Positions 1-64,000 of a DNA stretch of 64,000 bases are shown piece by piece. Source of the DNA: Sheuella sp. Lineage in GTDB: Bacteria; Pseudomonadota; Gammaproteobacteria; Burkholderiales; Burkholderiaceae_B. The stretch is taken from the NCBI GenBank assembly GCA_030650995.1, contig JAUSCY010000128.1:1-64000 (forward strand), written 5' to 3'. Within the stretch, counting starts at the first letter, position 1. The number at the start of each line of letters is the position of its first letter. The translations under genes were made by a program, and so were the position numbers. The notes beneath the pieces are model-generated. The model was not told where the DNA came from. It did no database searches and saw only the letters and a program-made list of their open reading frames with translations.

Positions 1-11
1 TTTTAACCGAA

Positions 12-2129
12 CTAACTTGCCTTTCCGGTATCAATTGCCCTAATTAGACGGGCGATGCGTTGGGAAAGTTCCCCATATTTTTGCTGTAATTGCAAATTAT
101 TTTCTCCCTGTGCAATTAATGCACCCTGTTCCTGCCTCAAACTCTCGAGTTCTATGCGTCTCAGAGCATCTTCCCATTCCTTTTGAGGCTCTGGTAAGAC
201 TTCCTGTGTCATGAGATCTGCTGCAACAGAGGCCATCAACACCCCCAGATCACCACCTGGGTCTGCTGCCTGAATCAGGGCTCCCAAATGTCGCGCACCA
301 CTTGATTGCGCAAGCACAATCAAGTCCCTGACCATTTCCAGATGGGGGCCACGCTCCAGAACTTCAAGCTGCTGATCACCCATTTGATCAACTAACTCGG
401 GATGGCTCAATAAAAGCCTGAGCAAACGGCGTGCCATCGGTGCAACGGAACGCCGTGTAGGTATTGCACCAGGCCCAGGAGGCGCCTCACGTTTACCAAA
501 ACGGCCCCAGGACTTTTTACCGCGGCCAGCATCGAAACCTGTGTAAGACTGACTGGTGTAGCCCTGCCTGGCATACCCTTGTTTATTCGGTCCAGGACTG
601 GAGTAATCAGCATTGGAATAGTCAGGAACCTGGGAACCGTAGTCCACACCATCAGGGATATTCAAATAGCCTGGCTCATCTGATGGCATACCAATATGAC
701 TGGCGCTTGACTGACTCGCAGTACCTGCGGGTACAGAGCCCGTAATACCGCTACTCCTGCGTGGGGCTTGCGGAACACCGGCAGACATACCGCCAGCGTT
801 CGAGCCCGGAACAGGCAGTCCAGGCAATGCGTGAGGTACGTCGCGCGCCAAAAGCTGCGAAAGTTCTTCGGGCGTCAGCTGAACGAGCCGGGCCAACTCA
901 TTTTGCAGTTGGATCTTAAGTGTGATGTCAGGAATTTGTACCAGCAACGGACGCGCTTCATGCACGAGCGCAGAACGCCCTTCTACTTCTTTAATCTTGT
1001 GCCGGCTAGCCAGCTCATTGAGGAAAAATGTCGATAGTGCATCTGATTCGCTCAGGCATGCTCTGAAGGCCTCTTGCCCAAACTCGCGGATATAGCTGTC
1101 GGGATCATGCTCAGTCGGCAAAAAAAGAAACCGGATAGATATATCATCCCGCAACAATGGCAAACATGTCTGCAAGGCGCGCCATGCGGCTCTTCGGCCT
1201 GCACCGTCACCGTCGAAACTGAATACGATGCGATCGCTCGCACGCAACAGTTTCTGGATATGCATCGGAGTCGTTGCCGTACCGAGGGTTGCGACGGCAT
1301 TGCCCACGCCCAATTGCGCGAGCCCCACGACATCCATATAACCCTCAACAACGATGACGCAGCCTTCCGAACGAATCGCCGAGCGCGCTTCAAATAAACC
1401 GTAAAGTTCATTACCTTTGGAGAAGACTGGCGTCTCGGGAGAGTTGAGGTATTTAGGCTCGCCTTTGCCGATGATACGTCCACCGAAACCTACAATTTCG
1501 CCTTTTACATTGCGAATTGGAAACATCACGCGTTCGCGAAACCGATCGTAGCGCCTGCCGTCTTCTGATTCAATCACAAGCCCTGATTCGACAAGAATCG
1601 GATCGTCGTAGCGCTGAAAAACCTTACCAAGCGACTGGCGATCTGCAGTCGCCCAGCCCAGACCAAAGGTTTTAGCAATTTGTCCCGTTAATCCTCGCTG
1701 TTGCAGATAACGAATCGCTGCAGGACTCTCACGTAACTGCGCTACGTAGTGTGCCTGTGCTTTTTGCAATACCTGGGTATGCTGGGAAACTTCTTCTTTA
1801 CGTCGCGCAGTAGCTGCCTGCTGGACAGGAGAGCGATTTTCCTCCGGAACGGTCATGCCAACGGCGCCTGCAAGCGACCTGACAGCCTCAGGGAAACTGG
1901 CCCCGGTATGTTCCATCAAAAAGGTAATTGCGCTGCCATGCGCTCCACAACCAAAGCAGTGATAAAACTGTTTAGTGGGGCTTACGGTAAAAGAGGGAGA
2001 CTTTTCATTATGAAAGGGGCATAACCCAAGCAGGTTAACGCCCCCTTTCTTTAACTGAACATATCGTCCAACAACATCCGCGACGTCAACGCGCGTTAGG
2101 AGATCCTGGATAAAGGAATCAGGAATCAC
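12..2129 (-). CDS. dnaG: DNA primase DnaG
   Basis: Synthesises RNA primers on the lagging strand and works with the DnaB helicase. The order is visible: a CHC2 zinc finger (C37, H40, C58, C61), a catalytic core with TOPRIM motifs EGYMD (262-266) and DGDGAG (306-311), then a C-terminal helicase-binding region (about 563-705). At 705 residues it is well above the roughly 580 of E. coli DnaG. The excess is a low-complexity linker at about 433-562, rich in Gly, Ser, Pro and Tyr, between core and helicase-binding domain. It follows rpsU with a hairpin between them, the classic rpsU-dnaG arrangement. Start and TAG stop are both inside the window. Confidence 0.97.
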   Translation of the reverse strand: MIPDSFIQDLLTRVDVADVVGRYVQLKKGGVNLLGLCPFHNEKSPSFTVSPTKQFYHCFGCGAHGSAITFLMEHTGASFPEAVRSLAGAVGMTVPEENRSPVQQAATARRKEEVSQHTQVLQKAQAHYVAQLRESPAAIRYLQQRGLTGQIAKTFGLGWATADRQSLGKVFQRYDDPILVESGLVIESEDGRRYDRFRERVMFPIRNVKGEIVGFGGRIIGKGEPKYLNSPETPVFSKGNELYGLFEARSAIRSEGCVIVVEGYMDVVGLAQLGVGNAVATLGTATTPMHIQKLLRASDRIVFSFDGDGAGRRAAWRALQTCLPLLRDDISIRFLFLPTEHDPDSYIREFGQEAFRACLSESDALSTFFLNELASRHKIKEVEGRSALVHEARPLLVQIPDITLKIQLQNELARLVQLTPEELSQLLARDVPHALPGLPVPGSNAGGMSAGVPQAPRRSSGITGSVPAGTASQSSASHIGMPSDEPGYLNIPDGVDYGSQVPDYSNADYSSPGPNKQGYARQGYTSQSYTGFDAGRGKKSWGRFGKREAPPGPGAIPTRRSVAPMARRLLRLLLSHPELVDQMGDQQLEVLERGPHLEMVRDLIVLAQSSGARHLGALIQAADPGGDLGVLMASVAADLMTQEVLPEPQKEWEDALRRIELESLRQEQGALIAQGENNLQLQQKYGELSQRIARLIRAIDTGKAS

Positions 2130-2146
2130 CGATCAGACCATACGAT

Positions 2147-2170
2147 ATTGGCGCACAAGAAGGCGCCAAT
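2147..2170 (-). terminator. Hairpin between rpsU and dnaG
   Basis: Perfect 8-bp inverted repeat ATTGGCGC/GCGCCAAT with an 8-nt loop, beginning three bases after the rpsU stop codon. There is no U-tract on either strand, so a full intrinsic terminator is unlikely. In the E. coli rpsU-dnaG-rpoD operon a partial terminator lies at this spot and lowers primase relative to S21; a similar attenuating or mRNA-processing role is inferred here. Confidence 0.55.
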
Positions 2171-2172
2171 GA

Positions 2173-2385
2173 TCAAAACATGCGTGGAGGCAATTGCTGG
2201 CTGCGAATGCGCTTGTAATGGCGCTTGACGGCAGCAGCCTGCTTGCGCTTGCGCTCAGCAGTTGGCTTTTCGTAAAACTCGCGCGCACGCAATTCGGTCA
2301 ACAGACCGGTCTTTTCGATTGTGCGCTTGAAACGGCGGAGGGCGGCTTCGAAGGGCTCGTTTTCTTTCAGACGAACGATAGGCAT
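2173..2385 (-). CDS. rpsU: 30S ribosomal protein bS21
   Basis: Small basic 70-residue ribosomal protein of the 30S platform, where it contacts the 3' end of 16S rRNA and helps initiation. It begins [13 protein letters not shown] and has the Arg/Lys-rich helical body typical of bS21, at the usual length. It is the first gene of the rpsU-dnaG pair. The 20 bases before the ATG (rich in A and T, then ACCACGCAACCT) contain no Shine-Dalgarno purine run, which is notable for an abundant ribosomal protein. An extended -10 promoter lies about 65 bases upstream. Confidence 0.97.
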
Positions 2386-2448
2386 AGGTTGCGTGGTATT
2401 AATTAAACAGTTAAACCAAAATGGTTAGAAATTACGAATTAGCCATAG

Positions 2449-2457
2449 ATCATAGCA
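2449..2457 (-). promoter_or_regulatory. Extended -10 promoter for rpsU-dnaG
   Basis: On the minus strand the sequence reads TGCTATGAT, an extended -10 element (TGn plus TATGAT, 5 of 6 to TATAAT). No good -35 is seen 16-18 bases upstream, as is common for extended -10 promoters. It lies in the gap between the phosphoribosyltransferase gene and rpsU and points at rpsU. Confidence 0.5.
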
Positions 2458-2478
2458 CAAATACGCTTGACTTGATTG

Positions 2479-3009
2479 CTAATCGCCCAAAAATTTAGCC
2501 AGGGCGGCAGGCCTGAGTGTATCGTAGCGTTCAAAGGGCTGATGAATCCAGGGATTTGTTTCAAGGTACTCAACATAAAAATCAGGCTTTATAGAAGAAT
2601 GTGCCTTGAACCACAATACACCTGACTTTAACTCAGAAATACCCTGAAACTGCGCTTTCAGATGCTGACATACCCGCTCAAGCGTGACGCCACTATCAAC
2701 CATATCGTCAACCACCAGTACACGACCTTCTAGTTGCTCAGACATCATGGTGACGAACCGGGCAATACCCAACTCACTTTGTGTCGTACCAGAGTCATCC
2801 CGATAGCTGCTTGCGATCAGGATTGCAAGGGGCTTATCGAAAATTCTGGACAAAACGTCACCGACCCTCAACCCACCGCGCGCCAGGCATAGAATCTGGT
2901 CAAACTGCCAGCTAGCCTGATGAATCTGCAAAGCTAATTTTTCAATTAACCCGTTGTATGCATCCCAGTTGACCCATAAGTCTTTATCTGTGCTTTGAGG
3001 CAGAGTCAT
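2479..3009 (-). CDS. Phosphoribosyltransferase (purine salvage type)
   Basis: A 176-residue type I phosphoribosyltransferase. The PRPP-binding loop is VLVVDDMVDSGVT at residues 97-109 (hydrophobic-DD-x-x-D-S/T-G-x-T), and an ARGG turn lies at about 43-46. Such enzymes transfer ribose-5-phosphate from PRPP to a base, often guanine, hypoxanthine or xanthine; the substrate cannot be told from sequence. It lies 25 bases downstream of purA, so the two are probably cotranscribed, which fits a purine role. A regulatory use of the fold is possible but less likely. Confidence 0.8.
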   Translation of the reverse strand: MTLPQSTDKDLWVNWDAYNGLIEKLALQIHQASWQFDQILCLARGGLRVGDVLSRIFDKPLAILIASSYRDDSGTTQSELGIARFVTMMSEQLEGRVLVVDDMVDSGVTLERVCQHLKAQFQGISELKSGVLWFKAHSSIKPDFYVEYLETNPWIHQPFERYDTLRPAALAKFLGD

Positions 3010-3034
3010 GAGCCAGCTTGGAGTAGTCGGTTAA

Positions 3035-4348
<1,314 letters not shown>

Positions 4349-4420
4349 TCAAAATCGGGGCATATCGCCCCCACACCCCACATCCAACTGTTCAGTTGAA
4401 ATGCGGGAGCCTATGCAACT

Positions 4421-5584
4421 CTAGGATACTGCTTTGACAACCCACTGACCGCTTTGTGAAACAAGCTCGCGATCAAATATAAACTCATCATGTGTGGCGT
4501 GTTCGCCCGGAAAAACCTGAACAACAATCTCACCCGCCAGACGCAACGCATTGACAGCCTCGCCCAAGCGCGGATCCTTTACTGCAGGCGCACGGATAGC
4601 ACCAACTGGCTGCGCGGCAGTTAACCCCGCTGCAAGTTTGCGCAAATCAAGACTAAAACCTGTTGCAGGACGTGCACGTCCAAAGGCGCGGCTAACGTTA
4701 TCGTAGCGACCGCCCTGAACTAACGCGTCATGCCAGCCTTCTGCGTAAATCGAAAAGGTCACTCCGGAGTGATAGCCATATGTACCGACATCGGCCAGAT
4801 CAACACCAACAGAAACGTCATTTAAGGCTGAAAGTAATTCCTCAAGCGTGTCGAGCGCAACGCACACTCCAGGTATGGATGGCAATTGGGTACGCGCACG
4901 CGCAATAACAGAGGCATCGCCATACAAAAGTGGCAAACACGCTAACGACTTTACCGTAAGAGGCTCAAGCGCATCAGTGCCCTCACCCAATAAGGCGATA
5001 CCAGGCAGATCCTTGTCACGCAACAGCGCCATAATCTCATCAGCACGGGCGGCAGCAACCGGGTCGGCATCAATAATTGCACGCACGAGACCGGCGTGAC
5101 AGAGATCCAGACGCACAGACTGAACACCCGCCATGCGGGTGCTGGCCAAAGCCAGACGAATAATTTCCAGATCAGCCTCAATGCCAGCATGACCAAAAAT
5201 CTCGGCTCCGATCTGCAGCAACTCCCGGCTCGACAACAAGCCCGCAGGACGTGCATGCAAAACGGGTCCGCAATAGCAAAGCCTAGTTACACCCGCACGA
5301 TTGAGCAAGTGAGCATCAATTCGGGTGACTTGAGGCGTCATATCTGCCCGTATACCCAATGTGCGGCCCGACAACTGATCCACTAATTTACTGGTTCGCA
5401 AATTCAGATCGCTGCCACAGCCCGACAATAAAGAATCGATATATTCAACAAGGGGCGGCGCAACCAACTCGAAACCGTAGGTCCGGAACTGGTCCAGTAG
5501 ACTGCGTCGCAGCTCTTCAATGCGGCGAGCCTCGGCAGGCAACATGTCTGCCAGACTTTCTGGAAGAAGCCAGTTACCTTTCAT
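4421..5584 (-). CDS. hisZ: ATP phosphoribosyltransferase regulatory subunit HisZ
   Basis: Class II aaRS-like paralogue of histidyl-tRNA synthetase without synthetase activity. With short-form HisG it makes the octameric first enzyme of histidine synthesis and carries the feedback response. The 387 residues begin with a HisRS-like [14 protein letters not shown] helix and lack the anticodon-binding domain of HisS, as expected. Its presence implies a short HisG elsewhere. The location between hflC and purA, away from the his operon, is usual in Burkholderiales. No Shine-Dalgarno is seen before the ATG. Confidence 0.92.
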
Positions 5585-5702
5585 GACAGCACGGTGAGAA
5601 AGAAAGAATTCATCAGGGATGTTGAGTCAAGCAATACAAATATAAGACGCATTAAATGGCCCAGATCAAAATTAAGATCAAGACAAAACAAATGCATCGC
5701 CC

Positions 5703-5741
5703 AAACAAAAAGCGGCTTGGGGCGTAAGCCCGGCAAGCCGC
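5703..5741 (-). terminator. Intrinsic terminator between hflC and hisZ
   Basis: Strong rho-independent terminator on the minus strand. An outer 8-bp stem GCGGCTTG/CAAGCCGC and an inner GGGC/GCCC stem with a 4-nt loop (a 2-nt bulge between them) are followed by TTTTTGTTT. It lies about 115 bases past the hflC stop and 120 bases before hisZ, so it separates the hfl genes from hisZ-purA. Confidence 0.85.
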
Positions 5742-5768
5742 CAGAACAATCGTTAAAGCTTACAGCAT

Positions 5769-5796
5769 ATTATACAGATTATGGCGCAAGTGTCCC
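5769..5796 (-). promoter_or_regulatory. Sigma-70-like promoter upstream of the hflC-hisZ terminator
   Basis: On the minus strand a perfect -10 TATAAT (5769-5774) is preceded by GGGACA (5791-5796, 4 of 6 to TTGACA) at 16-bp spacing. The predicted start near 5762 is only about 20 bases upstream of the terminator stem, so transcripts would end after roughly 60 nt unless they read through into hisZ. Confidence 0.5.
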
Positions 5797-5855
5797 TTTT
5801 CAAACCTCAGAAGCGTTGCCTGAGGATCAAAAAGGGGGATTAAGCAGCAAGTTGC

Positions 5856-6728
5856 TTACTTACCGTTAGAAGACTTCAGATACTTAAAGAAATCCGAGCT
5901 CGGATCAACCACCATCAGGTCACCCGGCTTGCCAAAGGCAGCTCTATAACCCTCAAGACTCTTGTAAAAACTATAAAACCCGAGGTCCTCTCCGTACGCT
6001 TTTGCATAGAGTCCTGCTGCTTTCGCATCGCCCTCACCCATGATTGCCTGTGCACGACCATAGGCCTCTGCCAGGATTTCCTCACGCTGACGGTCAGCCT
6101 CGGCGCGAATTTTTTCTCCTTCCGCTGCACCAATCGAGCGCATCTCATTGGCTACGCGCAAACGCTCAGACTCCATGCGTCGGTACACTGACTCAGAAAT
6201 CTCAGGAGCGAACTCGATACGCTTTAACCGTACATCGACTACTTCAATGCCAAAGGGCTCCGCGCGCTTGACGACGTTGGTCAGTACCTCATCCATAATC
6301 ACCTTGCGCTCAAGAGAAACCACGTCCTTAACGGTACGGATATTGACTGAAGCGTTCAATGCATCACGAATCTGAGCCTGCAGACGCTCGCGCGCTGCCC
6401 GTTCGTTACCACCAAAGGTAACGTAATAAAGACGTGGATCAACAATGCGCCACTTCACAAACGAATCGATCAGCAGGTTCTTCTTTTCGGATGTTTGAAT
6501 CCGCTCAGCTTCCTGTGTATCGATCGTCAACAGACGTTTATCCAACGTGACAACGTTTTGAAAAGGCGGTGGCAGTTTGAAGTAAAGACCTGGTTCAGAA
6601 ACAATTTTTTTGACTTCGCCCAAAGCAAACACCAGGGCAAAATCACGCTCACGCACAATAAAAACAGAAGAAGACAAAACACCCACAATCACTAGCAGGG
6701 TAATCATCAGAGGTAATAGACGTTTCAT
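5856..6728 (-). CDS. hflC: HflC, modulator of FtsH protease
   Basis: SPFH/band-7 membrane protein that forms the HflKC cage around FtsH and limits its access to membrane substrates. It has an N-terminal membrane anchor (about 5-24), then a periplasmic SPFH domain and a long Ala/Glu-rich coiled region (about 170-240). The 290 residues are close to the family length. Translation is well set up: AAGGAGG lies 7 bases before the ATG. It starts 12 bases after hflK and is the last gene of hflX-hflK-hflC. Confidence 0.96.
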   Translation of the reverse strand: MKRLLPLMITLLVIVGVLSSSVFIVRERDFALVFALGEVKKIVSEPGLYFKLPPPFQNVVTLDKRLLTIDTQEAERIQTSEKKNLLIDSFVKWRIVDPRLYYVTFGGNERAARERLQAQIRDALNASVNIRTVKDVVSLERKVIMDEVLTNVVKRAEPFGIEVVDVRLKRIEFAPEISESVYRRMESERLRVANEMRSIGAAEGEKIRAEADRQREEILAEAYGRAQAIMGEGDAKAAGLYAKAYGEDLGFYSFYKSLEGYRAAFGKPGDLMVVDPSSDFFKYLKSSNGK

Positions 6729-6740
6729 GGTGAGTCCTCC

Positions 6741-8048
6741 TTAGCGACTGCCGCGATCACGCGTCAGAGTGTTAGCCGATCCGCTGGCGGCTGCAGGGCG
6801 CGCTGGCGGGCTCAAAGGCGCAGGCGTGTTGATCACGGGCTGCGGAGGTGTAACTGTGCCGGGTGCGACTTTCGCTGCATCCTGCGCGGTCTGCTGCATG
6901 ATTTTGTCTAGCGGCAGATAAAGCATATTGTTTGAGCCTTTCGTATCAACCAGAACCTTACTTGCGCTAGCGTACATCTGTTGCATCGTCTCAAGATACA
7001 TACGTTCACGAATAACAAGTGGTGACTTACGATACTCAGTCAGCACACTGCCAAAACGCGCAACATCACCGACCGCGTTACCGACGATTTTTGCCCGGTA
7101 ACCTTCTGCCTGCTCAAGCATGCGAGATGCCTGGCCACCGGCCATCGGTACGATCTGATTACGGTAAGCCTGACCTTCGTTGACTTGACGCTCGCGATCC
7201 TGACCTGCTTTGACTGCATCATCAAAAGCCGCCTGAACCTGCTCGGGGGGCTGAACGTTCTGAATGGCTACGCTGCTGACCTGAACACCTGTTTGATAAC
7301 GATCCAGGATTTGCTGCATTAACTTTTGTACATCAACGGCCACAGCAGTCCGGCCCTCGTAGAGGACAAAGTCCATCTTGCGGGTACCAACAACCTCACG
7401 CATGGAGGCCTGCGCAGCCTGGCGCACGGACTCATCAGGGTCTTTGGTTTTAAACAGATACTCTGGAGCACCATCTGCTTTCAGCCGGTACTGCACCACG
7501 AACTGAACATCAACGATGTTCTCGTCATCTGTCAGCATCAGTGCTTCAGGTAACACGCGATTGCGCGCATTACCGCGAAAGCCAACCTCAAAGGTGCGTA
7601 ACTGGGACAGGTTAACAATTTCGTTACTCTGAATTGGATAGGGTATGCGCCACTGGAATCCCGCTTGCGCCGTGCTTTTGTAGCGACCAAACTGGGTAAC
7701 GACTGCGACTTGACCTTCCTGGACAATAAAAAATCCACTCCCCAGCCACAACGCTACAGCGGCACCAACAATGACGCCCAGGCCGATACGGGACTGGCGG
7801 GGGGTCGGGCCACCCATACCTTGCTGAGGAGGACGCGGACCATTGTTATGCCCGCCACCTTGATTGCGGCCAAAGAAGCTGCCCAGACGCTGATTAAAAT
7901 CACGCCAGACCTGGTCTAGATCAGGCGGCCCATTACCCTGGGCAGGACGCTTCGGTGGTTCATTGCCATTTTTAGGCGGTTCTGAGCCATTAGAGCCGCG
8001 GCCCCAGCCAGGTTCATTCAGGTTGAATATCTTGGAGAGTAATCTCAT
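6741..8048 (-). CDS. hflK: HflK, modulator of FtsH protease
   Basis: Partner of HflC in the FtsH-regulating SPFH complex. The first 85 residues are a Gly/Pro/Asn-rich cytoplasmic tail. One membrane helix follows (about 88-107), then the SPFH domain, a helical region and a Pro/Ala-rich C-terminus (about 395-435). At 435 residues it is slightly longer than E. coli HflK because of the tails. Its start overlaps the 3' end of hflX by 35 bases, so translation of the two is probably coupled. Confidence 0.95.
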   Translation of the reverse strand: MRLLSKIFNLNEPGWGRGSNGSEPPKNGNEPPKRPAQGNGPPDLDQVWRDFNQRLGSFFGRNQGGGHNNGPRPPQQGMGGPTPRQSRIGLGVIVGAAVALWLGSGFFIVQEGQVAVVTQFGRYKSTAQAGFQWRIPYPIQSNEIVNLSQLRTFEVGFRGNARNRVLPEALMLTDDENIVDVQFVVQYRLKADGAPEYLFKTKDPDESVRQAAQASMREVVGTRKMDFVLYEGRTAVAVDVQKLMQQILDRYQTGVQVSSVAIQNVQPPEQVQAAFDDAVKAGQDRERQVNEGQAYRNQIVPMAGGQASRMLEQAEGYRAKIVGNAVGDVARFGSVLTEYRKSPLVIRERMYLETMQQMYASASKVLVDTKGSNNMLYLPLDKIMQQTAQDAAKVAPGTVTPPQPVINTPAPLSPPARPAAASGSANTLTRDRGSR

Positions 8049-9132
8049 TTTTTTCCGGTATTAAAGCGAACTGACTAATTGCACTACGCAAACCATCCAG
8101 TCCCGAGCGCGTTTGGGCACTCACAAAAACACGACAAATCGTACCATGTGCGTCAAGCTCCACACGCGGCTCAAGTCCTGCAAGGTCGATCTTGTTATAG
8201 ACCAGTATCCTCGGAATATCAGCAGCGCCAATATCGACAAGTACTTTATCTACCTCTGCAATTTGCTCATCGCGCTGTGGACTTGAAGCATCCACCACAT
8301 GCAGCAATAAGTCTGCGTGAATGGCTTCTTCGAGCGTGGCACGAAAAGCAGCAATCAGTGTAAGGGGCAAATCGCGAATAAAACCCACAGTATCTGAAAG
8401 GGTAATTTGCCCTGCCCCATCAATCCAGACACGCCGGGTCGTTGTATCGAGCGTGGCAAACAGCTGATCAGCAGCGTAAGCACCCGCACGCGTCATTGCA
8501 TTAAAAAGTGTCGACTTACCGGCGTTGGTATAACCCACGAGCGATACGGACATCGTCCCGCCACGCACTCTCGAACGGCGCTGGGTCGTGCGCTGACGCT
8601 GAACGCGTTCGAGCCGCTCGCGCAACAGGCGGACTTTGCCACCAATCATGCGCCGATCCATTTCGAGCTGAGACTCACCAGGCCCTCGCATACCAATACC
8701 GCCGCGCTGGCGCTCGAGGTGGGACCACATGCGCGTCAAACGCGTCGCAAGGTGTTGCAATTGGGCGAGTTCAACCTGGAGTTTGCCCTCGTGGCTCTTC
8801 GCACGTAAAGCGAAGATATCCAGAATAAGGGCAACACGGTCCACTACACGCAGATTGAGCTGACGTTCCAGATTCCGTTGTTGAGCTGGTGATAGCGGCT
8901 GATCAAACAAGACGACTTCAGCATCAGTTGCCTGCGCCAGCAAAACGGCTTCTTCGAGCTTTCCTGTCCCGATAAAGTAAGCAGCGTCAGGCCTCGCACG
9001 CTTAGCAGTCAGGGTGGCAACAATCTCTGCGCCCGCTCCTCTGGCTAGCATTGCGAACTCTTCTGCATGCGCAGGATGATCGGGTGCACCCAGATCAACA
9101 CTGATGATCAGCGCCCGCATCATTGGATACAT
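8014..9132 (-). CDS. hflX: GTPase HflX
   Basis: Ribosome-associated GTPase that splits stalled 70S ribosomes under stress. The N-terminal HflX domain (about 5-190) contains the Gly-rich GGIGMRGPGESQLE segment. The G domain has P-loop GYTNAGKST (200-208), the DTVGFIRDLP switch and NKID. The 372 residues lack the long C-terminal tail of E. coli HflX. Several ATGs cluster at the start; 9132 is used, but 9123 or 9120 (MRALIISVD) would match the family N-terminus equally well. It follows hfq beyond a terminator-like hairpin. Confidence 0.94.
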   Translation of the reverse strand: MYPMMRALIISVDLGAPDHPAHAEEFAMLARGAGAEIVATLTAKRARPDAAYFIGTGKLEEAVLLAQATDAEVVLFDQPLSPAQQRNLERQLNLRVVDRVALILDIFALRAKSHEGKLQVELAQLQHLATRLTRMWSHLERQRGGIGMRGPGESQLEMDRRMIGGKVRLLRERLERVQRQRTTQRRSRVRGGTMSVSLVGYTNAGKSTLFNAMTRAGAYAADQLFATLDTTTRRVWIDGAGQITLSDTVGFIRDLPLTLIAAFRATLEEAIHADLLLHVVDASSPQRDEQIAEVDKVLVDIGAADIPRILVYNKIDLAGLEPRVELDAHGTICRVFVSAQTRSGLDGLRSAISQFALIPEKNEITLQDIQPE

Positions 9133-9195
9133 TCCATCATATTTTTAATCAAATTTTTAGCTATCCGGTTGAACCAATAAATAAACAAATAAATA

Positions 9196-9226
9196 CGCCC
9201 GCCAAAACACAAGGTCTTGGCGGGCG
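9196..9226 (-). terminator. Intrinsic terminator after hfq
   Basis: Minus-strand hairpin with a perfect 10-bp stem CGCCCGCCAA/TTGGCGGGCG and an 11-nt loop, followed by a T-rich tail (TATTTATTTGTTTATT). It lies 20 bases after the hfq stop, between hfq and hflX, and is expected to limit read-through into hflX-hflK-hflC. Confidence 0.85.
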
Positions 9227-9245
9227 CGGAACTAATCGGTAAAAA

Positions 9246-9497
9246 TTATTCAGCAGCAGCCTCAACCTCTGCCTCAGCAGAAGGCAATGTTACTGCACGT
9301 GCAGGCACAACCGTAGAAATAGCGTGCTTGTAAACCATTTGAGTGACGGTATTACGCAGCAAAACTACATACTGGTCAAACGACTCAACTTGACCCTGAA
9401 GTTTGATCCCATTTACCAGATATATAGAAACTGGTATGTGCTCTTTACGCAAAGCGTTCAAGAAAGGATCTTGCAAAGTTTGCCCTTTATTGCTCAT
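9246..9497 (-). CDS. hfq: RNA chaperone Hfq
   Basis: Sm-like hexameric RNA chaperone that pairs small RNAs with mRNAs. The Sm1 region ([35 protein letters not shown]) and the Sm2 YKHAIST motif are intact. The start is fixed at the inner ATG ([14 protein letters not shown]) because GGAG lies 7 bases upstream and this is the standard N-terminus; a longer frame to 9542 has no support. The 83-residue protein ends in a short Ala/Glu-rich tail, as in other Betaproteobacteria, rather than the long tail of E. coli Hfq. Confidence 0.97.
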
Positions 9498-9641
9498 TGG
9501 CAGGCTCCATCTGTTGTTGTTGAAGAACGTATTTGGTGGCAATACATCTAATACTCGTACTCTACAGGGTTTTCCCGAGGTGCGCTAGCAATTGAAACAC
9601 ATGCTTACTAAATAATTTTAATTATTAGCGCAGTTTTTATT

Positions 9642-9680
9642 CAACTCTCACTTTCAACTGTCACTTTCAACTCTCACTTT
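9642..9680. repeat. Three tandem 13-bp repeats at the end of hisC
   Basis: Units CAACTCTCACTTT, CAACTGTCACTTT and CAACTCTCACTTT lie head to tail (9642-9654, 9655-9667, 9668-9680), differing by one base in the middle copy. The last unit includes the hisC stop codon, so two full units lie in the hisC-hfq gap. Function unknown; slippage or a protein-binding array are both possible. Confidence 0.85.
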
Positions 9681-10756
9681 GCAGCAGCAAGAATTTCACG
9701 ACAAGCCTTCACCAGTATTTCACATTCCGCATCTGTACCGATCGTAATGCGCAAATAGTTTGTAATACGCTGTGGTGATTTGAAATGCCTGACAATGATG
9801 TTTCGGGTGCGTAGTGCCGCAGCGAATTGCTCACCAGAAAACTCAGGATGGCGGGTAAAAATAAAATTAGCCTGGGATGGCAATACATCGAACCCCAAAG
9901 ACGTCAAGTCTCGCGTTAGCTGCTCGCGCGAATGCATCACTGCTTTGCGTGTGTGGTCGAAATGTGCCACATCCTCCATCGCGGCAATGGCGCCGGCCTG
10001 TGCAAGACGATCCAGAGGATAAGAATTAAAACTATTTTTAACGCGATCCAGCCCCTGTATGAGATCCGGATGTCCCAAGGCATAGCCCACACGCAACCCC
10101 GCGAGTGATCGCGACTTAGACAGCGTATGCACGACCAGCAAATTAGGATATTTGGTTACAAGCGATGCCGCAGTCGTCGCACCAAAATCTACGTAGGCCT
10201 CATCAATCACGACAACAATATCCGGATTAGCGGCAACAACGGACTCAATCAAATCAAGTGGATGGCCACGACCAGTCGGTGCATTCGGATTAGGGAAAAT
10301 AATCCCGCCTACTTTGCCGGCGCGCTCAGGCATGTAATCATCAAGACGTATGCACAAATCATCGTCGAGCGGAATGGTTCGGTAATCAATCTCATACAAG
10401 CCGCAATACACAGGATAAAAACTGTAGCTGATGTCTGGAAAAATCAGCGGCGCATCCTGTTTGAGCAAGGCATGAAAGACATGTGCCAACACTTCGTCCG
10501 AGCCGTTTCCGACAAACACATGCTCGGGTTTGAGTGCAAAGTTTTTGGCAATCGACTCGCGCAAAGCCTGAGCAGTTGGATCAGGATACAAACGCAAACT
10601 ATCGTTATTTGCCGAGGCAATTGCCTCTATTACGCGAGCAGACGGGCCGTAAGGATGTTCGTTGCTGTTGAGCTTGATCAGATTCTGCATGCGAGGCTGT
10701 TCGCCCGGCACATATGGATCGAGTTGACTAACCAGACGACTCCAGAAACGGCTCAT
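9674..10756 (-). CDS. hisC: Histidinol-phosphate aminotransferase
   Basis: PLP-dependent class I/II aminotransferase that converts imidazole-acetol phosphate to histidinol phosphate. Visible marks are the N-terminal [12 protein letters not shown] substrate region, DEAYVDF (185-191) and the [10 protein letters not shown] segment with PLP lysine K214. The 360 residues are full length. It lies outside any his operon, next to der and hfq, so it may be a second copy that also serves phenylalanine/tyrosine transamination; this cannot be decided from sequence. A 26-base gap separates it from der upstream. Confidence 0.9.
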
Positions 10757-10782
10757 AATTTCTCTGCAAAAAGCTACGCGAT

Positions 10783-12186
10783 TTAATTGTCAGCGTAGGG
10801 ATTAAAGGACGATTTGAACTCAATACGCAAAGGCGTACCGGCCAGCTCAAAGGCATCACGGAAGCGCCCTTCAAGATAGCGGCGATATGAATCCGGAATC
10901 GAATCCAGTGCATTACCGTGGATGATGATAAGCGGGGGATTTTGTCCACCCTGATGAGCATAACGCATCTTCGGACGGAAAATACCCCTGCGTGGTGGCT
11001 GTTGCTGCTCGAGCGCAGCCTGCAACTCACGGGTGAGTTTTGGCGTGGAAAGCTTAGCAAATGCAGCGGCATGCGCGGAATTCACAGAACGCAGCAAATT
11101 ATTTACACCCTGTCCGCGCAACGCTGAAATAGTGTGCACGCGAGCAAAGGATAAAAACCGCAGTTTGCGATCAAACTCACGCTGAATCCGTTCGCGTTGT
11201 TCCTCGTCTAGGCCATCCCATTTATTGATAGCGACCACGAGTGCCCGCCCGGTCTCCAGGATAAATCCAGCAATATGGGCATCCTGATCAGACACTTCGT
11301 GCTGTGCATCGATCATCAGCAACACAACGTTACTGGCCTCGATGGCCTGCAATGTTTTGATCACCGAGAATTTCTCTATTGCCTCGAACACCTTGCCGCG
11401 CTTGCGCAGTCCTGCGGTATCGATCAACGTGTATTGCTTACCGCCACGATCAAATTCAATTTCAATCGCATCGCGTGTTGTACCCGGCATGTCAAAGGCA
11501 ATGACCCTCTCTTCACCGAGCAACGTATTGATCAGCGTTGACTTGCCTACGTTTGGGCGCCCGACAATGGCGAGTTTTATTCGGTGTTCAAAGGGTTCCT
11601 CAGGAACAAAGAGGTCATCCTCACCTTTGAGTGCAGCGGCCGTTGGCTCTGCATCATCCGCATCAAAATCCTCAGGCACGGGCTCAACGCCAAAGCCCTT
11701 GAGTGCGATCTCAATCAGGTTGACGATGCCTTCACCATGCGCCGCGGAGATTGCAACAGGTTCGCCCAAACCCAACTCATGAAATTCCGCCACAGCACTT
11801 CCGTGCAGCATCCCTTCAGCTTTGTTGACACACAGGACAACGCGCTGTCCAAGTTTTCTTAGCAAGCGTGCGATTTCATGATCGTGCGCATTCAGGCCCG
11901 CTCTCGCGTCAACAAGGAAAATCACGACATCAGCTTCGGCAATCGCCTGCTGAGTCTGACGTGCCATCTGGTGCAGAATGCCGTCCTTAGCCACAGGCTC
12001 AAAGCCCCCTGTGTCCACACAGATAAAGGGTTTATCGCCCACCCGGCCCTCGCCATAATGGCGATCCCTGGTTAAGCCGGAAAAATCAGCCACCAGCGCT
12101 GAACGCGAACGCGTCAGACGGTTGAAAAGGGTCGATTTGCCGACGTTAGGACGCCCGACCAGGGCAACTACAGGTTTAAATGACAC
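10783..12186 (-). CDS. der: Ribosome biogenesis GTPase Der (EngA)
   Basis: Essential double-domain GTPase that acts in 50S subunit maturation. Two complete G domains are visible, with P-loops GRPNVGKST at 11-19 and 209-217, each followed by DTAG/DTGG and NKxD-type motifs. They are joined by an acidic linker (about 170-198), and a KH-like C-terminal domain follows. The 467 residues are typical. It begins 3 bases after the bamB stop and is almost certainly cotranscribed with bamB-yfgM-hisS, a widely conserved arrangement. Confidence 0.97.
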
Positions 12187-12189
12187 GGA

Positions 12190-13350
12190 TTAATTCAACA
12201 CTATCATGATCAAGTTGCCATCGCCAGTCTGGACGAGAACACCTTGGGTTGTTGCAAGCAATGGAGCGCGCAATGCGCCCCCGCCCACAGAAATTCGAGC
12301 CAGCATACGGCCATCATCGGGTGCCAGAAAATGCACAAACCCCTCAAAATCACCTACCGCCACAGCTGAACCGATCGCCGCAGGGCTTGTGACCCGGCGA
12401 AAACGTAATGCGTCTTGCTTCCACGCACTGGAACCGTCCTGCAAATTGAATGCTGAAATCACATCTTGAGTATTTGGAGCGTAAGCGTGACGATTATCAA
12501 CCGTCATACCAACATTACTGGAAAACGATTTGCTCCAGACGGGTCGACCGCCAGCGGCAATATCAAAACAAATGATACGTCCCTGATGGGCGACTGCACA
12601 CAATAAAGGACCGACAACAGCTGGAGAACCGACTACGTCATTGACACGCTCAAGATCGGTAGAGCCTTTAGGGACGGCAACCACACCTTCCCACTGGACA
12701 TCACCGGTCAATGCATTGACCGCCATCAGTTTGCCACCAGGGATGCCGGTGAGCACCATACCTTCGATCAACACCATGCGGGCAGGTGCGCGCAAAGTAA
12801 GCGCTGGGCCTGGGCGCTGAACGCTCCAGATCCGCTCGCCATTTTCTGCATTGAACGCCTGAATCCGATAATCACCACTGCGAACCACTACGACACCAAA
12901 TCCGACAACGGGGGGAATCACCACTTCGCTGCTGGCTTTACTACGCCATTTGACCTGACCGCTGTCATCGAGTGCAATCACAGTGCCATCTTCTGCGACG
13001 ACGGCCGTGGTTGTTCCATCGCTGCCAGCACCGGCAGACAACTTCTGATCCAGCTTGACTTTCCAGCCAACCGCGCCTGAGACAAGATCGTAGCGTCCAA
13101 CGGAGCCATCACCAGAAGCGGCATAAATTACGTCACGTACAACGGCTGGAGCAAACCCCACCCCAGCACCACTACCGATAACCGCTTTCCAACCGATCTG
13201 GGCAGAAATACCCGGTTTAAATTCTTTTAGTGGAGTCGGGTCATTTCGTCCGTCATCTCCAGTAAAAACGCTACATCCGCTGAGCACAAATCCGGTCAGC
13301 ATCAATGCTGAAAAACGCGCAAATTTAGTGAAGCATTTAACTTGCATCAT
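12190..13350 (-). CDS. bamB: Outer membrane assembly lipoprotein BamB
   Basis: Beta-propeller lipoprotein of the BAM complex that helps BamA insert outer-membrane proteins. The N-terminus is a lipoprotein signal with lipobox LSGC (C26). The rest shows repeated PQQ-like blades (for example ALDDSGQVKWRSKA, AVNALTGDVQWEG, AFNLQDGSSAWKQ), matching an eight-bladed propeller. The 386 residues are normal. Its ATG overlaps the yfgM stop by one base (TGATG), so translation is probably coupled. Confidence 0.95.
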   Translation of the reverse strand: MMQVKCFTKFARFSALMLTGFVLSGCSVFTGDDGRNDPTPLKEFKPGISAQIGWKAVIGSGAGVGFAPAVVRDVIYAASGDGSVGRYDLVSGAVGWKVKLDQKLSAGAGSDGTTTAVVAEDGTVIALDDSGQVKWRSKASSEVVIPPVVGFGVVVVRSGDYRIQAFNAENGERIWSVQRPGPALTLRAPARMVLIEGMVLTGIPGGKLMAVNALTGDVQWEGVVAVPKGSTDLERVNDVVGSPAVVGPLLCAVAHQGRIICFDIAAGGRPVWSKSFSSNVGMTVDNRHAYAPNTQDVISAFNLQDGSSAWKQDALRFRRVTSPAAIGSAVAVGDFEGFVHFLAPDDGRMLARISVGGGALRAPLLATTQGVLVQTGDGNLIMIVLN

Positions 13351-13982
13351 CAGGCTCCCAGCGCATCAATTTTAAGTTTGACCACAGGTGCAAGCGAGCT
13401 GGAGGGGCCTAAAGACTCAAGGGCCTTTTTCCAGGCATCGCGGGCTTCGGCGACTTTACCCTGTGCAGCAAAAACATCGCCTCGGCGGTCATCAAAAAGG
13501 CCCGCAAACGCAGGAGGGGCGTCACTCAGCTGGGCAAGTGCTGCCTCGTAATCTTTCTGATCCACGAGCAGTCCCGCAAGACGCAGCCTGGCAACAGGAA
13601 CCAGTGCGATATTTTTACTCTGTGCCAACCACTCTAACTGAGCGCGGGCAGCAGGAATCTGATCACGGGATTGCAATGCCGAAGCAGCAACCAAGGCACC
13701 ACGTGCCGCGTAGTCGGTTGCAGCGTAATCTTCGCGCAGTGTTTTCATTGCGGCATTTATACGGGCGACAGATTCATCTCCTGTCTGGCGACTGGCTTCT
13801 TCGAGCGCCTCGAAATAACCTCGCGCCTGACCCGACTGATGACTCTGATACCACTGCCAGCCACGCCATCCGCCAAGAATGATCACAGCAATAAGCAGGC
13901 CTGTTGTGACGAGGGTGCCATACTTTCTCCACCATGCGCGCAACTGGTCGATTTGTTCCTGCTCTTCTAGATCGTATGCCAT
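13350..13982 (-). CDS. YfgM family tetratricopeptide membrane protein
   Basis: A 210-residue inner-membrane protein with a cytoplasmic N-terminus (AYDLEEQEQIDQLRAWWRKYG), one membrane helix (about 21-40) and a periplasmic domain of TPR-like helical repeats. The E. coli relative YfgM (AncM) binds the SecYEG translocon and the chaperone PpiD and helps hand over outer-membrane proteins. The position between hisS and bamB is the conserved one and supports a link to outer-membrane protein assembly. Confidence 0.9.
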   Translation of the reverse strand: MAYDLEEQEQIDQLRAWWRKYGTLVTTGLLIAVIILGGWRGWQWYQSHQSGQARGYFEALEEASRQTGDESVARINAAMKTLREDYAATDYAARGALVAASALQSRDQIPAARAQLEWLAQSKNIALVPVARLRLAGLLVDQKDYEAALAQLSDAPPAFAGLFDDRRGDVFAAQGKVAEARDAWKKALESLGPSSSLAPVVKLKIDALGA

Positions 13983-13986
13983 GCTC

Positions 13987-15279
13987 TTAAACCTTATCTT
14001 TCAAAAAAGCCACTAAACCGTCCAGGGGCACTTGTTGTTGCATTGCATCATCAGGCGATGCCGACTGACGCAACATTTTGACCGAAGCCACTCCCATCGC
14101 GAGCTCATCGCCTGCAAGGATAACCGCAATCGACGCAGCACTCGCATCCGCACGCTTGAACTGGGACTTAAAACTACCCGAGCCTGCGTGAACAATGACC
14201 GAAATACCCTCATCGCGCAAAGACTCTGCCAGCACAGCGGCACGACGTTGAGACGCATCACCCTGCTGAACAATGTAGACATCGCATTCGGCTGGCGCAG
14301 AGACTTCGCCCTGCATCTGCCCCCACAAGTCAATCAGCCTTTCCATTCCGATCGCAAAACCGACTGCAGGTGCAGGTTTGCCGCCTAGTAACTCGACCAA
14401 GCCGTCATAACGACCACCACCACAAATAGTGGCCTGGGCACCCAAACTGTCGGTGATCCACTCAAAAACGGTCAGATTGTAATAATCCAGCCCTCTGACC
14501 ATCCGGGTGTTCAGCTGATAAGAAACTCCGGCGTCATCCAGTCGCGCGCAGACAGCATCAAAATGTGCACGGGATGCTTCACCAAGGAAATCGAATAAAC
14601 GCGGTGCTGCATTCGCCATTTCCTGCATCGCAGGGTTTTTCGTATCCAGTACACGCAGAGGATTGGTATACATTCGACGCAGCCCATCCTCATCGAGCAC
14701 AGCTTTGTGCTGCTCAAGGTGGGTAATCAGCGCTGCGCGATGTGCAGCACGCTCATCCGCCTGCCCGAGTGAATTGATCTCCAGACGAACATCTGTGATT
14801 CCCAGGAGCTTCCAGAGCCGAGCGGCCATTACGATCATCTCTGCATCGATATCAGGACCGGCCATGCCTAGCGCCTCAACATCAATTTGATGAAACTGGC
14901 GATAGCGGCCACGTTGCGGGCGTTCGTGTCGGAACACAGGACCCATCGCATAGACACGCTGAGAACGGTCATAGAGCAAATTATGCTCGATCGCTGCGCG
15001 AACCATGCCGGCCGTGAATTCCGGTCGCATAGTCAGTGATTCGCCGTTGAGCGAATCAGTAAACGAATACATTTCTTTTTCAACAATATCGGTCACCTCA
15101 CCGATACCACGCGTAAACAGACGCGTATGCTCAAGGATTGGCGTGCGCATGTTGCGGTAGCCATAGGCATGCAGCCAGTCACGCACGATGCCCTCGAGTT
15201 GCTCCCAACGGGCACTCGCACCGGGTAACGCATCATTCATTCCGCGTATCGCGGTGACTTTAGAGAAAGTTTGTGTCAT
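13987..15279 (-). CDS. hisS: Histidyl-tRNA synthetase
   Basis: Class II aminoacyl-tRNA synthetase charging tRNA-His. It has the N-terminal RGMNDALPG segment, motif 2 ([18 protein letters not shown]), the HisRS-specific RGLDYY signature and motif 3 ([10 protein letters not shown]), then an anticodon-binding domain from about residue 330. The 430 residues are full length. It lies 28 bases downstream of ispG and 4 bases upstream of yfgM. Unlike HisZ in this same window, it keeps the anticodon domain and catalytic signatures. Confidence 0.97.
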
Positions 15280-15306
15280 GTATAAAAATCAAAAAACGAA
15301 TGCAAC

Positions 15307-16572
15307 TTAAACACGCAAGGCAGCGCCGTAACGACGCGCGACATATTGTTCAACGATGGCCTGAAACTCTTGGGCAATGTTGTCGCCTTTGAGGGTCACT
15401 GTACGTTCACCATCTACAAAAACGGGCGCTGCGGGCACCTCACCGGTACCGGGCAGACTGATTCCAAGATCGGCATGGCGACTTTCACCAGGACCGTTGA
15501 CTACGCAACCCATGACAGCCACATTCATAGACTCGACACCAGGGTAGATATTTTTCCAGACTGGCATTTGCTGACGCAGATAAGTTTGAATCTGTTCAGC
15601 CAGATCCTGAAATACGGTGCTGCTGGTACGTCCACAACCAGGACAAGCGATGACCATTGGCGTGAATGCACGCAACCCCATGGTTTGCAAAATCTCCTGG
15701 CCAACAATGACTTCACGCGTTCGGTCACCGCCCGGCTCCGGGGTCAGTGAAATACGAATCGTGTCGCCAATCCCCTCTTGGAGCAGCAAGCTAAGCGCCG
15801 CAGTCGAGGCCACAATACCTTTGCTGCCCATCCCTGCTTCGGTCAGACCCAGATGCAGGGGGTAATCACAGCGCGAGGCCAGATCGCGATACACAGCAAT
15901 CAGATCCTGCACGTGGCTGACTTTACAAGACAGAATAATCGCATTCCCTGGCAGGCCGAGTTCTTCAGCACGCTGTGCATTGCTGATAGCTGAGACGACC
16001 AGCGCATCACGCATGACAGCCTGGGCATCACGTGGACGAGCAGTCTTACTGTTCTCATCCATCATACGGGCCATCAGTTCGTGATCCAGACTGCCCCAGT
16101 TCACACCGATGCGCACTGGTTTTTTATGCAAGCAGGCAACTTCAATCATCTGGGCAAAGTTGTCATCGCGTTTTTTTCCGCCCCCCATATTTCCGGGGTT
16201 GATGCGATATTTGGAAAGCGCTTGCGCGCAATCCGGGAACTGCGTCAATAATTTGTGACCGTTGTAATGAAAATCACCAACAAGCGGAACGAAAACGCCC
16301 ATCCGATCGAGCTGCTCACGAATCGCGCTGACTTCTTTGGCGGCCTCCGGAGTATTGACAGTGATACGGACAATCTCTGAACCCGATTGCGCGAGTTCTT
16401 TGACCTGAATTGCGGTTGCCACAGCATCTGCAGTATCCGTATTGGTCATTGACTGCACAAGCACAGGTGCCTCGCCACCAACCGTGACGGTATGCCCTGC
16501 CCAACTGATATCAACCGAGCGGGTGGGATGCCTTGGGAGCGGTCCTATCGACGCATCACCTGTGGAGGTCAT
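15307..16572 (-). CDS. ispG: 4-hydroxy-3-methylbut-2-enyl diphosphate synthase IspG
   Basis: [4Fe-4S] enzyme of the MEP isoprenoid pathway, converting MEcPP to HMBPP. Cluster cysteines lie in [10 protein letters not shown] and GCVVNGPGE near the C-terminus, and the N-terminal half is a TIM-barrel ([12 protein letters not shown]). The start is set at the ATG overlapping the rodZ stop (ATGA, 16569-16572), giving 421 residues; a frame reaching 16680 would run deep into rodZ and adds sequence unlike the family. Coupling to rodZ is expected. GGGGC lies a few bases upstream. Confidence 0.95.
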
Positions 16573-17060
16573 TTCGAAGCCCCGAAAAGCCATGATGGTA
16601 ACCAATGGGCAGGCAGAATGCCCTGCCAGACGGCGATACCAAGTGCTGCAAATACGACGCACAAGGTCACAACAATCCACAGGACAGAGTGTGAAGAATG
16701 GTTTTTTTGCGCATGGTGCGCACCGAGCGTACGTGTAGAAGTGTGAGCGGCGATACCGCCAGTTACTTTACCGATGTACGGTTGCAATACATTTTCGATT
16801 GCTTTTGAATCAACACCCAGTAGACGCGCATAGTTTTTGACCAGTGCTTTAAGTGCCAAACCCCTTGGCAGACTGTCAAAACGCTCAGACTCAAGCGCAT
16901 CAATATGTTTAGCAGCGAATTTCAAGCGAACCGCCACATCATCAATAGACAGCCCTTGCGCAATACGCAAGGCACGCAAAGAACCGGCAGTTGTAATCAG
17001 CTCCGTCGGTGCTGGCGGCGATTCACTTTTTAAAGGTGTCAACAAATCTACGTCGCTCAT
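16569..17060 (-). CDS. rodZ: RodZ-like helix-turn-helix membrane protein (short form)
   Basis: Cell-shape protein related to RodZ, which links MreB to the elongation machinery. The N-terminal Cro/CI-type helix-turn-helix (about 28-86: [30 protein letters not shown]) and one membrane helix (about 125-148) are clear. Only about 15 residues follow the helix, so the periplasmic beta domain present in E. coli RodZ (337 residues) is absent. It overlaps rlmN and ispG by 4 bases at each end. Identification rests on domain order and on the rlmN-rodZ-ispG context. Confidence 0.85.
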
Positions 17061-18226
17061 GCACGGATCTCCTTGATTGGAATAGATTTCTGCGCAGCCA
17101 TTTTTTCGCTTAACCGCGTTCTGTCACGCACTTCGCCGGCCAGCTGACCGCATGCCGCATCAATATCATCACCACGGGTTTTACGCACTGTGGTGACAAT
17201 CCCTGCATCAACAAGATGCTGGGAAAAAATCCGGATGCGCGCTGCATTTGAGCGATTTAATCCAGAGCCTGGAAAGGGGTTAAATGGAATCAGATTGAAT
17301 TTGCAGTGCAAACGACGGGCGATCTGTATCAGCTCTCGTGCATGCTGATCCGTATCATTGATGCCATCAAGCATCACATATTCAAAAGTAATGAAATCGC
17401 GCGGGGCAAATTTCAGGTAACGCTCGCATGCCGAGAGCAATTCTTCGAGCGGATATTTTTTATTAAGTGGGACCAACTGATCGCGCAGCGCATCATTGGG
17501 GGCATGCAGGGATACAGCCAGCGCGACAGGACAATCCTGAGAAAGTCTGTCCATCATTGGCACCACGCCAGAGGTCGAGACCGTCACGCGGCGGCGCGAC
17601 AGCCCGTAAGCATTATCATCGAGCATCAGTTTGACTGCAGCAACAACAGGTTCGTAGTTAAGAAGTGGCTCGCCCATGCCCATCATGACAACGTTACTGA
17701 TGACACGAGGGTCGGCAGATGTTGCTGCCAGACCAGTCGCATCAGGCTCGGCGGCCAGCCGGGCTGAGGCTTGATCCTGCATCAGCTCCCGCCGGGCCCA
17801 CCATAACTGACCGATAATTTCTGCAGTGGTGAGATTACGGTTAAAACCCTGATGTCCGGTCGAACAGAACCTGCAGGCAACATTGCAACCAGCCTGGCTG
17901 GAAATGCAAAGCGTGCCGCGGTCGTCTTCAGGAATAAAAACAGATTCGATTGCATTGCCCTGGCCTACGTCGAACAACCATTTGCGGGTGCCATCAATTG
18001 AGTGCTGCTGCGTCATCACAGGCGAAGCCTGAACGACACAGTGCTCAGAGAGCTGGGCGCGAAAATCGCGCGCCAGATCAGTCATTTCATCAAACTGGCT
18101 TACTCCACGCTGATGTATCCATTTCAGCAACTGCCGGGCACGAAAAGGCTTGCCCCCCCACTGCCCAACGAGATGGGTCAGTGCAGCGGCATCAAGCCCA
18201 AGCAAATTGATCGGTTCAGTGTGCAT
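17057..18226 (-). CDS. rlmN: Dual-specificity rRNA/tRNA adenine C2 methyltransferase RlmN
   Basis: Radical SAM enzyme methylating C2 of A2503 in 23S rRNA and A37 of some tRNAs. The radical SAM triad is C114, C118 and C121 (CNVACRFC), followed by [10 protein letters not shown] conserved cysteine near the C-terminus (AACGQL) is the expected methyl-carrying residue. The 389 residues are typical. It ends in a 4-base overlap with rodZ and follows ndk by 66 bases. Confidence 0.96.
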
Positions 18227-18292
18227 GTGAGTATCAATGCATTAAAAAACGCAGCGAGTGAGGCGCAATGCTTCACGAGCCAGTCAGCCAGA

Positions 18293-18718
18293 TTAACGGC
18301 TGTGAATGCTGATTTCAGGGAAGAAAAACGCGATTTCAACCGCAGCAGTTTCAGGAGCATCTGAACCGTGCACAGCGTTTGCATCGATGCTTTCAGCGAA
18401 ATCAGCGCGGATAGTACCTTTTTCAGCTTTCTTGGGATCAGTTGCACCCATCAGATCGCGGTTTTTCATGATGGCGTTTTCGCCTTCCAGGGCCTGAATG
18501 AAAACAGGACCGGAAATCATGAAGTCAACCAGGTCCTTGAAAAAAGGACGTGCGCTGTGCACTGCGTAAAAACGCTCGGCATCAGCACGTGACAACTGGC
18601 GCAATTGCGCAGCGATGACTTTCAGGCCTGCGTTTTCAAAACGGGCAACGATCTGGCCAATGACATTTTTTGCAACTGCGTCTGGCTTAATGATCGAGAG
18701 GGTACGTTCGACTGACAT
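18293..18718 (-). CDS. ndk: Nucleoside diphosphate kinase
   Basis: Balances nucleoside triphosphate pools by transferring phosphate from ATP through a phosphohistidine. The active-site segment [12 protein letters not shown] carries H117, and the N-terminus [12 protein letters not shown] is standard. The start at 18718 (141 residues) is chosen because TTGGAG lies 6-7 bases upstream; a frame four codons longer lacks support. It heads the long minus-strand gene chain down to der and is divergent from valS. Confidence 0.97.
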
Positions 18719-18829
18719 GTAAAACTCCAATAATTCTCAATAAAAACAGGGACTTTGGTGCAATTCACCACAGCTTTCCATTCTAGCACGCCACATTCAT
18801 CCACAACACCCTAAAATAGAGGGCTTTTA

Positions 18830-18860
18830 CTGACGTCAGACCACCCTCCATCTGGGGTGG
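18830..18860. promoter_or_regulatory. Palindrome and hairpin in the ndk-valS gap
   Basis: A 10-bp perfect palindrome CTGACGTCAG (18830-18839) is followed at once by a CCACCC/GGGTGG hairpin with an 8-nt loop (18841-18860). Both lie 30-60 bases before the preferred valS ATG, so the hairpin would be in the valS leader. Regulatory role is possible but not shown. TAAAAT at 18812 could be a -10, without a convincing -35. Confidence 0.35.
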
Positions 18861-18889
18861 CGCAGCCAGCACAACCCGCGGATAGAGAA

Positions 18890-21778
18890 ATGAATCAGCC
18901 GATTACCCCCCAAGAAGGTGAACTTTCCAAAAGCTTTGAACCAGCCGATTTAGAGGCGCACTGGTACAAGGAATGGGATCGCCGCGGACTTTTTAAGGCG
19001 GGTCAGCACGTCAAGGCTGCCACGCCAGCAAGCGGCAGCGGCGCCGTACCCTCCTACACCATCCAGTTTCCGCCACCGAACGTGACGGGTACGCTACATA
19101 TGGGACACGCGTTTAATCAGACAATCATGGATGGCCTGATTCGCTATCACCGCATGTCGGGTGATGACACCGTCTTTATCCCGGGCACTGATCATGCGGG
19201 TATCGCGACTCAAATCGTTGTGGAACGCCAGCTCGATGCGCAGAAAGTTTCTCGCCATGACCTGGGACGTCCGAAATTTCTGGAGAAAGTCTGGGAATGG
19301 AAAGAACTCTCTGGCAATACGATCACCAGTCAGGTTCGACGCCTGGGGGCATCCGCTGACTGGCCGCGTGAATACTTCACCATGGATGCGCAGATGTCTG
19401 CCGGCGTGGTCGAAACATTCGTGCGCCTGCACAAACAAGGCCTGATCTATCGAGGCAAACGGCTGGTGAACTGGGATCCGCAGCTACTGACCGCCGTGTC
19501 AGATCTCGAAGTTCAGTCCGTTGAAACCGATGGCCACCTCTGGCATATCCGCTATCCCTTTGTTAATGGTCCGGAAACTATTACGCATCCCGATGGCACG
19601 ACGGAAGTAGTCTCGGGCATGACGATCGCTACAACCCGTCCTGAAACCATGCTGGCCGACGGCGCTCTTTGCGTTCATCCTGAAGACACACGTTACAGCC
19701 ATCTGATTGGCAAAATGGTGGACCTGCCCTTGTGCGATCGCCAGATCCCCATCATTGCGGATGACTTTGTCGATAAAGACTTTGGTACGGGTTGCGTAAA
19801 GATCACTGGTGCGCATGACTTTAATGATTATGCATGCGCGATGCGACATGGTTTGCCGCTGATCGTGATTTTTACACTTGACGCACACATTAACGACCAG
19901 GGTCCTGAGCAGTTCCGGGGCATGGAGCGTTTTGAAGCACGCAAAGCTGTTGTTGCCGAGCTCGAACAAAATGGTTTCATGGTCAAAATCGAGGCGCACA
20001 AAATGATGCAGCCGCGAGGGGATCGCACAGGTGCTGTGCTTGAACCCATGCTGACCGATCAATGGTTTGTCGCAATGACCAAGCCTGCCCCTGCCGATAC
20101 GCTGCACCCAGGCAAGAGCATTACAGAGGTCGCGCTGGATGTTGTTGCAAAAGGCGACATACAGTTCTATCCACAGAATTGGACAACCACCTACAACCAG
20201 TGGCTAGAAAATATTCAGGACTGGTGCATTTCCCGTCAGCTTTGGTGGGGTCATCAGATTCCCGCCTGGTACGCAGAAGACGGCCAGGTCTTTGTTGCGC
20301 ACACAGAAGAAGAAGCGCGCGCTCAGGCGAAAGCTGCTGGCGTAACAGGCCCACTCAATCGCGATCCAGATGTTCTGGATACCTGGTTCTCTTCAGCGCT
20401 GGTGCCCTTTACGACCCTGGGCTGGCCTAAGCAGACAGAGGACCTGAAACGTTACTTGCCCTCAAGCGTTCTTGTAACGGGTTTTGACATTATTTTCTTC
20501 TGGGTCGCACGCATGGTCATGATGACCACACACCTGACCGGCCAGGTACCCTTCAAACATGTCTACGTGCATGGTTTGATCCGCGATGCCGAAGGCCAGA
20601 AAATGAGTAAATCCAAAGGCAACACGCTTGATCCGGTTGATCTGATCGATGGCGTGGACCTTGATACGCTGGTCGCGAAACGCACTTTCGGGCTGATGAA
20701 TCCGAAACAAGCCGGCGCAATTGAAAAGTCAACACGCAAACAATTCCCCGAAGGTATCCCTGCTTTTGGTGCGGATGCGTTGCGTTTCACGATGTCGGCC
20801 TACGCAACGCTGGGTCGCAACATTAACTTTGACCTGAAACGGTGCGAAGGTTATCGCAACTTCTGCAATAAGCTCTGGAACGCTACCCGTTTTGTTCTGA
20901 TGAATACCGAAGGCCATGACCTGACCGAAGTTGATGCATCAGCACAGAGCTTTGTTGACCAGTGGATCATCAGCAAACTCCAGCAACTCGAGCTCGATGT
21001 AGCAAAAGGTTTTGCCGATTATCGGTTTGACAACATCGCTAACGCGCTCTACCACTTTGTCTGGGACGAATATTGCGACTGGTATGTAGAGCTTGCAAAA
21101 GTTCAGATTCAACACGGCACCCCCGATCAACAGCGCGCAACACGGCGCACCCTGATACGCGTACTCGAAGCCTGCCTGCGCTTGCTTCACCCGATTATGC
21201 CGTTCATCACCGAAGAGCTCTGGCAAAAGGTCTCAGTCATTGCTGGCAAGCGAACGATCGATCAGGAGGCCAGCATTTCCGTGCAACCCTTCCCTCGTCC
21301 GAATATGGAGGCAATCAATCCCGCAGCGTGTGCTCAGGTCGATTTACTCAAAGGTCAGATTGAGGCCATTCGTGCATTGCGTGGTGAAATGAATCTGTCA
21401 CCTGCTGTACGAGCACCGCTTTTTGCCCAGGGCCCAAAGGAAATGTTGCAACAACATGCAGCTTATCTTGCTGCACTGGCAAAACTCGCGTCTGTCGAAG
21501 TAGTCGACACGCTTGCTGACGACGGATCACCCGTACAAATCGTCGGAGATACGCGCCTGATGCTGAAGGTAGAAATCGATATCGCGGCAGAAAAGTTACG
21601 CCTCGACAAAGAGATTGCGCGCCTTGAGGGTGAAATCAACAAAACCACTGCAAAACTGTCGAACGAATCGTTTGTCGCTCGCGCACCAGCTGCTGTTGTA
21701 GAACAGGAAAAACTGCGTGCAACGCAATTTAGCGAAACACTCGACAAAGTGAAATCGCAGCGCATTCGTTTGAATTGA
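18890..21778 (+). CDS. valS: Valyl-tRNA synthetase
   Basis: Class Ia synthetase charging tRNA-Val, with an editing domain. The HIGH-type motif is HMGH (70-73) and the KMSKS motif is at 571-575, counted from the ATG used here. The C-terminus (about 890-962) is a charged coiled coil, as expected for ValRS. The ATG at 18890 (962 residues, [10 protein letters not shown]) is preferred over a GTG at 18857, which would start within a hairpin; neither has a strong ribosome-binding site. It stands alone on the plus strand between minus-strand operons. Confidence 0.96.
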
Positions 21779-21835
21779 TAAGAGTAATACTTAAATTGAT
21801 AAGGGCAATAGAATTGAATTAGATGGGTGGAGACA

Positions 21836-21869
21836 AAGCGCTGACTTTAAGAAAGCGCTTAGTTTTTAG
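21836..21869 (+). terminator. Terminator of valS overlapping the trmD stop
   Basis: Stem AAGCGCT/AGCGCTT (7 bp) with an 11-nt loop is followed by AGTTTTTAG on the plus strand, about 58 bases after valS. The T-tract overlaps the stop codon of the convergent gene trmD. No T-tract follows the hairpin on the minus strand. Confidence 0.7.
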
Positions 21870-22626
21870 CTAGCGCTGCCAAAAACCGCTCATCTAATGC
21901 AGTTAGCAAGCCTTTGCTGCGCGCCTGAGCAATTAACTCAGGACGATTTTCAAGTGTCAGCATCAAGGACTGCTCCCTGCGCCAGCGGGCAATATGTGCA
22001 TGGTTACCAGACGTCAGCACAGCAGGCACTGTGCTGCCATCCAGCATCTCTGGACGCGTGAAGTGCGGGCTATCCAGCAAGCCCGAAAGCGAGTCCTGAA
22101 AAGAGTCCTGCAAAGATGAATCGCCATGATTCAACGTCCCAGGCATTAACCTGACCGCTGCATCAATCATTGCGATTGCAGCGATCTCGCCGCCCGACAA
22201 AACAAAATCACCAAGCGACCACTGCTCGTCAACATATTGATCAATGAATCGCTGATCAACCCCCTCGTAGCGACCACAAACAAAGGTTGCGCCCGCAGCA
22301 GATTCAGCAAGGCGATTTGCTACTGTCTGTGTAAAAGGTCTGCCAGTCGGGGAAAGCAATACAACGGGGGCATCGGGTAAATGCGCGCGCATACGGTCAT
22401 CATGAATCGCACTCACTGCACGAATCAAAGGCTCGGCCATCATCACCATGCCTGGACCTCCCCCATAAGGGCGATCATCTACTGTGCGGTGAGTATCGGT
22501 TGTGAAATCACGTGGATTCCACGTATGAAGTGCCCAGATTTCTTGCTTGTGGGCACGACCTGTTACACCTGCATCGCGCACCACGCTGAACATATCCGGA
22601 AACAAGGTGATCGCGTCAATACGCAT
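21859..22626 (-). CDS. trmD: tRNA (guanine-N1-)-methyltransferase
   Basis: SPOUT-class enzyme making m1G37 in tRNAs that read CNN codons, which prevents +1 frameshifting. It starts [13 protein letters not shown] and contains the trefoil-knot segments [25 protein letters not shown] and [14 protein letters not shown]. The 255 residues match the family. AAGGG precedes the ATG. It follows rimM by 10 bases. The usual next gene, rplS, is missing: the trmD stop abuts the valS terminator. Confidence 0.97.
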
Positions 22627-22636
22627 TGATCAGCCC

Positions 22637-23302
22637 TTAAAAATCAAGCGGCCAGTCGGTATCTATCCGGCGAGCGGCAATATCGACTTTCTGAACGTGC
22701 GCAGCAACAAAAGGAATAAGCACTTCTTGTTGGCGACCTTTTTCATCGGGCACAGGAGTCAGTTCGGTATGTCCTGCAACCTGTTCCTGACGAAGGACAC
22801 GCAATAAGGCATGCGCACCGTTATCAACTACCTCAGCCACCTGTCCGATCAAACTGGCATCAGTATCAGACTGGCCATAAACCATGCAACCCACCAAATC
22901 TACCCAGTAGTATTCATCTACGTGGGCAGTGGGGAAATCATTTCTGGAAACATGAACGGTGTAACCGCGCATGCTCTCAGCGATATCCCGATCGCTAATG
23001 CCTTCAAGGTCAGCCACAACGCTCGCGCCTTGTGGACGAACCTGTTTGACAGCGTAGGGTTGCATCACGGGTTGCCATGCTGCGGAGGCAGAAGTCGGGT
23101 TAGAAGCACCAACAGCCGCCTTTGCACCGAGGTGCGCAGGAGGAGCGGGCGAACATAACCACCAGATTGGAGCTGCGCGCAAAACTTCGGCTTGCGCCGA
23201 ATGCGGTTGCACCTTAACCCAGCCGCGAATGCCATAAGCTGAAATGATTCGACCTAATTCGATCAGATCATCTGGCGCTTTTAAGGCGCCCTTACCAGCC
23301 AT
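22637..23302 (-). CDS. rimM: 16S rRNA processing protein RimM
   Basis: Binds ribosomal protein uS19 and assists maturation of the 30S head. It has an N-terminal RimM barrel (ELGRIISAYGIRGWVKV) and a PRC-barrel C-terminal domain (YYWVDLVGCMVYG to IPFVAAHVQKVDIAARRI). At 221 residues it is about 40 longer than E. coli RimM. Much of the excess is an Ala/Pro-rich insertion near residues 50-80 inside the N-terminal barrel. It lies 28 bases after rpsP and 10 before trmD. Confidence 0.94.
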   Translation of the reverse strand: MAGKGALKAPDDLIELGRIISAYGIRGWVKVQPHSAQAEVLRAAPIWWLCSPAPPAHLGAKAAVGASNPTSASAAWQPVMQPYAVKQVRPQGASVVADLEGISDRDIAESMRGYTVHVSRNDFPTAHVDEYYWVDLVGCMVYGQSDTDASLIGQVAEVVDNGAHALLRVLRQEQVAGHTELTPVPDEKGRQQEVLIPFVAAHVQKVDIAARRIDTDWPLDF

Positions 23303-23330
23303 GACTATTCCGAGATCCGGGCCGAATCAA

Positions 23331-23591
23331 TTAAGCTGCAACAGCAGCTTTTGCCGAGTAGTCTTTAACCAGACGGGCGACCGCTGGAGACAACTGAGCA
23401 CCGACGCTTGTCCAGTAATGGACGCGATCGAGAGCAATACGAAGGTTTTCTACGTGCTCACTGCCGACTGGGTTGTAAAACCCAACACGCTCAATGAAGC
23501 GACCATCGCGACGATCACGCGAATCGGTTGCGACGAGGTTATAGAAAGGACGTTTCTTGGAGCCACCACGGGCCAGACGAATCACCACCAT
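23331..23591 (-). CDS. rpsP: 30S ribosomal protein bS16
   Basis: Ribosomal protein of the 30S body, needed for assembly. The 86-residue sequence begins [18 protein letters not shown] and contains [17 protein letters not shown], both diagnostic of bS16. It is the first gene of rpsP-rimM-trmD. A purine run (AAAGGG) lies rather far (about 13 bases) from the ATG. An extended -10 promoter is found about 45 bases upstream. Confidence 0.97.
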
Positions 23592-23630
23592 AGTAGGTAA
23601 TCCCTTTAAAAAGATTCAGTAAAGCCTGCG

Positions 23631-23639
23631 AGTATAGCA
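23631..23639 (-). promoter_or_regulatory. Extended -10 promoter for rpsP-rimM-trmD
   Basis: Minus-strand TGCTATACT gives an extended -10 (TGn then TATACT, 5 of 6 to TATAAT). A weak -35 (TTACGA) lies 17 bases upstream. It sits about 45 bases before the rpsP ATG in the 160-base gap after the TusA-like gene. Confidence 0.5.
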
Positions 23640-23751
23640 CTAATACGCAAGCATCGTAACCGCTTCGAACGATTGATTCGTTGTATGCAGGTAAAACAAC
23701 AACATCAGGTACTACTTACTCAGACCATCAAACACAGCTCAAACCATCGTC

Positions 23752-24021
23752 CTAACGACGCTTGAGATAATGGATCGCACGGGCAGGCTCCTCTATTTGA
23801 GTCACCAGCTCATTACCGGTCTGCCGGCAAAAAGCCTGAAAATCCCGAATAGCACCGCGATCCGTGGTGATAACTTGCAGGATCTCACCTGACGTCATCA
23901 CAGCTAAGGCTTTTTTTGCACGCAAAATTGGTAATGGGCACGCCAACCCTGTAGCATCAACGTTATGCTGGTATTCGGGTGGCACGCTGTGCCCACTGAC
24001 AGAGACTTCAGCCACGGGCAT
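23752..24021 (-). CDS. TusA/SirA-family sulfur-transfer protein
   Basis: An 89-residue protein of the TusA family. The signature CPLP sits at residues 28-31 ([15 protein letters not shown]), with C28 as the likely persulfide carrier, followed by the conserved [23 protein letters not shown] core. Family members relay sulfur for tRNA thiolation, molybdopterin or sulfur oxidation; which one applies here is open. Its start overlaps the end of alaS by 14 bases, so it is probably cotranscribed and translationally coupled with alaS. Confidence 0.88.
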
Positions 24022-26644
24022 CGACCCAGCCAGCTACGCTGGTCAGAGCACCAGGCAAAGCAGCCAGGTCAGTTCCACCACCCATTGCCATGTCGGGGCG
24101 ACCACCGCCTTTACCACCTATCTGACCGGCAACAAAACCGACCAAATCGCCTGCTTTAACGCGACCCGCCAGATCGGCTGTCACACCACCCACGATACTG
24201 ATTTTGCCATCTGCAGAACGTGCCGCCAGCAGCACTACGGCAGACTTTAGATGATCTTTGAGCTGATCGACCATTGAGCGCAGATCTTTTGGATCCACAC
24301 CCTGCACTTCTGTCACCAGAAGTTTAAAACCCGCAGCCGAAGTCAAGGCTTTATCCGTCAGGGCATTACCAGCACTGGAGGCCAGCTTGGCACGCGCTTG
24401 CTCGAGTTCTTTTTCGAGTGCTTTCATCTGCTCTTGCATGAGCCCAATACGCTCAGGCAGCTCTGCAAGCTGAGTTTTCAAGGCTGCAGCCGCGCGTTGC
24501 GCAGTGGCATTCAAGTTTTGTACCCAGGCCAGGGCATTCGCACCGGTCACAGCCTCAATGCGTCGTACACCTGCGGCAACGCCACCTTCGGAAGTGACTT
24601 TAAAAAGACCGATATCACCCGTGCGACTGACATGGGTTCCACCGCATAATTCACGCGAAAAACCGATATCCAGAACGCGGACTGTATCGCCGTATTTTTC
24701 TCCAAACAGTGCCATTGCCCCACCCTCGACAGCATCATCGTAGGACATGACCTGCGCCTGTGCCGGCTGGTTGGAAAGAATCTGGGCACAAACGATTTGT
24801 TCAACGCGCGCGATTTCCTCATCAGACAAAGGCGCATCATGCGCAAAGTCAAAGCGGGTCTTATCGCCATCAACAAGCGAACCGCGCTGCTGAACGTGAG
24901 AACCCAGCACCTCGCGCAGAGCTTTATGCATCAGATGGGTAGCAGAGTGATTGCGGATCGTACGTGCACGCTGTTCGGCATCGACACGCGCACTCACCTC
25001 ATCGCCCACGAATAACTGACCTGCCTCAAGCTTGCCATGATGTCCAAACACACCCGGTTGGATTTTCTGAGTATCCAGTACTTTAAAACTCGATTTTTTA
25101 CCGGCGAGCTCACCCGTATCTCCAACCTGACCACCTGACTCTGCATAGAAAGGGGTGGCATCAAGCACAACAATAGCGTCCTGACCAGAGGACACGTGTT
25201 CGACAGCAGAGCCACCGACATAGAGCGCAACAACTTTGCCGGCAGATTGCAGATGCTCATAGCCTTCAAAGACCGTTTGAGCACCTGAGTATGTCAGACC
25301 CTCGACCATTTTGAATTTACCGGAGGCACGCGCCTGATCACGCTGACGCGTCATGGCCACATCAAAACCAGCAAGATCGACTTCAACATTGCGCTCGCGG
25401 CAAATGTCGGCAGTCAGGTCGACCGGAAACCCATAGGTGTCATACAACGTAAATAGGGTATTTCCATCTAATGTCACCTGCGCATCAGCACTGGCAGCAG
25501 GCAATGCGGCCAAAGCAACATCAAGGATTTTCATGCCGTGTTCGAGGGTTTCAACAAAACGCTCTTCTTCCTGACGCAGCACTTGCTCAACGCGGCTGGC
25601 AGTTTTCACTAACTCGGGATATGCGTCACCCATTTCCTTGACCAGATCTGCGACCAGGCGAAAGAAAAATGGTTTGGTTTGACCGAGTTTGTAGCCCTGG
25701 CGCAACGCGCGACGAATAATGCGGCGCAATACGTAGCCGCGTCCCTCATTACTCGGGATGACGCCATCAACGATCAGAAAACTGCAAGCACGAATGTGGT
25801 CGGCGATCACCTTGAGCGAGTTATGCGTGAGATCTTTACAACCCGTCTCACGCGCCGCAGCTGCGATCAATGCGACAAACAGATCGATTTCATAATTCGA
25901 ATGCACATGCTGGAGCACGGCAGCAATACGCTCTAGCCCCATACCTGTATCAACACAGGGTTTTGGCAAGGGTGTCATATTGCCTGCAGCGTCACGCTCG
26001 AACTGCATGAACACAAGATTCCAGATCTCTATATAACGATCGCCGTCCTCCTCGGGCGAGCCTGGCGGCCCTCCCCAGATCTCTGGGCCATGGTCATAAA
26101 AAATCTCCGTACACGGGCCGCAAGGGCCGGTATCACCCATTCGCCAGAAATTGTCCGACTCATAGCGACCACCTTTATTGTCACCAATGCGGATAATGCG
26201 CTCAGCAGGCACGCCAACCTCGTTTTCCCAGATCGCGTAAGCCTCGTCGTCTTCTTGATAAACCGTGACCCAGAGTTTCTCTTTGGGCAGGTTATAGACC
26301 TCCGTCAGCAAGGTCCATGCGAACCGGATCGCATCATGCTTGAAATAATCACCGAAACTGAAGTTACCCAGCATTTCAAAAAATGTGTGGTGACGCGCGG
26401 TATACCCAACATTTTCAAGGTCATTATGCTTACCACCCGCACGCACACTGCGCTGCGAGGATGTGGCCCGCGTATAAGCGCGTGTGTCCTTGCCGGTAAA
26501 GACGTCCTTGAACTGCACCATACCGGAGTTGGTAAACAACAAGGTCGGATCATTGCCAGGTACCAGCGATGACGACGACACAATGGTATGGCCTTGGGAC
26601 TGAAAATACTGCAGAAATTTTTGACGGATCTCGGAGGTTTTCAT
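24008..26644 (-). CDS. alaS: Alanyl-tRNA synthetase
   Basis: Class II synthetase charging tRNA-Ala and editing mischarged Ser/Gly. It has the N-terminal [20 protein letters not shown], the aminoacylation core, the editing-domain zinc ligands HSATH and CGGTH, and a C-terminal coiled coil and DHHA1 domain (about 700-878) ending in a Gly-rich stretch. The start is the ATG at 26644 (878 residues), the family start; an upstream extension to 26707 runs over the promoter. No Shine-Dalgarno is evident before it. Confidence 0.97.
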
Positions 26645-26713
26645 CGCGCGGCTAAGAAAAAAAAGGACTAAGAATCTGGGGACGAATAGAAGGATTCTAT
26701 TGGTCAATTGAGC

Positions 26714-26741
26714 ATTATAGGGGTTGGTTCAGCGCAGACAA
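26714..26741 (-). promoter_or_regulatory. alaS promoter inside the 3' end of pilV
   Basis: Minus-strand TATAAT (26714-26719, perfect -10) is preceded at 16 bp by TTGTCT (26736-26741, 4 of 6 to TTGACA). The -35 overlaps the last codons of pilV. Predicted transcripts start about 60 bases before the alaS ATG. Confidence 0.6.
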
Positions 26742-27802
26742 ATATAGGTACGGAATTCATCGATGTCGGATGTCTCACCTTTCCAGCGAGAAATTTGCAC
26801 AGGATTGAAGTCTGGGGGACAAAAACATCCACCAGTCAGGGGATTTAGCAGCGACGCGCGAAACCCTACCTCGCCACAACCGTGCATACTGTGCCATGAA
26901 TAGACTCCCCCAAACCGGGTCCCAGGACTGCGCCAGCGCCCGTCATGGCAAGTGAGCAGCTCACTTTCGGCATTTCGGGCAACCAGGCCATCGGCCTGAC
27001 AAGGCTGCTGAGCTATTGCAAGGCCCTGCAAATGTAAAAACTCCCCAGCAGAAATGCGTCCCGAAGATTGCAGGCCGCCTGAGGTGTGAATGTCGGCTTC
27101 AGAAATAATCCCTTTTTTAACGTTCAGCTGCCCATCGAGTCGTGTGTCTCTGCGATCCTCGCGCCTGACCAGATGTCCAAACTTACTTGAATCATAAAAA
27201 CTTTTTATAACAATGCTCCCTGCCGGCAAAGGAACTCTTTGCTTTTCGTGGGAATTGGGGATATCGAGATTCGGACCTGTGATGCGGTCTGCCCTAAGCG
27301 GATGCACACTCCCCCCAACCCCCTGCAATGCAGCCAGGATTTTACCAATGCGTGTAATGTCACTGGCCTGCGGCTGCTGAGCGGGAAGCGGGCTGGCATA
27401 AGTCAGCGCTTCGATCCGGCACCCCATTTTTTCGCAGTCACCCTCCGGAGCCGAAACCGCAATCGAGACGAGATATGGAATCGGTGGCTTGTCAGCAAAA
27501 CCCTTTGGTAAATGTCCGGCCCTCACCAGCTCAGTAATCGTTGGTTGATACAAATCGGTATATTGCGCAGCACCTGACAAATCAACCGTCATACCTGTCA
27601 TAAAGTCGGATTGACGCCTGAGCATTTGATTCATTGCGCCATGCACGGTCAGCATCCAGGCGCCAGTTGCCTGAGCCAGCGCATCATCAACATGCCTCAT
27701 CCAGACCGAAGCCGCCCACGTCGCAACCATGCCTGCCAATGCGATCGTCAACACCAACTCAAACATCGCAAACCCGCGCGCAACATATCTGATTTGCGTC
27801 AT
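26729..27802 (-). CDS. pilV: PilV-like shufflon-type minor pilin / tip adhesin
   Basis: A 357-residue prepilin-like protein with a short leader (MTQIRYVARG) and a class III cleavage site G|FAMFE, then a hydrophobic helix. The C-terminal third resembles the junction of shufflon PilV proteins: GLVARNAESELLTC, then GRWRSP, then a Cys-rich cassette with PLTGGCFCPPDFNP. In plasmid R64 the PilV C-terminus selects recipients by binding lipopolysaccharide; an adhesin role is inferred here. The start at 27802 is chosen because AGGTGA precedes it, 5 bases after the pilS stop. Last gene of the pilus set. Confidence 0.72.
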   Translation of the reverse strand: MTQIRYVARGFAMFELVLTIALAGMVATWAASVWMRHVDDALAQATGAWMLTVHGAMNQMLRRQSDFMTGMTVDLSGAAQYTDLYQPTITELVRAGHLPKGFADKPPIPYLVSIAVSAPEGDCEKMGCRIEALTYASPLPAQQPQASDITRIGKILAALQGVGGSVHPLRADRITGPNLDIPNSHEKQRVPLPAGSIVIKSFYDSSKFGHLVRREDRRDTRLDGQLNVKKGIISEADIHTSGGLQSSGRISAGEFLHLQGLAIAQQPCQADGLVARNAESELLTCHDGRWRSPGTRFGGVYSWHSMHGCGEVGFRASLLNPLTGGCFCPPDFNPVQISRWKGETSDIDEFRTYICLR

Positions 27803-27806
27803 GCGA

Positions 27807-28463
27807 TCACCTGATCGTAAAAACAAAAGTATTACGATCGCCCTGCGCGCACTGCGCATCAGCCAGAATAGCGTTATAGGGCATCACGGGTTCTATCATC
27901 GAGTTTTTAACCAGCACAGGCCCTGACTGTCCGGAAATAGTCACGGTTTCGGCAAGCCGTTGCAAAATTGAAGCCAGTCCCGGACATGCAGCATGATTGA
28001 CATCGTTAAGTGTCAACGAAAATGCAGCCCCGCTCGCTGCACCTGAAAGAAAAGCCGGCGCAATCAGAATCACGCCTCGCCCGTTACTGCCGCTCCCACC
28101 CAGCCCGTGGGCGACCGTTGCGGCAGATCCCACGCCTTTGACTGACACGACGCTGGAAGATCGCAAAGCGTTTACGAGCGTCCCCGTATCCACACCGGCA
28201 TAAGGTGACGCGCCGAAACCATGCGTACTAGCTTTCAGACGGGCAACAAAACGCTGCACTTCTTCAGCGACTCGAGGAACTTTACTTTCAATCACATAGC
28301 CTTGGATTGCCGGTATTCCAACGATAGCGATCAGCATCATGATTGTCGTCACGATCGATATTTCAATCAAAGAAAATCCTGACTGCATACGCCGCATATA
28401 CGCGGCATGCTCACCATAAAAATCATAAATAATCTGCTGATGCGCACACAGATGACATTGCAT
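27807..28463 (-). CDS. pilS: Type IVb major prepilin, PilS-like
   Basis: Major pilin candidate of 218 residues. The leader is 29 residues long and ends QSG, with cleavage G29|F30 and the conserved glutamate in FSLIE, followed by a long hydrophobic helix. Two cysteines near the end (HAACPG, DAQCAQ) fit the pilin disulfide loop. Long leaders mark type IVb pilins. The start at 28463 is supported by AAGGAG 6 bases upstream; inner ATGs at 28397 and 28388 lack one. Processing needs a prepilin peptidase that is not encoded in this window. Confidence 0.8.
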   Translation of the reverse strand: MQCHLCAHQQIIYDFYGEHAAYMRRMQSGFSLIEISIVTTIMMLIAIVGIPAIQGYVIESKVPRVAEEVQRFVARLKASTHGFGASPYAGVDTGTLVNALRSSSVVSVKGVGSAATVAHGLGGSGSNGRGVILIAPAFLSGAASGAAFSLTLNDVNHAACPGLASILQRLAETVTISGQSGPVLVKNSMIEPVMPYNAILADAQCAQGDRNTFVFTIR

Positions 28464-28478
28464 GAAAATCTCCTTAAC

Positions 28479-29621
28479 TTAATTGGCGTAATAAAGACTT
28501 AAGCCTTGACGCAATTCTTCGAACACCCTGAAGTGCCAGAAAGCGATACCCAGAACAATCGATACCGAACACAGCAGTAATAGCCAGCGAATCATCACCG
28601 CCTGCCTGGCAAGCTTGCCGACCGTATGCGCAGAGAGTCGTTCGCACGTTCGCTGAAGACCTGCATCGAGTCCAAGCGTGTGAACCATGTCAACGAAATA
28701 CCACCAGGTCTGCTCATCAACCAATCCTGTATCAAGAGCATCGACCGCCTCGAAACCCGCATCAATACGTAACAACATCGTGTCGACATGCAAGCCCATC
28801 CAGCGCGAAGCACCTGAGCGTTGAATCCTGAGTGCTTCTCTGAGACGAGCGCCAACGTTGCCCCTGGGCTGAAGTAACACCGCGAGCAGAGATAAAAATC
28901 TGATGGCCTGAACGATGCGATAAAGCCGCCAGAGTCCCCAGCGATCGAGAAAAACCCTGAGTGAACCAGTCAAATTGGGCAAGGACCACACGCACGTCCA
29001 CAGGCTAGAAATGATGAAAATGACGAGCAACCACCAATAAAGATGCAGCACATCGCTTATGCGAAAAAAAGATAAGGTCACAGGGCCAAAATATTCAGCT
29101 GGCAAAGCTGAAAAGGCCTGTGCAAGGCGCTGCGCGGTAAAAAATGGAATCAACAGGACTGCCGTCACCGCTACAAGCAAACTCAGTACGCCTGTGAGGA
29201 TGGTTTGAAAAAACGCCTGACGCGCGGTATCCGTCACGCGAACGACGCCAGACAATTGATGTAAGGTTTGTATGAGTGCTCCTGCTCCAGCGTACTGGGC
29301 AGCCTGGATTGCCACTAAATCTTCAACGGGTAGCGAGCCATGCCAAGTTGAAAATAAATCACCACCTGTCTTCGGAAAACGTAATGCCCAGTGACGACTC
29401 AGTAATCCACGCACGCTTGCAGACGCATAGCGACGCGCATCATCCTGAAAAATATTAAGAAGCGTTTTGGTTCCAGCCGTAGCGCTGATCAAGTCCGCTA
29501 AATAATCGTAATAATCAGCACGATGCTCTTTAAATTGCCAGGCTGCGAATTTAAGCCGGACATGCGTCAAAGTATTGAACAGCCAAGGCAGCGGTGTATT
29601 CCAGGAAAACCAATCAAACAC
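28479..29621 (-). CDS. pilR: Type IVb pilus inner-membrane platform protein, PilR-like (GspF family)
   Basis: A 380-residue polytopic protein of the GspF/PilC type, the cytoplasmic-membrane platform on which the assembly ATPase works. Hydrophobic segments lie at about 155-176 (GVLSLLVAVTAVLLIPFF), 200-220 and near the C-terminus (about 340-362, MIRWLLLLCSVSIVLGIAF), matching the usual three-helix layout of two repeated domains. It starts with GTG and overlaps the ATPase gene by 8 bases. Assigned from topology plus position between an ATPase and a prepilin gene. Confidence 0.8.
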   Translation of the reverse strand: MFDWFSWNTPLPWLFNTLTHVRLKFAAWQFKEHRADYYDYLADLISATAGTKTLLNIFQDDARRYASASVRGLLSRHWALRFPKTGGDLFSTWHGSLPVEDLVAIQAAQYAGAGALIQTLHQLSGVVRVTDTARQAFFQTILTGVLSLLVAVTAVLLIPFFTAQRLAQAFSALPAEYFGPVTLSFFRISDVLHLYWWLLVIFIISSLWTCVWSLPNLTGSLRVFLDRWGLWRLYRIVQAIRFLSLLAVLLQPRGNVGARLREALRIQRSGASRWMGLHVDTMLLRIDAGFEAVDALDTGLVDEQTWWYFVDMVHTLGLDAGLQRTCERLSAHTVGKLARQAVMIRWLLLLCSVSIVLGIAFWHFRVFEELRQGLSLYYAN

Positions 29622-31356
29622 GAGGACGATTCCGATACATCACCGACTGAAAAATACCGAATCTTGACTCTACTTGCCTGGGATCAACTAATCCCTGCGA
29701 CATTTTATAAACAGCCACCTGCATTGCTGTTTTTCCGGTCATATCGGAGTCTGAAAGAGTCGTGCAGGCACGCGAATGAAACCAGTCATACAACCAGAGA
29801 CCATCTTGTCGTTTGAGACCATCGAGAAAGTCAGGCTCAGCGACTGGCTCAATCATTTCTGCAACTACAGTGCGGCCATACGTCCCATTCAAGGAAGAAA
29901 CTGGCGAGGACTGACACTGCTGACAACCGGTTTCATTACGAAAACGAAAACCTTCAGCAGATACGCCAAGGTGCGTCTCGATCGTTTGCAACCATTGCTT
30001 AAACCATCTGATATCCCGCGCAATACCATTGGCACAGATCCATCTGCCAAGATGGATGACCTGCCGGACATCCTGGGCACAATGCACGCATAAACGGGCT
30101 ATCAGACACTGATAAACAAGCAGTTTTAAAATACCGGGAGTAGACAATAAGTCACGTGCAACACCGATGAAGCTTGAAGCCAGCCGATCGGAAATCAACA
30201 AAGCCGAACCTGCATGAACAGTTGTATAAAGATTAACGCCGCAGCCAGCAAGATCCATGAAAGCCCGACCTCCTGCCGTATCGCGGATTTCCCCGATAAG
30301 CAGATCATTCATTGCCGAACGTTTAATTGTTTTCAGTTTTGTATCAAAGGATTCGCCATCGCTCTCATCCAGCGTACGACAAATCGTATTTTGTAACGCG
30401 TTGGGAATAAGATATTCGGCAGGATCCTCAAGCGTAATGACCTTACGATCTGAAGGAATTTCCCGCATGAGCGTGGCAATCGTAGTGGACTTACCCGAAC
30501 CCACCACCCCGGCGAGAATCACGGCACCACCTGCTTGAGAACGAGCGCGATGCAGCGCCTGAACTTGTGAGTTCAAATACCCTAAAGCATGCAGATCAGG
30601 AGTCAAACTATCCTGATCTGTCACCAGCACTCTCAAACACACAGAGGGTCCGGCATCTGTAGCTAGAGATGCCCAGCGCAACATGACGTAACGATCATCG
30701 AGCCATAGGCCAAGTCGCCCTTGTTGTTCAATCATCGGATCAAACACCGCACCATTTCCACCCTGCACACCCATCCATGCAACAGCCAGCATTTCCAGAA
30801 GTGTTGCGGTTGGGATCTGCCTATAGCGCTCAGGGCAAACATAGCGACCAGCAATCGTAAAATACACAGAAGACTGGACACGCGTGCGCTGCACGTTGAG
30901 GTGTATATCACTCGCACCATGTGCAAGTCCCCAGGCCACCATATCATTGAAAGCCGAGGAATGTGCTGAGTCCTCCGATACTGAGGCGCGCTGTGAACCT
31001 GAACCATCACGCTGCGTGGACGTGAGCATACGATCAATCGAAACCATGAGTGCCGGCGTCAAGACAAACAGACTCGGCTCGTTTAATCTGAATCCTCTGT
31101 TCTGCAACAATTCAAGTAACGCCAGTGTCTGATCATCATGGCAATAATCAGACAATACAAAAATACCTGCGCTACCGTCTTCGAATGTGACAGGACATAT
31201 CCGGCCATTCAATGTGGCAACATCGAGCTCATCACACAGAGACCTTCGAAATGCGGGACGCATGGTTAATAGTTCGTCAGGGGACTGTATGACCCGGTGC
31301 GCGCGCACACTCCAAGGACGAATAACTGGTGTGCGTTCATTAAAGGTAAGTTTCAT
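29614..31356 (-). CDS. pilQ: Type IVb pilus assembly ATPase, PilQ-like (GspE family)
   Basis: Secretion-type ATPase of 580 residues that powers pilin polymerisation. Motifs seen: Walker A GVVGSGKST (283-291), Asp box ITLEDPAEY (307-315), Walker B LLIGEIRD (352-359), His box TVHAGSA (379-385) and a zinc-type tetracysteine (C423, C426, C478, C481). The start is the ATG overlapping the preceding stop (ATGA); a TTG 7 codons earlier is less likely. No second ATPase (PilT-type retraction motor) is present in the cluster, as in R64-like systems. Confidence 0.88.
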   Translation of the reverse strand: MKLTFNERTPVIRPWSVRAHRVIQSPDELLTMRPAFRRSLCDELDVATLNGRICPVTFEDGSAGIFVLSDYCHDDQTLALLELLQNRGFRLNEPSLFVLTPALMVSIDRMLTSTQRDGSGSQRASVSEDSAHSSAFNDMVAWGLAHGASDIHLNVQRTRVQSSVYFTIAGRYVCPERYRQIPTATLLEMLAVAWMGVQGGNGAVFDPMIEQQGRLGLWLDDRYVMLRWASLATDAGPSVCLRVLVTDQDSLTPDLHALGYLNSQVQALHRARSQAGGAVILAGVVGSGKSTTIATLMREIPSDRKVITLEDPAEYLIPNALQNTICRTLDESDGESFDTKLKTIKRSAMNDLLIGEIRDTAGGRAFMDLAGCGVNLYTTVHAGSALLISDRLASSFIGVARDLLSTPGILKLLVYQCLIARLCVHCAQDVRQVIHLGRWICANGIARDIRWFKQWLQTIETHLGVSAEGFRFRNETGCQQCQSSPVSSLNGTYGRTVVAEMIEPVAEPDFLDGLKRQDGLWLYDWFHSRACTTLSDSDMTGKTAMQVAVYKMSQGLVDPRQVESRFGIFQSVMYRNRPRV

Positions 31357-31811
31357 GGTGCAGATATTTCCAGGCAAGTGATCTCTTGCGACTGATCTTT
31401 AGTTAAATAAATACAAGGCGGCGTGATACGTTCAAGGCCGTAACCATTAGCGATACCTGAAACAGGTTTTTTACCGGCTCCATAAAAAATCACGAGACGT
31501 CCGTCAATCAGCACCTCTGCGGACAAATTACGTCCCGTCCCATAAATAGCAACAAGTACAGGGCGATCACTGGAGGAAGCTGCACGGATCGAACCGGGAC
31601 TTGTTCCAAAGACCTGTCTTCTGGCTGTATCGAGCGCAGCACGTGATTCCAGCTGTAAAAGTTCCTCAACCGTTGTGAGCGCTGTGACGGGAATTTCGAT
31701 CTTCTGCTCCAAAGCAGCCATGGCGCAGGAAGGCGCTGCGCCTGCAATGCATAGCCATAGCCATAGCCATAGCGATTTATTTAACGGTCGATTAATGCAT
31801 ACGTGATTCAA
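31353..31811 (-). CDS. pilP: PilP-like periplasmic type IVb pilus protein
   Basis: A 152-residue exported protein. The signal peptide has an unusual core of repeated Leu-Trp (SLWLWLWL), encoded by a hexanucleotide repeat, with likely cleavage after AMA (about 33). The mature part (LEQKIEIPVTALTTVEELLQLES and a short beta-rich end) fits the small PilP family of R64-type pili; sequence support is moderate and the position between pilO and pilQ is decisive. It starts with TTG preceded by AGGGGA, overlaps pilO by 20 bases and overlaps pilQ by 4. Confidence 0.68.
   Translation of the reverse strand: MNHVCINRPLNKSLWLWLWLCIAGAAPSCAMAALEQKIEIPVTALTTVEELLQLESRAALDTARRQVFGTSPGSIRAASSSDRPVLVAIYGTGRNLSAEVLIDGRLVIFYGAGKKPVSGIANGYGLERITPPCIYLTKDQSQEITCLEISAP
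31751..31773. repeat. Hexanucleotide repeat in the pilP signal peptide
   Basis: Three perfect ATAGCC units plus a partial fourth (ATAGC), which on the coding strand read as repeated CTATGG (Leu-Trp). Gain or loss of a unit would keep the frame and change the length of the signal-peptide core by two residues. Confidence 0.9.
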
Positions 31812-33069
31812 ACATTTCCCCTACGAGTTCAAGAGTCAGGGCACTGCGATTCAGTGCTTGTGGAGCCTGTCGGTCAATACTCAGACTTAGTCTGCGCCAG
31901 CGCACTGGCATGTGTAGTCCATCCAGACTTTCAATCGCACGTAAGGGCCCTTTTACGACAAGCGTGCGCTGTTTCCAGTCTGGAAAAATATCGAGTTTGG
32001 GTAATGACTGTCCTTGTCGGTCAACAGGGGGCTTGACAGGCAGCAAGGCAGCCTGACCTATCTGGATATGCTCAAAAGCGATACCCACTTTCTGCAAATA
32101 ACTCATCCAGTCAACAACCATCCATTGCTCACTGAGGTCCAGCGTCTGACTCGCAGTGCTCACTTGCCAGAGGTATGCAGCCTCCTCTAGAGGTGAAAAC
32201 TCTGTTCTCCAACCCTCTGGCTTAAGTTGCTCAAGATGGGCGTTTAACGCCATGCGGTGCTGTCTGACGAAATGCGCTGCACAATCCCATTTCAGGACGC
32301 TCGATTCGCACTGGATTTTTCTCAAACGCCAGCCCATCGGCAATACAGGTATTTGCATCCAGGTCTGAATAACAGACTGGATCTGCGCGTAAGGGTGCCA
32401 GGTGTGTTGTGCAGACTGCTCGAGCAGGCTTTGACGCCATAGGGTCTCAGCATTTTCATGAACCGGATCAGACATCTCCTGACTGTCAAATAAAAAAAGA
32501 TATCCTGCTGTCGCCGGGATCAGAATGCAAAGAATCCGCTTGAACCACGTGATCCGATGAGCATGTGATAGCGGTACAGATTTTAAAATCGAGCTGTCTG
32601 ACAGTGTTGCCGTTAACCATGATGGGGCGCTCTGTGCAGGCTCCAGGGATTCCCGCTGCACCTGCAGTGCAGGAAATCTCAACCGGATTGATTCGAGTGC
32701 CTCGATCGCTTCTGACTCATCCACAAACCAGCGATCTGTATGTGAAAGTACAACCCCGGCGTGGCATACCAGCATCCAGCACGCCCCCTCCTTGATCGTA
32801 AGCAAACAAGCTTGTGCACCATGCGGAAATTTATTTGAAAAAATTGCTGCTGCTGAATGTGCAGGCATATTGGATTTGAGTTTCGCATTGTCAAGCCTGA
32901 CTGCCCCCACGGCGCAGCCATGGGAACTGCCGGCCAATACATAGTGGGTTGCATTGAGCTCTCGGGCGCGCTGCATACCGAGCTGTTCGGGCGCACCGCC
33001 AATCAGAGGAGACCAGTCCAGACCAAAAACAATTTGCTCTCCTGACGCATGCTGATGAATAAAATGCAT
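31792..33069 (-). CDS. pilO: PilO-like pilin accessory protein
   Basis: A 425-residue protein of the R64 PilO type (pilin accessory protein), unrelated to the small PilO of type IVa systems. The N-terminal part (about 1-175) is cytoplasmic with two related-looking halves. One membrane helix follows (about 178-194, RILCILIPATAGYLFLF), then a periplasmic domain with paired cysteines (IQCESSVLKWDCAAHF). It probably connects the inner-membrane platform with the secretin. It lies 4 bases after pilN and overlaps pilP. Confidence 0.72.
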   Translation of the reverse strand: MHFIHQHASGEQIVFGLDWSPLIGGAPEQLGMQRARELNATHYVLAGSSHGCAVGAVRLDNAKLKSNMPAHSAAAIFSNKFPHGAQACLLTIKEGACWMLVCHAGVVLSHTDRWFVDESEAIEALESIRLRFPALQVQRESLEPAQSAPSWLTATLSDSSILKSVPLSHAHRITWFKRILCILIPATAGYLFLFDSQEMSDPVHENAETLWRQSLLEQSAQHTWHPYAQIQSVIQTWMQIPVLPMGWRLRKIQCESSVLKWDCAAHFVRQHRMALNAHLEQLKPEGWRTEFSPLEEAAYLWQVSTASQTLDLSEQWMVVDWMSYLQKVGIAFEHIQIGQAALLPVKPPVDRQGQSLPKLDIFPDWKQRTLVVKGPLRAIESLDGLHMPVRWRRLSLSIDRQAPQALNRSALTLELVGEMFESRMH

Positions 33070-33073
33070 GACG

Positions 33074-34675
33074 TTAGAATCCGTCTTCGATCTGAGCGGT
33101 CACAATAATAAGCGTCGCGGTACGTGACTCGCCTGCCCTGTCCGCTCCACCCACGAGCAAAGGCATATCAGGTGCCAATCTCGTGCGTGAGGACTCTTCG
33201 TGCTTGCGGTCAAAGCCTGAAATCAGCATGGGCTGTCCTGCTTTGAGTGCGATCTGTTGGACAGTGCCATTGCCATCGATGCTGACCTGCTGAATCTGAA
33301 CGCTCTGACCCTGCTCGCCAAATGCGATTGTTTTAAGCGGCTGAGCAACCGTATTGTCATACGCAACTGAAAGCAGGATTTGCCCATCCTCCTGTGCATC
33401 GGGCATCAGTGTCAAAAAACTACCAACGGTTTCTTCTTTCTGACTAACCGTAGCGGACATTGATCCGTGTCCAGGCCGTAGAGGTCCTGAGGACTCTGGT
33501 GTGGACTTAATCTGATCAATATATGAAAAGGTTGTCCTGACCGCATGCGTCACAGGCCGCCGATTAAGGGTCAGGACAGGAATACTTGTATGTCTCAATA
33601 CGGTGCCATGTTTGGACAGGGCATTCAGAATGATTTGGCTGGACTGCGCGCTACGTGATCCGGCCTGAATCGACGCGCGTGCTGCGTCGACTCCCATGGC
33701 TAATACGGGAGTGGTCAGATTCGCAGCAATCGTGGCCTGACTGAGCACCGCATCCCAATCCAGACCGAATTCCAGATTTTCATTTGTCGCAATGGTAATT
33801 TCTTCAAATAACAATCTGACGCGCCGCGTCATCGCGCGATTTTCTCTTTCAACAAATCCGGCGATGGCATCCAAGGCCTCAGGCACGTCCGTCACGACAA
33901 CAGTCGTAGACGCACCCGGCTGAGCAGCGATGATTCCGGCACGCGTCAGAAAAGGTTCAATGCGTTGCCTGACAGCTTCCAGAGGGTGTTGTTCGGGACT
34001 ACTCAACGTAGTGCGCGATGTATTATCAAAGCCACCTGATTTATTACCGGGTGCGCGTCCAAGCTGCGCATCTGTCTGCGCTGAAAGTGAGAACACCCGA
34101 ACATCAAAAACGCGGGTCTGTGTCCGATAGAACTCAATCGCACCCTGGTGGTATCGCCAGTGGATTGAAAGTCTGCGCGCGATAGTATCCAGCACCTTGA
34201 GCAAAGGCTGCGGTCCGCGTCCTAGCTCGGCAAGGTGCGGCATGGCGACAACGGGTGTCTGCGAAATCAATGCAAGTCTGGGTAAGAAACTCTCTGCGGG
34301 TAGCAGTGACTCTGGTTTGATGCGTACAGGAATCCCTGTGGCACGAGTGATACGCTCTGAAAGTGTGACCAAGTCTGTTTTACCACCTCGATACATCATG
34401 GTGGTATCGACGTTTTTACGTAATGCTGACGGCAATGTCACCTCACGCGATACCGGCACGGACTTACTAACCAGCCAGGGTCGATTCACGCGCTGAGCGT
34501 TCGCGCGCGTCTCACGATGGGTCATTGACTGACGAAATCCATCTTGTTGGGCACGGACCTGTTCACCCGCCTGTTGTGCGGAAGCAAGGTTCTGACGCAT
34601 TTTCCCCATTAGCGAACATCCGCAGAGTGTGTTGAGGATCAGTAATAACGGGATGTATATCCACCGCATTGTCAT
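33074..34675 (-). CDS. pilN: Type IVb pilus secretin, PilN-like outer-membrane lipoprotein
   Basis: Outer-membrane channel through which the pilus passes. It has a lipoprotein signal with lipobox LCGC (C20), N-terminal secretin domains (for example ATGIPVRIKPESLL and RRLSIHWRYHQGAIEFY), a central repeat (AAQPGASTTVVVTDVPEALDAIAGFVE) and the C-terminal secretin barrel (GSFLTLMPDAQEDGQILL, PLLVGG). The 533 residues match R64 PilN. The ATG overlaps the preceding stop (ATGA). As a lipoprotein secretin it may not need a separate pilotin. Confidence 0.85.
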   Translation of the reverse strand: MTMRWIYIPLLLILNTLCGCSLMGKMRQNLASAQQAGEQVRAQQDGFRQSMTHRETRANAQRVNRPWLVSKSVPVSREVTLPSALRKNVDTTMMYRGGKTDLVTLSERITRATGIPVRIKPESLLPAESFLPRLALISQTPVVAMPHLAELGRGPQPLLKVLDTIARRLSIHWRYHQGAIEFYRTQTRVFDVRVFSLSAQTDAQLGRAPGNKSGGFDNTSRTTLSSPEQHPLEAVRQRIEPFLTRAGIIAAQPGASTTVVVTDVPEALDAIAGFVERENRAMTRRVRLLFEEITIATNENLEFGLDWDAVLSQATIAANLTTPVLAMGVDAARASIQAGSRSAQSSQIILNALSKHGTVLRHTSIPVLTLNRRPVTHAVRTTFSYIDQIKSTPESSGPLRPGHGSMSATVSQKEETVGSFLTLMPDAQEDGQILLSVAYDNTVAQPLKTIAFGEQGQSVQIQQVSIDGNGTVQQIALKAGQPMLISGFDRKHEESSRTRLAPDMPLLVGGADRAGESRTATLIIVTAQIEDGF

Positions 34676-35454
34676 ACCGGCGCTCCGGGTAAGATCGTAC
34701 GGTCACAAGGCTCAGAGGATGGCACTACACGCAGGACCTGATTGGTATAAAAACACGGTTGCAATGGGCGATCAGAGAGCTCGGTGGATAAAAGTAAAGC
34801 CTGGACTGAAGAGATAAAGTCATCCGAGAAACTCGCGCCCGCTGACAAGGGAATATCAACGTCCACCACCCAGTGCTCTGGTTGAAATCTCCACCCGCTG
34901 ATCCCGGTCCAGCGCGTAAGCGCCTGGCGCAGATTCTGATCCTCCGGAGTCACCGCAAACGCCATAGATGGTGCTTTAACGACAGAGGGGGACAAATCAC
35001 GTGAGGTAGTGTGCGATGTAGAGGAATGCACGACAGGCTCTGGCCTCATCGGCAGAGGTTGCATCGGCGCAGACTCTTGCAGCGAACGAACACGACGTGC
35101 CTGGGCTTGTTGACGTCCTGCGCGAAACGATAATCTGGACCAGTGTCCTTCAATGATCGTGTAGGGATCTTGTCGTCTGTAACTCAGTACCTGCTCTTGC
35201 CCGTCCTGGCTTGCGAGAATCGCCGGTATGGACTGATTGGGATGCCAGTGCAACCACGTATGGCTGTTATCCGAAAAGACCTGCAGAGGCGCAACAGTTC
35301 GATCTCCAGACAATTTCCAGTCGAAATCCAATCTTCCGTCAGGTATCTGTGCGTCATTTTTTGATGAATTAGAGTGAGCCAGTCTTGACTGCATTGCGCA
35401 CCCTTGGGTCAGCATCACAAAACAAAGCAGGCAACTTACGGGATTGAAATTCAT
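34672..35454 (-). CDS. pilL: PilL/TcpQ-like lipoprotein with VirB9-like N-terminal region
   Basis: First gene of the pilus cluster, 260 residues from the ATG used (a TTG at 35475 is possible). It has a signal peptide with lipoprotein-like LTQGC (C19). Residues about 40-115 (FDWKLSGD, PLQVFSDNSHTWLHW, VLSYRRQDPYTIIEGHW) resemble the VirB9/TrbG fold of type IV secretion. The C-terminal 90 residues (LRQALTRWTGISGWRF to NQVLRVV) resemble the TcpQ C-terminal domain of type IVb pili. TcpQ-type proteins help place the secretin. Both domain readings are by eye and need a profile search. Confidence 0.62.
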   Translation of the reverse strand: MNFNPVSCLLCFVMLTQGCAMQSRLAHSNSSKNDAQIPDGRLDFDWKLSGDRTVAPLQVFSDNSHTWLHWHPNQSIPAILASQDGQEQVLSYRRQDPYTIIEGHWSRLSFRAGRQQAQARRVRSLQESAPMQPLPMRPEPVVHSSTSHTTSRDLSPSVVKAPSMAFAVTPEDQNLRQALTRWTGISGWRFQPEHWVVDVDIPLSAGASFSDDFISSVQALLLSTELSDRPLQPCFYTNQVLRVVPSSEPCDRTILPGAPV

Positions 35455-35505
35455 TTCAGTGCAGCCATTTATCAAACAGCTGCAAGCTTGACGCTTTGGA
35501 CGTCA

Positions 35506-35521
35506 CTGCACAATTGTGCAG
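35506..35521. promoter_or_regulatory. 16-bp perfect palindrome upstream of the pilus cluster
   Basis: CTGCACAATTGTGCAG is a perfect dyad, 52 bases upstream of the ATG of the first pilus gene and downstream of the terminator of the neighbouring unit. The size and symmetry suit a dimeric repressor or activator site. No convincing -10/-35 pair was found around it. Confidence 0.55.
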
Positions 35522-35547
35522 CTTCCGTATGGATCAATCGAACGCAC

Positions 35548-35573
35548 AAAAAAACGGAGCCACAAGGGCTCCG
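35548..35573 (-). terminator. Intrinsic terminator of the dadA/solute-binding-protein unit
   Basis: Minus-strand stem CGGAGCC/GGCTCCG (7 bp, 5-nt loop) is followed directly by seven T residues, a textbook rho-independent terminator. It lies 24 bases after the stop of the solute-binding protein and isolates that unit from the pilus genes. Confidence 0.92.
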
Positions 35574-35596
35574 CGCAGACACTTATGAAGTGTGTG

Positions 35597-36934
35597 TTAT
35601 TTTTTCTTGGTTGTTGCAGGCGCTTTGGAAGGAACGCTTGGATCTTGCATCAAAGGCTTGGATTCGCTCATCGCAATATTCAAAGCCTGAACGGGTGGGG
35701 TCGTACCGTTCAGCGCAGCATCAAACTCGCGGCTCATGATGGACTCAACGCGCTGATAGTTCTTCACGCGAAAACCACGGCTGTTTTTGTGGTTCGCATC
35801 TTTTAAGCTGGCGATTACGTTACGCGCACCGGGGACCTTGTCATAAAACGCGACATCAGCTGTCCGATACGCAGCATCGGTCAAAGGCAAGAATCCTGTT
35901 TTCTGATGCCATGCTGATGCAACGACTGGTTTTGACAAGAAAGCCAGAAATAACATGGTGGCTTTGTTTTCTTCTTTGCTGTGACCTGAGGTCGCCCACA
36001 AAGCCGAACCACCGACAAAGGGGGTGCCGGGCTTTTCAGAAACTTGCTGATAATGAGGCAGCTGCGCCACACCAAACTTCAGACCGCGCGTGTCCAGGAA
36101 CTGACCCAGTACACCTGAGCCTGTCGTGACAACTGCACATTTGTTTTTCGCGAACATTTCATCGGCTTCATCGCCGTTGGTATGCTGCGTAAACAGATCT
36201 GAACGCTTCCAGCTCACCATGATCGATAGATGACGCATAAAGACTGAGTCAAAGTTCAGTTCAGGCTGCTGCTTGCCCGTGTCAAGACCATTATTGGGCG
36301 TAACCAGAAGCACATCATTGATCGGAGCGAGGTTTTCCAGATGGATACTGACCTGCTGGCTTGTGCCGTACGGACAGGTGTAGTCAGCCTTGTCGCGTAA
36401 TGCAATCAGATTGCCCTGAAGTTCGATCCAGGTAGCTGGTGGCTTGTTTGCATCGAGACCTGATTTTTTGTATCCATCAATGTTGTAAAACATCAGAGGG
36501 ATTTCAGCCATGAACGGGAATGCCAGCAATTGTTGTTTGCTGTTGCGCATAAAACCGGTTGTCTGGGGCAGAAACCAGTTCAGATCCGAGATCGGGTACT
36601 GTTTCAGAAGCTCATGCAAAGGCAGAATTTCTTTATGCATCGCAGTCAGCTCTGGTGAGCGGTCATCTTCAATCTGAACCAGATTGGGTTTGCGATTTTC
36701 TGCAATAGCCTTCTGACCTGCAGCACGCAGGGCAGCGCGATTAGGAAATCCCTTGACGTTAACTTTCGTCTCATTCTGCTCATTGTTGAATTGCTTGGCA
36801 AGCTTTTCAAACTCGTTCAGGTTGTAAGGGCTCAGCGTGAGCCAGACGTCAACCTCGACAGGGGCGGCTTGCGCCGTACAAACGGCAAAAAGCGCCGTAC
36901 CTAAAAATGTGGAAATTCGATTGAAATAAGACAA
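35597..36934 (-). CDS. Extracellular solute-binding protein family 1 (UgpB-like)
   Basis: Periplasmic binding protein of the sugar/glycerol-3-phosphate ABC class. The signal peptide ends AQA-AP (about 23), and the mature N-terminus VEVDVWLTLSPYNLNEFEKLAKQFN is typical of the family. The start is a TTG at 36934 with AAAAGGA upstream (445 residues); a longer frame to 37060 would intrude on dadA. It ends with a Lys/Pro-rich tail. No permease or ATPase gene for such a transporter is nearby, so it is an orphan component or a sensor. It starts 23 bases after dadA. Confidence 0.85.
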   Translation of the reverse strand: MSYFNRISTFLGTALFAVCTAQAAPVEVDVWLTLSPYNLNEFEKLAKQFNNEQNETKVNVKGFPNRAALRAAGQKAIAENRKPNLVQIEDDRSPELTAMHKEILPLHELLKQYPISDLNWFLPQTTGFMRNSKQQLLAFPFMAEIPLMFYNIDGYKKSGLDANKPPATWIELQGNLIALRDKADYTCPYGTSQQVSIHLENLAPINDVLLVTPNNGLDTGKQQPELNFDSVFMRHLSIMVSWKRSDLFTQHTNGDEADEMFAKNKCAVVTTGSGVLGQFLDTRGLKFGVAQLPHYQQVSEKPGTPFVGGSALWATSGHSKEENKATMLFLAFLSKPVVASAWHQKTGFLPLTDAAYRTADVAFYDKVPGARNVIASLKDANHKNSRGFRVKNYQRVESIMSREFDAALNGTTPPVQALNIAMSESKPLMQDPSVPSKAPATTKKK

Positions 36935-36957
36935 GCTGGTAGTCCTTTTAAAAAAAA

Positions 36958-38226
36958 TCAGGTGTTGACTGACTGACCTAAAAACGGAAACACGGGTTCT
37001 GGACGCAACCCGCTCATTAAATCTGCGAGTGCTCTGCCCGACCCTGCTCCCATCGTCCATCCAAGCGTGCCATGCCCGCTATTGACAAAAACATTGGCAA
37101 CGCGTGTGGCGCCGATCAACGGGACATTTGAGGGTGTTGAAGGACGCAAACCTGACCAGTATTGCACATGATCATAATCAAGTGCATCGGGAAAAAGCTC
37201 GCGTGCCTGCAAGAGCATTGCTTGACAGCGGGTTGGGTTTAACTCCCTGGAGTAACCGGAGAGCTCTGCAGTACCCGCCATGCGCAATGTGTCGCCCAAG
37301 CGAGTATAGACAACTTTATGGCTGCTATCGGTCAAACTGACGCTGGGTGCCGCCCCAGCGTTCAAAATAGGAAACGAGGCTGAATAGCCTTTTGTCGGAT
37401 AAATCGGGCAATGAACACCCAGAGGACGAAGTATCTGGGGAGTGAAACTACCCATCGCGACTACAAATGCGTCGGCTTTAAGATTCTCATAGTGTCCGTG
37501 CGCATCGATAACCTCAGCACTGACTGCACGCCCGCCTTCCTGAATAACTCGTGTGACTGACGTCGAAAATTTGAATTGCACCCCAGCCTGGGCGGCGAGC
37601 TTAGCTAATTGTTGTGTAAACAAGTAGGCATCGCCACTTTCGTCATCAACAGTAAAATCACCCCCGACAATTGAGTCTCTGACAGGTGCCAAAGCGGGTT
37701 CGATTGCGATGACTTCGTCGGCGGACACGACACGACGATCAACACCATAATCACGCATCACGTCGGCAGCCACCTGAGACGCATCAAATTCAGCGTGATC
37801 ACGATAAAAATTCAGGATGCCTTTAGTCTGCTGGTGATACTGGATACCTAACTCTTCACGCATCAGTTTGAGAGTGTCCCGGCTGTACTGCGCCATGCTC
37901 ACCATCGCCCGGATATTTATGGCCAAACGACTGGGAAGACATTCACGCAGGAATAGCGCGCCCCAAGCCCATTGCTGCCAGTCAAGCTGAGGACGAAACA
38001 GCAAGGGTGCATCGTCTTTGAACATCCACTTGAACAGTTTCAGAGGCGCCTGAGGATTTGCCCAGGGTTCGGCATAAGAAACGGAAATCTGTCCACCATT
38101 AGCAAAGCTTGTTTCCTGAGCGGGACCTGCGCAACGATCAACTACAACGACTTCGTGGCCCGCCTGACTGAGCCACCAGGCAGAAGAAATACCAATGATG
38201 CCACCACCTAGTACGATAATTTTCAT
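36958..38226 (-). CDS. dadA: D-amino acid dehydrogenase small subunit DadA
   Basis: FAD-dependent membrane-associated enzyme that oxidises D-amino acids (chiefly D-alanine) to 2-oxo acids and ammonia, feeding electrons to the respiratory chain. The N-terminus has the dinucleotide motif GGGIIG (7-12), followed by the DadA-type ETSFANGGQISVSYAEPWANP segment. The C-terminal GHGTLGWTMGAGSGRALADL motif is conserved. The 422 residues are full length. TGAGG lies upstream of the ATG. No racemase gene dadX accompanies it; a binding-protein gene does. Confidence 0.93.
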   Translation of the reverse strand: MKIIVLGGGIIGISSAWWLSQAGHEVVVVDRCAGPAQETSFANGGQISVSYAEPWANPQAPLKLFKWMFKDDAPLLFRPQLDWQQWAWGALFLRECLPSRLAINIRAMVSMAQYSRDTLKLMREELGIQYHQQTKGILNFYRDHAEFDASQVAADVMRDYGVDRRVVSADEVIAIEPALAPVRDSIVGGDFTVDDESGDAYLFTQQLAKLAAQAGVQFKFSTSVTRVIQEGGRAVSAEVIDAHGHYENLKADAFVVAMGSFTPQILRPLGVHCPIYPTKGYSASFPILNAGAAPSVSLTDSSHKVVYTRLGDTLRMAGTAELSGYSRELNPTRCQAMLLQARELFPDALDYDHVQYWSGLRPSTPSNVPLIGATRVANVFVNSGHGTLGWTMGAGSGRALADLMSGLRPEPVFPFLGQSVNT

Positions 38227-38280
38227 ATCAGCGCTGCCTCAGGTGAATAGAAAACAAACATCATTCTCATGCGATTCTGT

Positions 38281-39330
38281 TTATTCACCTTTTGCTGCAG
38301 CGGTATCGGCTTCAGAGGTAAAAGAATCAGCAAAAAATGCTTCTTCGGATAATTTGCATGTAGCGATGAACTCTTTTTGCGCTGAATTCACAACAATTGG
38401 TGCTCCACAAGCATAGACTTGATAGTTGCTCATATCAGGAAAATCTTCCATGACAGCGCGATGCACGAAACCGGTGCGACCCGTCCATTTGTCTTCCGAT
38501 CGTGCATCTGAAATTACGGGGATGTAAGTAAAGTCAGGAATTGTGTTTGCCCAGCTTTGAGCCAACTCATTCATGTACAGATCGGCTGGTCTGCGCCCTC
38601 CCCAGTACAGTGTCACCGGACGGCTGATTTTCTGGTGGACCATATGCTCAACAATCGACTTGATCGGAGCGAAACCTGTACCGCTCGCCAGCATGATCAC
38701 GGGTAGCGTGCTGTCTTCGCGTAAGAAAAACGAACCGAAAGGTCCTTCCAGACGCAAAATCTCACGTTCTTTCATTTGTGTAGCGCCTGCACCAAAGACG
38801 TGATCAGTAAACAATCCGCCTGGTAAATGCCTGATATGCAACTCAATCGCCGCCGCCGAATGGGGTGGATTCGCCATCGAGTAGCTGCGTCGTTTACCGT
38901 CTTTAAGCATCACTTCGATGTACTGACCTGCATAAAAACGAAAGGTATCGGCCGCAGGCAATTGCAGTTGCAACACCTCGACATCAGGAGCCAGGCGTTG
39001 CATGGAGGTCACACGCGAGGGCAGCTTACGAATCTGTATGTCTGAAGCGAGTCTCACCTCGCGGGACTCAATCACCAGGTCTGATTGCGCATGCGCCTGG
39101 CATAAGAGCGTGTATCCAGCCTCGCGTTCTTCGGGTGAGAGGGTTTGAGCGGGCGTCGTACCCGCATCTACCGTGCCAGACACTACTTTAGCTTTACACG
39201 TCGAGCAGGCACCACTGCGGCAGCTATAAGGCAACACAATGCCGGCTGCTAGCGCAGCGTCCAGGACGGACTGATCGGCTGAAGCGGAAAACTGATGCTG
39301 ACTGGGAAGAACGGTAACCTGGAAAGACAT
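38281..39330 (-). CDS. 2Fe-2S ferredoxin/flavin reductase (CDP-6-deoxyglucoseen reductase-like)
   Basis: A 349-residue electron-transfer protein. The N-terminal plant-type ferredoxin domain has cluster cysteines C37, C42, C45 and C77 (CRSGACSTC and CQAH). An FAD-binding barrel (RSYSMANPP) and an NAD(P)-binding domain (VIMLASGTGFAPIKSIVEHM) follow. Proteins of this make-up include the CDP-6-deoxy-delta-3,4-glucoseen reductase and oxygenase reductases. No partner oxygenase or sugar gene is near, so the acceptor is unknown. It has its own candidate promoter and lies upstream of dadA. Confidence 0.82.
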   Translation of the reverse strand: MSFQVTVLPSQHQFSASADQSVLDAALAAGIVLPYSCRSGACSTCKAKVVSGTVDAGTTPAQTLSPEEREAGYTLLCQAHAQSDLVIESREVRLASDIQIRKLPSRVTSMQRLAPDVEVLQLQLPAADTFRFYAGQYIEVMLKDGKRRSYSMANPPHSAAAIELHIRHLPGGLFTDHVFGAGATQMKEREILRLEGPFGSFFLREDSTLPVIMLASGTGFAPIKSIVEHMVHQKISRPVTLYWGGRRPADLYMNELAQSWANTIPDFTYIPVISDARSEDKWTGRTGFVHRAVMEDFPDMSNYQVYACGAPIVVNSAQKEFIATCKLSEEAFFADSFTSEADTAAAKGE

Positions 39331-39363
39331 AGAAAGAGAGCCTAAAAGTATGTAAATAGCAGA

Positions 39364-39392
39364 ATTAAGAACATTTTATCGGAACTTGACAA
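39364..39392 (-). promoter_or_regulatory. Candidate promoter for the ferredoxin reductase gene
   Basis: Minus-strand TTGTCA (39387-39392, 5 of 6 to TTGACA), 17 bp, then CTTAAT (39364-39369, 4 of 6 to TATAAT), ending about 33 bases before the ATG. Moderate match only. Confidence 0.35.
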
Positions 39393-39410
39393 AACCTTTA
39401 TCTAAATTTG

Positions 39411-39447
39411 CTTAAGTCCCCTGCCCGACAAGGTCAGGGGACTTAAG
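39411..39447 (-). terminator. Long hairpin after parC
   Basis: A perfect 13-bp stem CTTAAGTCCCCTG/CAGGGGACTTAAG with an 11-nt loop begins two bases past the parC stop. It lacks a clear T-tract (CAAATTTAG follows on the minus strand). It is the likely end of the parE-parC transcript or a 3' stabilising hairpin. Confidence 0.65.
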
Positions 39448-39449
39448 GT

Positions 39450-41759
39450 TCAGAGCACGGGTGAAAGCACTGGCTCTTTAGAGCGGATATCAAGCAGCTT
39501 TCCTTTGCGTGCGCGTTTGGAAAGATAAGGATGGAGGGCCGGACCGGAAATAATGTCTTCGACTTGCTTGTTGCGATAAATACCCGTCACGCGCATGCCT
39601 TTGGCAGACAAAGGCAAAGTCTGAGCAATAGTATCTGGGGCATCGAGTCCCATCAGAATCGTGCCGCGACCTCCCCCCGTCATGCTCTTGACGTCTTCGA
39701 CTGCGATCACCAGCAAGCGGGCGCGGCTGGAGAACAAGGCAACGTAAATCGAGTCTGTAAAAACGGGGACGGGTCTGAGCAGAACGTCTTTGTCTTCAAT
39801 CGTGACAAATTGTTTACCCGCACGCTGCCGACTGGTCATATCCGAGATACGTGTCGAAAAACCAAAACCCTGCCGAGTCGTCAGCAACCACCGGGTCTCA
39901 GGCGCTGCAGCAATGATATGTTCAATCCTCGAACCTGGATCCAGATCGATCATGGAGGTTACCGGCGCACCATCGCCTCGCGCAGAAGGCAGACTCGAGA
40001 CGGCGACAGAATACACACGACCATTGTCACCGAAGGCAATCAACGTGTCAGTACTGCGGCACTCAAACACGCCGTAACAGTCATCACCCGCCTTGAAAGT
40101 AAATTGTGCTGCGTCGTGTCCGTGTCCCTGACGCGAACGTAACCAGCCTTTTTCGGAAACAATAACCGTGACAGGCTCATCAAGCACTTTCACTTCCATC
40201 ACCGCACGATCAGCGACTTTAATGAGGGTACGGCGATCGTCGCCATAGAGCTTGACGTCGGCTTCGATCTCGCGCACGACCAGGCGCTTGAGACTCGCAG
40301 GCTGATCAATCAACTCTTGCAGCTTCTCCTGCTCTGTCTTTTTCTCCGCCAGTTCCTGTTCGATCTTGAAACCTTCGAGCTTGGCGAGCTGGCGCAAACG
40401 CATGTCCAGAATATCGTCAGCCTGGCGCTCAGTCAGATTAAAGCGCTTCATCAATGCCGGGCGTGGTTCGTCCGAGTCGCGAATAGTCTGGATGACTTCA
40501 TCAACGTTCAGATACACCAGCATCCGGCCTTCGAGCACATGGATACGATCTGAAATCTTGTCATAGCGATGCTGGGTACGACGCAAGACGGTATGCGTCC
40601 TGAATCCTATCCACTCAAGCAGGACATCACGCAAGCCCTTCTGGCGCGGACGGGTGTCTGTGCCGATACAAACCAGATTCATTGGCACACTGGTTTCCAT
40701 GCTGGTCTGTGCCAGCAAGGTGTTGACGAATTCGTCGCGATCAATCTTGGAGGTTTTAGGTTCAAACACCAGGCGAACAGCGGCATCCTTACCTGACTCG
40801 TCGCGCACAGCATCCAGCATGGCGAGCATTTGCGCTTTAGTCTGCTGCTGCTCGGGGGTGAGTGTTTTTTTACCCGTTTTGACTTTAGGATTAGTAAGAT
40901 CTTCGATTTCTTCGAGTACTTTCTGGCAAGAAGCGCCTGGTGGCAACTCATGTACGACGAGTTGCCATTGTCCCCTCGCCATTTCTTCAAACTGCCAGCG
41001 TGCACGAGCTTTAATCGAGCCGCGTCCGGTCTGGTATATCTGGGCGATATCTGACTGTGCAGTAATGATTTGTCCACCACCTGCAAAATCAGGTCCTGGA
41101 ACCATTTCAAACAAGGCTTCATCAGATAATGCTGGTTGCTTGATCAGTGCCACGCAAGCCTGGGCCACCTCGCGTAAATTATGCGAGGGAATTTCCGTAG
41201 CCATACCGACTGCAATACCTGAAGCGCCGTTGAGCAGCATGACCGGCAAGCGCGCAGGCAGCATCTGGGGTTCCTGATGACTGCCGTCGTAATTCGGAAT
41301 GAAGTCAACCGTACCTTCGTCCAGCTCGTCGAGCAACAGGCGCGCGAACGGTGTCAGACGTGCCTCGGTGTATCGCATCGCCGCAGCATTATCGCCATCT
41401 CGGGAACCGAAATTGCCCTGACCATCAATCAGCGGATAACGCAGCGTAAATTTTTGCGCCATGCGTACTAGTGCATCGTAAGCGGCCTGATCACCATGCG
41501 GGTGATACTTACCCAACACATCACCGACCACGCGAGCGGATTTGACTGGCTTGGCACCCGATTGCAGACCCATCGCCTGCATTGCATACAAAATTCTGCG
41601 CTGGACAGGTTTTTGACCATCGCCTACATCGGGCAAGGCGCGTCCACGCACGACCGAAACGGCGTAATCCAGGTAAGCCTGTTCAGCATATAGACCCAGT
41701 GTCAGCGAAGCATCGCCATCACCAGCGTCGAACAGGCCAGGTTGAGAATTATCAGACAT
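39450..41759 (-). CDS. parC: DNA topoisomerase IV subunit A
   Basis: Catalytic breakage-reunion subunit that decatenates daughter chromosomes. The active-site tyrosine is Y130 (MRYTEARL). The quinolone region reads [15 protein letters not shown], with Gln91 where E. coli ParC has Ser80 and Asp95 where it has Glu84. The C-terminal half has ParC/GyrA-type beta-pinwheel strands without a GyrA box. It is 769 residues from the inner ATG (an ATG two codons earlier also exists). parE lies 61 bases upstream, probably one operon. Confidence 0.95.
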
Positions 41760-41820
41760 AAGCATTCACTTTGTAAATCAGTTAAACGAGCAAGAGGCAC
41801 AGCGGACAGGGGCAGGATTT

Positions 41821-43779
41821 TTAAATATCCACCTCAGCAAGATTGCCTTTTTCTTCAAGCCAGGTCCGACGCTGGGCGGACTCACTTTTACCCATGAGCA
41901 TGTCAAACATGTTGGTTGTCGCCGTAGGATCGAGTTCGCCGTAGCCAACAGGAAGCATGCGACGCGTATCCGGATTCATGGTGGTTTCCCATAACTGGAT
42001 CGGACTCATTTCACCAAGACCTTTAAAGCGACTGATGTCCCAGGATCCCTCACGTACTCCCTCTTTCCGTAGTTTGTCCTGAGTGGCCTCAAGCTCACCC
42101 ACGTCCAGACAATATATTTTGCGGGCGGGTCTTTTCCCTAATGCAGGGACATCGACCCTGAAAAGGGGGGGACGTGCGACATGAATATGACCAAGCTCAA
42201 CCAATCTGGGAAAGTGCCGGTAGAAAAGCGTCAATAGCAAAACCTGAATATGCGAGCCATCGACGTCCGCATCGGACAGAATGCAAATCCGGCCGTAGCG
42301 TAAACCGGAAAGATCAGGCGTGTCGTTCGGGCCATGCGGATCGACACCGATCGCAACAGCGATATCGTGAATTTCGTTATTCGCAAAGAGCCGGTCACGA
42401 TCGACCTCCCAGGCGTTCAGTACCTTTCCGCGCAGCGGCAGTACAGCCTGGAACTCCTTGTCACGGCCCATTTTGGCAGAACCTCCGGCGGAGTCACCCT
42501 CTACGAGGAAGACCTCGGTACGGGTGATGTCGGTCGACTCGCAATCGGTCAGCTTACCTGGCAGTACAGCCACACCTGAACTTTTACGTTTCTCAACTTT
42601 CTGTGCGGAGCGGGCGCGCGCCTGCGCCTGACGGATCGCGAGTTCAGCGAGTTTTTTGCCGTATTCAACGTTTGAGTTAAGCCAGAGATCCAGAGAGGTT
42701 TTAACAAATCCACCCACCAGACGCACCGCGTCACGGCTATTGAGCCTTTCTTTGATCTGACCTTGAAACTGGGGATCCAGGACTTTAGCTGACAGCACAA
42801 AACTGGTACGTGCAAAAACATCTTCGGGTAATAGTTTGACGCCTTTTGGCAGCAAGCTGTGCATTTCTGCGAAACCTTTCACTGCAGCAAACAATCCTTC
42901 TCTCAGACCGGACTCGTGCGTACCACCTGCTGGCGTCGGAATCAGGTTGACATAGGACTCCCGCACAACGGTCCCCTCATCGGCCCAGGCTACAACCCAC
43001 TGTGCGCCCTCGCCCTCAGCAAAATTCTCGTGGTCCTTGCCTGCGAATTGCTCACCTTCAAATAAGGGAACACGCAACTCCACACCATCCAGGGCCTCAG
43101 ACAAATAACCAGACAAACCTTCCTGATATTGCCAGTTTCGGTTATCACCAGTTTTTTCGTTTATCAACGAAACTTTTACGCCAGCCATCAATACGGCTTT
43201 GCTGCGCAACAAATGCGTCAACTCACTTAGAGGAATGACAGGTGAATCAAAAAATGAATTGTCTGGCCAGACACGCACACGTGTGCCAGATTTTTTGCGG
43301 GCAAGTTCGGGAGCGAGCGCAAGGGGCTCAATCACATCCCCATTGGCAAAGACCATCCGGTGACTTCCCTCGCGCCACACAACCAGCTCGAGTCTTTTAG
43401 AGAGCGCATTGGTCACCGAAACACCGACACCGTGCAAACCTCCGGAAAAGGCATATGCACCACCACCTTTCTTGTCAAATTTACCGCCAGCGTGCAGGCG
43501 CGTAAAAACAAGCTCAGCGACGGGAGCTTTTTCTTCAGGATGCATACCGACAGGAATCCCGCGACCGTCATCCTCCACGGTGACGCTGCCATCAACATGC
43601 AGCGTGACTTGAATATGTTTACCGTGCCCGGCGAGCGCTTCATCGGCGGCGTTATCAATGACCTCTTGCACAATGTGCAAAGGGTTTTCCGTGCGGGTGT
43701 ACATACCCGGACGCTGGCGTACAGGTTCGAGTCCTTTGAGGACCCGGATGGACGATTCGTTATATGACTGATTACTCAA
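41821..43779 (-). CDS. parE: DNA topoisomerase IV subunit B
   Basis: ATPase subunit of topoisomerase IV. It has a GHKL ATPase domain (VIDNAADEALAGHG, DDGRGIPVGMHPEEKAP, GGLHGVGVSVTNALS) and a TOPRIM domain (EGDSAGGSAKMGRDKEFQAVLPLRGK, then DADVDGSHI). The 652 residues are slightly longer than E. coli ParE. It is divergent from trxA and precedes parC. The end of the TOPRIM region reads GLRYGRICILSDADVDG, typical of ParE rather than GyrB. Confidence 0.96.
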   Translation of the reverse strand: MSNQSYNESSIRVLKGLEPVRQRPGMYTRTENPLHIVQEVIDNAADEALAGHGKHIQVTLHVDGSVTVEDDGRGIPVGMHPEEKAPVAELVFTRLHAGGKFDKKGGGAYAFSGGLHGVGVSVTNALSKRLELVVWREGSHRMVFANGDVIEPLALAPELARKKSGTRVRVWPDNSFFDSPVIPLSELTHLLRSKAVLMAGVKVSLINEKTGDNRNWQYQEGLSGYLSEALDGVELRVPLFEGEQFAGKDHENFAEGEGAQWVVAWADEGTVVRESYVNLIPTPAGGTHESGLREGLFAAVKGFAEMHSLLPKGVKLLPEDVFARTSFVLSAKVLDPQFQGQIKERLNSRDAVRLVGGFVKTSLDLWLNSNVEYGKKLAELAIRQAQARARSAQKVEKRKSSGVAVLPGKLTDCESTDITRTEVFLVEGDSAGGSAKMGRDKEFQAVLPLRGKVLNAWEVDRDRLFANNEIHDIAVAIGVDPHGPNDTPDLSGLRYGRICILSDADVDGSHIQVLLLTLFYRHFPRLVELGHIHVARPPLFRVDVPALGKRPARKIYCLDVGELEATQDKLRKEGVREGSWDISRFKGLGEMSPIQLWETTMNPDTRRMLPVGYGELDPTATTNMFDMLMGKSESAQRRTWLEEKGNLAEVDI

Positions 43780-43974
43780 GTTATCCCCAACTGCTGTGGA
43801 AAAGGCATGCTATTTTACGGAAAATGCTAATACCGGCGTGACGATAAGCTAGATTGCGCAAAAAATGCGCACTTATCGATTGATGAAATACTGCACCGCA
43901 AGTATTGATGTTATGCTTTAATCATGAAAAGTAGTCCCGCCCAAGGGCCGGATACACCAATTACCGAGAAAAAA
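43780..43974. other. Divergent parE-trxA intergenic region
   Basis: This 195-base gap should hold both promoters. It contains two TGCGCA palindromes (43855-43860 and 43866-43871) separated by AAAAA, a possible operator. An ATG at 43924 is in frame with trxA but would add 17 residues unlike thioredoxin. No convincing -10/-35 pair stood out. Confidence 0.35.
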
Positions 43975-44301
43975 ATGAGCGAACACATTAAAACCGTGAG
44001 CGATGATAGCTTTGACGCGGACGTACTGAAATCTTCCCAGCCTGTTCTGGTTGACTACTGGGCAGCCTGGTGTGGTCCTTGCAAGATGATTGCACCCATG
44101 CTCGAAGAAGTCGCTGCAGAATACGCTGGAAAGGTCACAGTCGCAAAACTTAACGTTGATGAAAATCAGAAAACAGCTACTGATTTTGGTATTCGCGGCA
44201 TTCCAACCCTGATGTTATTCAAGGACGGAAAGGTCGCAGCAACCAAAGTGGGAGCTTTATCAAAATCACAACTCACCGAATTCCTGAACAGCGCGATCTG
44301 A
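43975..44301 (+). CDS. trxA: Thioredoxin 1
   Basis: Cytosolic protein-disulfide reductase reduced by thioredoxin reductase. The active site is WCGPC (C33, C36) and the cis-proline region is [11 protein letters not shown]. From the inner ATG used here it is 108 residues, the standard length, starting [13 protein letters not shown]. It lies 144 bases upstream of rho on the same strand; trxA-rho adjacency is widely conserved in Proteobacteria. Confidence 0.97.
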
Positions 44302-44314
44302 TTCGCAACCACGC

Positions 44315-44335
44315 GCGGGCCCGTCCGAGGCCCGC
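44315..44335 (+). terminator. GC-rich hairpin after trxA
   Basis: A 7-bp stem GCGGGCC/GGCCCGC with a 7-nt loop begins 13 bases after the trxA stop. No T-tract follows, so intrinsic termination is doubtful; it may protect the 3' end of trxA mRNA or pause polymerase ahead of the rho leader. Confidence 0.45.
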
Positions 44336-44365
44336 CACTGGCTCGCCCTGACGCGAAGCTGCTCG

Positions 44366-44419
44366 ACACTAATTTGCACCTATCTGCACTCAGCCCCCAA
44401 AATCTACCTCTTCAATTTT
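44366..44419 (+). promoter_or_regulatory. C-rich, G-poor leader upstream of rho
   Basis: Hand count in this 54-base stretch gives about 19 C and 3 G, with no strong secondary structure. Such C-over-G bubbles are typical of Rho-utilisation sites. It lies just before the rho start codon, where autoregulation by Rho-dependent termination in the leader is known in E. coli. The assignment here is inference. Confidence 0.45.
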
Positions 44420-44445
44420 GAAGTCACTTTTATACAAATAAATCA

Positions 44446-45702
44446 ATGCACCTTAATGAACTGAAGGCGCAGCATGTTTCGCAGCTGCTAGAACTGGCCG
44501 CCGGTCTCGAGATCGAAAACGCCAACCGCTTACGCAAACAGGAACTGATGTTTGCGATCATGAAAAAACGCGCCAAACAAGGCGAACAGATTTTTGGCGA
44601 CGGTGTTCTCGAAGTCCTGCCTGACGGGTTTGGCTTTCTGCGCTCACCCGATACCTCCTATCTGGCCAGTACGGACGATATTTATATATCTCCGTCTCAG
44701 ATTCGCAGGTTTAACCTGCACACAGGCGACTCGATCGAAGGCGAAGTCCGCACGCCCAAAGATGGTGAGCGTTACTTTGCTCTGGTCAAAGTCGACAAGG
44801 TCAATGGTTTCGCTCCTGAGGCGATCAAGCATCGCATCATGTTTGAAAACCTGACACCTCTGCATCCTGACAAAGTCATGCCTCTTGAGCGTGACATCAA
44901 AAGTGAAGAGAATCTGACAGGCCGTATTTTGGATATCTTTGCTCCGATCGGCAAAGGTCAGCGGGGTCTGATTGTCGCGAGTCCGAAATCTGGTAAGACC
45001 GTCATGATGCAGCATATTGCGCATGCGATTACTGCCAACTTCCCTGATGCAGTCATGATTGTCATGCTGGTTGACGAGCGTCCCGAGGAAGTGACTGAAA
45101 TGCAGCGCACCGTTCGCGGTGAAGTGGTTGCGTCAACATTTGACGAGCCCGCTACACGCCACGTTCAGGTTGCGGAAATGGTGATCGAGCGCGCCAAACG
45201 CCTGGTTGAAATGAAAAAGGATGTCGTCATCCTGCTTGACTCCATTACTCGCCTTGCCCGCGCCTACAACACTGTTGTTCCTGCTTCCGGTAAGGTTCTG
45301 ACAGGTGGTGTGGATGCGAATGCGCTGCAACGTCCAAAACGCTTTTTTGGTGCTGCGCGTAATCTCGAGGAAGGTGGTTCACTGACCATCATCGGCACAG
45401 CGCTGATTGAAACAGGTAGCCGCATGGATGAAGTGATTTACGAAGAGTTCAAAGGTACGGGCAATTCAGAAATTCATCTGGAGCGTCGTCTGGCTGAGAA
45501 ACGCGTATATCCTGCGATTAACCTCAACAAGTCCGGCACACGTCGCGAAGAGCTGCTGATCAAGCCCGATGTCCTGCAAAAGGTATGGGTCTTACGCAAA
45601 TTTATTCATGATATGGATGAAGTTGATTCAATGGAGTTTATCCTGGACAAGATGCGTTCGACTAAGAACAATAATGAATTCTTCGACATGATGAAGAAGT
45701 AA
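44446..45702 (+). CDS. rho: Transcription termination factor Rho
   Basis: Hexameric RNA helicase that ends transcription. It has an N-terminal helix bundle and cold-shock-like RNA-binding domain ([16 protein letters not shown], about 53-68), a RecA-like domain with Walker A ASPKSGKT (178-185), Walker [17 protein letters not shown], and the R-loop region [17 protein letters not shown]. The 418 residues have no N-terminal insertion. No Shine-Dalgarno precedes the ATG. A bidirectional hairpin follows the gene. Confidence 0.98.
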
Positions 45703-45727
45703 TTTATTCTGTAATCGGCTATAAATT

Positions 45728-45751
45728 ATTGTGCCGCGCAAGCGGCACAAT
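45728..45751. terminator. Bidirectional terminator between rho and yhdP
   Basis: Perfect 10-bp stem ATTGTGCCGC/GCGGCACAAT with a stable GCAA tetraloop in the 53-base gap of two convergent genes. A T-rich tail follows on the plus strand (TCATTTAATT) and AT-rich sequence on the minus, so it can serve both. Confidence 0.85.
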
Positions 45752-45755
45752 TCAT

Positions 45756-48700
45756 TTAATTCCCTGGTTCAGGTTGCATAGTCAGTCCTTCTCGTTTCGG
45801 TGCAGAAGTCTCAAGAGGTATCAGCGTTGGGTCATCCCAAGGCCCTCTGACCTGGTATTTGGCAGTCATGGCGCGCTCAATCGGATTACGCAGTAAAAAC
45901 TGCGTTACCAGCGCGCTCACGCCAACAAGTGGATTCACAACAAAACCCGTTGCAAGCGCTGTGCCGCTCATATCAAACATTGGCTTGACGTCAGCGTTCA
46001 AATTCCAGGTTTTCCTGGACAAGTCAGAATCCCCAACAAGTAAAATGCTCGCGACCGGGCTCGCAATTGTCAAATTCTCAGTCTTGGCTACGCCCTGGTC
46101 AATGGTGAACGCGCCAGAGATGGACTCCCATGGGAAGCCATTTTTAAACTCATTGGAAGGTCTGAAATTAAAACTCAAAATGCGTTGTAATGACTGGAGC
46201 GAAAGCAGCTCAAGCAAACGCGCGCTGCGTGAATTAACGTGCTCGAATACGCCGCTTTTCAAGTCGACGTCCGCCGTGCCCGCCATTCCTTCATAACTGA
46301 ATACCCAGGGGAAATTCACCCAGTCAATATCAGCATTCACCTTGCCACGACCTTCGCGAACTTTTCCTGGATACCCCATAAAACCTGTTAACTGACCAAG
46401 GTCGGCAATATCAAGATCCGCATTGAGCCTGACTCCACGGGAAGTTCCTTTCAGGCGCCACTGACCACTGGCACTTAGCGTTGCATGGGGATTTTTGATG
46501 TCCAGTTTGTCAATATTCCATATGTTGGCACGGTCAGTATTGGCTCCGATCAAATGCAGAGACCCAAGGCGACTCCCAAACAATGTGAAATCATCAATGC
46601 TCACATCCATCGCAGGAATTTCTGACCATTGTTTTTCCTCGATACTTATTATTTTGGGTATTTCTTCAGAATCCGTTGGCGCGCTGCCCAGCGCAAGCTT
46701 GGTAAATTTGGCAGCTATCCGACCTTGCACGGTTCCAGAGGCCTCTTTCCACGAAACTGAGCCGGCAGTTTCCTTTGAGTCGATTTTGACAATCCACTGA
46801 CCTTTTTCGGATTGTGTTGTCAATACACTCAAATCAGTAAAGTTCAAATCATCCACAATTAGTTGTGGTGTACGTACAGAAATACTCTGGACTTGAGGAA
46901 GCACGTTATTTGTACGCTTGGCCGTTGCAACCTTTTCAGCAGTGAGTTTGTCGACGAGATCCTTCCAGTCATCCCAATTCAACACACCGAGATTAGCCTC
47001 AACGGTCATTCCAGAGGCAGGCAAAACAGCTGGACGCCCCATCGCGATTGCCGCTTGAGTGAAAAAAGTCTTGCGGTGCACATCAGGCACACGTTCAAGT
47101 TTTCCATTAATAATTTCACCGAGATTAAAGCTCACAGACTGGCGATTGGTATTGCGCTGTTTTGAGCTTGACCACTTCAGATTCAAAGGTAGTGAGGACT
47201 CTTTAGTTTTACCGATCGGCGCAGGTAAACCAATGGAGAGACCCTCCAGTGAGGAGCTAACCGTAACATCAACACCATCGCGGTCATTTTGCGTAACTTG
47301 CGCACGATAACGAGCCTTGCCATCAAATATAGTCATGGCTGGTGCCTGGGTCGCTTTAGTGAGCGCCGCAACAGGCAGTACACCTTCGATTGAGACCCCT
47401 TTGGAACGCACGGAACCAAAAGCGCCCTGAATAAGCAATGGTTCTCCCAGGAACCTGGCTTGCAATTTGTCCGTATCAATCTGTCCATTAGAAAAAATCA
47501 GATTTCCCTGAATATTTTCAAGCTCGGGAAATGATTCGCCCCAGCTCAGATTACCTCCAGAAAACTCGACCCGACCTTTAGCTTCGAGTTTATCGATATG
47601 ATCCAGATCCACACGGATCGATAACGGAACATTCCAGTCCCCTGTTGCACCAAGCTCACTGAATGCATTGCCGACACGTTCGTTCAAGGGTGTTTCTCGC
47701 AAGACATCCACAAACAGTCTTGCTTCTGATTTCAGCGACATATCGACCGAAACCAATGGCTGCCTGCCCATATCCGGAACACTGACATTCAGATTTTCGA
47801 GCTTGAGCCTTTCTCCACGGGCACCGAGCAAAGTACCGGTGTCTGAATGCATTTTCAATCCCAGCTGACTGATCAGAATCGTTCCGTCCGTATTAGCGAG
47901 TGCAGGCCAACCCTTCACGTCAGGCTTTGAAGCAGCGTAGTCCAGCAGCAGATTCTGATACTGGCCATCGATTTTAAAGACCCCCTTTTCGTGAGGGAGA
48001 TTAAAAGGAAACTCTGATAAATCCCCCTGGAGGGTAATGGCTGCCTGGCGAAACTCTCCCTGCACGAGCGCTTCACGTAACCAGGTCCTGACATCCTGAG
48101 TCGTATTAACCGTCATATAGCGGTAGAGCTCCGGCGCACTTAACCTGACAATCGTGCCGGTCATATTCGCCACACCCGCGGCACTCGCACCGCCCCCGTG
48201 CCAGTCACCCTTGAGCGTCAACTCTAGATGAGAGTTACTGAGCGCCAGGTTTGAGATTTGCGAGGCGATCTTTTCACTAGAACTATAGAGCTTCATGCCT
48301 AAAGCGATTTTGTCAGCGACGATGAGTGTCGGCTCAAACAATTCGCTATTGAATGTCGCACCCTCGGCACTTGCCTGAATGCTGACTTCTCCTCCGGTCT
48401 CGGGGTTCACTGCAAGTAAACCAGACTTGACCATCGGCATCATGTCACTTAGCAGCCCGGTCAAACGCACCTGAGCGTGTTGAGCAGACACAGAAGTACC
48501 TAGGGAAGCAGGCAAAGAGGTGCCTATTTTCGCGCCAGCTATTTCAATCACGCTCGAGGCGAGCTTTCCTTTTTGGACGTCGATCCAGGCCCGGCCTGCA
48601 AACCGCCCATAGACCTCCGGTAAATCTAGCCACGGAGCCAGCGCAAGCGGTGAAATATCCTGCACCTCAAGATAAACTTCTGAGTGACGCCCTGACTCGG

Positions 48701-49421
48701 TAGTGAGCGGGCCTAACAAATGATCCGTCTTGATAATCAGTTCAAAACCTTGGGCGATCGACTCTGGAGCAGAACCTCTAATTAACAGACTATGACTGAA
48801 CAAACCATTTTTGAGTGCAAAATCCACGCCTGAAAGCTTTAATTCCGGCGCTCCGCGCTGCAGATCACTCCAGCGAAGTGTTGCGTCATGCACATCAACA
48901 GCACCCTGACCAAGTAACCAGCGCATCGCGAGCGTGTCGCTGTCAAGAGTAAGCTCTGTTTTACCCATTGGATCCAGGACATATCCAGCCACGGAAATAT
49001 TGCCATCGGCCTGCTTCACAATCGAGACATCAATCCCGTTGATATCAAGATGTCTCAAGCGCAGATCCAGAGCGAGCAGACTCCGCCAGGAAACAATGGC
49101 ATCAGCTTTCGGAATACTTAACAGAGTATTGCCCTGTGTATTGCTGATATTAAGATTATTGACTGACAGCGTAGGATTCAGGCCCGACCAGCTGGCTACC
49201 ACGTCACCTATGGTGACCTGAGAGCCAAAGGTTAAAGAAAGCCTCTGTTCGATCAATGGCCGCCACTCGTTGACGTGGGGCAAAACGATATACCGCACGA
49301 CAAGCATGGTACCCGCCATAGAGAAATAGATGATGAGTGCACAGATAAACAATACGCGGAGTGGTTTTTTGAGAAAATCCAAATCTATGGTCGACTTAAA
49401 GTAGTGAAAAAGGTTAAACAA
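45756..49421 (-). CDS. yhdP: YhdP family AsmA-like envelope protein
   Basis: Very large (1221 residues) inner-membrane-anchored protein with one N-terminal helix (about 21-43, VLFICALIIYFSMAGTMLVVR). A long periplasmic beta-rich region follows, with repeated AsmA/DUF3971-like segments and a C-terminal AsmA2 part (SGVFEHVNSRSARLLELLSLQSLQ). Family members bridge the envelope and move phospholipids to the outer membrane. The start is uncertain: the frame opens with a TTG at 49421 with no ribosome-binding site, and no ATG precedes the membrane helix. It is divergent from glnE. Confidence 0.88.
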   Translation of the reverse strand: MFNLFHYFKSTIDLDFLKKPLRVLFICALIIYFSMAGTMLVVRYIVLPHVNEWRPLIEQRLSLTFGSQVTIGDVVASWSGLNPTLSVNNLNISNTQGNTLLSIPKADAIVSWRSLLALDLRLRHLDINGIDVSIVKQADGNISVAGYVLDPMGKTELTLDSDTLAMRWLLGQGAVDVHDATLRWSDLQRGAPELKLSGVDFALKNGLFSHSLLIRGSAPESIAQGFELIIKTDHLLGPLTTESGRHSEVYLEVQDISPLALAPWLDLPEVYGRFAGRAWIDVQKGKLASSVIEIAGAKIGTSLPASLGTSVSAQHAQVRLTGLLSDMMPMVKSGLLAVNPETGGEVSIQASAEGATFNSELFEPTLIVADKIALGMKLYSSSEKIASQISNLALSNSHLELTLKGDWHGGGASAAGVANMTGTIVRLSAPELYRYMTVNTTQDVRTWLREALVQGEFRQAAITLQGDLSEFPFNLPHEKGVFKIDGQYQNLLLDYAASKPDVKGWPALANTDGTILISQLGLKMHSDTGTLLGARGERLKLENLNVSVPDMGRQPLVSVDMSLKSEARLFVDVLRETPLNERVGNAFSELGATGDWNVPLSIRVDLDHIDKLEAKGRVEFSGGNLSWGESFPELENIQGNLIFSNGQIDTDKLQARFLGEPLLIQGAFGSVRSKGVSIEGVLPVAALTKATQAPAMTIFDGKARYRAQVTQNDRDGVDVTVSSSLEGLSIGLPAPIGKTKESSLPLNLKWSSSKQRNTNRQSVSFNLGEIINGKLERVPDVHRKTFFTQAAIAMGRPAVLPASGMTVEANLGVLNWDDWKDLVDKLTAEKVATAKRTNNVLPQVQSISVRTPQLIVDDLNFTDLSVLTTQSEKGQWIVKIDSKETAGSVSWKEASGTVQGRIAAKFTKLALGSAPTDSEEIPKIISIEEKQWSEIPAMDVSIDDFTLFGSRLGSLHLIGANTDRANIWNIDKLDIKNPHATLSASGQWRLKGTSRGVRLNADLDIADLGQLTGFMGYPGKVREGRGKVNADIDWVNFPWVFSYEGMAGTADVDLKSGVFEHVNSRSARLLELLSLQSLQRILSFNFRPSNEFKNGFPWESISGAFTIDQGVAKTENLTIASPVASILLVGDSDLSRKTWNLNADVKPMFDMSGTALATGFVVNPLVGVSALVTQFLLRNPIERAMTAKYQVRGPWDDPTLIPLETSAPKREGLTMQPEPGN

Positions 49422-49484
49422 TATGCAGTATTGTTCAATTCTCTATTTTAATCCTCTTGGGCAGTCCTGTAGGAGGTAAACACC

Positions 49485-52316
49485 ATGTCTGAATCAAACT
49501 TATCCACAGCCCTTGCCTGGTCCGGCAGCTTACAGCGTCTTATTCAGGGAAATCCCGATTTTGCCGACTGGCTTGAGTCAGCCAGCCACACGCCCGTCAC
49601 CCCTGAACGTCTGAAAGAGTGGTTCGAAGAACTGTCTTCCCAGTCCAGTGACTTGACAGTGCTCGACATCCCATCGTGTCGAAAAGTGCTCAGACAACTA
49701 CGCAAACGAACATTTTTTCTGCTAATGGTACGTGATCTCGCCGGGCTGGCCCCCCTGGAGGAAGTTGTCGAGGCAATGTCGGAGCTTGCAGACCTGTGTG
49801 TCGAGCAAGCCTACCGGTGCATGATGGCGGATCTGATCCCTGTGCACGGCACTCCACGTGACCCCATAACAGGGTTACCGCAGGAAATGATCATTATCGG
49901 TATGGGCAAGCTTGGTGGGCGCGAGCTCAACGTATCCTCCGATATTGACCTGGTTATGCTCTATGGTGAGGAAGGTGAAACGGACGGCAGACGACCCATC
50001 AGTCATCACGAGTTTTATGCCAAATTAACGCGCAATATGATGCCTCTGCTTTCTGAATCGGATGGCGATGGTCAGGTCTTTCGAACAGACTTGCGATTAC
50101 GTCCCGATGGTGATTCAGGGGCGCTGGCGTGGAGCCTGGATGCGTTTGAGCAGTATTTGTTTACGCAGGGGCGCGAATGGGAGCGCTATGCCTGGCTCAA
50201 AGCTCGCGTCATGCCTGCGCGTGCTTTTGTCGACAGCGATTCACGCCCAGCGCTCCAGCATGTTGAAAGTATGCGTTTACCGTTTGTATACAGAAAATAT
50301 TTTGATTTTGATGCCTTACAGGCTTTGCGCGTACTGCGTGAAAGAATCCGTCAGGACTGGCAACGTCGCGCACTCGCCCGGCCTGGCCTGGATACCAAAA
50401 ACAACATCAAACTCGGTGAAGGCGGTATCCGCGAAATTGAGTTCGTTGTCCAGCTATCGCAACTCATTCGGGGTGGAAGAATGCCTGCGCTGCAGCAACG
50501 GGGTTTACTGGAGGCGTTGCAAGCGCAACAGCGCGCGGGCATCATGCCAGTCAGAACATGCGAGCAACTGGCTGATGCCTACTGTTTTTTAAGAAAAACA
50601 GAGCATGCACTGCAATATTTTGATGATGCACAAACCCATATGCTGCCGCATGATCCGGCACGTCTGCAAGCGCTTGGGGCAGCGATGGGCATGCAACCTG
50701 AACAGTTCAACCAGACTCTTGCCGATCACAGAAAATTTGTTGCTGAAACATTTCGAAATGCGTTTCGCATCGCAGGTCTTAACGATGATTCTGAAAATCA
50801 GGACACCTCACCTACATCGGGTGCGATGGATGCTGAGGGTGCAGGCGCCACAACTGCTGGATGCAACGAGATCGATCCTACATGCAACCTCGAACAAGTC
50901 ATCGGATTCTTTGGCGAGGATACGCCAGAGCTCACCCGCCGCGTTGAATCGTTTTTAGACAGTCATCGCGTACGCAGTCTTTCAGTCAATAGTCGCACTC
51001 GCGTAGACACTATTTTGCCAATCGCCTTTCGTGCGGCGTTACAAACAGCCTCACCCATGATCGCTGCACTCAAATTACTGGATCTGGTTGAAGCAATTGC
51101 CCAGCGCAGCGCATATCTGGCTTTGTTGGCGGAATACCCTGAAACCATGGCGCGCATTGCACGCATGATGGCTGCAAGTCCCTGGGCGGCGCAGTATCTG
51201 ATTCAACACCCGCTCGTACTCGATAGCCTGATCGCCTGGCGAACACTGATGGAACCACTGGATTTCGCTCAGCTCGCCCAGACGATGCATGCGGATCTGG
51301 AACTCTGCGTACTCAGTGATGGCACGCCCGACGTCGAGCAACAGATGAATCTGATGCGAGATACACAGCGTCAAATCAGTTTTCAATTACTGGCTCAGGA
51401 TCTTGAAGGCGTATTGAGTGTTGAAAAACTTGCTGATCAGCTTTCAGCGCTGGCCGACATGCTGCTGGCCGAGACCATCGAACGCGTCTGGCCTATCGTG
51501 GCAAAACCTGACGCAAAGGGTCACAGACCCGCCCCCCAGTTAGCGATCATTGCTTATGGACGATTGGGAGGTAAGGAGCTCGGTTACTCCTCGGATCTGG
51601 ATTTAGTGTTTCTCTTCGATGATACGCGCGAAGATGCAGCAGAAATTTATGCCAAACTGGGTCAGCGCATCAGCTCATGGCTGTCGACCATGACGTCTTC
51701 TGGACGTCTGTATGAGATTGACCTGCGACTGCGGCCGGATGGCGATGCAGGACTCATCGCAGTATCTCTCCAGGCCTTTGAAGCTTACCAGCTAGAACAT
51801 GCTTGGCCCTGGGAACATCAGGCACTCACGCGCGCCCGTTTTGCCGCGGGTGATGCCCGTGTTGGCGTGATGTTTGAACATGTTCGTCAAAAAGTGCTCA
51901 CGATGCCGCGCGATGCTTCGGGCTTTGCCCAGGAGGTGCGGGCCATGCGTGAAAAAATGCTGCAAGGTCATCCAAACAACACGCAACAATTTGATATTAA
52001 ACATGATCATGGTGGCATGGTCGACTTGGAATTCGTCACCCAATACCTGGTCCTGCTCCATGCAAAAGCACATCCTGAACTGATCGGTAATCTGGGGAAT
52101 ATTGCCTTGCTCAAACTCGCGGGTCAGCAAGGTCTGATTGATATGGAGCTTGCAGTCAAAGCTGGTGATGCCTACCGCACCTTACGCAAACTTCAGCATG
52201 CGCTCAGACTCAAAGGCGCTGAAAAAGCCAGAATCGACTCAGGTCAGGTTGCGCAGGAACGCGAAACCATCCGAACCCTCTGGGATGCAGTGCTGGGCGA
52301 GCCGAAGAAGGAATGA
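49485..52316 (+). CDS. glnE: Glutamine synthetase adenylyltransferase/deadenylase
   Basis: Bifunctional enzyme that adenylylates and deadenylylates glutamine synthetase in response to PII and glutamine. It has two nucleotidyltransferase domains: N-terminal [10 protein letters not shown] with SSDIDL (139-156) and C-terminal [16 protein letters not shown] (about 692-708), separated by a helical region. The 943 residues are typical. AGGAGGT lies 7 bases before the ATG. Its presence shows nitrogen control of GlnA by covalent modification. Confidence 0.97.
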
Positions 52317-52420
52317 GCCAAAACGAAAATTGCTGAAATAGCTGAAAAACCAGAACATGACGTTAAAATTGAAATATTCCTGCAAATCGATACCCATCAC
52401 TTTTAACGACTGTCACTATC

Positions 52421-53170
52421 ATGCCTGACGCATTACGCCCGAGTCTTTCTTTACCAGAAGGCAGAACAAAAGTTCTGCTGCATTCCTGTTGCGCGCCCTG
52501 TTCTGGCGAGGTGATGGAGGCGATGGTGGTTGCTGGTATTGATTACTCCATATTCTTTTACAACCCGAACATTCATCCTGTTAAAGAATACGAAATCCGT
52601 AAAAACGAAAACATCCGTTTTGCCCAGACCCATGGCATTGAGTTTATCGATGCGGATTACGACGTGGATAACTGGTTTGACCGAATCAAAGGTCTTGAAA
52701 ACGAACCTGAACGCGGTGAACGCTGTACGCAATGCTTTGACATGCGCTTTGAACGCACCGCTCTGTACGCGCACGAGCATGGCTTCGATACCATCACCAG
52801 CTCTCTGGGTATTTCGCGCTGGAAAGACATGAACCAGATCAACGGGAGTGGTGAGCGCGCAGCCTCTCGCTACGACGAGCTGCTCTACTGGACCTATAAC
52901 TGGCGCAAGCACGGCGGCTCGGCGCGCATGATAGAAATCAGTAAACGCGAGGAGTTCTATCAGCAAGAATATTGCGGCTGTGTGTATTCACTGCGCGATA
53001 CCAACCGCCACCGACGCTCGCAAGGTCGTGAACGTATTGCATTGGGTGTCAAGTTTTATGGCAAAGAAGATCTGGTGACTGAAATCAAACGTCAGCAGGT
53101 ACCCTCACCCGCTAAGGATCTTGCACAGTCTTTACCTCTACGCGATCAAGTCTTAAAAAGTCCCGATTGA
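52421..53170 (+). CDS. queH: Epoxyqueuosine reductase QueH
   Basis: Iron-sulfur enzyme (DUF208) performing the last step of queuosine tRNA modification, replacing the unrelated QueG. Conserved cysteine sets are HSCCAPC (C23, C24, C27), CTQC (C102, C105) and YCGC (C185, C187). The usual [15 protein letters not shown] and [15 protein letters not shown] segments are present. The 249 residues are full length. It follows glnE by 104 bases and is convergent with the deacetylase gene. Confidence 0.93.
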
Positions 53171-53192
53171 ATTCGACGGTATTCTTTGCTGA

Positions 53193-54032
53193 TTAAGCGA
53201 GTCTGAGATCCGAAAGTCTTCGGATCTCCAGGTTGTATTGGTCGAGCAAAGCGGTAAAAACTTCACTCGCAAGCACACGGTATTCCTCAATGCGATCGCT
53301 GCCGAACAAGTCCTGCCCGGATACATATTTGGCGGGATGAGCCATGATCAGGGAGCCGAAGCTTGCATGCTGTAACCAGGCATCGAGCATGGCCGCATAA
53401 GGCGGATGGGGATGTGAAAAATCATAAGCGCCAAAAAAATCACGATTGACTCTGGCGCCAATCTGATGAGCCATTTTAGATAATGCACGTGCGCCCAGGG
53501 CACCAATCAGCTGTGCCTTCACGCGTTGCATCCAGGGCAACCCGTTGGACAAGGATCCAGGCTGCGTGTTGCGCAACCAGGGCATACAATCCGGATAGCG
53601 CGCCGACAGCACCTGAATCAACTGATTACGAATAACGGGTAACTGGTGAACGTGCAGATGCCCGTCCACAAAATCCGGTGCGCGCCCAAGGCCGTGTTCA
53701 AAGTGATCGAGTTGCAACTCAATTTGTTTGCGAACGTGTGCTGCGGGCAACTGATGAAAATAGCAAGAGGCGATCAATTTAGGCAATGGCAGGAAAATGC
53801 CCTGCTGGCCAAGTGACTCAGTGAAATTCACATGCAATCCGACATCTATTGCCAGAGGTTTGAGCTCGCAGGCATGCTCGGCAAAACAAGGTGCCATCGT
53901 CAGGCAACTCGTCGCGCTCAGGCGATTATGTCGTACGAGCTCAACAACCGCCTCATCCACACCAGGCTCAATGCCGAAGTCATCCGCACAAATTGCAATG
54001 GGGTGTTTAAGCGTTGTGAATGGTTCCTGCAT
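53193..54032 (-). CDS. ChbG/HpnK (YdjC) family carbohydrate deacetylase
   Basis: Metal-dependent deacetylase of the YdjC fold. The N-terminal ADDFG motif (16-20) and GHLHVHQLP hold the metal ligands Asp, His and His; VGLHVNFTES is also typical. Relatives deacetylate chitobiose or hopanoid-linked GlcNAc. The ATG at 54032 (279 residues) is used because GAAGG precedes it; a GTG at 54047 overlaps the upstream stop (GTGA) but has no ribosome-binding site. It is paired with a glycosyltransferase, suggesting deacetylation of a lipid-linked N-acetyl sugar. Confidence 0.82.
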   Translation of the reverse strand: MQEPFTTLKHPIAICADDFGIEPGVDEAVVELVRHNRLSATSCLTMAPCFAEHACELKPLAIDVGLHVNFTESLGQQGIFLPLPKLIASCYFHQLPAAHVRKQIELQLDHFEHGLGRAPDFVDGHLHVHQLPVIRNQLIQVLSARYPDCMPWLRNTQPGSLSNGLPWMQRVKAQLIGALGARALSKMAHQIGARVNRDFFGAYDFSHPHPPYAAMLDAWLQHASFGSLIMAHPAKYVSGQDLFGSDRIEEYRVLASEVFTALLDQYNLEIRRLSDLRLA

Positions 54033-54043
54033 CCCGGTAACCT

Positions 54044-55072
54044 TCACTCAGACCGTTCGTTTGACCGTGCAGGCTTCAGGCACGGCTGACCAACTGCCTG
54101 GCGCACGATGTAAAGTGGTCGTCCTTTGACCTCATCGAAAATTCTGGCGATGTACTCACCGACAATGCCAAGCGAAATAAGATTGATCCCGGAGAAAAAT
54201 AACAAAATTGTGACAATGGTCGGCCAGCCATCGACCGGATTGCGAAACATCAGATATTCACAAACGATGTAGAGCCCATAAGCAAAAGAACACAGTGAAA
54301 TCGCAAAACCAATCAAGCTGACCGCGCGCAACGGCCAGGTTGTAAAAGCCGTCAGGCCCGCCAGCGCAAGGCGCAGCAGTTTGAACGCATTGAAATGGCT
54401 TTCACCGTGCTGTCTGGAGGCTGGCAAATAAGTAATAGATTCAGTCTGGAACCCCACCCAGGCGTATAAACCTTTCATGAATCGGTTACGTTCCGGCAAC
54501 TGAAGCAAAGCATTGACGACGGTTCGATCCATCAGACGAAAATCACCCGCATGGGGTGGAACATGCACGCCGCGCGATCCCCCCAGTAGTGAATAAAACA
54601 GCTTGGTTCCCCAACGTTTTGTAAAGCTTTCGTCATCACGGTTTTCGCGAACAGCGTAGACCATATCTACGCCTGCTTCCCAACGGGCCAGCATGGTAGG
54701 TAGCAAATCGGGCGGATGCTGCAGGTCAGCATCAAGAATAATGACGGCATCCCCGAGGGCTGCCTCAAGACCTGCGGTGATTGCAGGCTCTTTACCAAAA
54801 TTACGGGACAACTGTATGTATCTGAAACCAGGATTGCGCGTCCATGAGGCCATGAGCACAGGCGTCGAATCACGACTGCCGTCATCCACTACGACGATCT
54901 CCCAGCTGGCTGCGGTCTGTGTCAACACAGCCTGAAGGCGCGGCAAGAGCAAAGCAAGATTCTCGTGCTCGTTATAGGCGGGCACGACGCAACTGATCAT
55001 GGCATCGCGCAATAAACGCGTGGCACCTGTGGCAGGATTCGTGACGGACTGGACGTAAGCTTTTGTGGTCAT
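54044..55072 (-). CDS. Polyprenyl-phosphate glycosyltransferase, family 2 (ArnC/GtrB-like)
   Basis: Transfers a sugar from a nucleotide donor to undecaprenyl phosphate at the inner membrane. The GT-A domain starts ISCVVPAYNEHENLALLLP. The DXD-type motif lies in VIILDADLQHPPDLLP, followed by ITAGLEAALGDA and FRLMDRTVV. Two C-terminal membrane helices are at about 240-262 and 275-300 (AVSLIGFAISLCSFAYGL, IVTILLFFSGINLISLGIVG). The start is the ATG at 55072 (342 residues). It is directly followed by a ChbG-type deacetylase, giving a two-gene module. Confidence 0.88.
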   Translation of the reverse strand: MTTKAYVQSVTNPATGATRLLRDAMISCVVPAYNEHENLALLLPRLQAVLTQTAASWEIVVVDDGSRDSTPVLMASWTRNPGFRYIQLSRNFGKEPAITAGLEAALGDAVIILDADLQHPPDLLPTMLARWEAGVDMVYAVRENRDDESFTKRWGTKLFYSLLGGSRGVHVPPHAGDFRLMDRTVVNALLQLPERNRFMKGLYAWVGFQTESITYLPASRQHGESHFNAFKLLRLALAGLTAFTTWPLRAVSLIGFAISLCSFAYGLYIVCEYLMFRNPVDGWPTIVTILLFFSGINLISLGIVGEYIARIFDEVKGRPLYIVRQAVGQPCLKPARSNERSE

Positions 55073-55133
55073 GCGCAAATATTGAAAGAGGTAAGCCCGT
55101 ACATCATAACTTTCATCTCTCTCCAGGAGGTTG

Positions 55134-55180
55134 TTTTCAGCGCAATCACGCCTTTCTGATTGCCAGACTTGCGCTGAAAA
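55134..55180. repeat. 12-bp inverted repeat spanning the end of the DMT gene
   Basis: Perfect arms TTTTCAGCGCAA (55134-55145) and TTGCGCTGAAAA (55169-55180) enclose 23 bases including the DMT transporter stop codon. No T-tract follows, so a 3' mRNA-protecting structure is more likely than a classical terminator. Confidence 0.7.
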
Positions 55181-56018
55181 TAGCCGCGATCATGATGATC
55201 CCACCCAGAATCGTGCGCAAAGAAGGTATCTGAGCAAATAATATCCAGGCGAACAGGATCGCGTAAACAGGCTCAAGCGCGACCACGAGTCCCGCAGTTC
55301 TGGCATGCAAGACCCGTAAACTTGCAACAAAAAGCAAATGCGCGAGACCCGTGCAGGCCACGCCAAGCACCAGGATCCATCCCCAGCTCGAAATACTCAC
55401 CTCAGGCAAAAGAGGCAAGGCCCAGGGGCACAGCAATATAAAAACTATTAAATTTTGCAAGCCGGCTACAAAAAATGCATCAACATTAGAAAGGTAGCGT
55501 CGGTTAAGCACCGCGAGGACACCAAAACCCGCACCGGACAACAAGCCCCACAACAAACCTTCGGTCCCTGCATCCGAAAAATCAAAGGAAGGCGTCACAA
55601 GAATCAAGCCCAGCGTCACGCAAATCAAACGCAACCACTCAGGCCTGGTCACCCGTTCACGCAAAATCCCCCATTCAATCAAGGTAATGAAAGCAGGAAA
55701 ACTCGCAAAACCCAGTGTAGCGACAGCAATCCCGCCGACTTTGACGGATACAAAAAAAGTCACCCAGTGGATCGCAAGCATTGTTCCGGAGGCAATCAGT
55801 GCCCACCACCTTCCGTGCTGCAACAGTCCCCTGAGTCCTGCGCCAGAAGCAAACCGACTCACAATCGACAGCACAACGATGGCACACGCGGCTCGCCCCC
55901 ATGTGATCACGGAGGCATCAGCCTGAATCAGTTCACCAAGAATCCCACAGGTTCCGAACAGTAATCCCACTAGGTGAACAGAAAAGAGAGCCTGCGTACG
56001 TGTCATCGAGCGCGTCAT
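55146..56018 (-). CDS. EamA/DMT family transporter
   Basis: A 290-residue inner-membrane permease of the drug/metabolite transporter superfamily. Two EamA repeats of about five helices each are evident (for example LFSVHLVGLLFGTCGILGE at the start and IILGGI-type turns at the end, with AGLVVALEPVYAILFAWILF in the second repeat). Substrates of this family are mostly amino acids or related metabolites exported from the cell. It begins directly after the racemase stop (adjacent bases), so the two are cotranscribed and may handle the same compound. Confidence 0.85.
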   Translation of the reverse strand: MTRSMTRTQALFSVHLVGLLFGTCGILGELIQADASVITWGRAACAIVVLSIVSRFASGAGLRGLLQHGRWWALIASGTMLAIHWVTFFVSVKVGGIAVATLGFASFPAFITLIEWGILRERVTRPEWLRLICVTLGLILVTPSFDFSDAGTEGLLWGLLSGAGFGVLAVLNRRYLSNVDAFFVAGLQNLIVFILLCPWALPLLPEVSISSWGWILVLGVACTGLAHLLFVASLRVLHARTAGLVVALEPVYAILFAWILFAQIPSLRTILGGIIMIAAIFSASLAIRKA

Positions 56019-56756
56019 TTACCTGGGCCAGCCAAGTGGCACAGCCCAGCCAGTGTAGGTTTTAGCCAGAGGTTGCGCATAGTCTCCCGACTTACTGGTT
56101 GAAAGATTCAGGGATACGAGTGCTTCAGCAAATTTGACAGCAACGGCCACGCCATCGATAACCGGCACGCCCAGTCGCTGCGTCAAGGTCTGACATAAAG
56201 AGGTCATGCCAGCACAACCCAGCACAATAGCGCCACTTCTGTCACGGCTCAGCGCCTCGCGCGCGCTCTGTTCGATCTGATCGATCGTCTCATTTGCGCA
56301 ATCCTCAAGTGATAAAACCGGTATGTCCGTACCATGCACACCGCGACACTGATGCTCGAAGCCGTAACGTTGGACAAGTCGCTCAGCCATAATGCAGGTG
56401 CGCGTCATGGTTGTCACGACAGAAAATCCTGTAGCGATCATTGAAGCTGCGTGAAAAGCAGCCTCTGCAATGCCCAGAACAGGTGCATCAATTGCCTCGC
56501 GCGCAGCTTCAAGCCCGGGATCACCAAAGCAGGCAATCACAACGGCTCCCGGATGCCAGTCTCTTGCCAGACGAACTTGCTCGGCCACACCCGCAGCGGC
56601 AAATGCCTCGTCATAGTGGCCTTCAATTGAAAGCGGACCAAAGCTAGGTTGCACAGCCACTATTTCTGTTGATGCTGCAGCGACCGCACATGCGCCTTTA
56701 GATATCGACGCCGTCATCGGTGCGGAAGTATTAGGGTTTATGAGTAGAAGTTTCAT
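56019..56756 (-). CDS. Asp/Glu/hydantoin racemase family protein
   Basis: Two-cysteine cofactor-independent racemase of 245 residues. The catalytic pair is C76 (VVIACFGDPG) and C181 (IVLGCAGM), at the same numbers known for characterised hydantoin racemases, and the N-terminus LLLINPNTS is the family signature. Hydantoin or allantoin racemisation is more likely than free Asp/Glu, but substrate is not proven; no hydantoinase gene is in view. It is divergent from a peptide-type ABC importer and followed by a DMT exporter. Confidence 0.85.
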   Translation of the reverse strand: MKLLLINPNTSAPMTASISKGACAVAAASTEIVAVQPSFGPLSIEGHYDEAFAAAGVAEQVRLARDWHPGAVVIACFGDPGLEAAREAIDAPVLGIAEAAFHAASMIATGFSVVTTMTRTCIMAERLVQRYGFEHQCRGVHGTDIPVLSLEDCANETIDQIEQSAREALSRDRSGAIVLGCAGMTSLCQTLTQRLGVPVIDGVAVAVKFAEALVSLNLSTSKSGDYAQPLAKTYTGWAVPLGWPR

Positions 56757-57014
56757 AGATTTTCTTTGATTTAACTTGTTAATCTTATCTTGTTAGATTT
56801 TGAAACAAAATTTTAAACACGGCAGGATAAAAATGCCCCAGAATGGTGATCTTGCTCCAAAAGCGTGCATACCCAAATCTCCATACTGAAGCAGCACAGC
56901 ACGGAAGCAAATCGAAACGTTTGGCATACTACTTGCTTATCCTATTCGACTAGATTCCAGATGTAAAAAATCAATCATTTCGATACCACCCTCAACCAAA
57001 ACGTTGGAGAACAC
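56757..57014. other. Divergent racemase/ABC importer regulatory region
   Basis: The 258-base gap is very AT-rich next to the racemase. It contains an ATTTTG/CAAAAT inverted repeat with a 3-base centre (56797-56811), near-repeats of CTTGTTA (56775-56781 and 56790-56796), and the sigma-54 promoter reported separately. An 18-codon frame with an AGGA site (56833-56889) is present but unsupported. Confidence 0.5.
56921..56937 (+). promoter_or_regulatory. Sigma-54 (-24/-12) promoter of the ABC importer
   Basis: TTGGCATACTACTTGCT matches the consensus TTGGCAC-N5-TTGC with one difference. The invariant GG (56923-56924) and GC (56935-56936) are exactly 10 bases apart. Predicted start is near 56948, about 65 bases before the binding-protein ATG. 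RpoN promoters need an activator; none is encoded in the window. Confidence 0.72.
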
Positions 57015-58691
57015 ATGAAACAGCATAAGTCGATTTCCCGTCTGATGTCCAAACCTCTCGGCTTGTCAGTACTGTATGCCGCCATTGCTCTGGGCGCAGC
57101 ATTTCCAGCCTCCGCACAGGAAAAAGTCTTGCGCATCGGTATGACGGCTGCTGATATCCCACGCACACTGGGTCAGCCTGACCAAGGTTTTGAGGGAAAC
57201 CGCTTCACCGGCATCCCTATGTACGATTCACTTACCCAGTGGGACTTGTCTAAAGCAGATGTTGCCTCGGTGATTATTCCTGGGCTGGCAACGTCCTGGG
57301 CCGTAGATGCCAATGACAAAACCAAGTGGATATTCAAATTGCGTCCTGGAGTGAAATTCCATGATGGCTCTGACGTCAACGCCGACGCAATCGTCTGGAA
57401 CGTTCAAAAAGTTTTAGATAAAGACGCACCTCAGTTTGATCCCTCCCAGGTTGGTGTCACCGCTTCGCGCATGCCAACATTGCGCAGCGCAAAAAAAATC
57501 GACGATATGACGGTTGAGCTGACCAGCAGCGAACCCGATGCCTTCTTGCCAATTAACCTGACTAACTTGTTCATTGCATCGCCTACGCAATGGAGAGCCA
57601 AACTTGCTGCAGTTCCTGCAACAGTGAAAGATCCAGCCGAGCGTTCCAAACAAGCCTGGACCGCCTTTGCTGCTGACGCATCCGGCAGCGGTCCATTCAA
57701 AATGTCAAAGTTCGTACCGCGTGAGCGTCTCGAAATGGTCGCCAACAAGTCTTACTGGGATCCAAAGCGCGTACCAAAGCTTGATCGCGTAGTCCTGTTG
57801 CCAATCCCTGAGGCCAATGCCCGCACTGCTGCACTGCTGTCAGGTCAGGTCGACTGGATCGAAGCGCCCGCACCCGATGCGCTGCCACAAATCAAACAGC
57901 GTGGTTTTGAGCTCTACAGCAACCCCCAGCCCCATGTCTGGCCCTGGCAGCTTTCCTTTGCCGAGGGTTCACCCTGGCTCGACAAGCGCGTACGCCATGC
58001 GGCAAACCTTTGCGTGGACCGTGCAGGTCTGAAAACCTTACTGGGCGGCCTGATGGGCGTTCCTAAAGGCACCATGGAACCAGGTCACCCCTGGTTTGGC
58101 ACGCCGACCTTTGACATCAAATACGATGTCGCTGGCGCTAAAAAGCTGATGACAGAGGCTGGCTACTCTGCTGCAAAACCACTGAAAACCAAGGTTCAGA
58201 TCTCCGCATCAGGCTCTGGCCAGATGATGCCTCTGCCCATGAACGAGTTTGTGCAACAGTCGCTCAAGCAGTGTTTCATTGACGTCGAGTTCGACGTCAT
58301 CGAATGGAACACCTTGTTCAACAACTGGCGCAAAGGCGCAAAAGATCCTTCGGCAAACGGTGCCTCAGCGACCAACGTGAGTTTCTCAGCGATGGATCCG
58401 TTCTTTGGCATGGTGCGTTTCACCAGCACCAAGACTTTCCCACCTGTATCGAACAACTGGGGTCTGTTTGGCAATGAAGAGTTTGACAAGCTGATCTCAA
58501 CAGCACGGACTACCTTCGAAGACAAGCCACGTGACGAGGCTCTGGCCAAGTTACACACCCGGATTGTTGAAGAGGCGCCCTTTATCTGGGTCGCGCATGA
58601 CGTGGGTCCACGTGCCATGAGCAAAAAAGTCAAGGGTGTTGTCCAGCCTAAGAACTGGTTTATCGATATCGCACCGATGTCGATTGAGTAA
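57015..58691 (+). CDS. Peptide-type ABC transporter substrate-binding protein (family 5)
   Basis: Periplasmic binding protein of the DppA/OppA class, 558 residues. The signal peptide ends ASA-QE (about 34). Family features include WIFKLRPGVKFHDGSDVNADAIVWNVQK and the C-terminal PFIWVAHDVGPRAM. The ATG has GGAG five bases upstream. First gene of a five-gene importer under a sigma-54 promoter. Substrates of the class range from di- and oligopeptides to glutathione, nickel or opines, so the specificity is open; the region suggests a nitrogen source. Confidence 0.92.
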   Translation: MKQHKSISRLMSKPLGLSVLYAAIALGAAFPASAQEKVLRIGMTAADIPRTLGQPDQGFEGNRFTGIPMYDSLTQWDLSKADVASVIIPGLATSWAVDANDKTKWIFKLRPGVKFHDGSDVNADAIVWNVQKVLDKDAPQFDPSQVGVTASRMPTLRSAKKIDDMTVELTSSEPDAFLPINLTNLFIASPTQWRAKLAAVPATVKDPAERSKQAWTAFAADASGSGPFKMSKFVPRERLEMVANKSYWDPKRVPKLDRVVLLPIPEANARTAALLSGQVDWIEAPAPDALPQIKQRGFELYSNPQPHVWPWQLSFAEGSPWLDKRVRHAANLCVDRAGLKTLLGGLMGVPKGTMEPGHPWFGTPTFDIKYDVAGAKKLMTEAGYSAAKPLKTKVQISASGSGQMMPLPMNEFVQQSLKQCFIDVEFDVIEWNTLFNNWRKGAKDPSANGASATNVSFSAMDPFFGMVRFTSTKTFPPVSNNWGLFGNEEFDKLISTARTTFEDKPRDEALAKLHTRIVEEAPFIWVAHDVGPRAMSKKVKGVVQPKNWFIDIAPMSIE

Positions 58692-58700
58692 GTTCTGACT

Positions 58701-58744
58701 GGCAGGTTGCGCGCTTTGCCGTGCGACCTGCCTCTTTTATTTTG
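58701..58744 (+). terminator. Attenuating terminator between binding protein and permeases
   Basis: A 12-bp stem (GGCAGGTTGCGC with GTGCGACCTGCC, two G-U pairs) and an 8-nt loop are followed by TCTTTTATTTTG, 10 bases after the binding-protein stop. In ABC operons such hairpins keep the binding protein in excess over the membrane parts. Confidence 0.8.
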
Positions 58745-58752
58745 AATTCCGA

Positions 58753-58784
58753 ATCGACAGGTTCTATTTACTGGACCTGTCGAT
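58753..58784 (+). terminator. Second hairpin before the first permease gene
   Basis: Perfect 10-bp stem ATCGACAGGT/ACCTGTCGAT with a 12-nt loop, followed by CTCACTTTTACC, 27 bases before the permease ATG. It repeats the function of the first hairpin or forms a processing site; it lacks a pure T-tract. Confidence 0.6.
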
Positions 58785-58810
58785 CTCACTTTTACCGAGA
58801 TAGACAAAGC

Positions 58811-59764
58811 ATGCTAAGTTTTTTGCTGCGCCGTATTATTTACACCTTACCTATCATGCTGGGGGTGGCGCTTGTTTGTTTTGCACTGGTACATCTGGCG
58901 CCTGGCGACCCACTCGTGTCCATTCTGCCTCCCGACGCCTCGCAGGAGCTTCAGGCCAAGCTGATGGAACTCTACGGTTTTAATCGTTCCTATCCCGAAC
59001 AATTTATCAGTTGGGTCTGGCGTGCGCTGCATGGCGATCTGGGGACATCGATCGCTTCAGGCCGTCCTGTTTCAACAGAGGTCATGACAGCCGTTGCCAA
59101 TACCCTGCGGCTAGCAATCTTCGCGACAATGATCGGCTTTATTTTTGGCTGTCTGTTCGGTTTTGTTGCTGGTTACTTTCAAAACTCCTGGGTCGATAAG
59201 GCTGCATCGCTTACCTCTGTTCTGGGTGTCAGCGTTCCCCATTACTGGCTCGGTATGGTGCTGGTCATTATTTTTAGTTCAACCCTGATGTGGTTGCCAC
59301 CAAGTGGTGCCGGGCCCGGCGGTTCGGCCAATTGGCAATGGAACTGGGAACACATGAAACATCTGATTCTCCCGGCAGTCACCATGAGCGTGATTCCGAT
59401 GGGGATCATTGCCCGCACAGTGCGTGCGCTCGTTGCGGATATCCTGGCGCAGGAGTTTATCGTCGGTCTGCGCGCGAAAGGCATGACCGACGTCGGTATA
59501 TTCATGCATGTTGTTAAAAACGCCGCTCCGACCGCATTGGCAGTGATGGGTTTACAGCTGGGTTACTTGCTCGGTGGTTCAATCCTGATTGAAACTGTCT
59601 TCTCGTGGCCTGGCACAGGCTTTTTGCTCAACGCCGCAATCTTTCAACGCGACCTGCCCTTACTACAGGGCACGATACTCGTGCTCGCAATGTTTTTTGT
59701 CATCCTCAACCTGATCGTAGACGTCATCCAGACGTTACTTGATCCGCGTATCGCGCGCAGCTAA
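58811..59764 (+). CDS. Peptide-type ABC transporter permease (DppB-like)
   Basis: Inner-membrane permease, 317 residues from the ATG chosen (MLSFLLRRIIYTLPIMLGV), which is the standard start; a longer frame to 58721 runs through the two hairpins. Six membrane helices are expected, with the LAPGDPL segment after the first helix and the EAA-type cytoplasmic loop FIVGLRAKGMTDVGIFMHVVKNA that contacts the ATPases. It lies 12 bases before the second permease. Confidence 0.92.
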   Translation: MLSFLLRRIIYTLPIMLGVALVCFALVHLAPGDPLVSILPPDASQELQAKLMELYGFNRSYPEQFISWVWRALHGDLGTSIASGRPVSTEVMTAVANTLRLAIFATMIGFIFGCLFGFVAGYFQNSWVDKAASLTSVLGVSVPHYWLGMVLVIIFSSTLMWLPPSGAGPGGSANWQWNWEHMKHLILPAVTMSVIPMGIIARTVRALVADILAQEFIVGLRAKGMTDVGIFMHVVKNAAPTALAVMGLQLGYLLGGSILIETVFSWPGTGFLLNAAIFQRDLPLLQGTILVLAMFFVILNLIVDVIQTLLDPRIARS

Positions 59765-59776
59765 AGGATTACAACC

Positions 59777-60670
59777 ATGATGAATATCGCTGTTAACCCC
59801 GCGAAAGTCCCTGCTCTGGTCGTTGAAAAATCAACCGGTTACTGGAAGAATGTTGGCCAGCGTTTCATGCGTGATCGCGTTGCGGTATTTGCCGCAATCG
59901 TCATTCTGATTCTCTTTACCATGGCCTTATTCGGCCCTCTGCTCGCGCCCTATGATCCGTTTGTCGGCTCGATCATGAAGCGCCTCAAGCCCATCGGGTT
60001 CCCTGGTCATTTACTGGGTACCGATGAGCTCGGTCGCGACATGCTGACCCGCCTGATTGTTGGTACAAAATTGTCATTATTCATGGGGATCACACCCGTC
60101 GTGTGCGCCTTTGTGATTGGCTCTGTCATTGGCATCACCGCCGGCTATGCGGGCGGTATCGTCAACACAATGATCATGCGTACGATTGACGTGTTTTATG
60201 CTTTTCCCTCTGTGTTACTGGCGATCGCTTTGTCTGGTGTGCTGGGTGCGGGCATTACCAACTCCCTTATTTCCCTGACAATTGTTTTTATCCCACCGAT
60301 CGCCCGGGTATCGGAAAGTGTCACGACACAAATCCGCAGTCGCGACTTTGTCGATGCGGCACGCGCATCTGGTGCGAACGCCTTCACCATTGTGCGTGTT
60401 CATGTGCTGGGTAACGTACTTGGTCCGATTTTTGTTTATGCCACCAGCCTGATTGCCGTATCGATGATTCTGGCGTCTGGACTGTCCTTTCTGGGTCTGG
60501 GCGTCAAACCTCCTGAACCAGAGTGGGGTTTGATGTTGAATACCCTGCGTACCGCCATTTATGTTCAGCCATGGATTGCCGCCCTGCCTGGTGTGATGAT
60601 CTTTATGACTTCGATTGCTTTTAACCTGCTCTCGGATGGTCTGCGCACTGCGATGGAGATCAAGAACTGA
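59777..60670 (+). CDS. Peptide-type ABC transporter permease (DppC-like)
   Basis: Second membrane subunit, 297 residues. It has the N-terminal cytoplasmic segment, the HLLGTDELGRDMLTRLIVGTKLSL motif typical of DppC/OppC, and the EAA loop FVDAARASGANAFTIVRVHVLGN. Two adjacent ATGs open the frame. The stop TGA overlaps the next ATG by one base (TGATG), so translation is coupled with the first ATPase. Confidence 0.92.
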   Translation: MMNIAVNPAKVPALVVEKSTGYWKNVGQRFMRDRVAVFAAIVILILFTMALFGPLLAPYDPFVGSIMKRLKPIGFPGHLLGTDELGRDMLTRLIVGTKLSLFMGITPVVCAFVIGSVIGITAGYAGGIVNTMIMRTIDVFYAFPSVLLAIALSGVLGAGITNSLISLTIVFIPPIARVSESVTTQIRSRDFVDAARASGANAFTIVRVHVLGNVLGPIFVYATSLIAVSMILASGLSFLGLGVKPPEPEWGLMLNTLRTAIYVQPWIAALPGVMIFMTSIAFNLLSDGLRTAMEIKN

Positions 60671-61722
60671 TGAATACGACAATCAACTCCGAACAGGATG
60701 TCGGTGGTCCAACCCAGCCTCTGCTGATGGTCCAGGACCTGGTCAAGCATTTTGCGCTCAGCAAAGACATGCTGGGTCGCGGCGGTGGTGTAGTGCGGGC
60801 TGTAGATGGTATTGATTTTGCCGTGCGTAAAGGCGAAACACTCGGAGTAGTGGGTGAATCCGGCTGTGGAAAATCAACCACGGCACGATTGCTCATGAAC
60901 CTTACTGTGCCAGACCACGGCGACATTATTTTCGATGGTCAGTCAGTAGGTTCAAAAGAGTTAAGCCTGAAAGAGTTTCGGCGTCAGGCACAAATGGTGT
61001 TTCAGGATAGTTATGCTTCGCTCAACCCGCGCCTGACCATCGAGGACTCTGTCGCCTTTGCGCCCCAAGTCCATGGGGTTCCCAAGCAAGAATCAATTAA
61101 CCGAGCCCGCGATCTGCTTACCCGCGTCGGTCTCGATCCCGTTCGTTTTGCGGAACGCTATCCCCATGAATTATCTGGCGGTCAGCGCCAGCGGGTCAAT
61201 ATCGCCCGTGCGCTCGCACTGCAACCTCGCCTGATCATTCTGGACGAGGCTGTCTCTGCTCTGGACAAATCAGTTGAAGCACAGGTGTTAAACCTGCTTC
61301 AGGATCTGAAAGATGATTTTGGTTTGACTTATGTTTTCATCAGCCATGATCTGAATGTGGTGCGTTACATCTCCGACCGTGTGATGGTGATGTATCTGGG
61401 ACAAGTGGTTGAAATCGGTGATTGCGAGACGCTATTCGAGTCACCCAAGCACCCTTACACGCGTGCACTGCTGTCATCTGTCCCCTCGATGGATCCAGAT
61501 AACCGTACAGAAGAGCCGCCTCTTTCCGGAGATCCACCGAATCCGATTAACCCGCCTTCAGGCTGTCGGTTCCATACGCGCTGCGTCCATGCGCAAGCCG
61601 TATGTTCCCAGGTTGAGCCCAAACTTGTCACGAACAAGCTTGGCGAGGGCGTAGCCTGTTTGATGCATGTCGTAGGCAGTGGTCATACAGAGGCCCCACT
61701 TGTTGCACCGGAGGCAGTATGA
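60670..61722 (+). CDS. Peptide-type ABC transporter ATPase (DppF/OppF-like)
   Basis: Nucleotide-binding subunit, 350 residues. It has Walker A GESGCGKST, signature LSGGQRQR, Walker B LIILDEAVSALD and the C-terminal oligopeptide-type extension with spaced cysteines (GCRFHTRC, AVCSQ), a feature of Dpp/Opp ATPases. It is encoded before its DppD-like partner, the reverse of the E. coli dpp order. It overlaps the next gene by 4 bases (ATGA). Confidence 0.92.
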   Translation: MNTTINSEQDVGGPTQPLLMVQDLVKHFALSKDMLGRGGGVVRAVDGIDFAVRKGETLGVVGESGCGKSTTARLLMNLTVPDHGDIIFDGQSVGSKELSLKEFRRQAQMVFQDSYASLNPRLTIEDSVAFAPQVHGVPKQESINRARDLLTRVGLDPVRFAERYPHELSGGQRQRVNIARALALQPRLIILDEAVSALDKSVEAQVLNLLQDLKDDFGLTYVFISHDLNVVRYISDRVMVMYLGQVVEIGDCETLFESPKHPYTRALLSSVPSMDPDNRTEEPPLSGDPPNPINPPSGCRFHTRCVHAQAVCSQVEPKLVTNKLGEGVACLMHVVGSGHTEAPLVAPEAV

Positions 61723-62747
61723 GCAGCGCTGAAACGTTAAATTCCACGACAACTGAACACTCTGTTGAGACGTATGTTGATATTCGTGATCTGACCGTGA
61801 CCTTTACCGGAGGCCGCAAACCAGTTCAAGCGGTCTCGGGCGTCAACCTGAAAGTCAAACGTGGTGAAGTGGTTGCGCTGATCGGGGAGTCGGGCTCAGG
61901 CAAGAGCGTGACCCTGCGCTCGGTGTTGAGGCTACATAATCCTGTACGCTCAAAAATTGGTGGGCAGGTACTGGTAGGTGGTGAAGATGTCGTAGCGATG
62001 TCGGCCGCTAAGCTTTCGAGTTTCCGGGGCAAAGTCGCCTCGATGATTTTTCAGGAGCCTTTACTCGCGCTTGACCCAGTTTATACAGTCGGCGAACAAA
62101 TCATCGAAGCCATCTTGCGCCATGAAAATATCAGCAAAACCGAGGCGCGCCAACGTGCCCTCTCACTGTTTGAACGTGTTCGCATTCCGAGTCCCGAGCG
62201 TCGTCTGGATGCCTATCCGCATGAGATGTCAGGCGGGATGCGTCAGCGTGCGATGATTTCTTTGGCGCTGGCTAGTCATCCACAATTATTGCTGGCCGAT
62301 GAGCCCACAACCGCACTGGATGCCACCGTACAGATTCAGATTTTGCTGCTGTTGCGTGAACTCCAACGTGAGCTCGGACTATCCGTCATTTTTGTCACGC
62401 ATGACATTGGTGCAGCCGTTGAGGTCGCAGACCGCATCGCTGTCATGTACGCGGGCCGCATTGTTGAACAAGGCACGACCCGCACGCTGCTTCGCTCACC
62501 GCGCCACCCTTACACGCGCGCACTACTCAAGAGTCTTGCGCACGGATCGGTGGCTAAGGGCACGCGCCTGGAAACCATCCCAGGCTCACCACCGGACCTG
62601 AGCAATCTGCCTGCAGGTTGCTCTTTTGCGGATCGTTGTACGTTGGCGCAAGATGCTTGCAGAGTATCCATACCTGAGATCACTGAAATTAGCCCAGATC
62701 ACAGTGCGAGGTGTTTCAGACTCGATCAGACTATGGCTGCGATCTAG
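61719..62747 (+). CDS. Peptide-type ABC transporter ATPase (DppD/OppD-like)
   Basis: Second nucleotide-binding subunit, 342 residues. It has Walker A GESGSGKS, signature MSGGMRQR, Walker B LLLADEPTTALD and the C-terminal cysteine-bearing extension (GCSFADRC, DACRVS). Together with the first ATPase it forms the heterodimeric motor. It ends with TAG, and the following MFS gene begins within a few bases, so the MFS gene may belong to the same transcript. Confidence 0.92.
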   Translation: MSSAETLNSTTTEHSVETYVDIRDLTVTFTGGRKPVQAVSGVNLKVKRGEVVALIGESGSGKSVTLRSVLRLHNPVRSKIGGQVLVGGEDVVAMSAAKLSSFRGKVASMIFQEPLLALDPVYTVGEQIIEAILRHENISKTEARQRALSLFERVRIPSPERRLDAYPHEMSGGMRQRAMISLALASHPQLLLADEPTTALDATVQIQILLLLRELQRELGLSVIFVTHDIGAAVEVADRIAVMYAGRIVEQGTTRTLLRSPRHPYTRALLKSLAHGSVAKGTRLETIPGSPPDLSNLPAGCSFADRCTLAQDACRVSIPEITEISPDHSARCFRLDQTMAAI

Positions 62748-62754
62748 GTGTCCA

Positions 62755-64000
62755 TTGACCAGATCTGAGTCGCTGCCCTCCAGTCTATTATCAGCAACAG
62801 CTGTACGGCGCACAGCCTTGGGGGTTTTGTTATTTTGCACCCTGGTGAGCGCAATCTCCCGCGGAGTCAGCGAAAGCTTCGCGGTTTTTTTACTTCCTAT
62901 TACGCAAGAGTTCAATTCAGATCGCGCGGCAACGACTGCCAGTTACTCCATTTTCATGATCGCACTTGGTGTGATGTCACCCATCGCTGGCACGATCTTT
63001 GACCGGCTCGGTGCTCGACTTTGTTACAGCATTGGGCTGCTGGTCATGGGTTCTGCTTATTTGATTGCATCTCAAGCTAGTGCGCTCTGGCATCTGTATT
63101 TTTCGACGGGGCTAGGCGGTGCGATCGGTGTCGCGATGGTTGGGATGTTACCGGCATCCAGTCTGGTCAGCAGATGGTTTCACAAAAAACTCACCACCGC
63201 TCTGGGTGTGATTTCAGCATCCCTCGGGACTGGCCTGATTGTTTTTTCTCCCCTTATCCAATGGCTCATCGATCATTTCGGCTGGCGAGTAAGTTTTCAG
63301 CTGCTTGGCGCTCTATTACTCGCCATCATGCTCGGCATTCAGTTTTTGCCTTGGCTCAACATGACCCGGGGTTCACCAGAGAATATTGCAACGCACGCCG
63401 AACGCACGATGCAAGGCGTGCGCTGGACATTACGACAGGCCACTGGGACGCTGGTTTTTTGGGCATTATTCTGGGTGATGTTTTTTACCTCGGTCTCTAC
63501 CTATGCCGTCACGGTACAGCTGGTCGCCTACCTGGTGCATTGCGGACTATCGCCGATACAGGCAGCCACCATCTACGGCGTAGCGGGTATGGCGTCCATT
63601 GCTGGCATTATCGTCTCCAGCATACTTGCAGAAAAAATGGGCGAGCTGCGTGTAGCCATCATCTCCTATGGTTTATCAATCGCCGGCTTAGTCGCTTTAG
63701 CTCTGGTTTCGCAAACGCCGTCAATTGCTGTCATCGCTGTTTTTATTCTGCTCTTTGGAACGATGCAGGGTTCGCGCGGACCTCTGGTTGCGGTGCTGTC
63801 GACCCGGAATTTTGCGGGCGGTCGTCAAACAGGCATTTATGGTTCCGTGCTTTTAGGAATGGGCCTGGGCGGTGCACTGGGCAGCTGGGGCAGCGGTTAC
63901 TTGTATGACCTCACGGGAGGTTATCTTGCGAGTTTTGTTTTTTCAGCTTTTGGCGCAGTCTGTGGCTTGCTGATTTTTGTGACAGTACCGGCGTTAGGGG
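62755..64000 (+). CDS. MFS transporter (partial, cut by the window edge)
   Basis: About 415 codons of a major facilitator superfamily permease, open to the right edge. Translation shows TM1 (ALGVLLFCTLVSAI), the loop-2/3 signature GTIFDRLGARL, later helices and a second-half repeat (GLSPIQAATIYGVAGMASIAGIIVSSILAEKMGELR). Layout suggests a monocarboxylate-type (MCT-like) carrier. The start is uncertain: no ATG precedes TM1. TTG at 62755 is used, with GTG at 62704 or inner TTG/GTG codons as alternatives. Confidence 0.82.
   Translation, partial: MTRSESLPSSLLSATAVRRTALGVLLFCTLVSAISRGVSESFAVFLLPITQEFNSDRAATTASYSIFMIALGVMSPIAGTIFDRLGARLCYSIGLLVMGSAYLIASQASALWHLYFSTGLGGAIGVAMVGMLPASSLVSRWFHKKLTTALGVISASLGTGLIVFSPLIQWLIDHFGWRVSFQLLGALLLAIMLGIQFLPWLNMTRGSPENIATHAERTMQGVRWTLRQATGTLVFWALFWVMFFTSVSTYAVTVQLVAYLVHCGLSPIQAATIYGVAGMASIAGIIVSSILAEKMGELRVAIISYGLSIAGLVALALVSQTPSIAVIAVFILLFGTMQGSRGPLVAVLSTRNFAGGRQTGIYGSVLLGMGLGGALGSWGSGYLYDLTGGYLASFVFSAFGAVCGLLIFVTVPALG

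Follow-up and report, generated by a model that had tools for sequence, protein, structure and literature searches.

The pil locus described here is, as judged by sequence comparison, a variant of the already known R64-type (type IVb) pilus. We consider it quite probable that the locus as a whole is best explained by an ancestral R64-type pilus of the Alcaligenaceae at a place next to alaS, with pilins that would be cut by PilD, a gate putatively formed by PilN and PilL, and an additional role for the VirB9-like half of PilL. Gene content, synteny, domains, distribution, tree and dN/dS were directly established. The original prediction had read the locus as a chromosomal R64-type cluster in the order pilL-N-O-P-Q-R-S-V, which is borne out by the profile comparisons given below; the VirB9-type half of PilL was absent from that reading.

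Within the window (the whole stretch of 64,000 nucleotides that was analysed), ORF calling places eight closely spaced genes in this order at positions 26729-35475 of the minus strand, on which all features named here reside. Neighbouring genes overlap at five of the seven junctions and are separated by 4 and 15 bases at the other two; the predicted set of eight overlapping genes is accordingly right in number and order but not in overlap throughout. On one side the block is bordered by its usual downstream neighbour alaS (24008-26707), and on the other by its usual upstream neighbour sbp (35597-37060), encoding an extracellular solute-binding protein, followed by dadA (36958-38226). A location between alaS and dadA had been proposed, and this is correct for alaS, while sbp stands between pilL and dadA. 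The flanking genes are rpsP, tusA, alaS, sbp, dadA, fdr and parC, with no linked tra genes among them, as predicted. The window contains no tRNA genes, and a composition scan revealed no step in G+C content at the pil block.

The first gene of the block, pilL (34672-35475), for which the probable start is the in-frame ATG at 35454 where the cluster had been predicted to end, encodes a lipoprotein-like protein in which a VirB9 C-terminal-type domain is fused to a TcpQ (N0-like) domain. It is followed by pilN (33074-34675), encoding a type IVb outer membrane secretin (TIGR02520, 5.6e-48; 163.7 bits at a cut-off of 287.65 in the Pfam/NCBIfam search), and by pilO (31792-33069). An HMM built from family members matched R64 PilO at 2.1e-5 and PilO2 of pA82 at 4.6e-84. 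The product of pilP (31353-31811) had TIGR03021 at 0.039 as its sole match in the Pfam/NCBIfam search, with its family HMM reaching R64 PilP at 0.029 and pA82 PilP at 4.6e-19. The assembly ATPase is encoded by pilQ (29614-31377; T2SSE, 5.6e-37) and the inner membrane platform by pilR (28479-29621), whose family HMM matched R64 PilR at 4.7e-26 and which scored far under the cut-off of TIGR02120 (0.001); neither PilO nor PilR had a notable Pfam match. The major pilin gene pilS (27807-28463) codes for a processing motif G|FSLIE, and its product belongs to the PilS family at 33.3 bits (PF08805, 5.8e-8; cut-off 22). Finally, pilV (26729-27859) encodes a tip (shufflon-type) minor pilin with the motif G|FAMFE, including Glu5; Shufflon_N (PF04917) was matched at 3.1e-6 and 27.4 bits, at a cut-off of 27.5, and R64 PilV was found by the family HMM at 6.8e-24.

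When the family HMMs were searched against 13 R64 proteins, the best match was the namesake for all eight, at E values of 8.1e-5 or better in seven and, as stated, 0.029 for PilP. An affiliation with a type II secretion or type IVa set, named beforehand as the finding that would overturn the R64 reading, was rejected, as PilQ scored 101.4 bits vs an equivalog cut-off of 617 (NF007755). Identity of PilQ with type IVa PilB was likewise discarded (77.5 bits vs 675.65). Type IVb pilins typically carry a residue other than Phe at position +1; of the 90 loci that gave a motif hit, 82 have Phe at +1 of PilS, as in type IVa pilins. Type IVb pilins are also characterized by a longer leader (PMC5207764), and the length of the PilS leader varies with the choice of start.

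The predicted lack of pilM, pilT and pilU from the cluster was confirmed, since the pil block has no space for them and none of the open frames in the family loci was matched by R64 PilM, PilT or PilU at E<=1. Applied to four plasmid stretches, the same queries yielded a single match, PilT in a Cupriavidus stretch (1.9e-20), which shows that the PilT query works. They found nothing in the stretches from Achromobacter and Variovorax plasmids, where cousin clusters residing next to conjugation genes also lack the three genes. R64 Rci matched only one open frame in the family loci, in L242, a pilus-free genome. The idea of a newly reduced set was not supported, as the same eight genes occur through much of the family and the Achromobacter and Variovorax cousins are equally devoid of pilM, pilT and pilU.

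Of the 268 family genomes, 207 have a PilN match at E<=1e-5 and 184 have one at E<=1e-70. From 132 relatives, 80 loci were kept, 67 of which hold all eight genes, and gene order is identical in every one of the 67; sbp is the direct upstream neighbour in 57 and alaS the direct downstream neighbour in 53. Apparent large gaps between genes in the relatives, of up to 1557 bases, arise where the HMM match begins within the pilQ or pilV frame and contain no extra genes, and two thirds of the 457-base pilR-pilS gap of L129 lie within the pilS frame. Comparison of the alaS-dadA interval in relatives had been suggested as a check for an insertion, and it showed that the block is not a new one. The best plasmid relatives are found on Achromobacter plasmids and carry the same gene set, which might point to a recent plasmid-derived insertion into this interval. 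The best plasmid PilN proteins are 42-43% identical, vs up to 80% for relatives in other genomes, and the shared place in much of the family and the even composition also speak against such an event; being contradicted by synteny, it is rejected as highly improbable. Most probably, the R64-type locus has been passed on vertically next to alaS from a point close to the base of the family core. Literature searches on Bordetella and Alcaligenaceae pili listed no paper describing a chromosomal alaS-linked locus; for Kerstersia, passages of PMC6461280 name pilD and Tad genes but not a cluster of this type.

In PilL, the VirB9-C-terminal-like part comprises residues 43-125 (35101-35349) and the TcpQ part residues 172-251 (34723-34962). 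Pfam searches identified TcpQ at 6.5e-18 (65 bits, cut-off 27) and CagX/VirB9 (PF03524) at 1.7e-12, the latter covering only profile positions 111-194 of 198, so that PilL falls short of a full VirB9/TrbG protein, whose N-terminal and C-terminal domains together span roughly 200 profile positions. Profile searches of the PDB related the VirB9-like half to TrwF (7o3j_B, profile A3, E 2.5e-7), the TcpQ half to the lipoprotein chain of the BfpB entry (9u5s_R, E 4e-4) and PilN to BfpB itself (9u5s_A, profile A2, 1.1e-30); the TcpQ part also matched 6gyb_a weakly (0.068). Both domains are present in chromosomal PilL in 76/76 sequences of one alignment and in 22/22 of another, overlapping set, vs TcpQ only in all five plasmid PilL proteins (VirB9-type domain, 0/5); none of 65 plasmid records covered 80% of PilL. 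A lipobox was found in 49 of the 76 proteins, a count that was set aside because some leaders are truncated by the starts selected. Outside the family, among 399 genomes of the order, Pfam detected both domains in G538 and G480, two genomes of another family, with CagX under the cut-off in both, and further partial matches occurred in G344, G481 and G282. A class-level search of 369 genomes gave, besides the PilL of the genome under study, no match at E<=1e-12 that extends beyond position 184 of the profile. The literature searched contained no joint treatment of TcpQ and VirB9, or of BfpG and VirB9.

A small protein consisting of the VirB9 half alone is encoded in 33 of 74 family genomes in which PilN is absent or only weakly matched, and where the stretch includes alaS (28 genes), 24 are no more than 160 bases away from it. 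All pairs that could be measured have dN/dS values below 1. As this half persists by itself in genomes without the pilus, and does so under purifying selection, it probably also functions outside the pilus. Alternatively, the lone proteins may be mere remnants, in which pilus deletions ended inside pilL and the stump decays slowly. This would agree with pilL being the first gene of the operon, with other partial states in g4 and g28, with a G221 frame that lacks a leader (one of the 33), and with dN/dS values that in g2 are higher for lone (0.16-0.62) than for fused copies (0.06-0.29) and in g40 reach 0.51 and 0.55 in the two of 21 pairs that were measurable. However, the frames stop soon after the domain in many genera, those pairs of g3, g9 and g26 that could be measured give dN/dS values of 0.07-0.21, the gene is kept in 7/8 searched g26 and 7/7 g40 genomes, and the frame is intact far from alaS in G098, G101, G222 and G078. 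Decay of a stump appears rather unlikely to us.

In the rooted AlaS tree the lone-half state takes seven changes, six of them forced by well-supported branches; the trees rest on this single gene, the outgroup is not one clade, and the same-family genomes G142, G157 and G215 fall within it. A free lipoprotein might itself be ancestral, with the pilus operon inserted behind it, TcpQ fused to it and later losses restoring the old state. Such an origin would account for the VirB9 half being the retained part and for plasmid PilL lacking it, and genera with the lone half are indeed basal in the midpoint-rooted tree. Rooting with the outgroup, however, places the pilus-bearing G197 on the first branch (support 99 and 100/99; in the 120-row tree the outgroup root fork is weak, at 66), the PilL HMM detected no such ORF in the 1.5-kb alaS flanks of five outgroup genomes, and PilL with both domains occurs in the two genomes of another family. 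We regard this order of events as improbable. Returning to a role independent of the pilus, we give an even chance to the joint reading that the Alcaligenaceae possess, as a conserved component of their outer membrane, a VirB9-C-terminal-type lipoprotein with such a role, that in fusion with TcpQ it acts on the pilus secretin as a pilotin or outer ring, so that the pilus gate is combined with a conjugation core complex, and that it remains alone after each of several independent losses of the pilus.

The cluster was predicted to borrow a prepilin peptidase, and this is still the best answer. The genome assembly consists of 151 contigs and has a completeness of 91%, which makes absences provisional. 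Two A24 peptidases were found in it: TadV of the Tad system and a short PilD beside coaE-zapD, the only one found outside the Tad locus. Three T2SSE ATPases exceed the cut-off, one being PilQ and the others belonging to Tad loci; neither a type II secretion system nor a retraction ATPase was detected. PilS might instead be cut by the Tad peptidase, with PilD serving the second, pilin-less Tad set or nothing; TadV is encoded in the genome, and an ATPase match resembling that second set occurs in each of 13 pilus-bearing genomes that were chosen and have only one A24 match. PilD also persists without the pilus: of 18 chosen genomes that lack the full cluster, 15 retain the coaE-linked PilD, so that it is not tied to this pilus, which leaves a link by co-loss unsupported. 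In all 13 single-peptidase genomes, however, the enzyme is the coaE-linked one, and seven lack a GspE-type match, six of these having only PilQ and a Tad-like ATPase over the cut-off. Cleavage by the Tad enzyme is in our opinion doubtful. Absence of the PilD methylase domain was considered as a mark of a missing type II secretion system and dropped as inconsistent, since the domain is present in G106, a genome that shows no match of the GspE type.

Ring formation, processing, retraction and function of the pilus are inferred as follows. PilS and PilV would be cut by the coaE-linked PilD, and assembly would be driven from the inner membrane by PilQ and PilR. PilV may start and tip the fibre, which would exit through the PilN secretin. 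By analogy to the complex of BfpB and its lipoprotein, PilL could form a ring on PilN, bound through its TcpQ domain, and its VirB9-C-terminal-type domains might make up a further, outer ring, anchored in the outer membrane through the lipid of PilL. Retraction, if any, may be of the TcpB kind, as no retraction ATPase was found. The pilus is likely used for adhesion or aggregation.

A chromosomal R64-type pilus with a constant location would be a shared inheritance of much of the family to which Bordetella and Achromobacter belong, and PilL a natural hybrid in which the partner of a pilus secretin is combined with a core domain of type IV secretion. The pilus losses are apparently independent, each with the same half-protein surviving, and the job of the lone VirB9-type protein in the outer membrane becomes a directly testable question.

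Among known systems, the R64 thin pilus (IncI1 pilL-V) and the plasmid set of pA82 share the order L-N-O-P-Q-R-S-V, and the namesakes pair one to one. Unlike R64, the present locus is chromosomal, lacks pilM, pilT, pilU, rci and tra, and its PilL bears a VirB9-type domain; pA82 is likewise without pilM, pilT and pilU. In 9u5s, which we take to be the BfpB complex of the EPEC bundle-forming pilus, with 17 chains each, BfpB resembles PilN, and the lipoprotein chain of 114 amino acids corresponds to the TcpQ half of PilL only. Vibrio TCP, with the minor pilin TcpB, is type IVb and lacks a retraction ATPase (PMC5207764), and the pil locus is alike in these points and in having one minor pilin with Glu5, as far as gene features go. 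Xanthomonas VirB7 has an N0 domain and partners VirB9 (PMC3093366), so that, as in PilL, an N0-type domain is joined to a VirB7/VirB9 outer ring, a likeness to which the weak 6gyb_a match of the TcpQ part belongs; there, the two proteins are separate and belong to a type IV secretion system, whereas in PilL, a pilus protein, the VirB9 C-terminal-type domain and the N0-like domain form a single chain. Similarly, the Tad secretin RcpA possesses a VirB9 N-terminal-like domain (PMC10499894), and both RcpA and PilL put a VirB9-type domain into the outer membrane complex of a pilus, the N-terminal domain within the secretin in RcpA and the C-terminal domain in a lipoprotein in PilL.

The open frames of the window confirmed the eight minus-strand genes pilL-N-O-P-Q-R-S-V (26729-35475) in the order originally predicted. 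Profile library searches supported the identities of PilL, PilN, PilQ, PilS and PilV, while PilO, PilP and PilR have diverged beyond the reach of these libraries. When HMMs built from the family (the Alcaligenaceae) were compared to 13 proteins of plasmid R64, the top match was the namesake in all eight cases, with PilP matching weakly (0.029), so that the proposed R64-type assignment withstood this check. The absence of pilM, pilT and pilU from the cluster was likewise borne out: no gap has space for any of the three, and R64 PilM, PilT and PilU queries found no match at E≤1 among the open frames of the family loci. Run against four stretches of plasmid DNA, these queries gave a single match, PilT in Cupriavidus, and nothing on those of Achromobacter and Variovorax. 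PilV carries a Glu5 motif, and PilS has Phe at position +1 in 82 of the 90 loci with a motif hit. As Phe at +1 is a type IVa trait, calling the pilus type IVb depends on which genes are present and on their order. The pilus itself is of a known kind.

The possibility that the cluster is an insertion between alaS and dadA is contradicted by its shared place and order across much of the family. Of the 268 family genomes, 207 have a PilN match at E≤1e-5 and, by our own count, 184 reach E≤1e-70; most of 22 family stretches show alaS-pilV-S-R-Q-P-O-N-L-sbp as far as each extends, sbp being an extracellular solute-binding protein gene; locus L057 lacks sbp, L059 alaS and L062 both, and dadA is absent from several. 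A species genome scan retained 80 loci from 132 relatives, including Sheuella, Zwartia, Jezberella, Bordetella, Achromobacter, Pollutimonas, Pusillimonas, Candidimonas and Castellaniella. All eight genes are present in 67 of these, in identical order in 67/67; the next gene is sbp upstream in 57 and alaS downstream in 53, and none of the searched neighbours lies at that spot in the remaining 10 and 14, respectively. Big gaps in the locus table are HMM matches that begin within the next gene's own frame. Nor is the cluster a freshly reduced set, as plasmid cousins in Achromobacter and Variovorax, adjoining conjugation genes, have the same compact set. Since family loci and plasmid cousins all lack pilM, pilT and pilU, this absence is a shared trait of the branch. 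The sbp gene of the window (35597-37060), the usual upstream neighbour of pilL, persists in four pilus-free stretches of genus g2. In the own-genus stretches L049-L053, no dadA separates fdr from sbp; the window retains it.

The first half of PilL matches CagX/VirB9 (profile positions 111-194 of 198) and the second half TcpQ. Both domains (E≤0.01) were found in 22/22 chromosomal PilL proteins of one alignment and 76/76 of another, overlapping set, made up of the window plus 75 of the 80 loci (the other five have no PilL or one truncated by the end of a contig), whereas plasmid PilL proteins have TcpQ only (5/5). No published account of this fusion or of the lone lipoprotein described below was found in the accessible portions of the literature pairing VirB9 with TcpQ, BfpG, PilL or pilus secretins. 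Two loci of another family, f21 (L197 in genome G538, L198 in G480), encode PilL with CagX (below cut-off) and TcpQ; a complete VirB9-type gene lies upstream of PilL in each, and pilN-O-Q-R adjoin in L198. These loci are a possible source of the fusion. On a Cupriavidus plasmid (L006), virB8-virB9-virB10 and lytic transglycosylase genes are located immediately upstream of a TcpQ-PilN-type pilus set.

PilN is absent or only weak in 84 family genomes, 74 of which were covered by a PilL profile search (the omitted ten are six of the 0.8-Mb genomes, three of genus g23, and G115). By our own count, the PilL match stops before TcpQ in 33 of the 74, including G041, which has a second, longer match; the remainder comprise 12 genomes with a full-length PilL, one in which PilL is broken up over two contigs, 14 where every match was to another VirB9- or TcpQ-type protein, and 14 that gave no match. 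Pfam searches on three of the 33 returned CagX without TcpQ, one above and two below cut-off. These lone-half proteins end soon after the VirB9-type domain, and 32 of 33 have a lipoprotein-like leader as judged by eye, the G221 open frame missing it. By open-frame borders, the lone half lies ≤160 bases from alaS in 24 of the 28 stretches containing alaS (one on the opposite strand) and 0.8 to 11 kb away in the other four. Five stretches are without alaS, two of them (G097, G176) cut by contig ends. In G098, G222 and G078 alaS is elsewhere on the contig and in G101 11 kb off, the lone frame being intact in all four. Half-lost clusters of genus g4 (L232, L233 and L267, from G057, G054 and G062) retain a full PilL together with PilO and PilP, with PilO not listed in L233 and PilN shortened to about 210 residues in L232; PilQ, PilR, PilS and PilV gave no match in L232 and L233, and other genes occupy their place in L232. 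Locus L247 (G183, genus g28) has a full two-domain PilL and no other pil gene within the fetched 19.5 kb; L266 (G180) resembles it, but is situated at a contig end and hence not judgeable.

Nei-Gojobori dN/dS of the VirB9 part was below 1 in every measurable pair. Values for lone halves were 0.16-0.62 in g2 (21/21 pairs measurable), 0.07-0.15 in g3 (5/6), 0.07 and 0.19 in g9 (2/3), 0.11-0.21 in g26 (7/21), and 0.51 and 0.55 in g40 (2/21), constraint thus being looser in g2 and g40. In fused proteins, the VirB9 half gave 0.06-0.29 and the TcpQ half 0.02-0.10 in g2 (10/10 pairs each), and 0.08-0.19 (4/55) and 0.01 or less (2/55), respectively, in the own genus. Other families of the order served to root the AlaS trees; this outgroup did not form a single clade, and G142, G157 and G215, which belong to the family itself, are placed within it. 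In both the quick tree (120 rows, 29 of 33 lone-half genomes) and the careful tree (46 chosen rows, 13 of 33), the first branch is the pilus-bearing G197 (support 100/99 in the careful tree); an earlier midpoint-rooted tree had the lone-half genera basal. The lone-half state requires seven changes in the careful tree, a total that stays the same over the 5-95% bootstrap range, and six of these are forced by well-supported branches; the quick tree requires eight, seven of them forced. The simplest reading is an ancient pilus followed by six or more separate reductions sparing the same VirB9 half.

The original prediction also held that the system might borrow a housekeeping peptidase and proposed a genome-wide search for pilD. 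In the own genome (91.4% complete, 151 contigs) the A24 peptidases found number two: the first belongs to a Tad locus, and the second adjoins coaE and zapD. The coaE-linked PilD (G000:C85:65797-66123) lacks the A24_N_bact methylase domain, as does that of relative G125; that of G106 has it. Among 13 pilus-bearing relatives chosen for having one A24 match, this lone match is the coaE-linked enzyme in 13/13. A candidate for borrowing was thus found, and it is the most likely enzyme for the pilus, even though 15 of 18 chosen genomes without the full cluster retain it too, which counts against a tight pilus link. PilQ is one of three pilus-type ATPases of the own genome that exceed the family cut-off, and the other two belong to Tad loci; a fourth, weak match within a 1313-codon frame falls below it, and GspE, PilB or PilT were not found in the assembled part. 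Judged from scores, all 13 single-A24 relatives have an ATPase resembling the one in the second Tad set of the own genome, and six have a GspE-type match (about 1e-148); among the seven without the latter, G267 has one extra, unassigned ATPase. The two Tad sets lie on contigs C46 (L069) and C51 (L068). That on C51 comprises CpaB/RcpA/TadA-like and TadB/C genes, the TadA-like protein having a putative FHA-like front part, and no pilin or peptidase among its listed frames. A similar incomplete Tad set is reported for Kerstersia (PMC6461280).

When compared to PDB sequences, PilN matched chain A of 9u5s, BfpB (1.1e-30), and the second half of PilL the lipoprotein chain of the same structure (4e-4), presumably BfpG; the first half matched TrwF (2.5e-7) and VirB9 (0.003). 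The 9u5s structure contains 17 BfpB and 17 lipoprotein chains. In the resulting model, PilD would cleave PilS and PilV, PilQ and PilR would carry out fibre assembly, and PilV, with its Glu5 motif, may initiate and tip the fibre. PilN would form the gate, on which PilL may be seated via TcpQ, contributing a VirB9-type ring. TCP is reported to retract without an ATPase, via TcpB and its Glu5 (PMC5207764), and by analogy such TcpB-style retraction is a possible model for the pilus described here.
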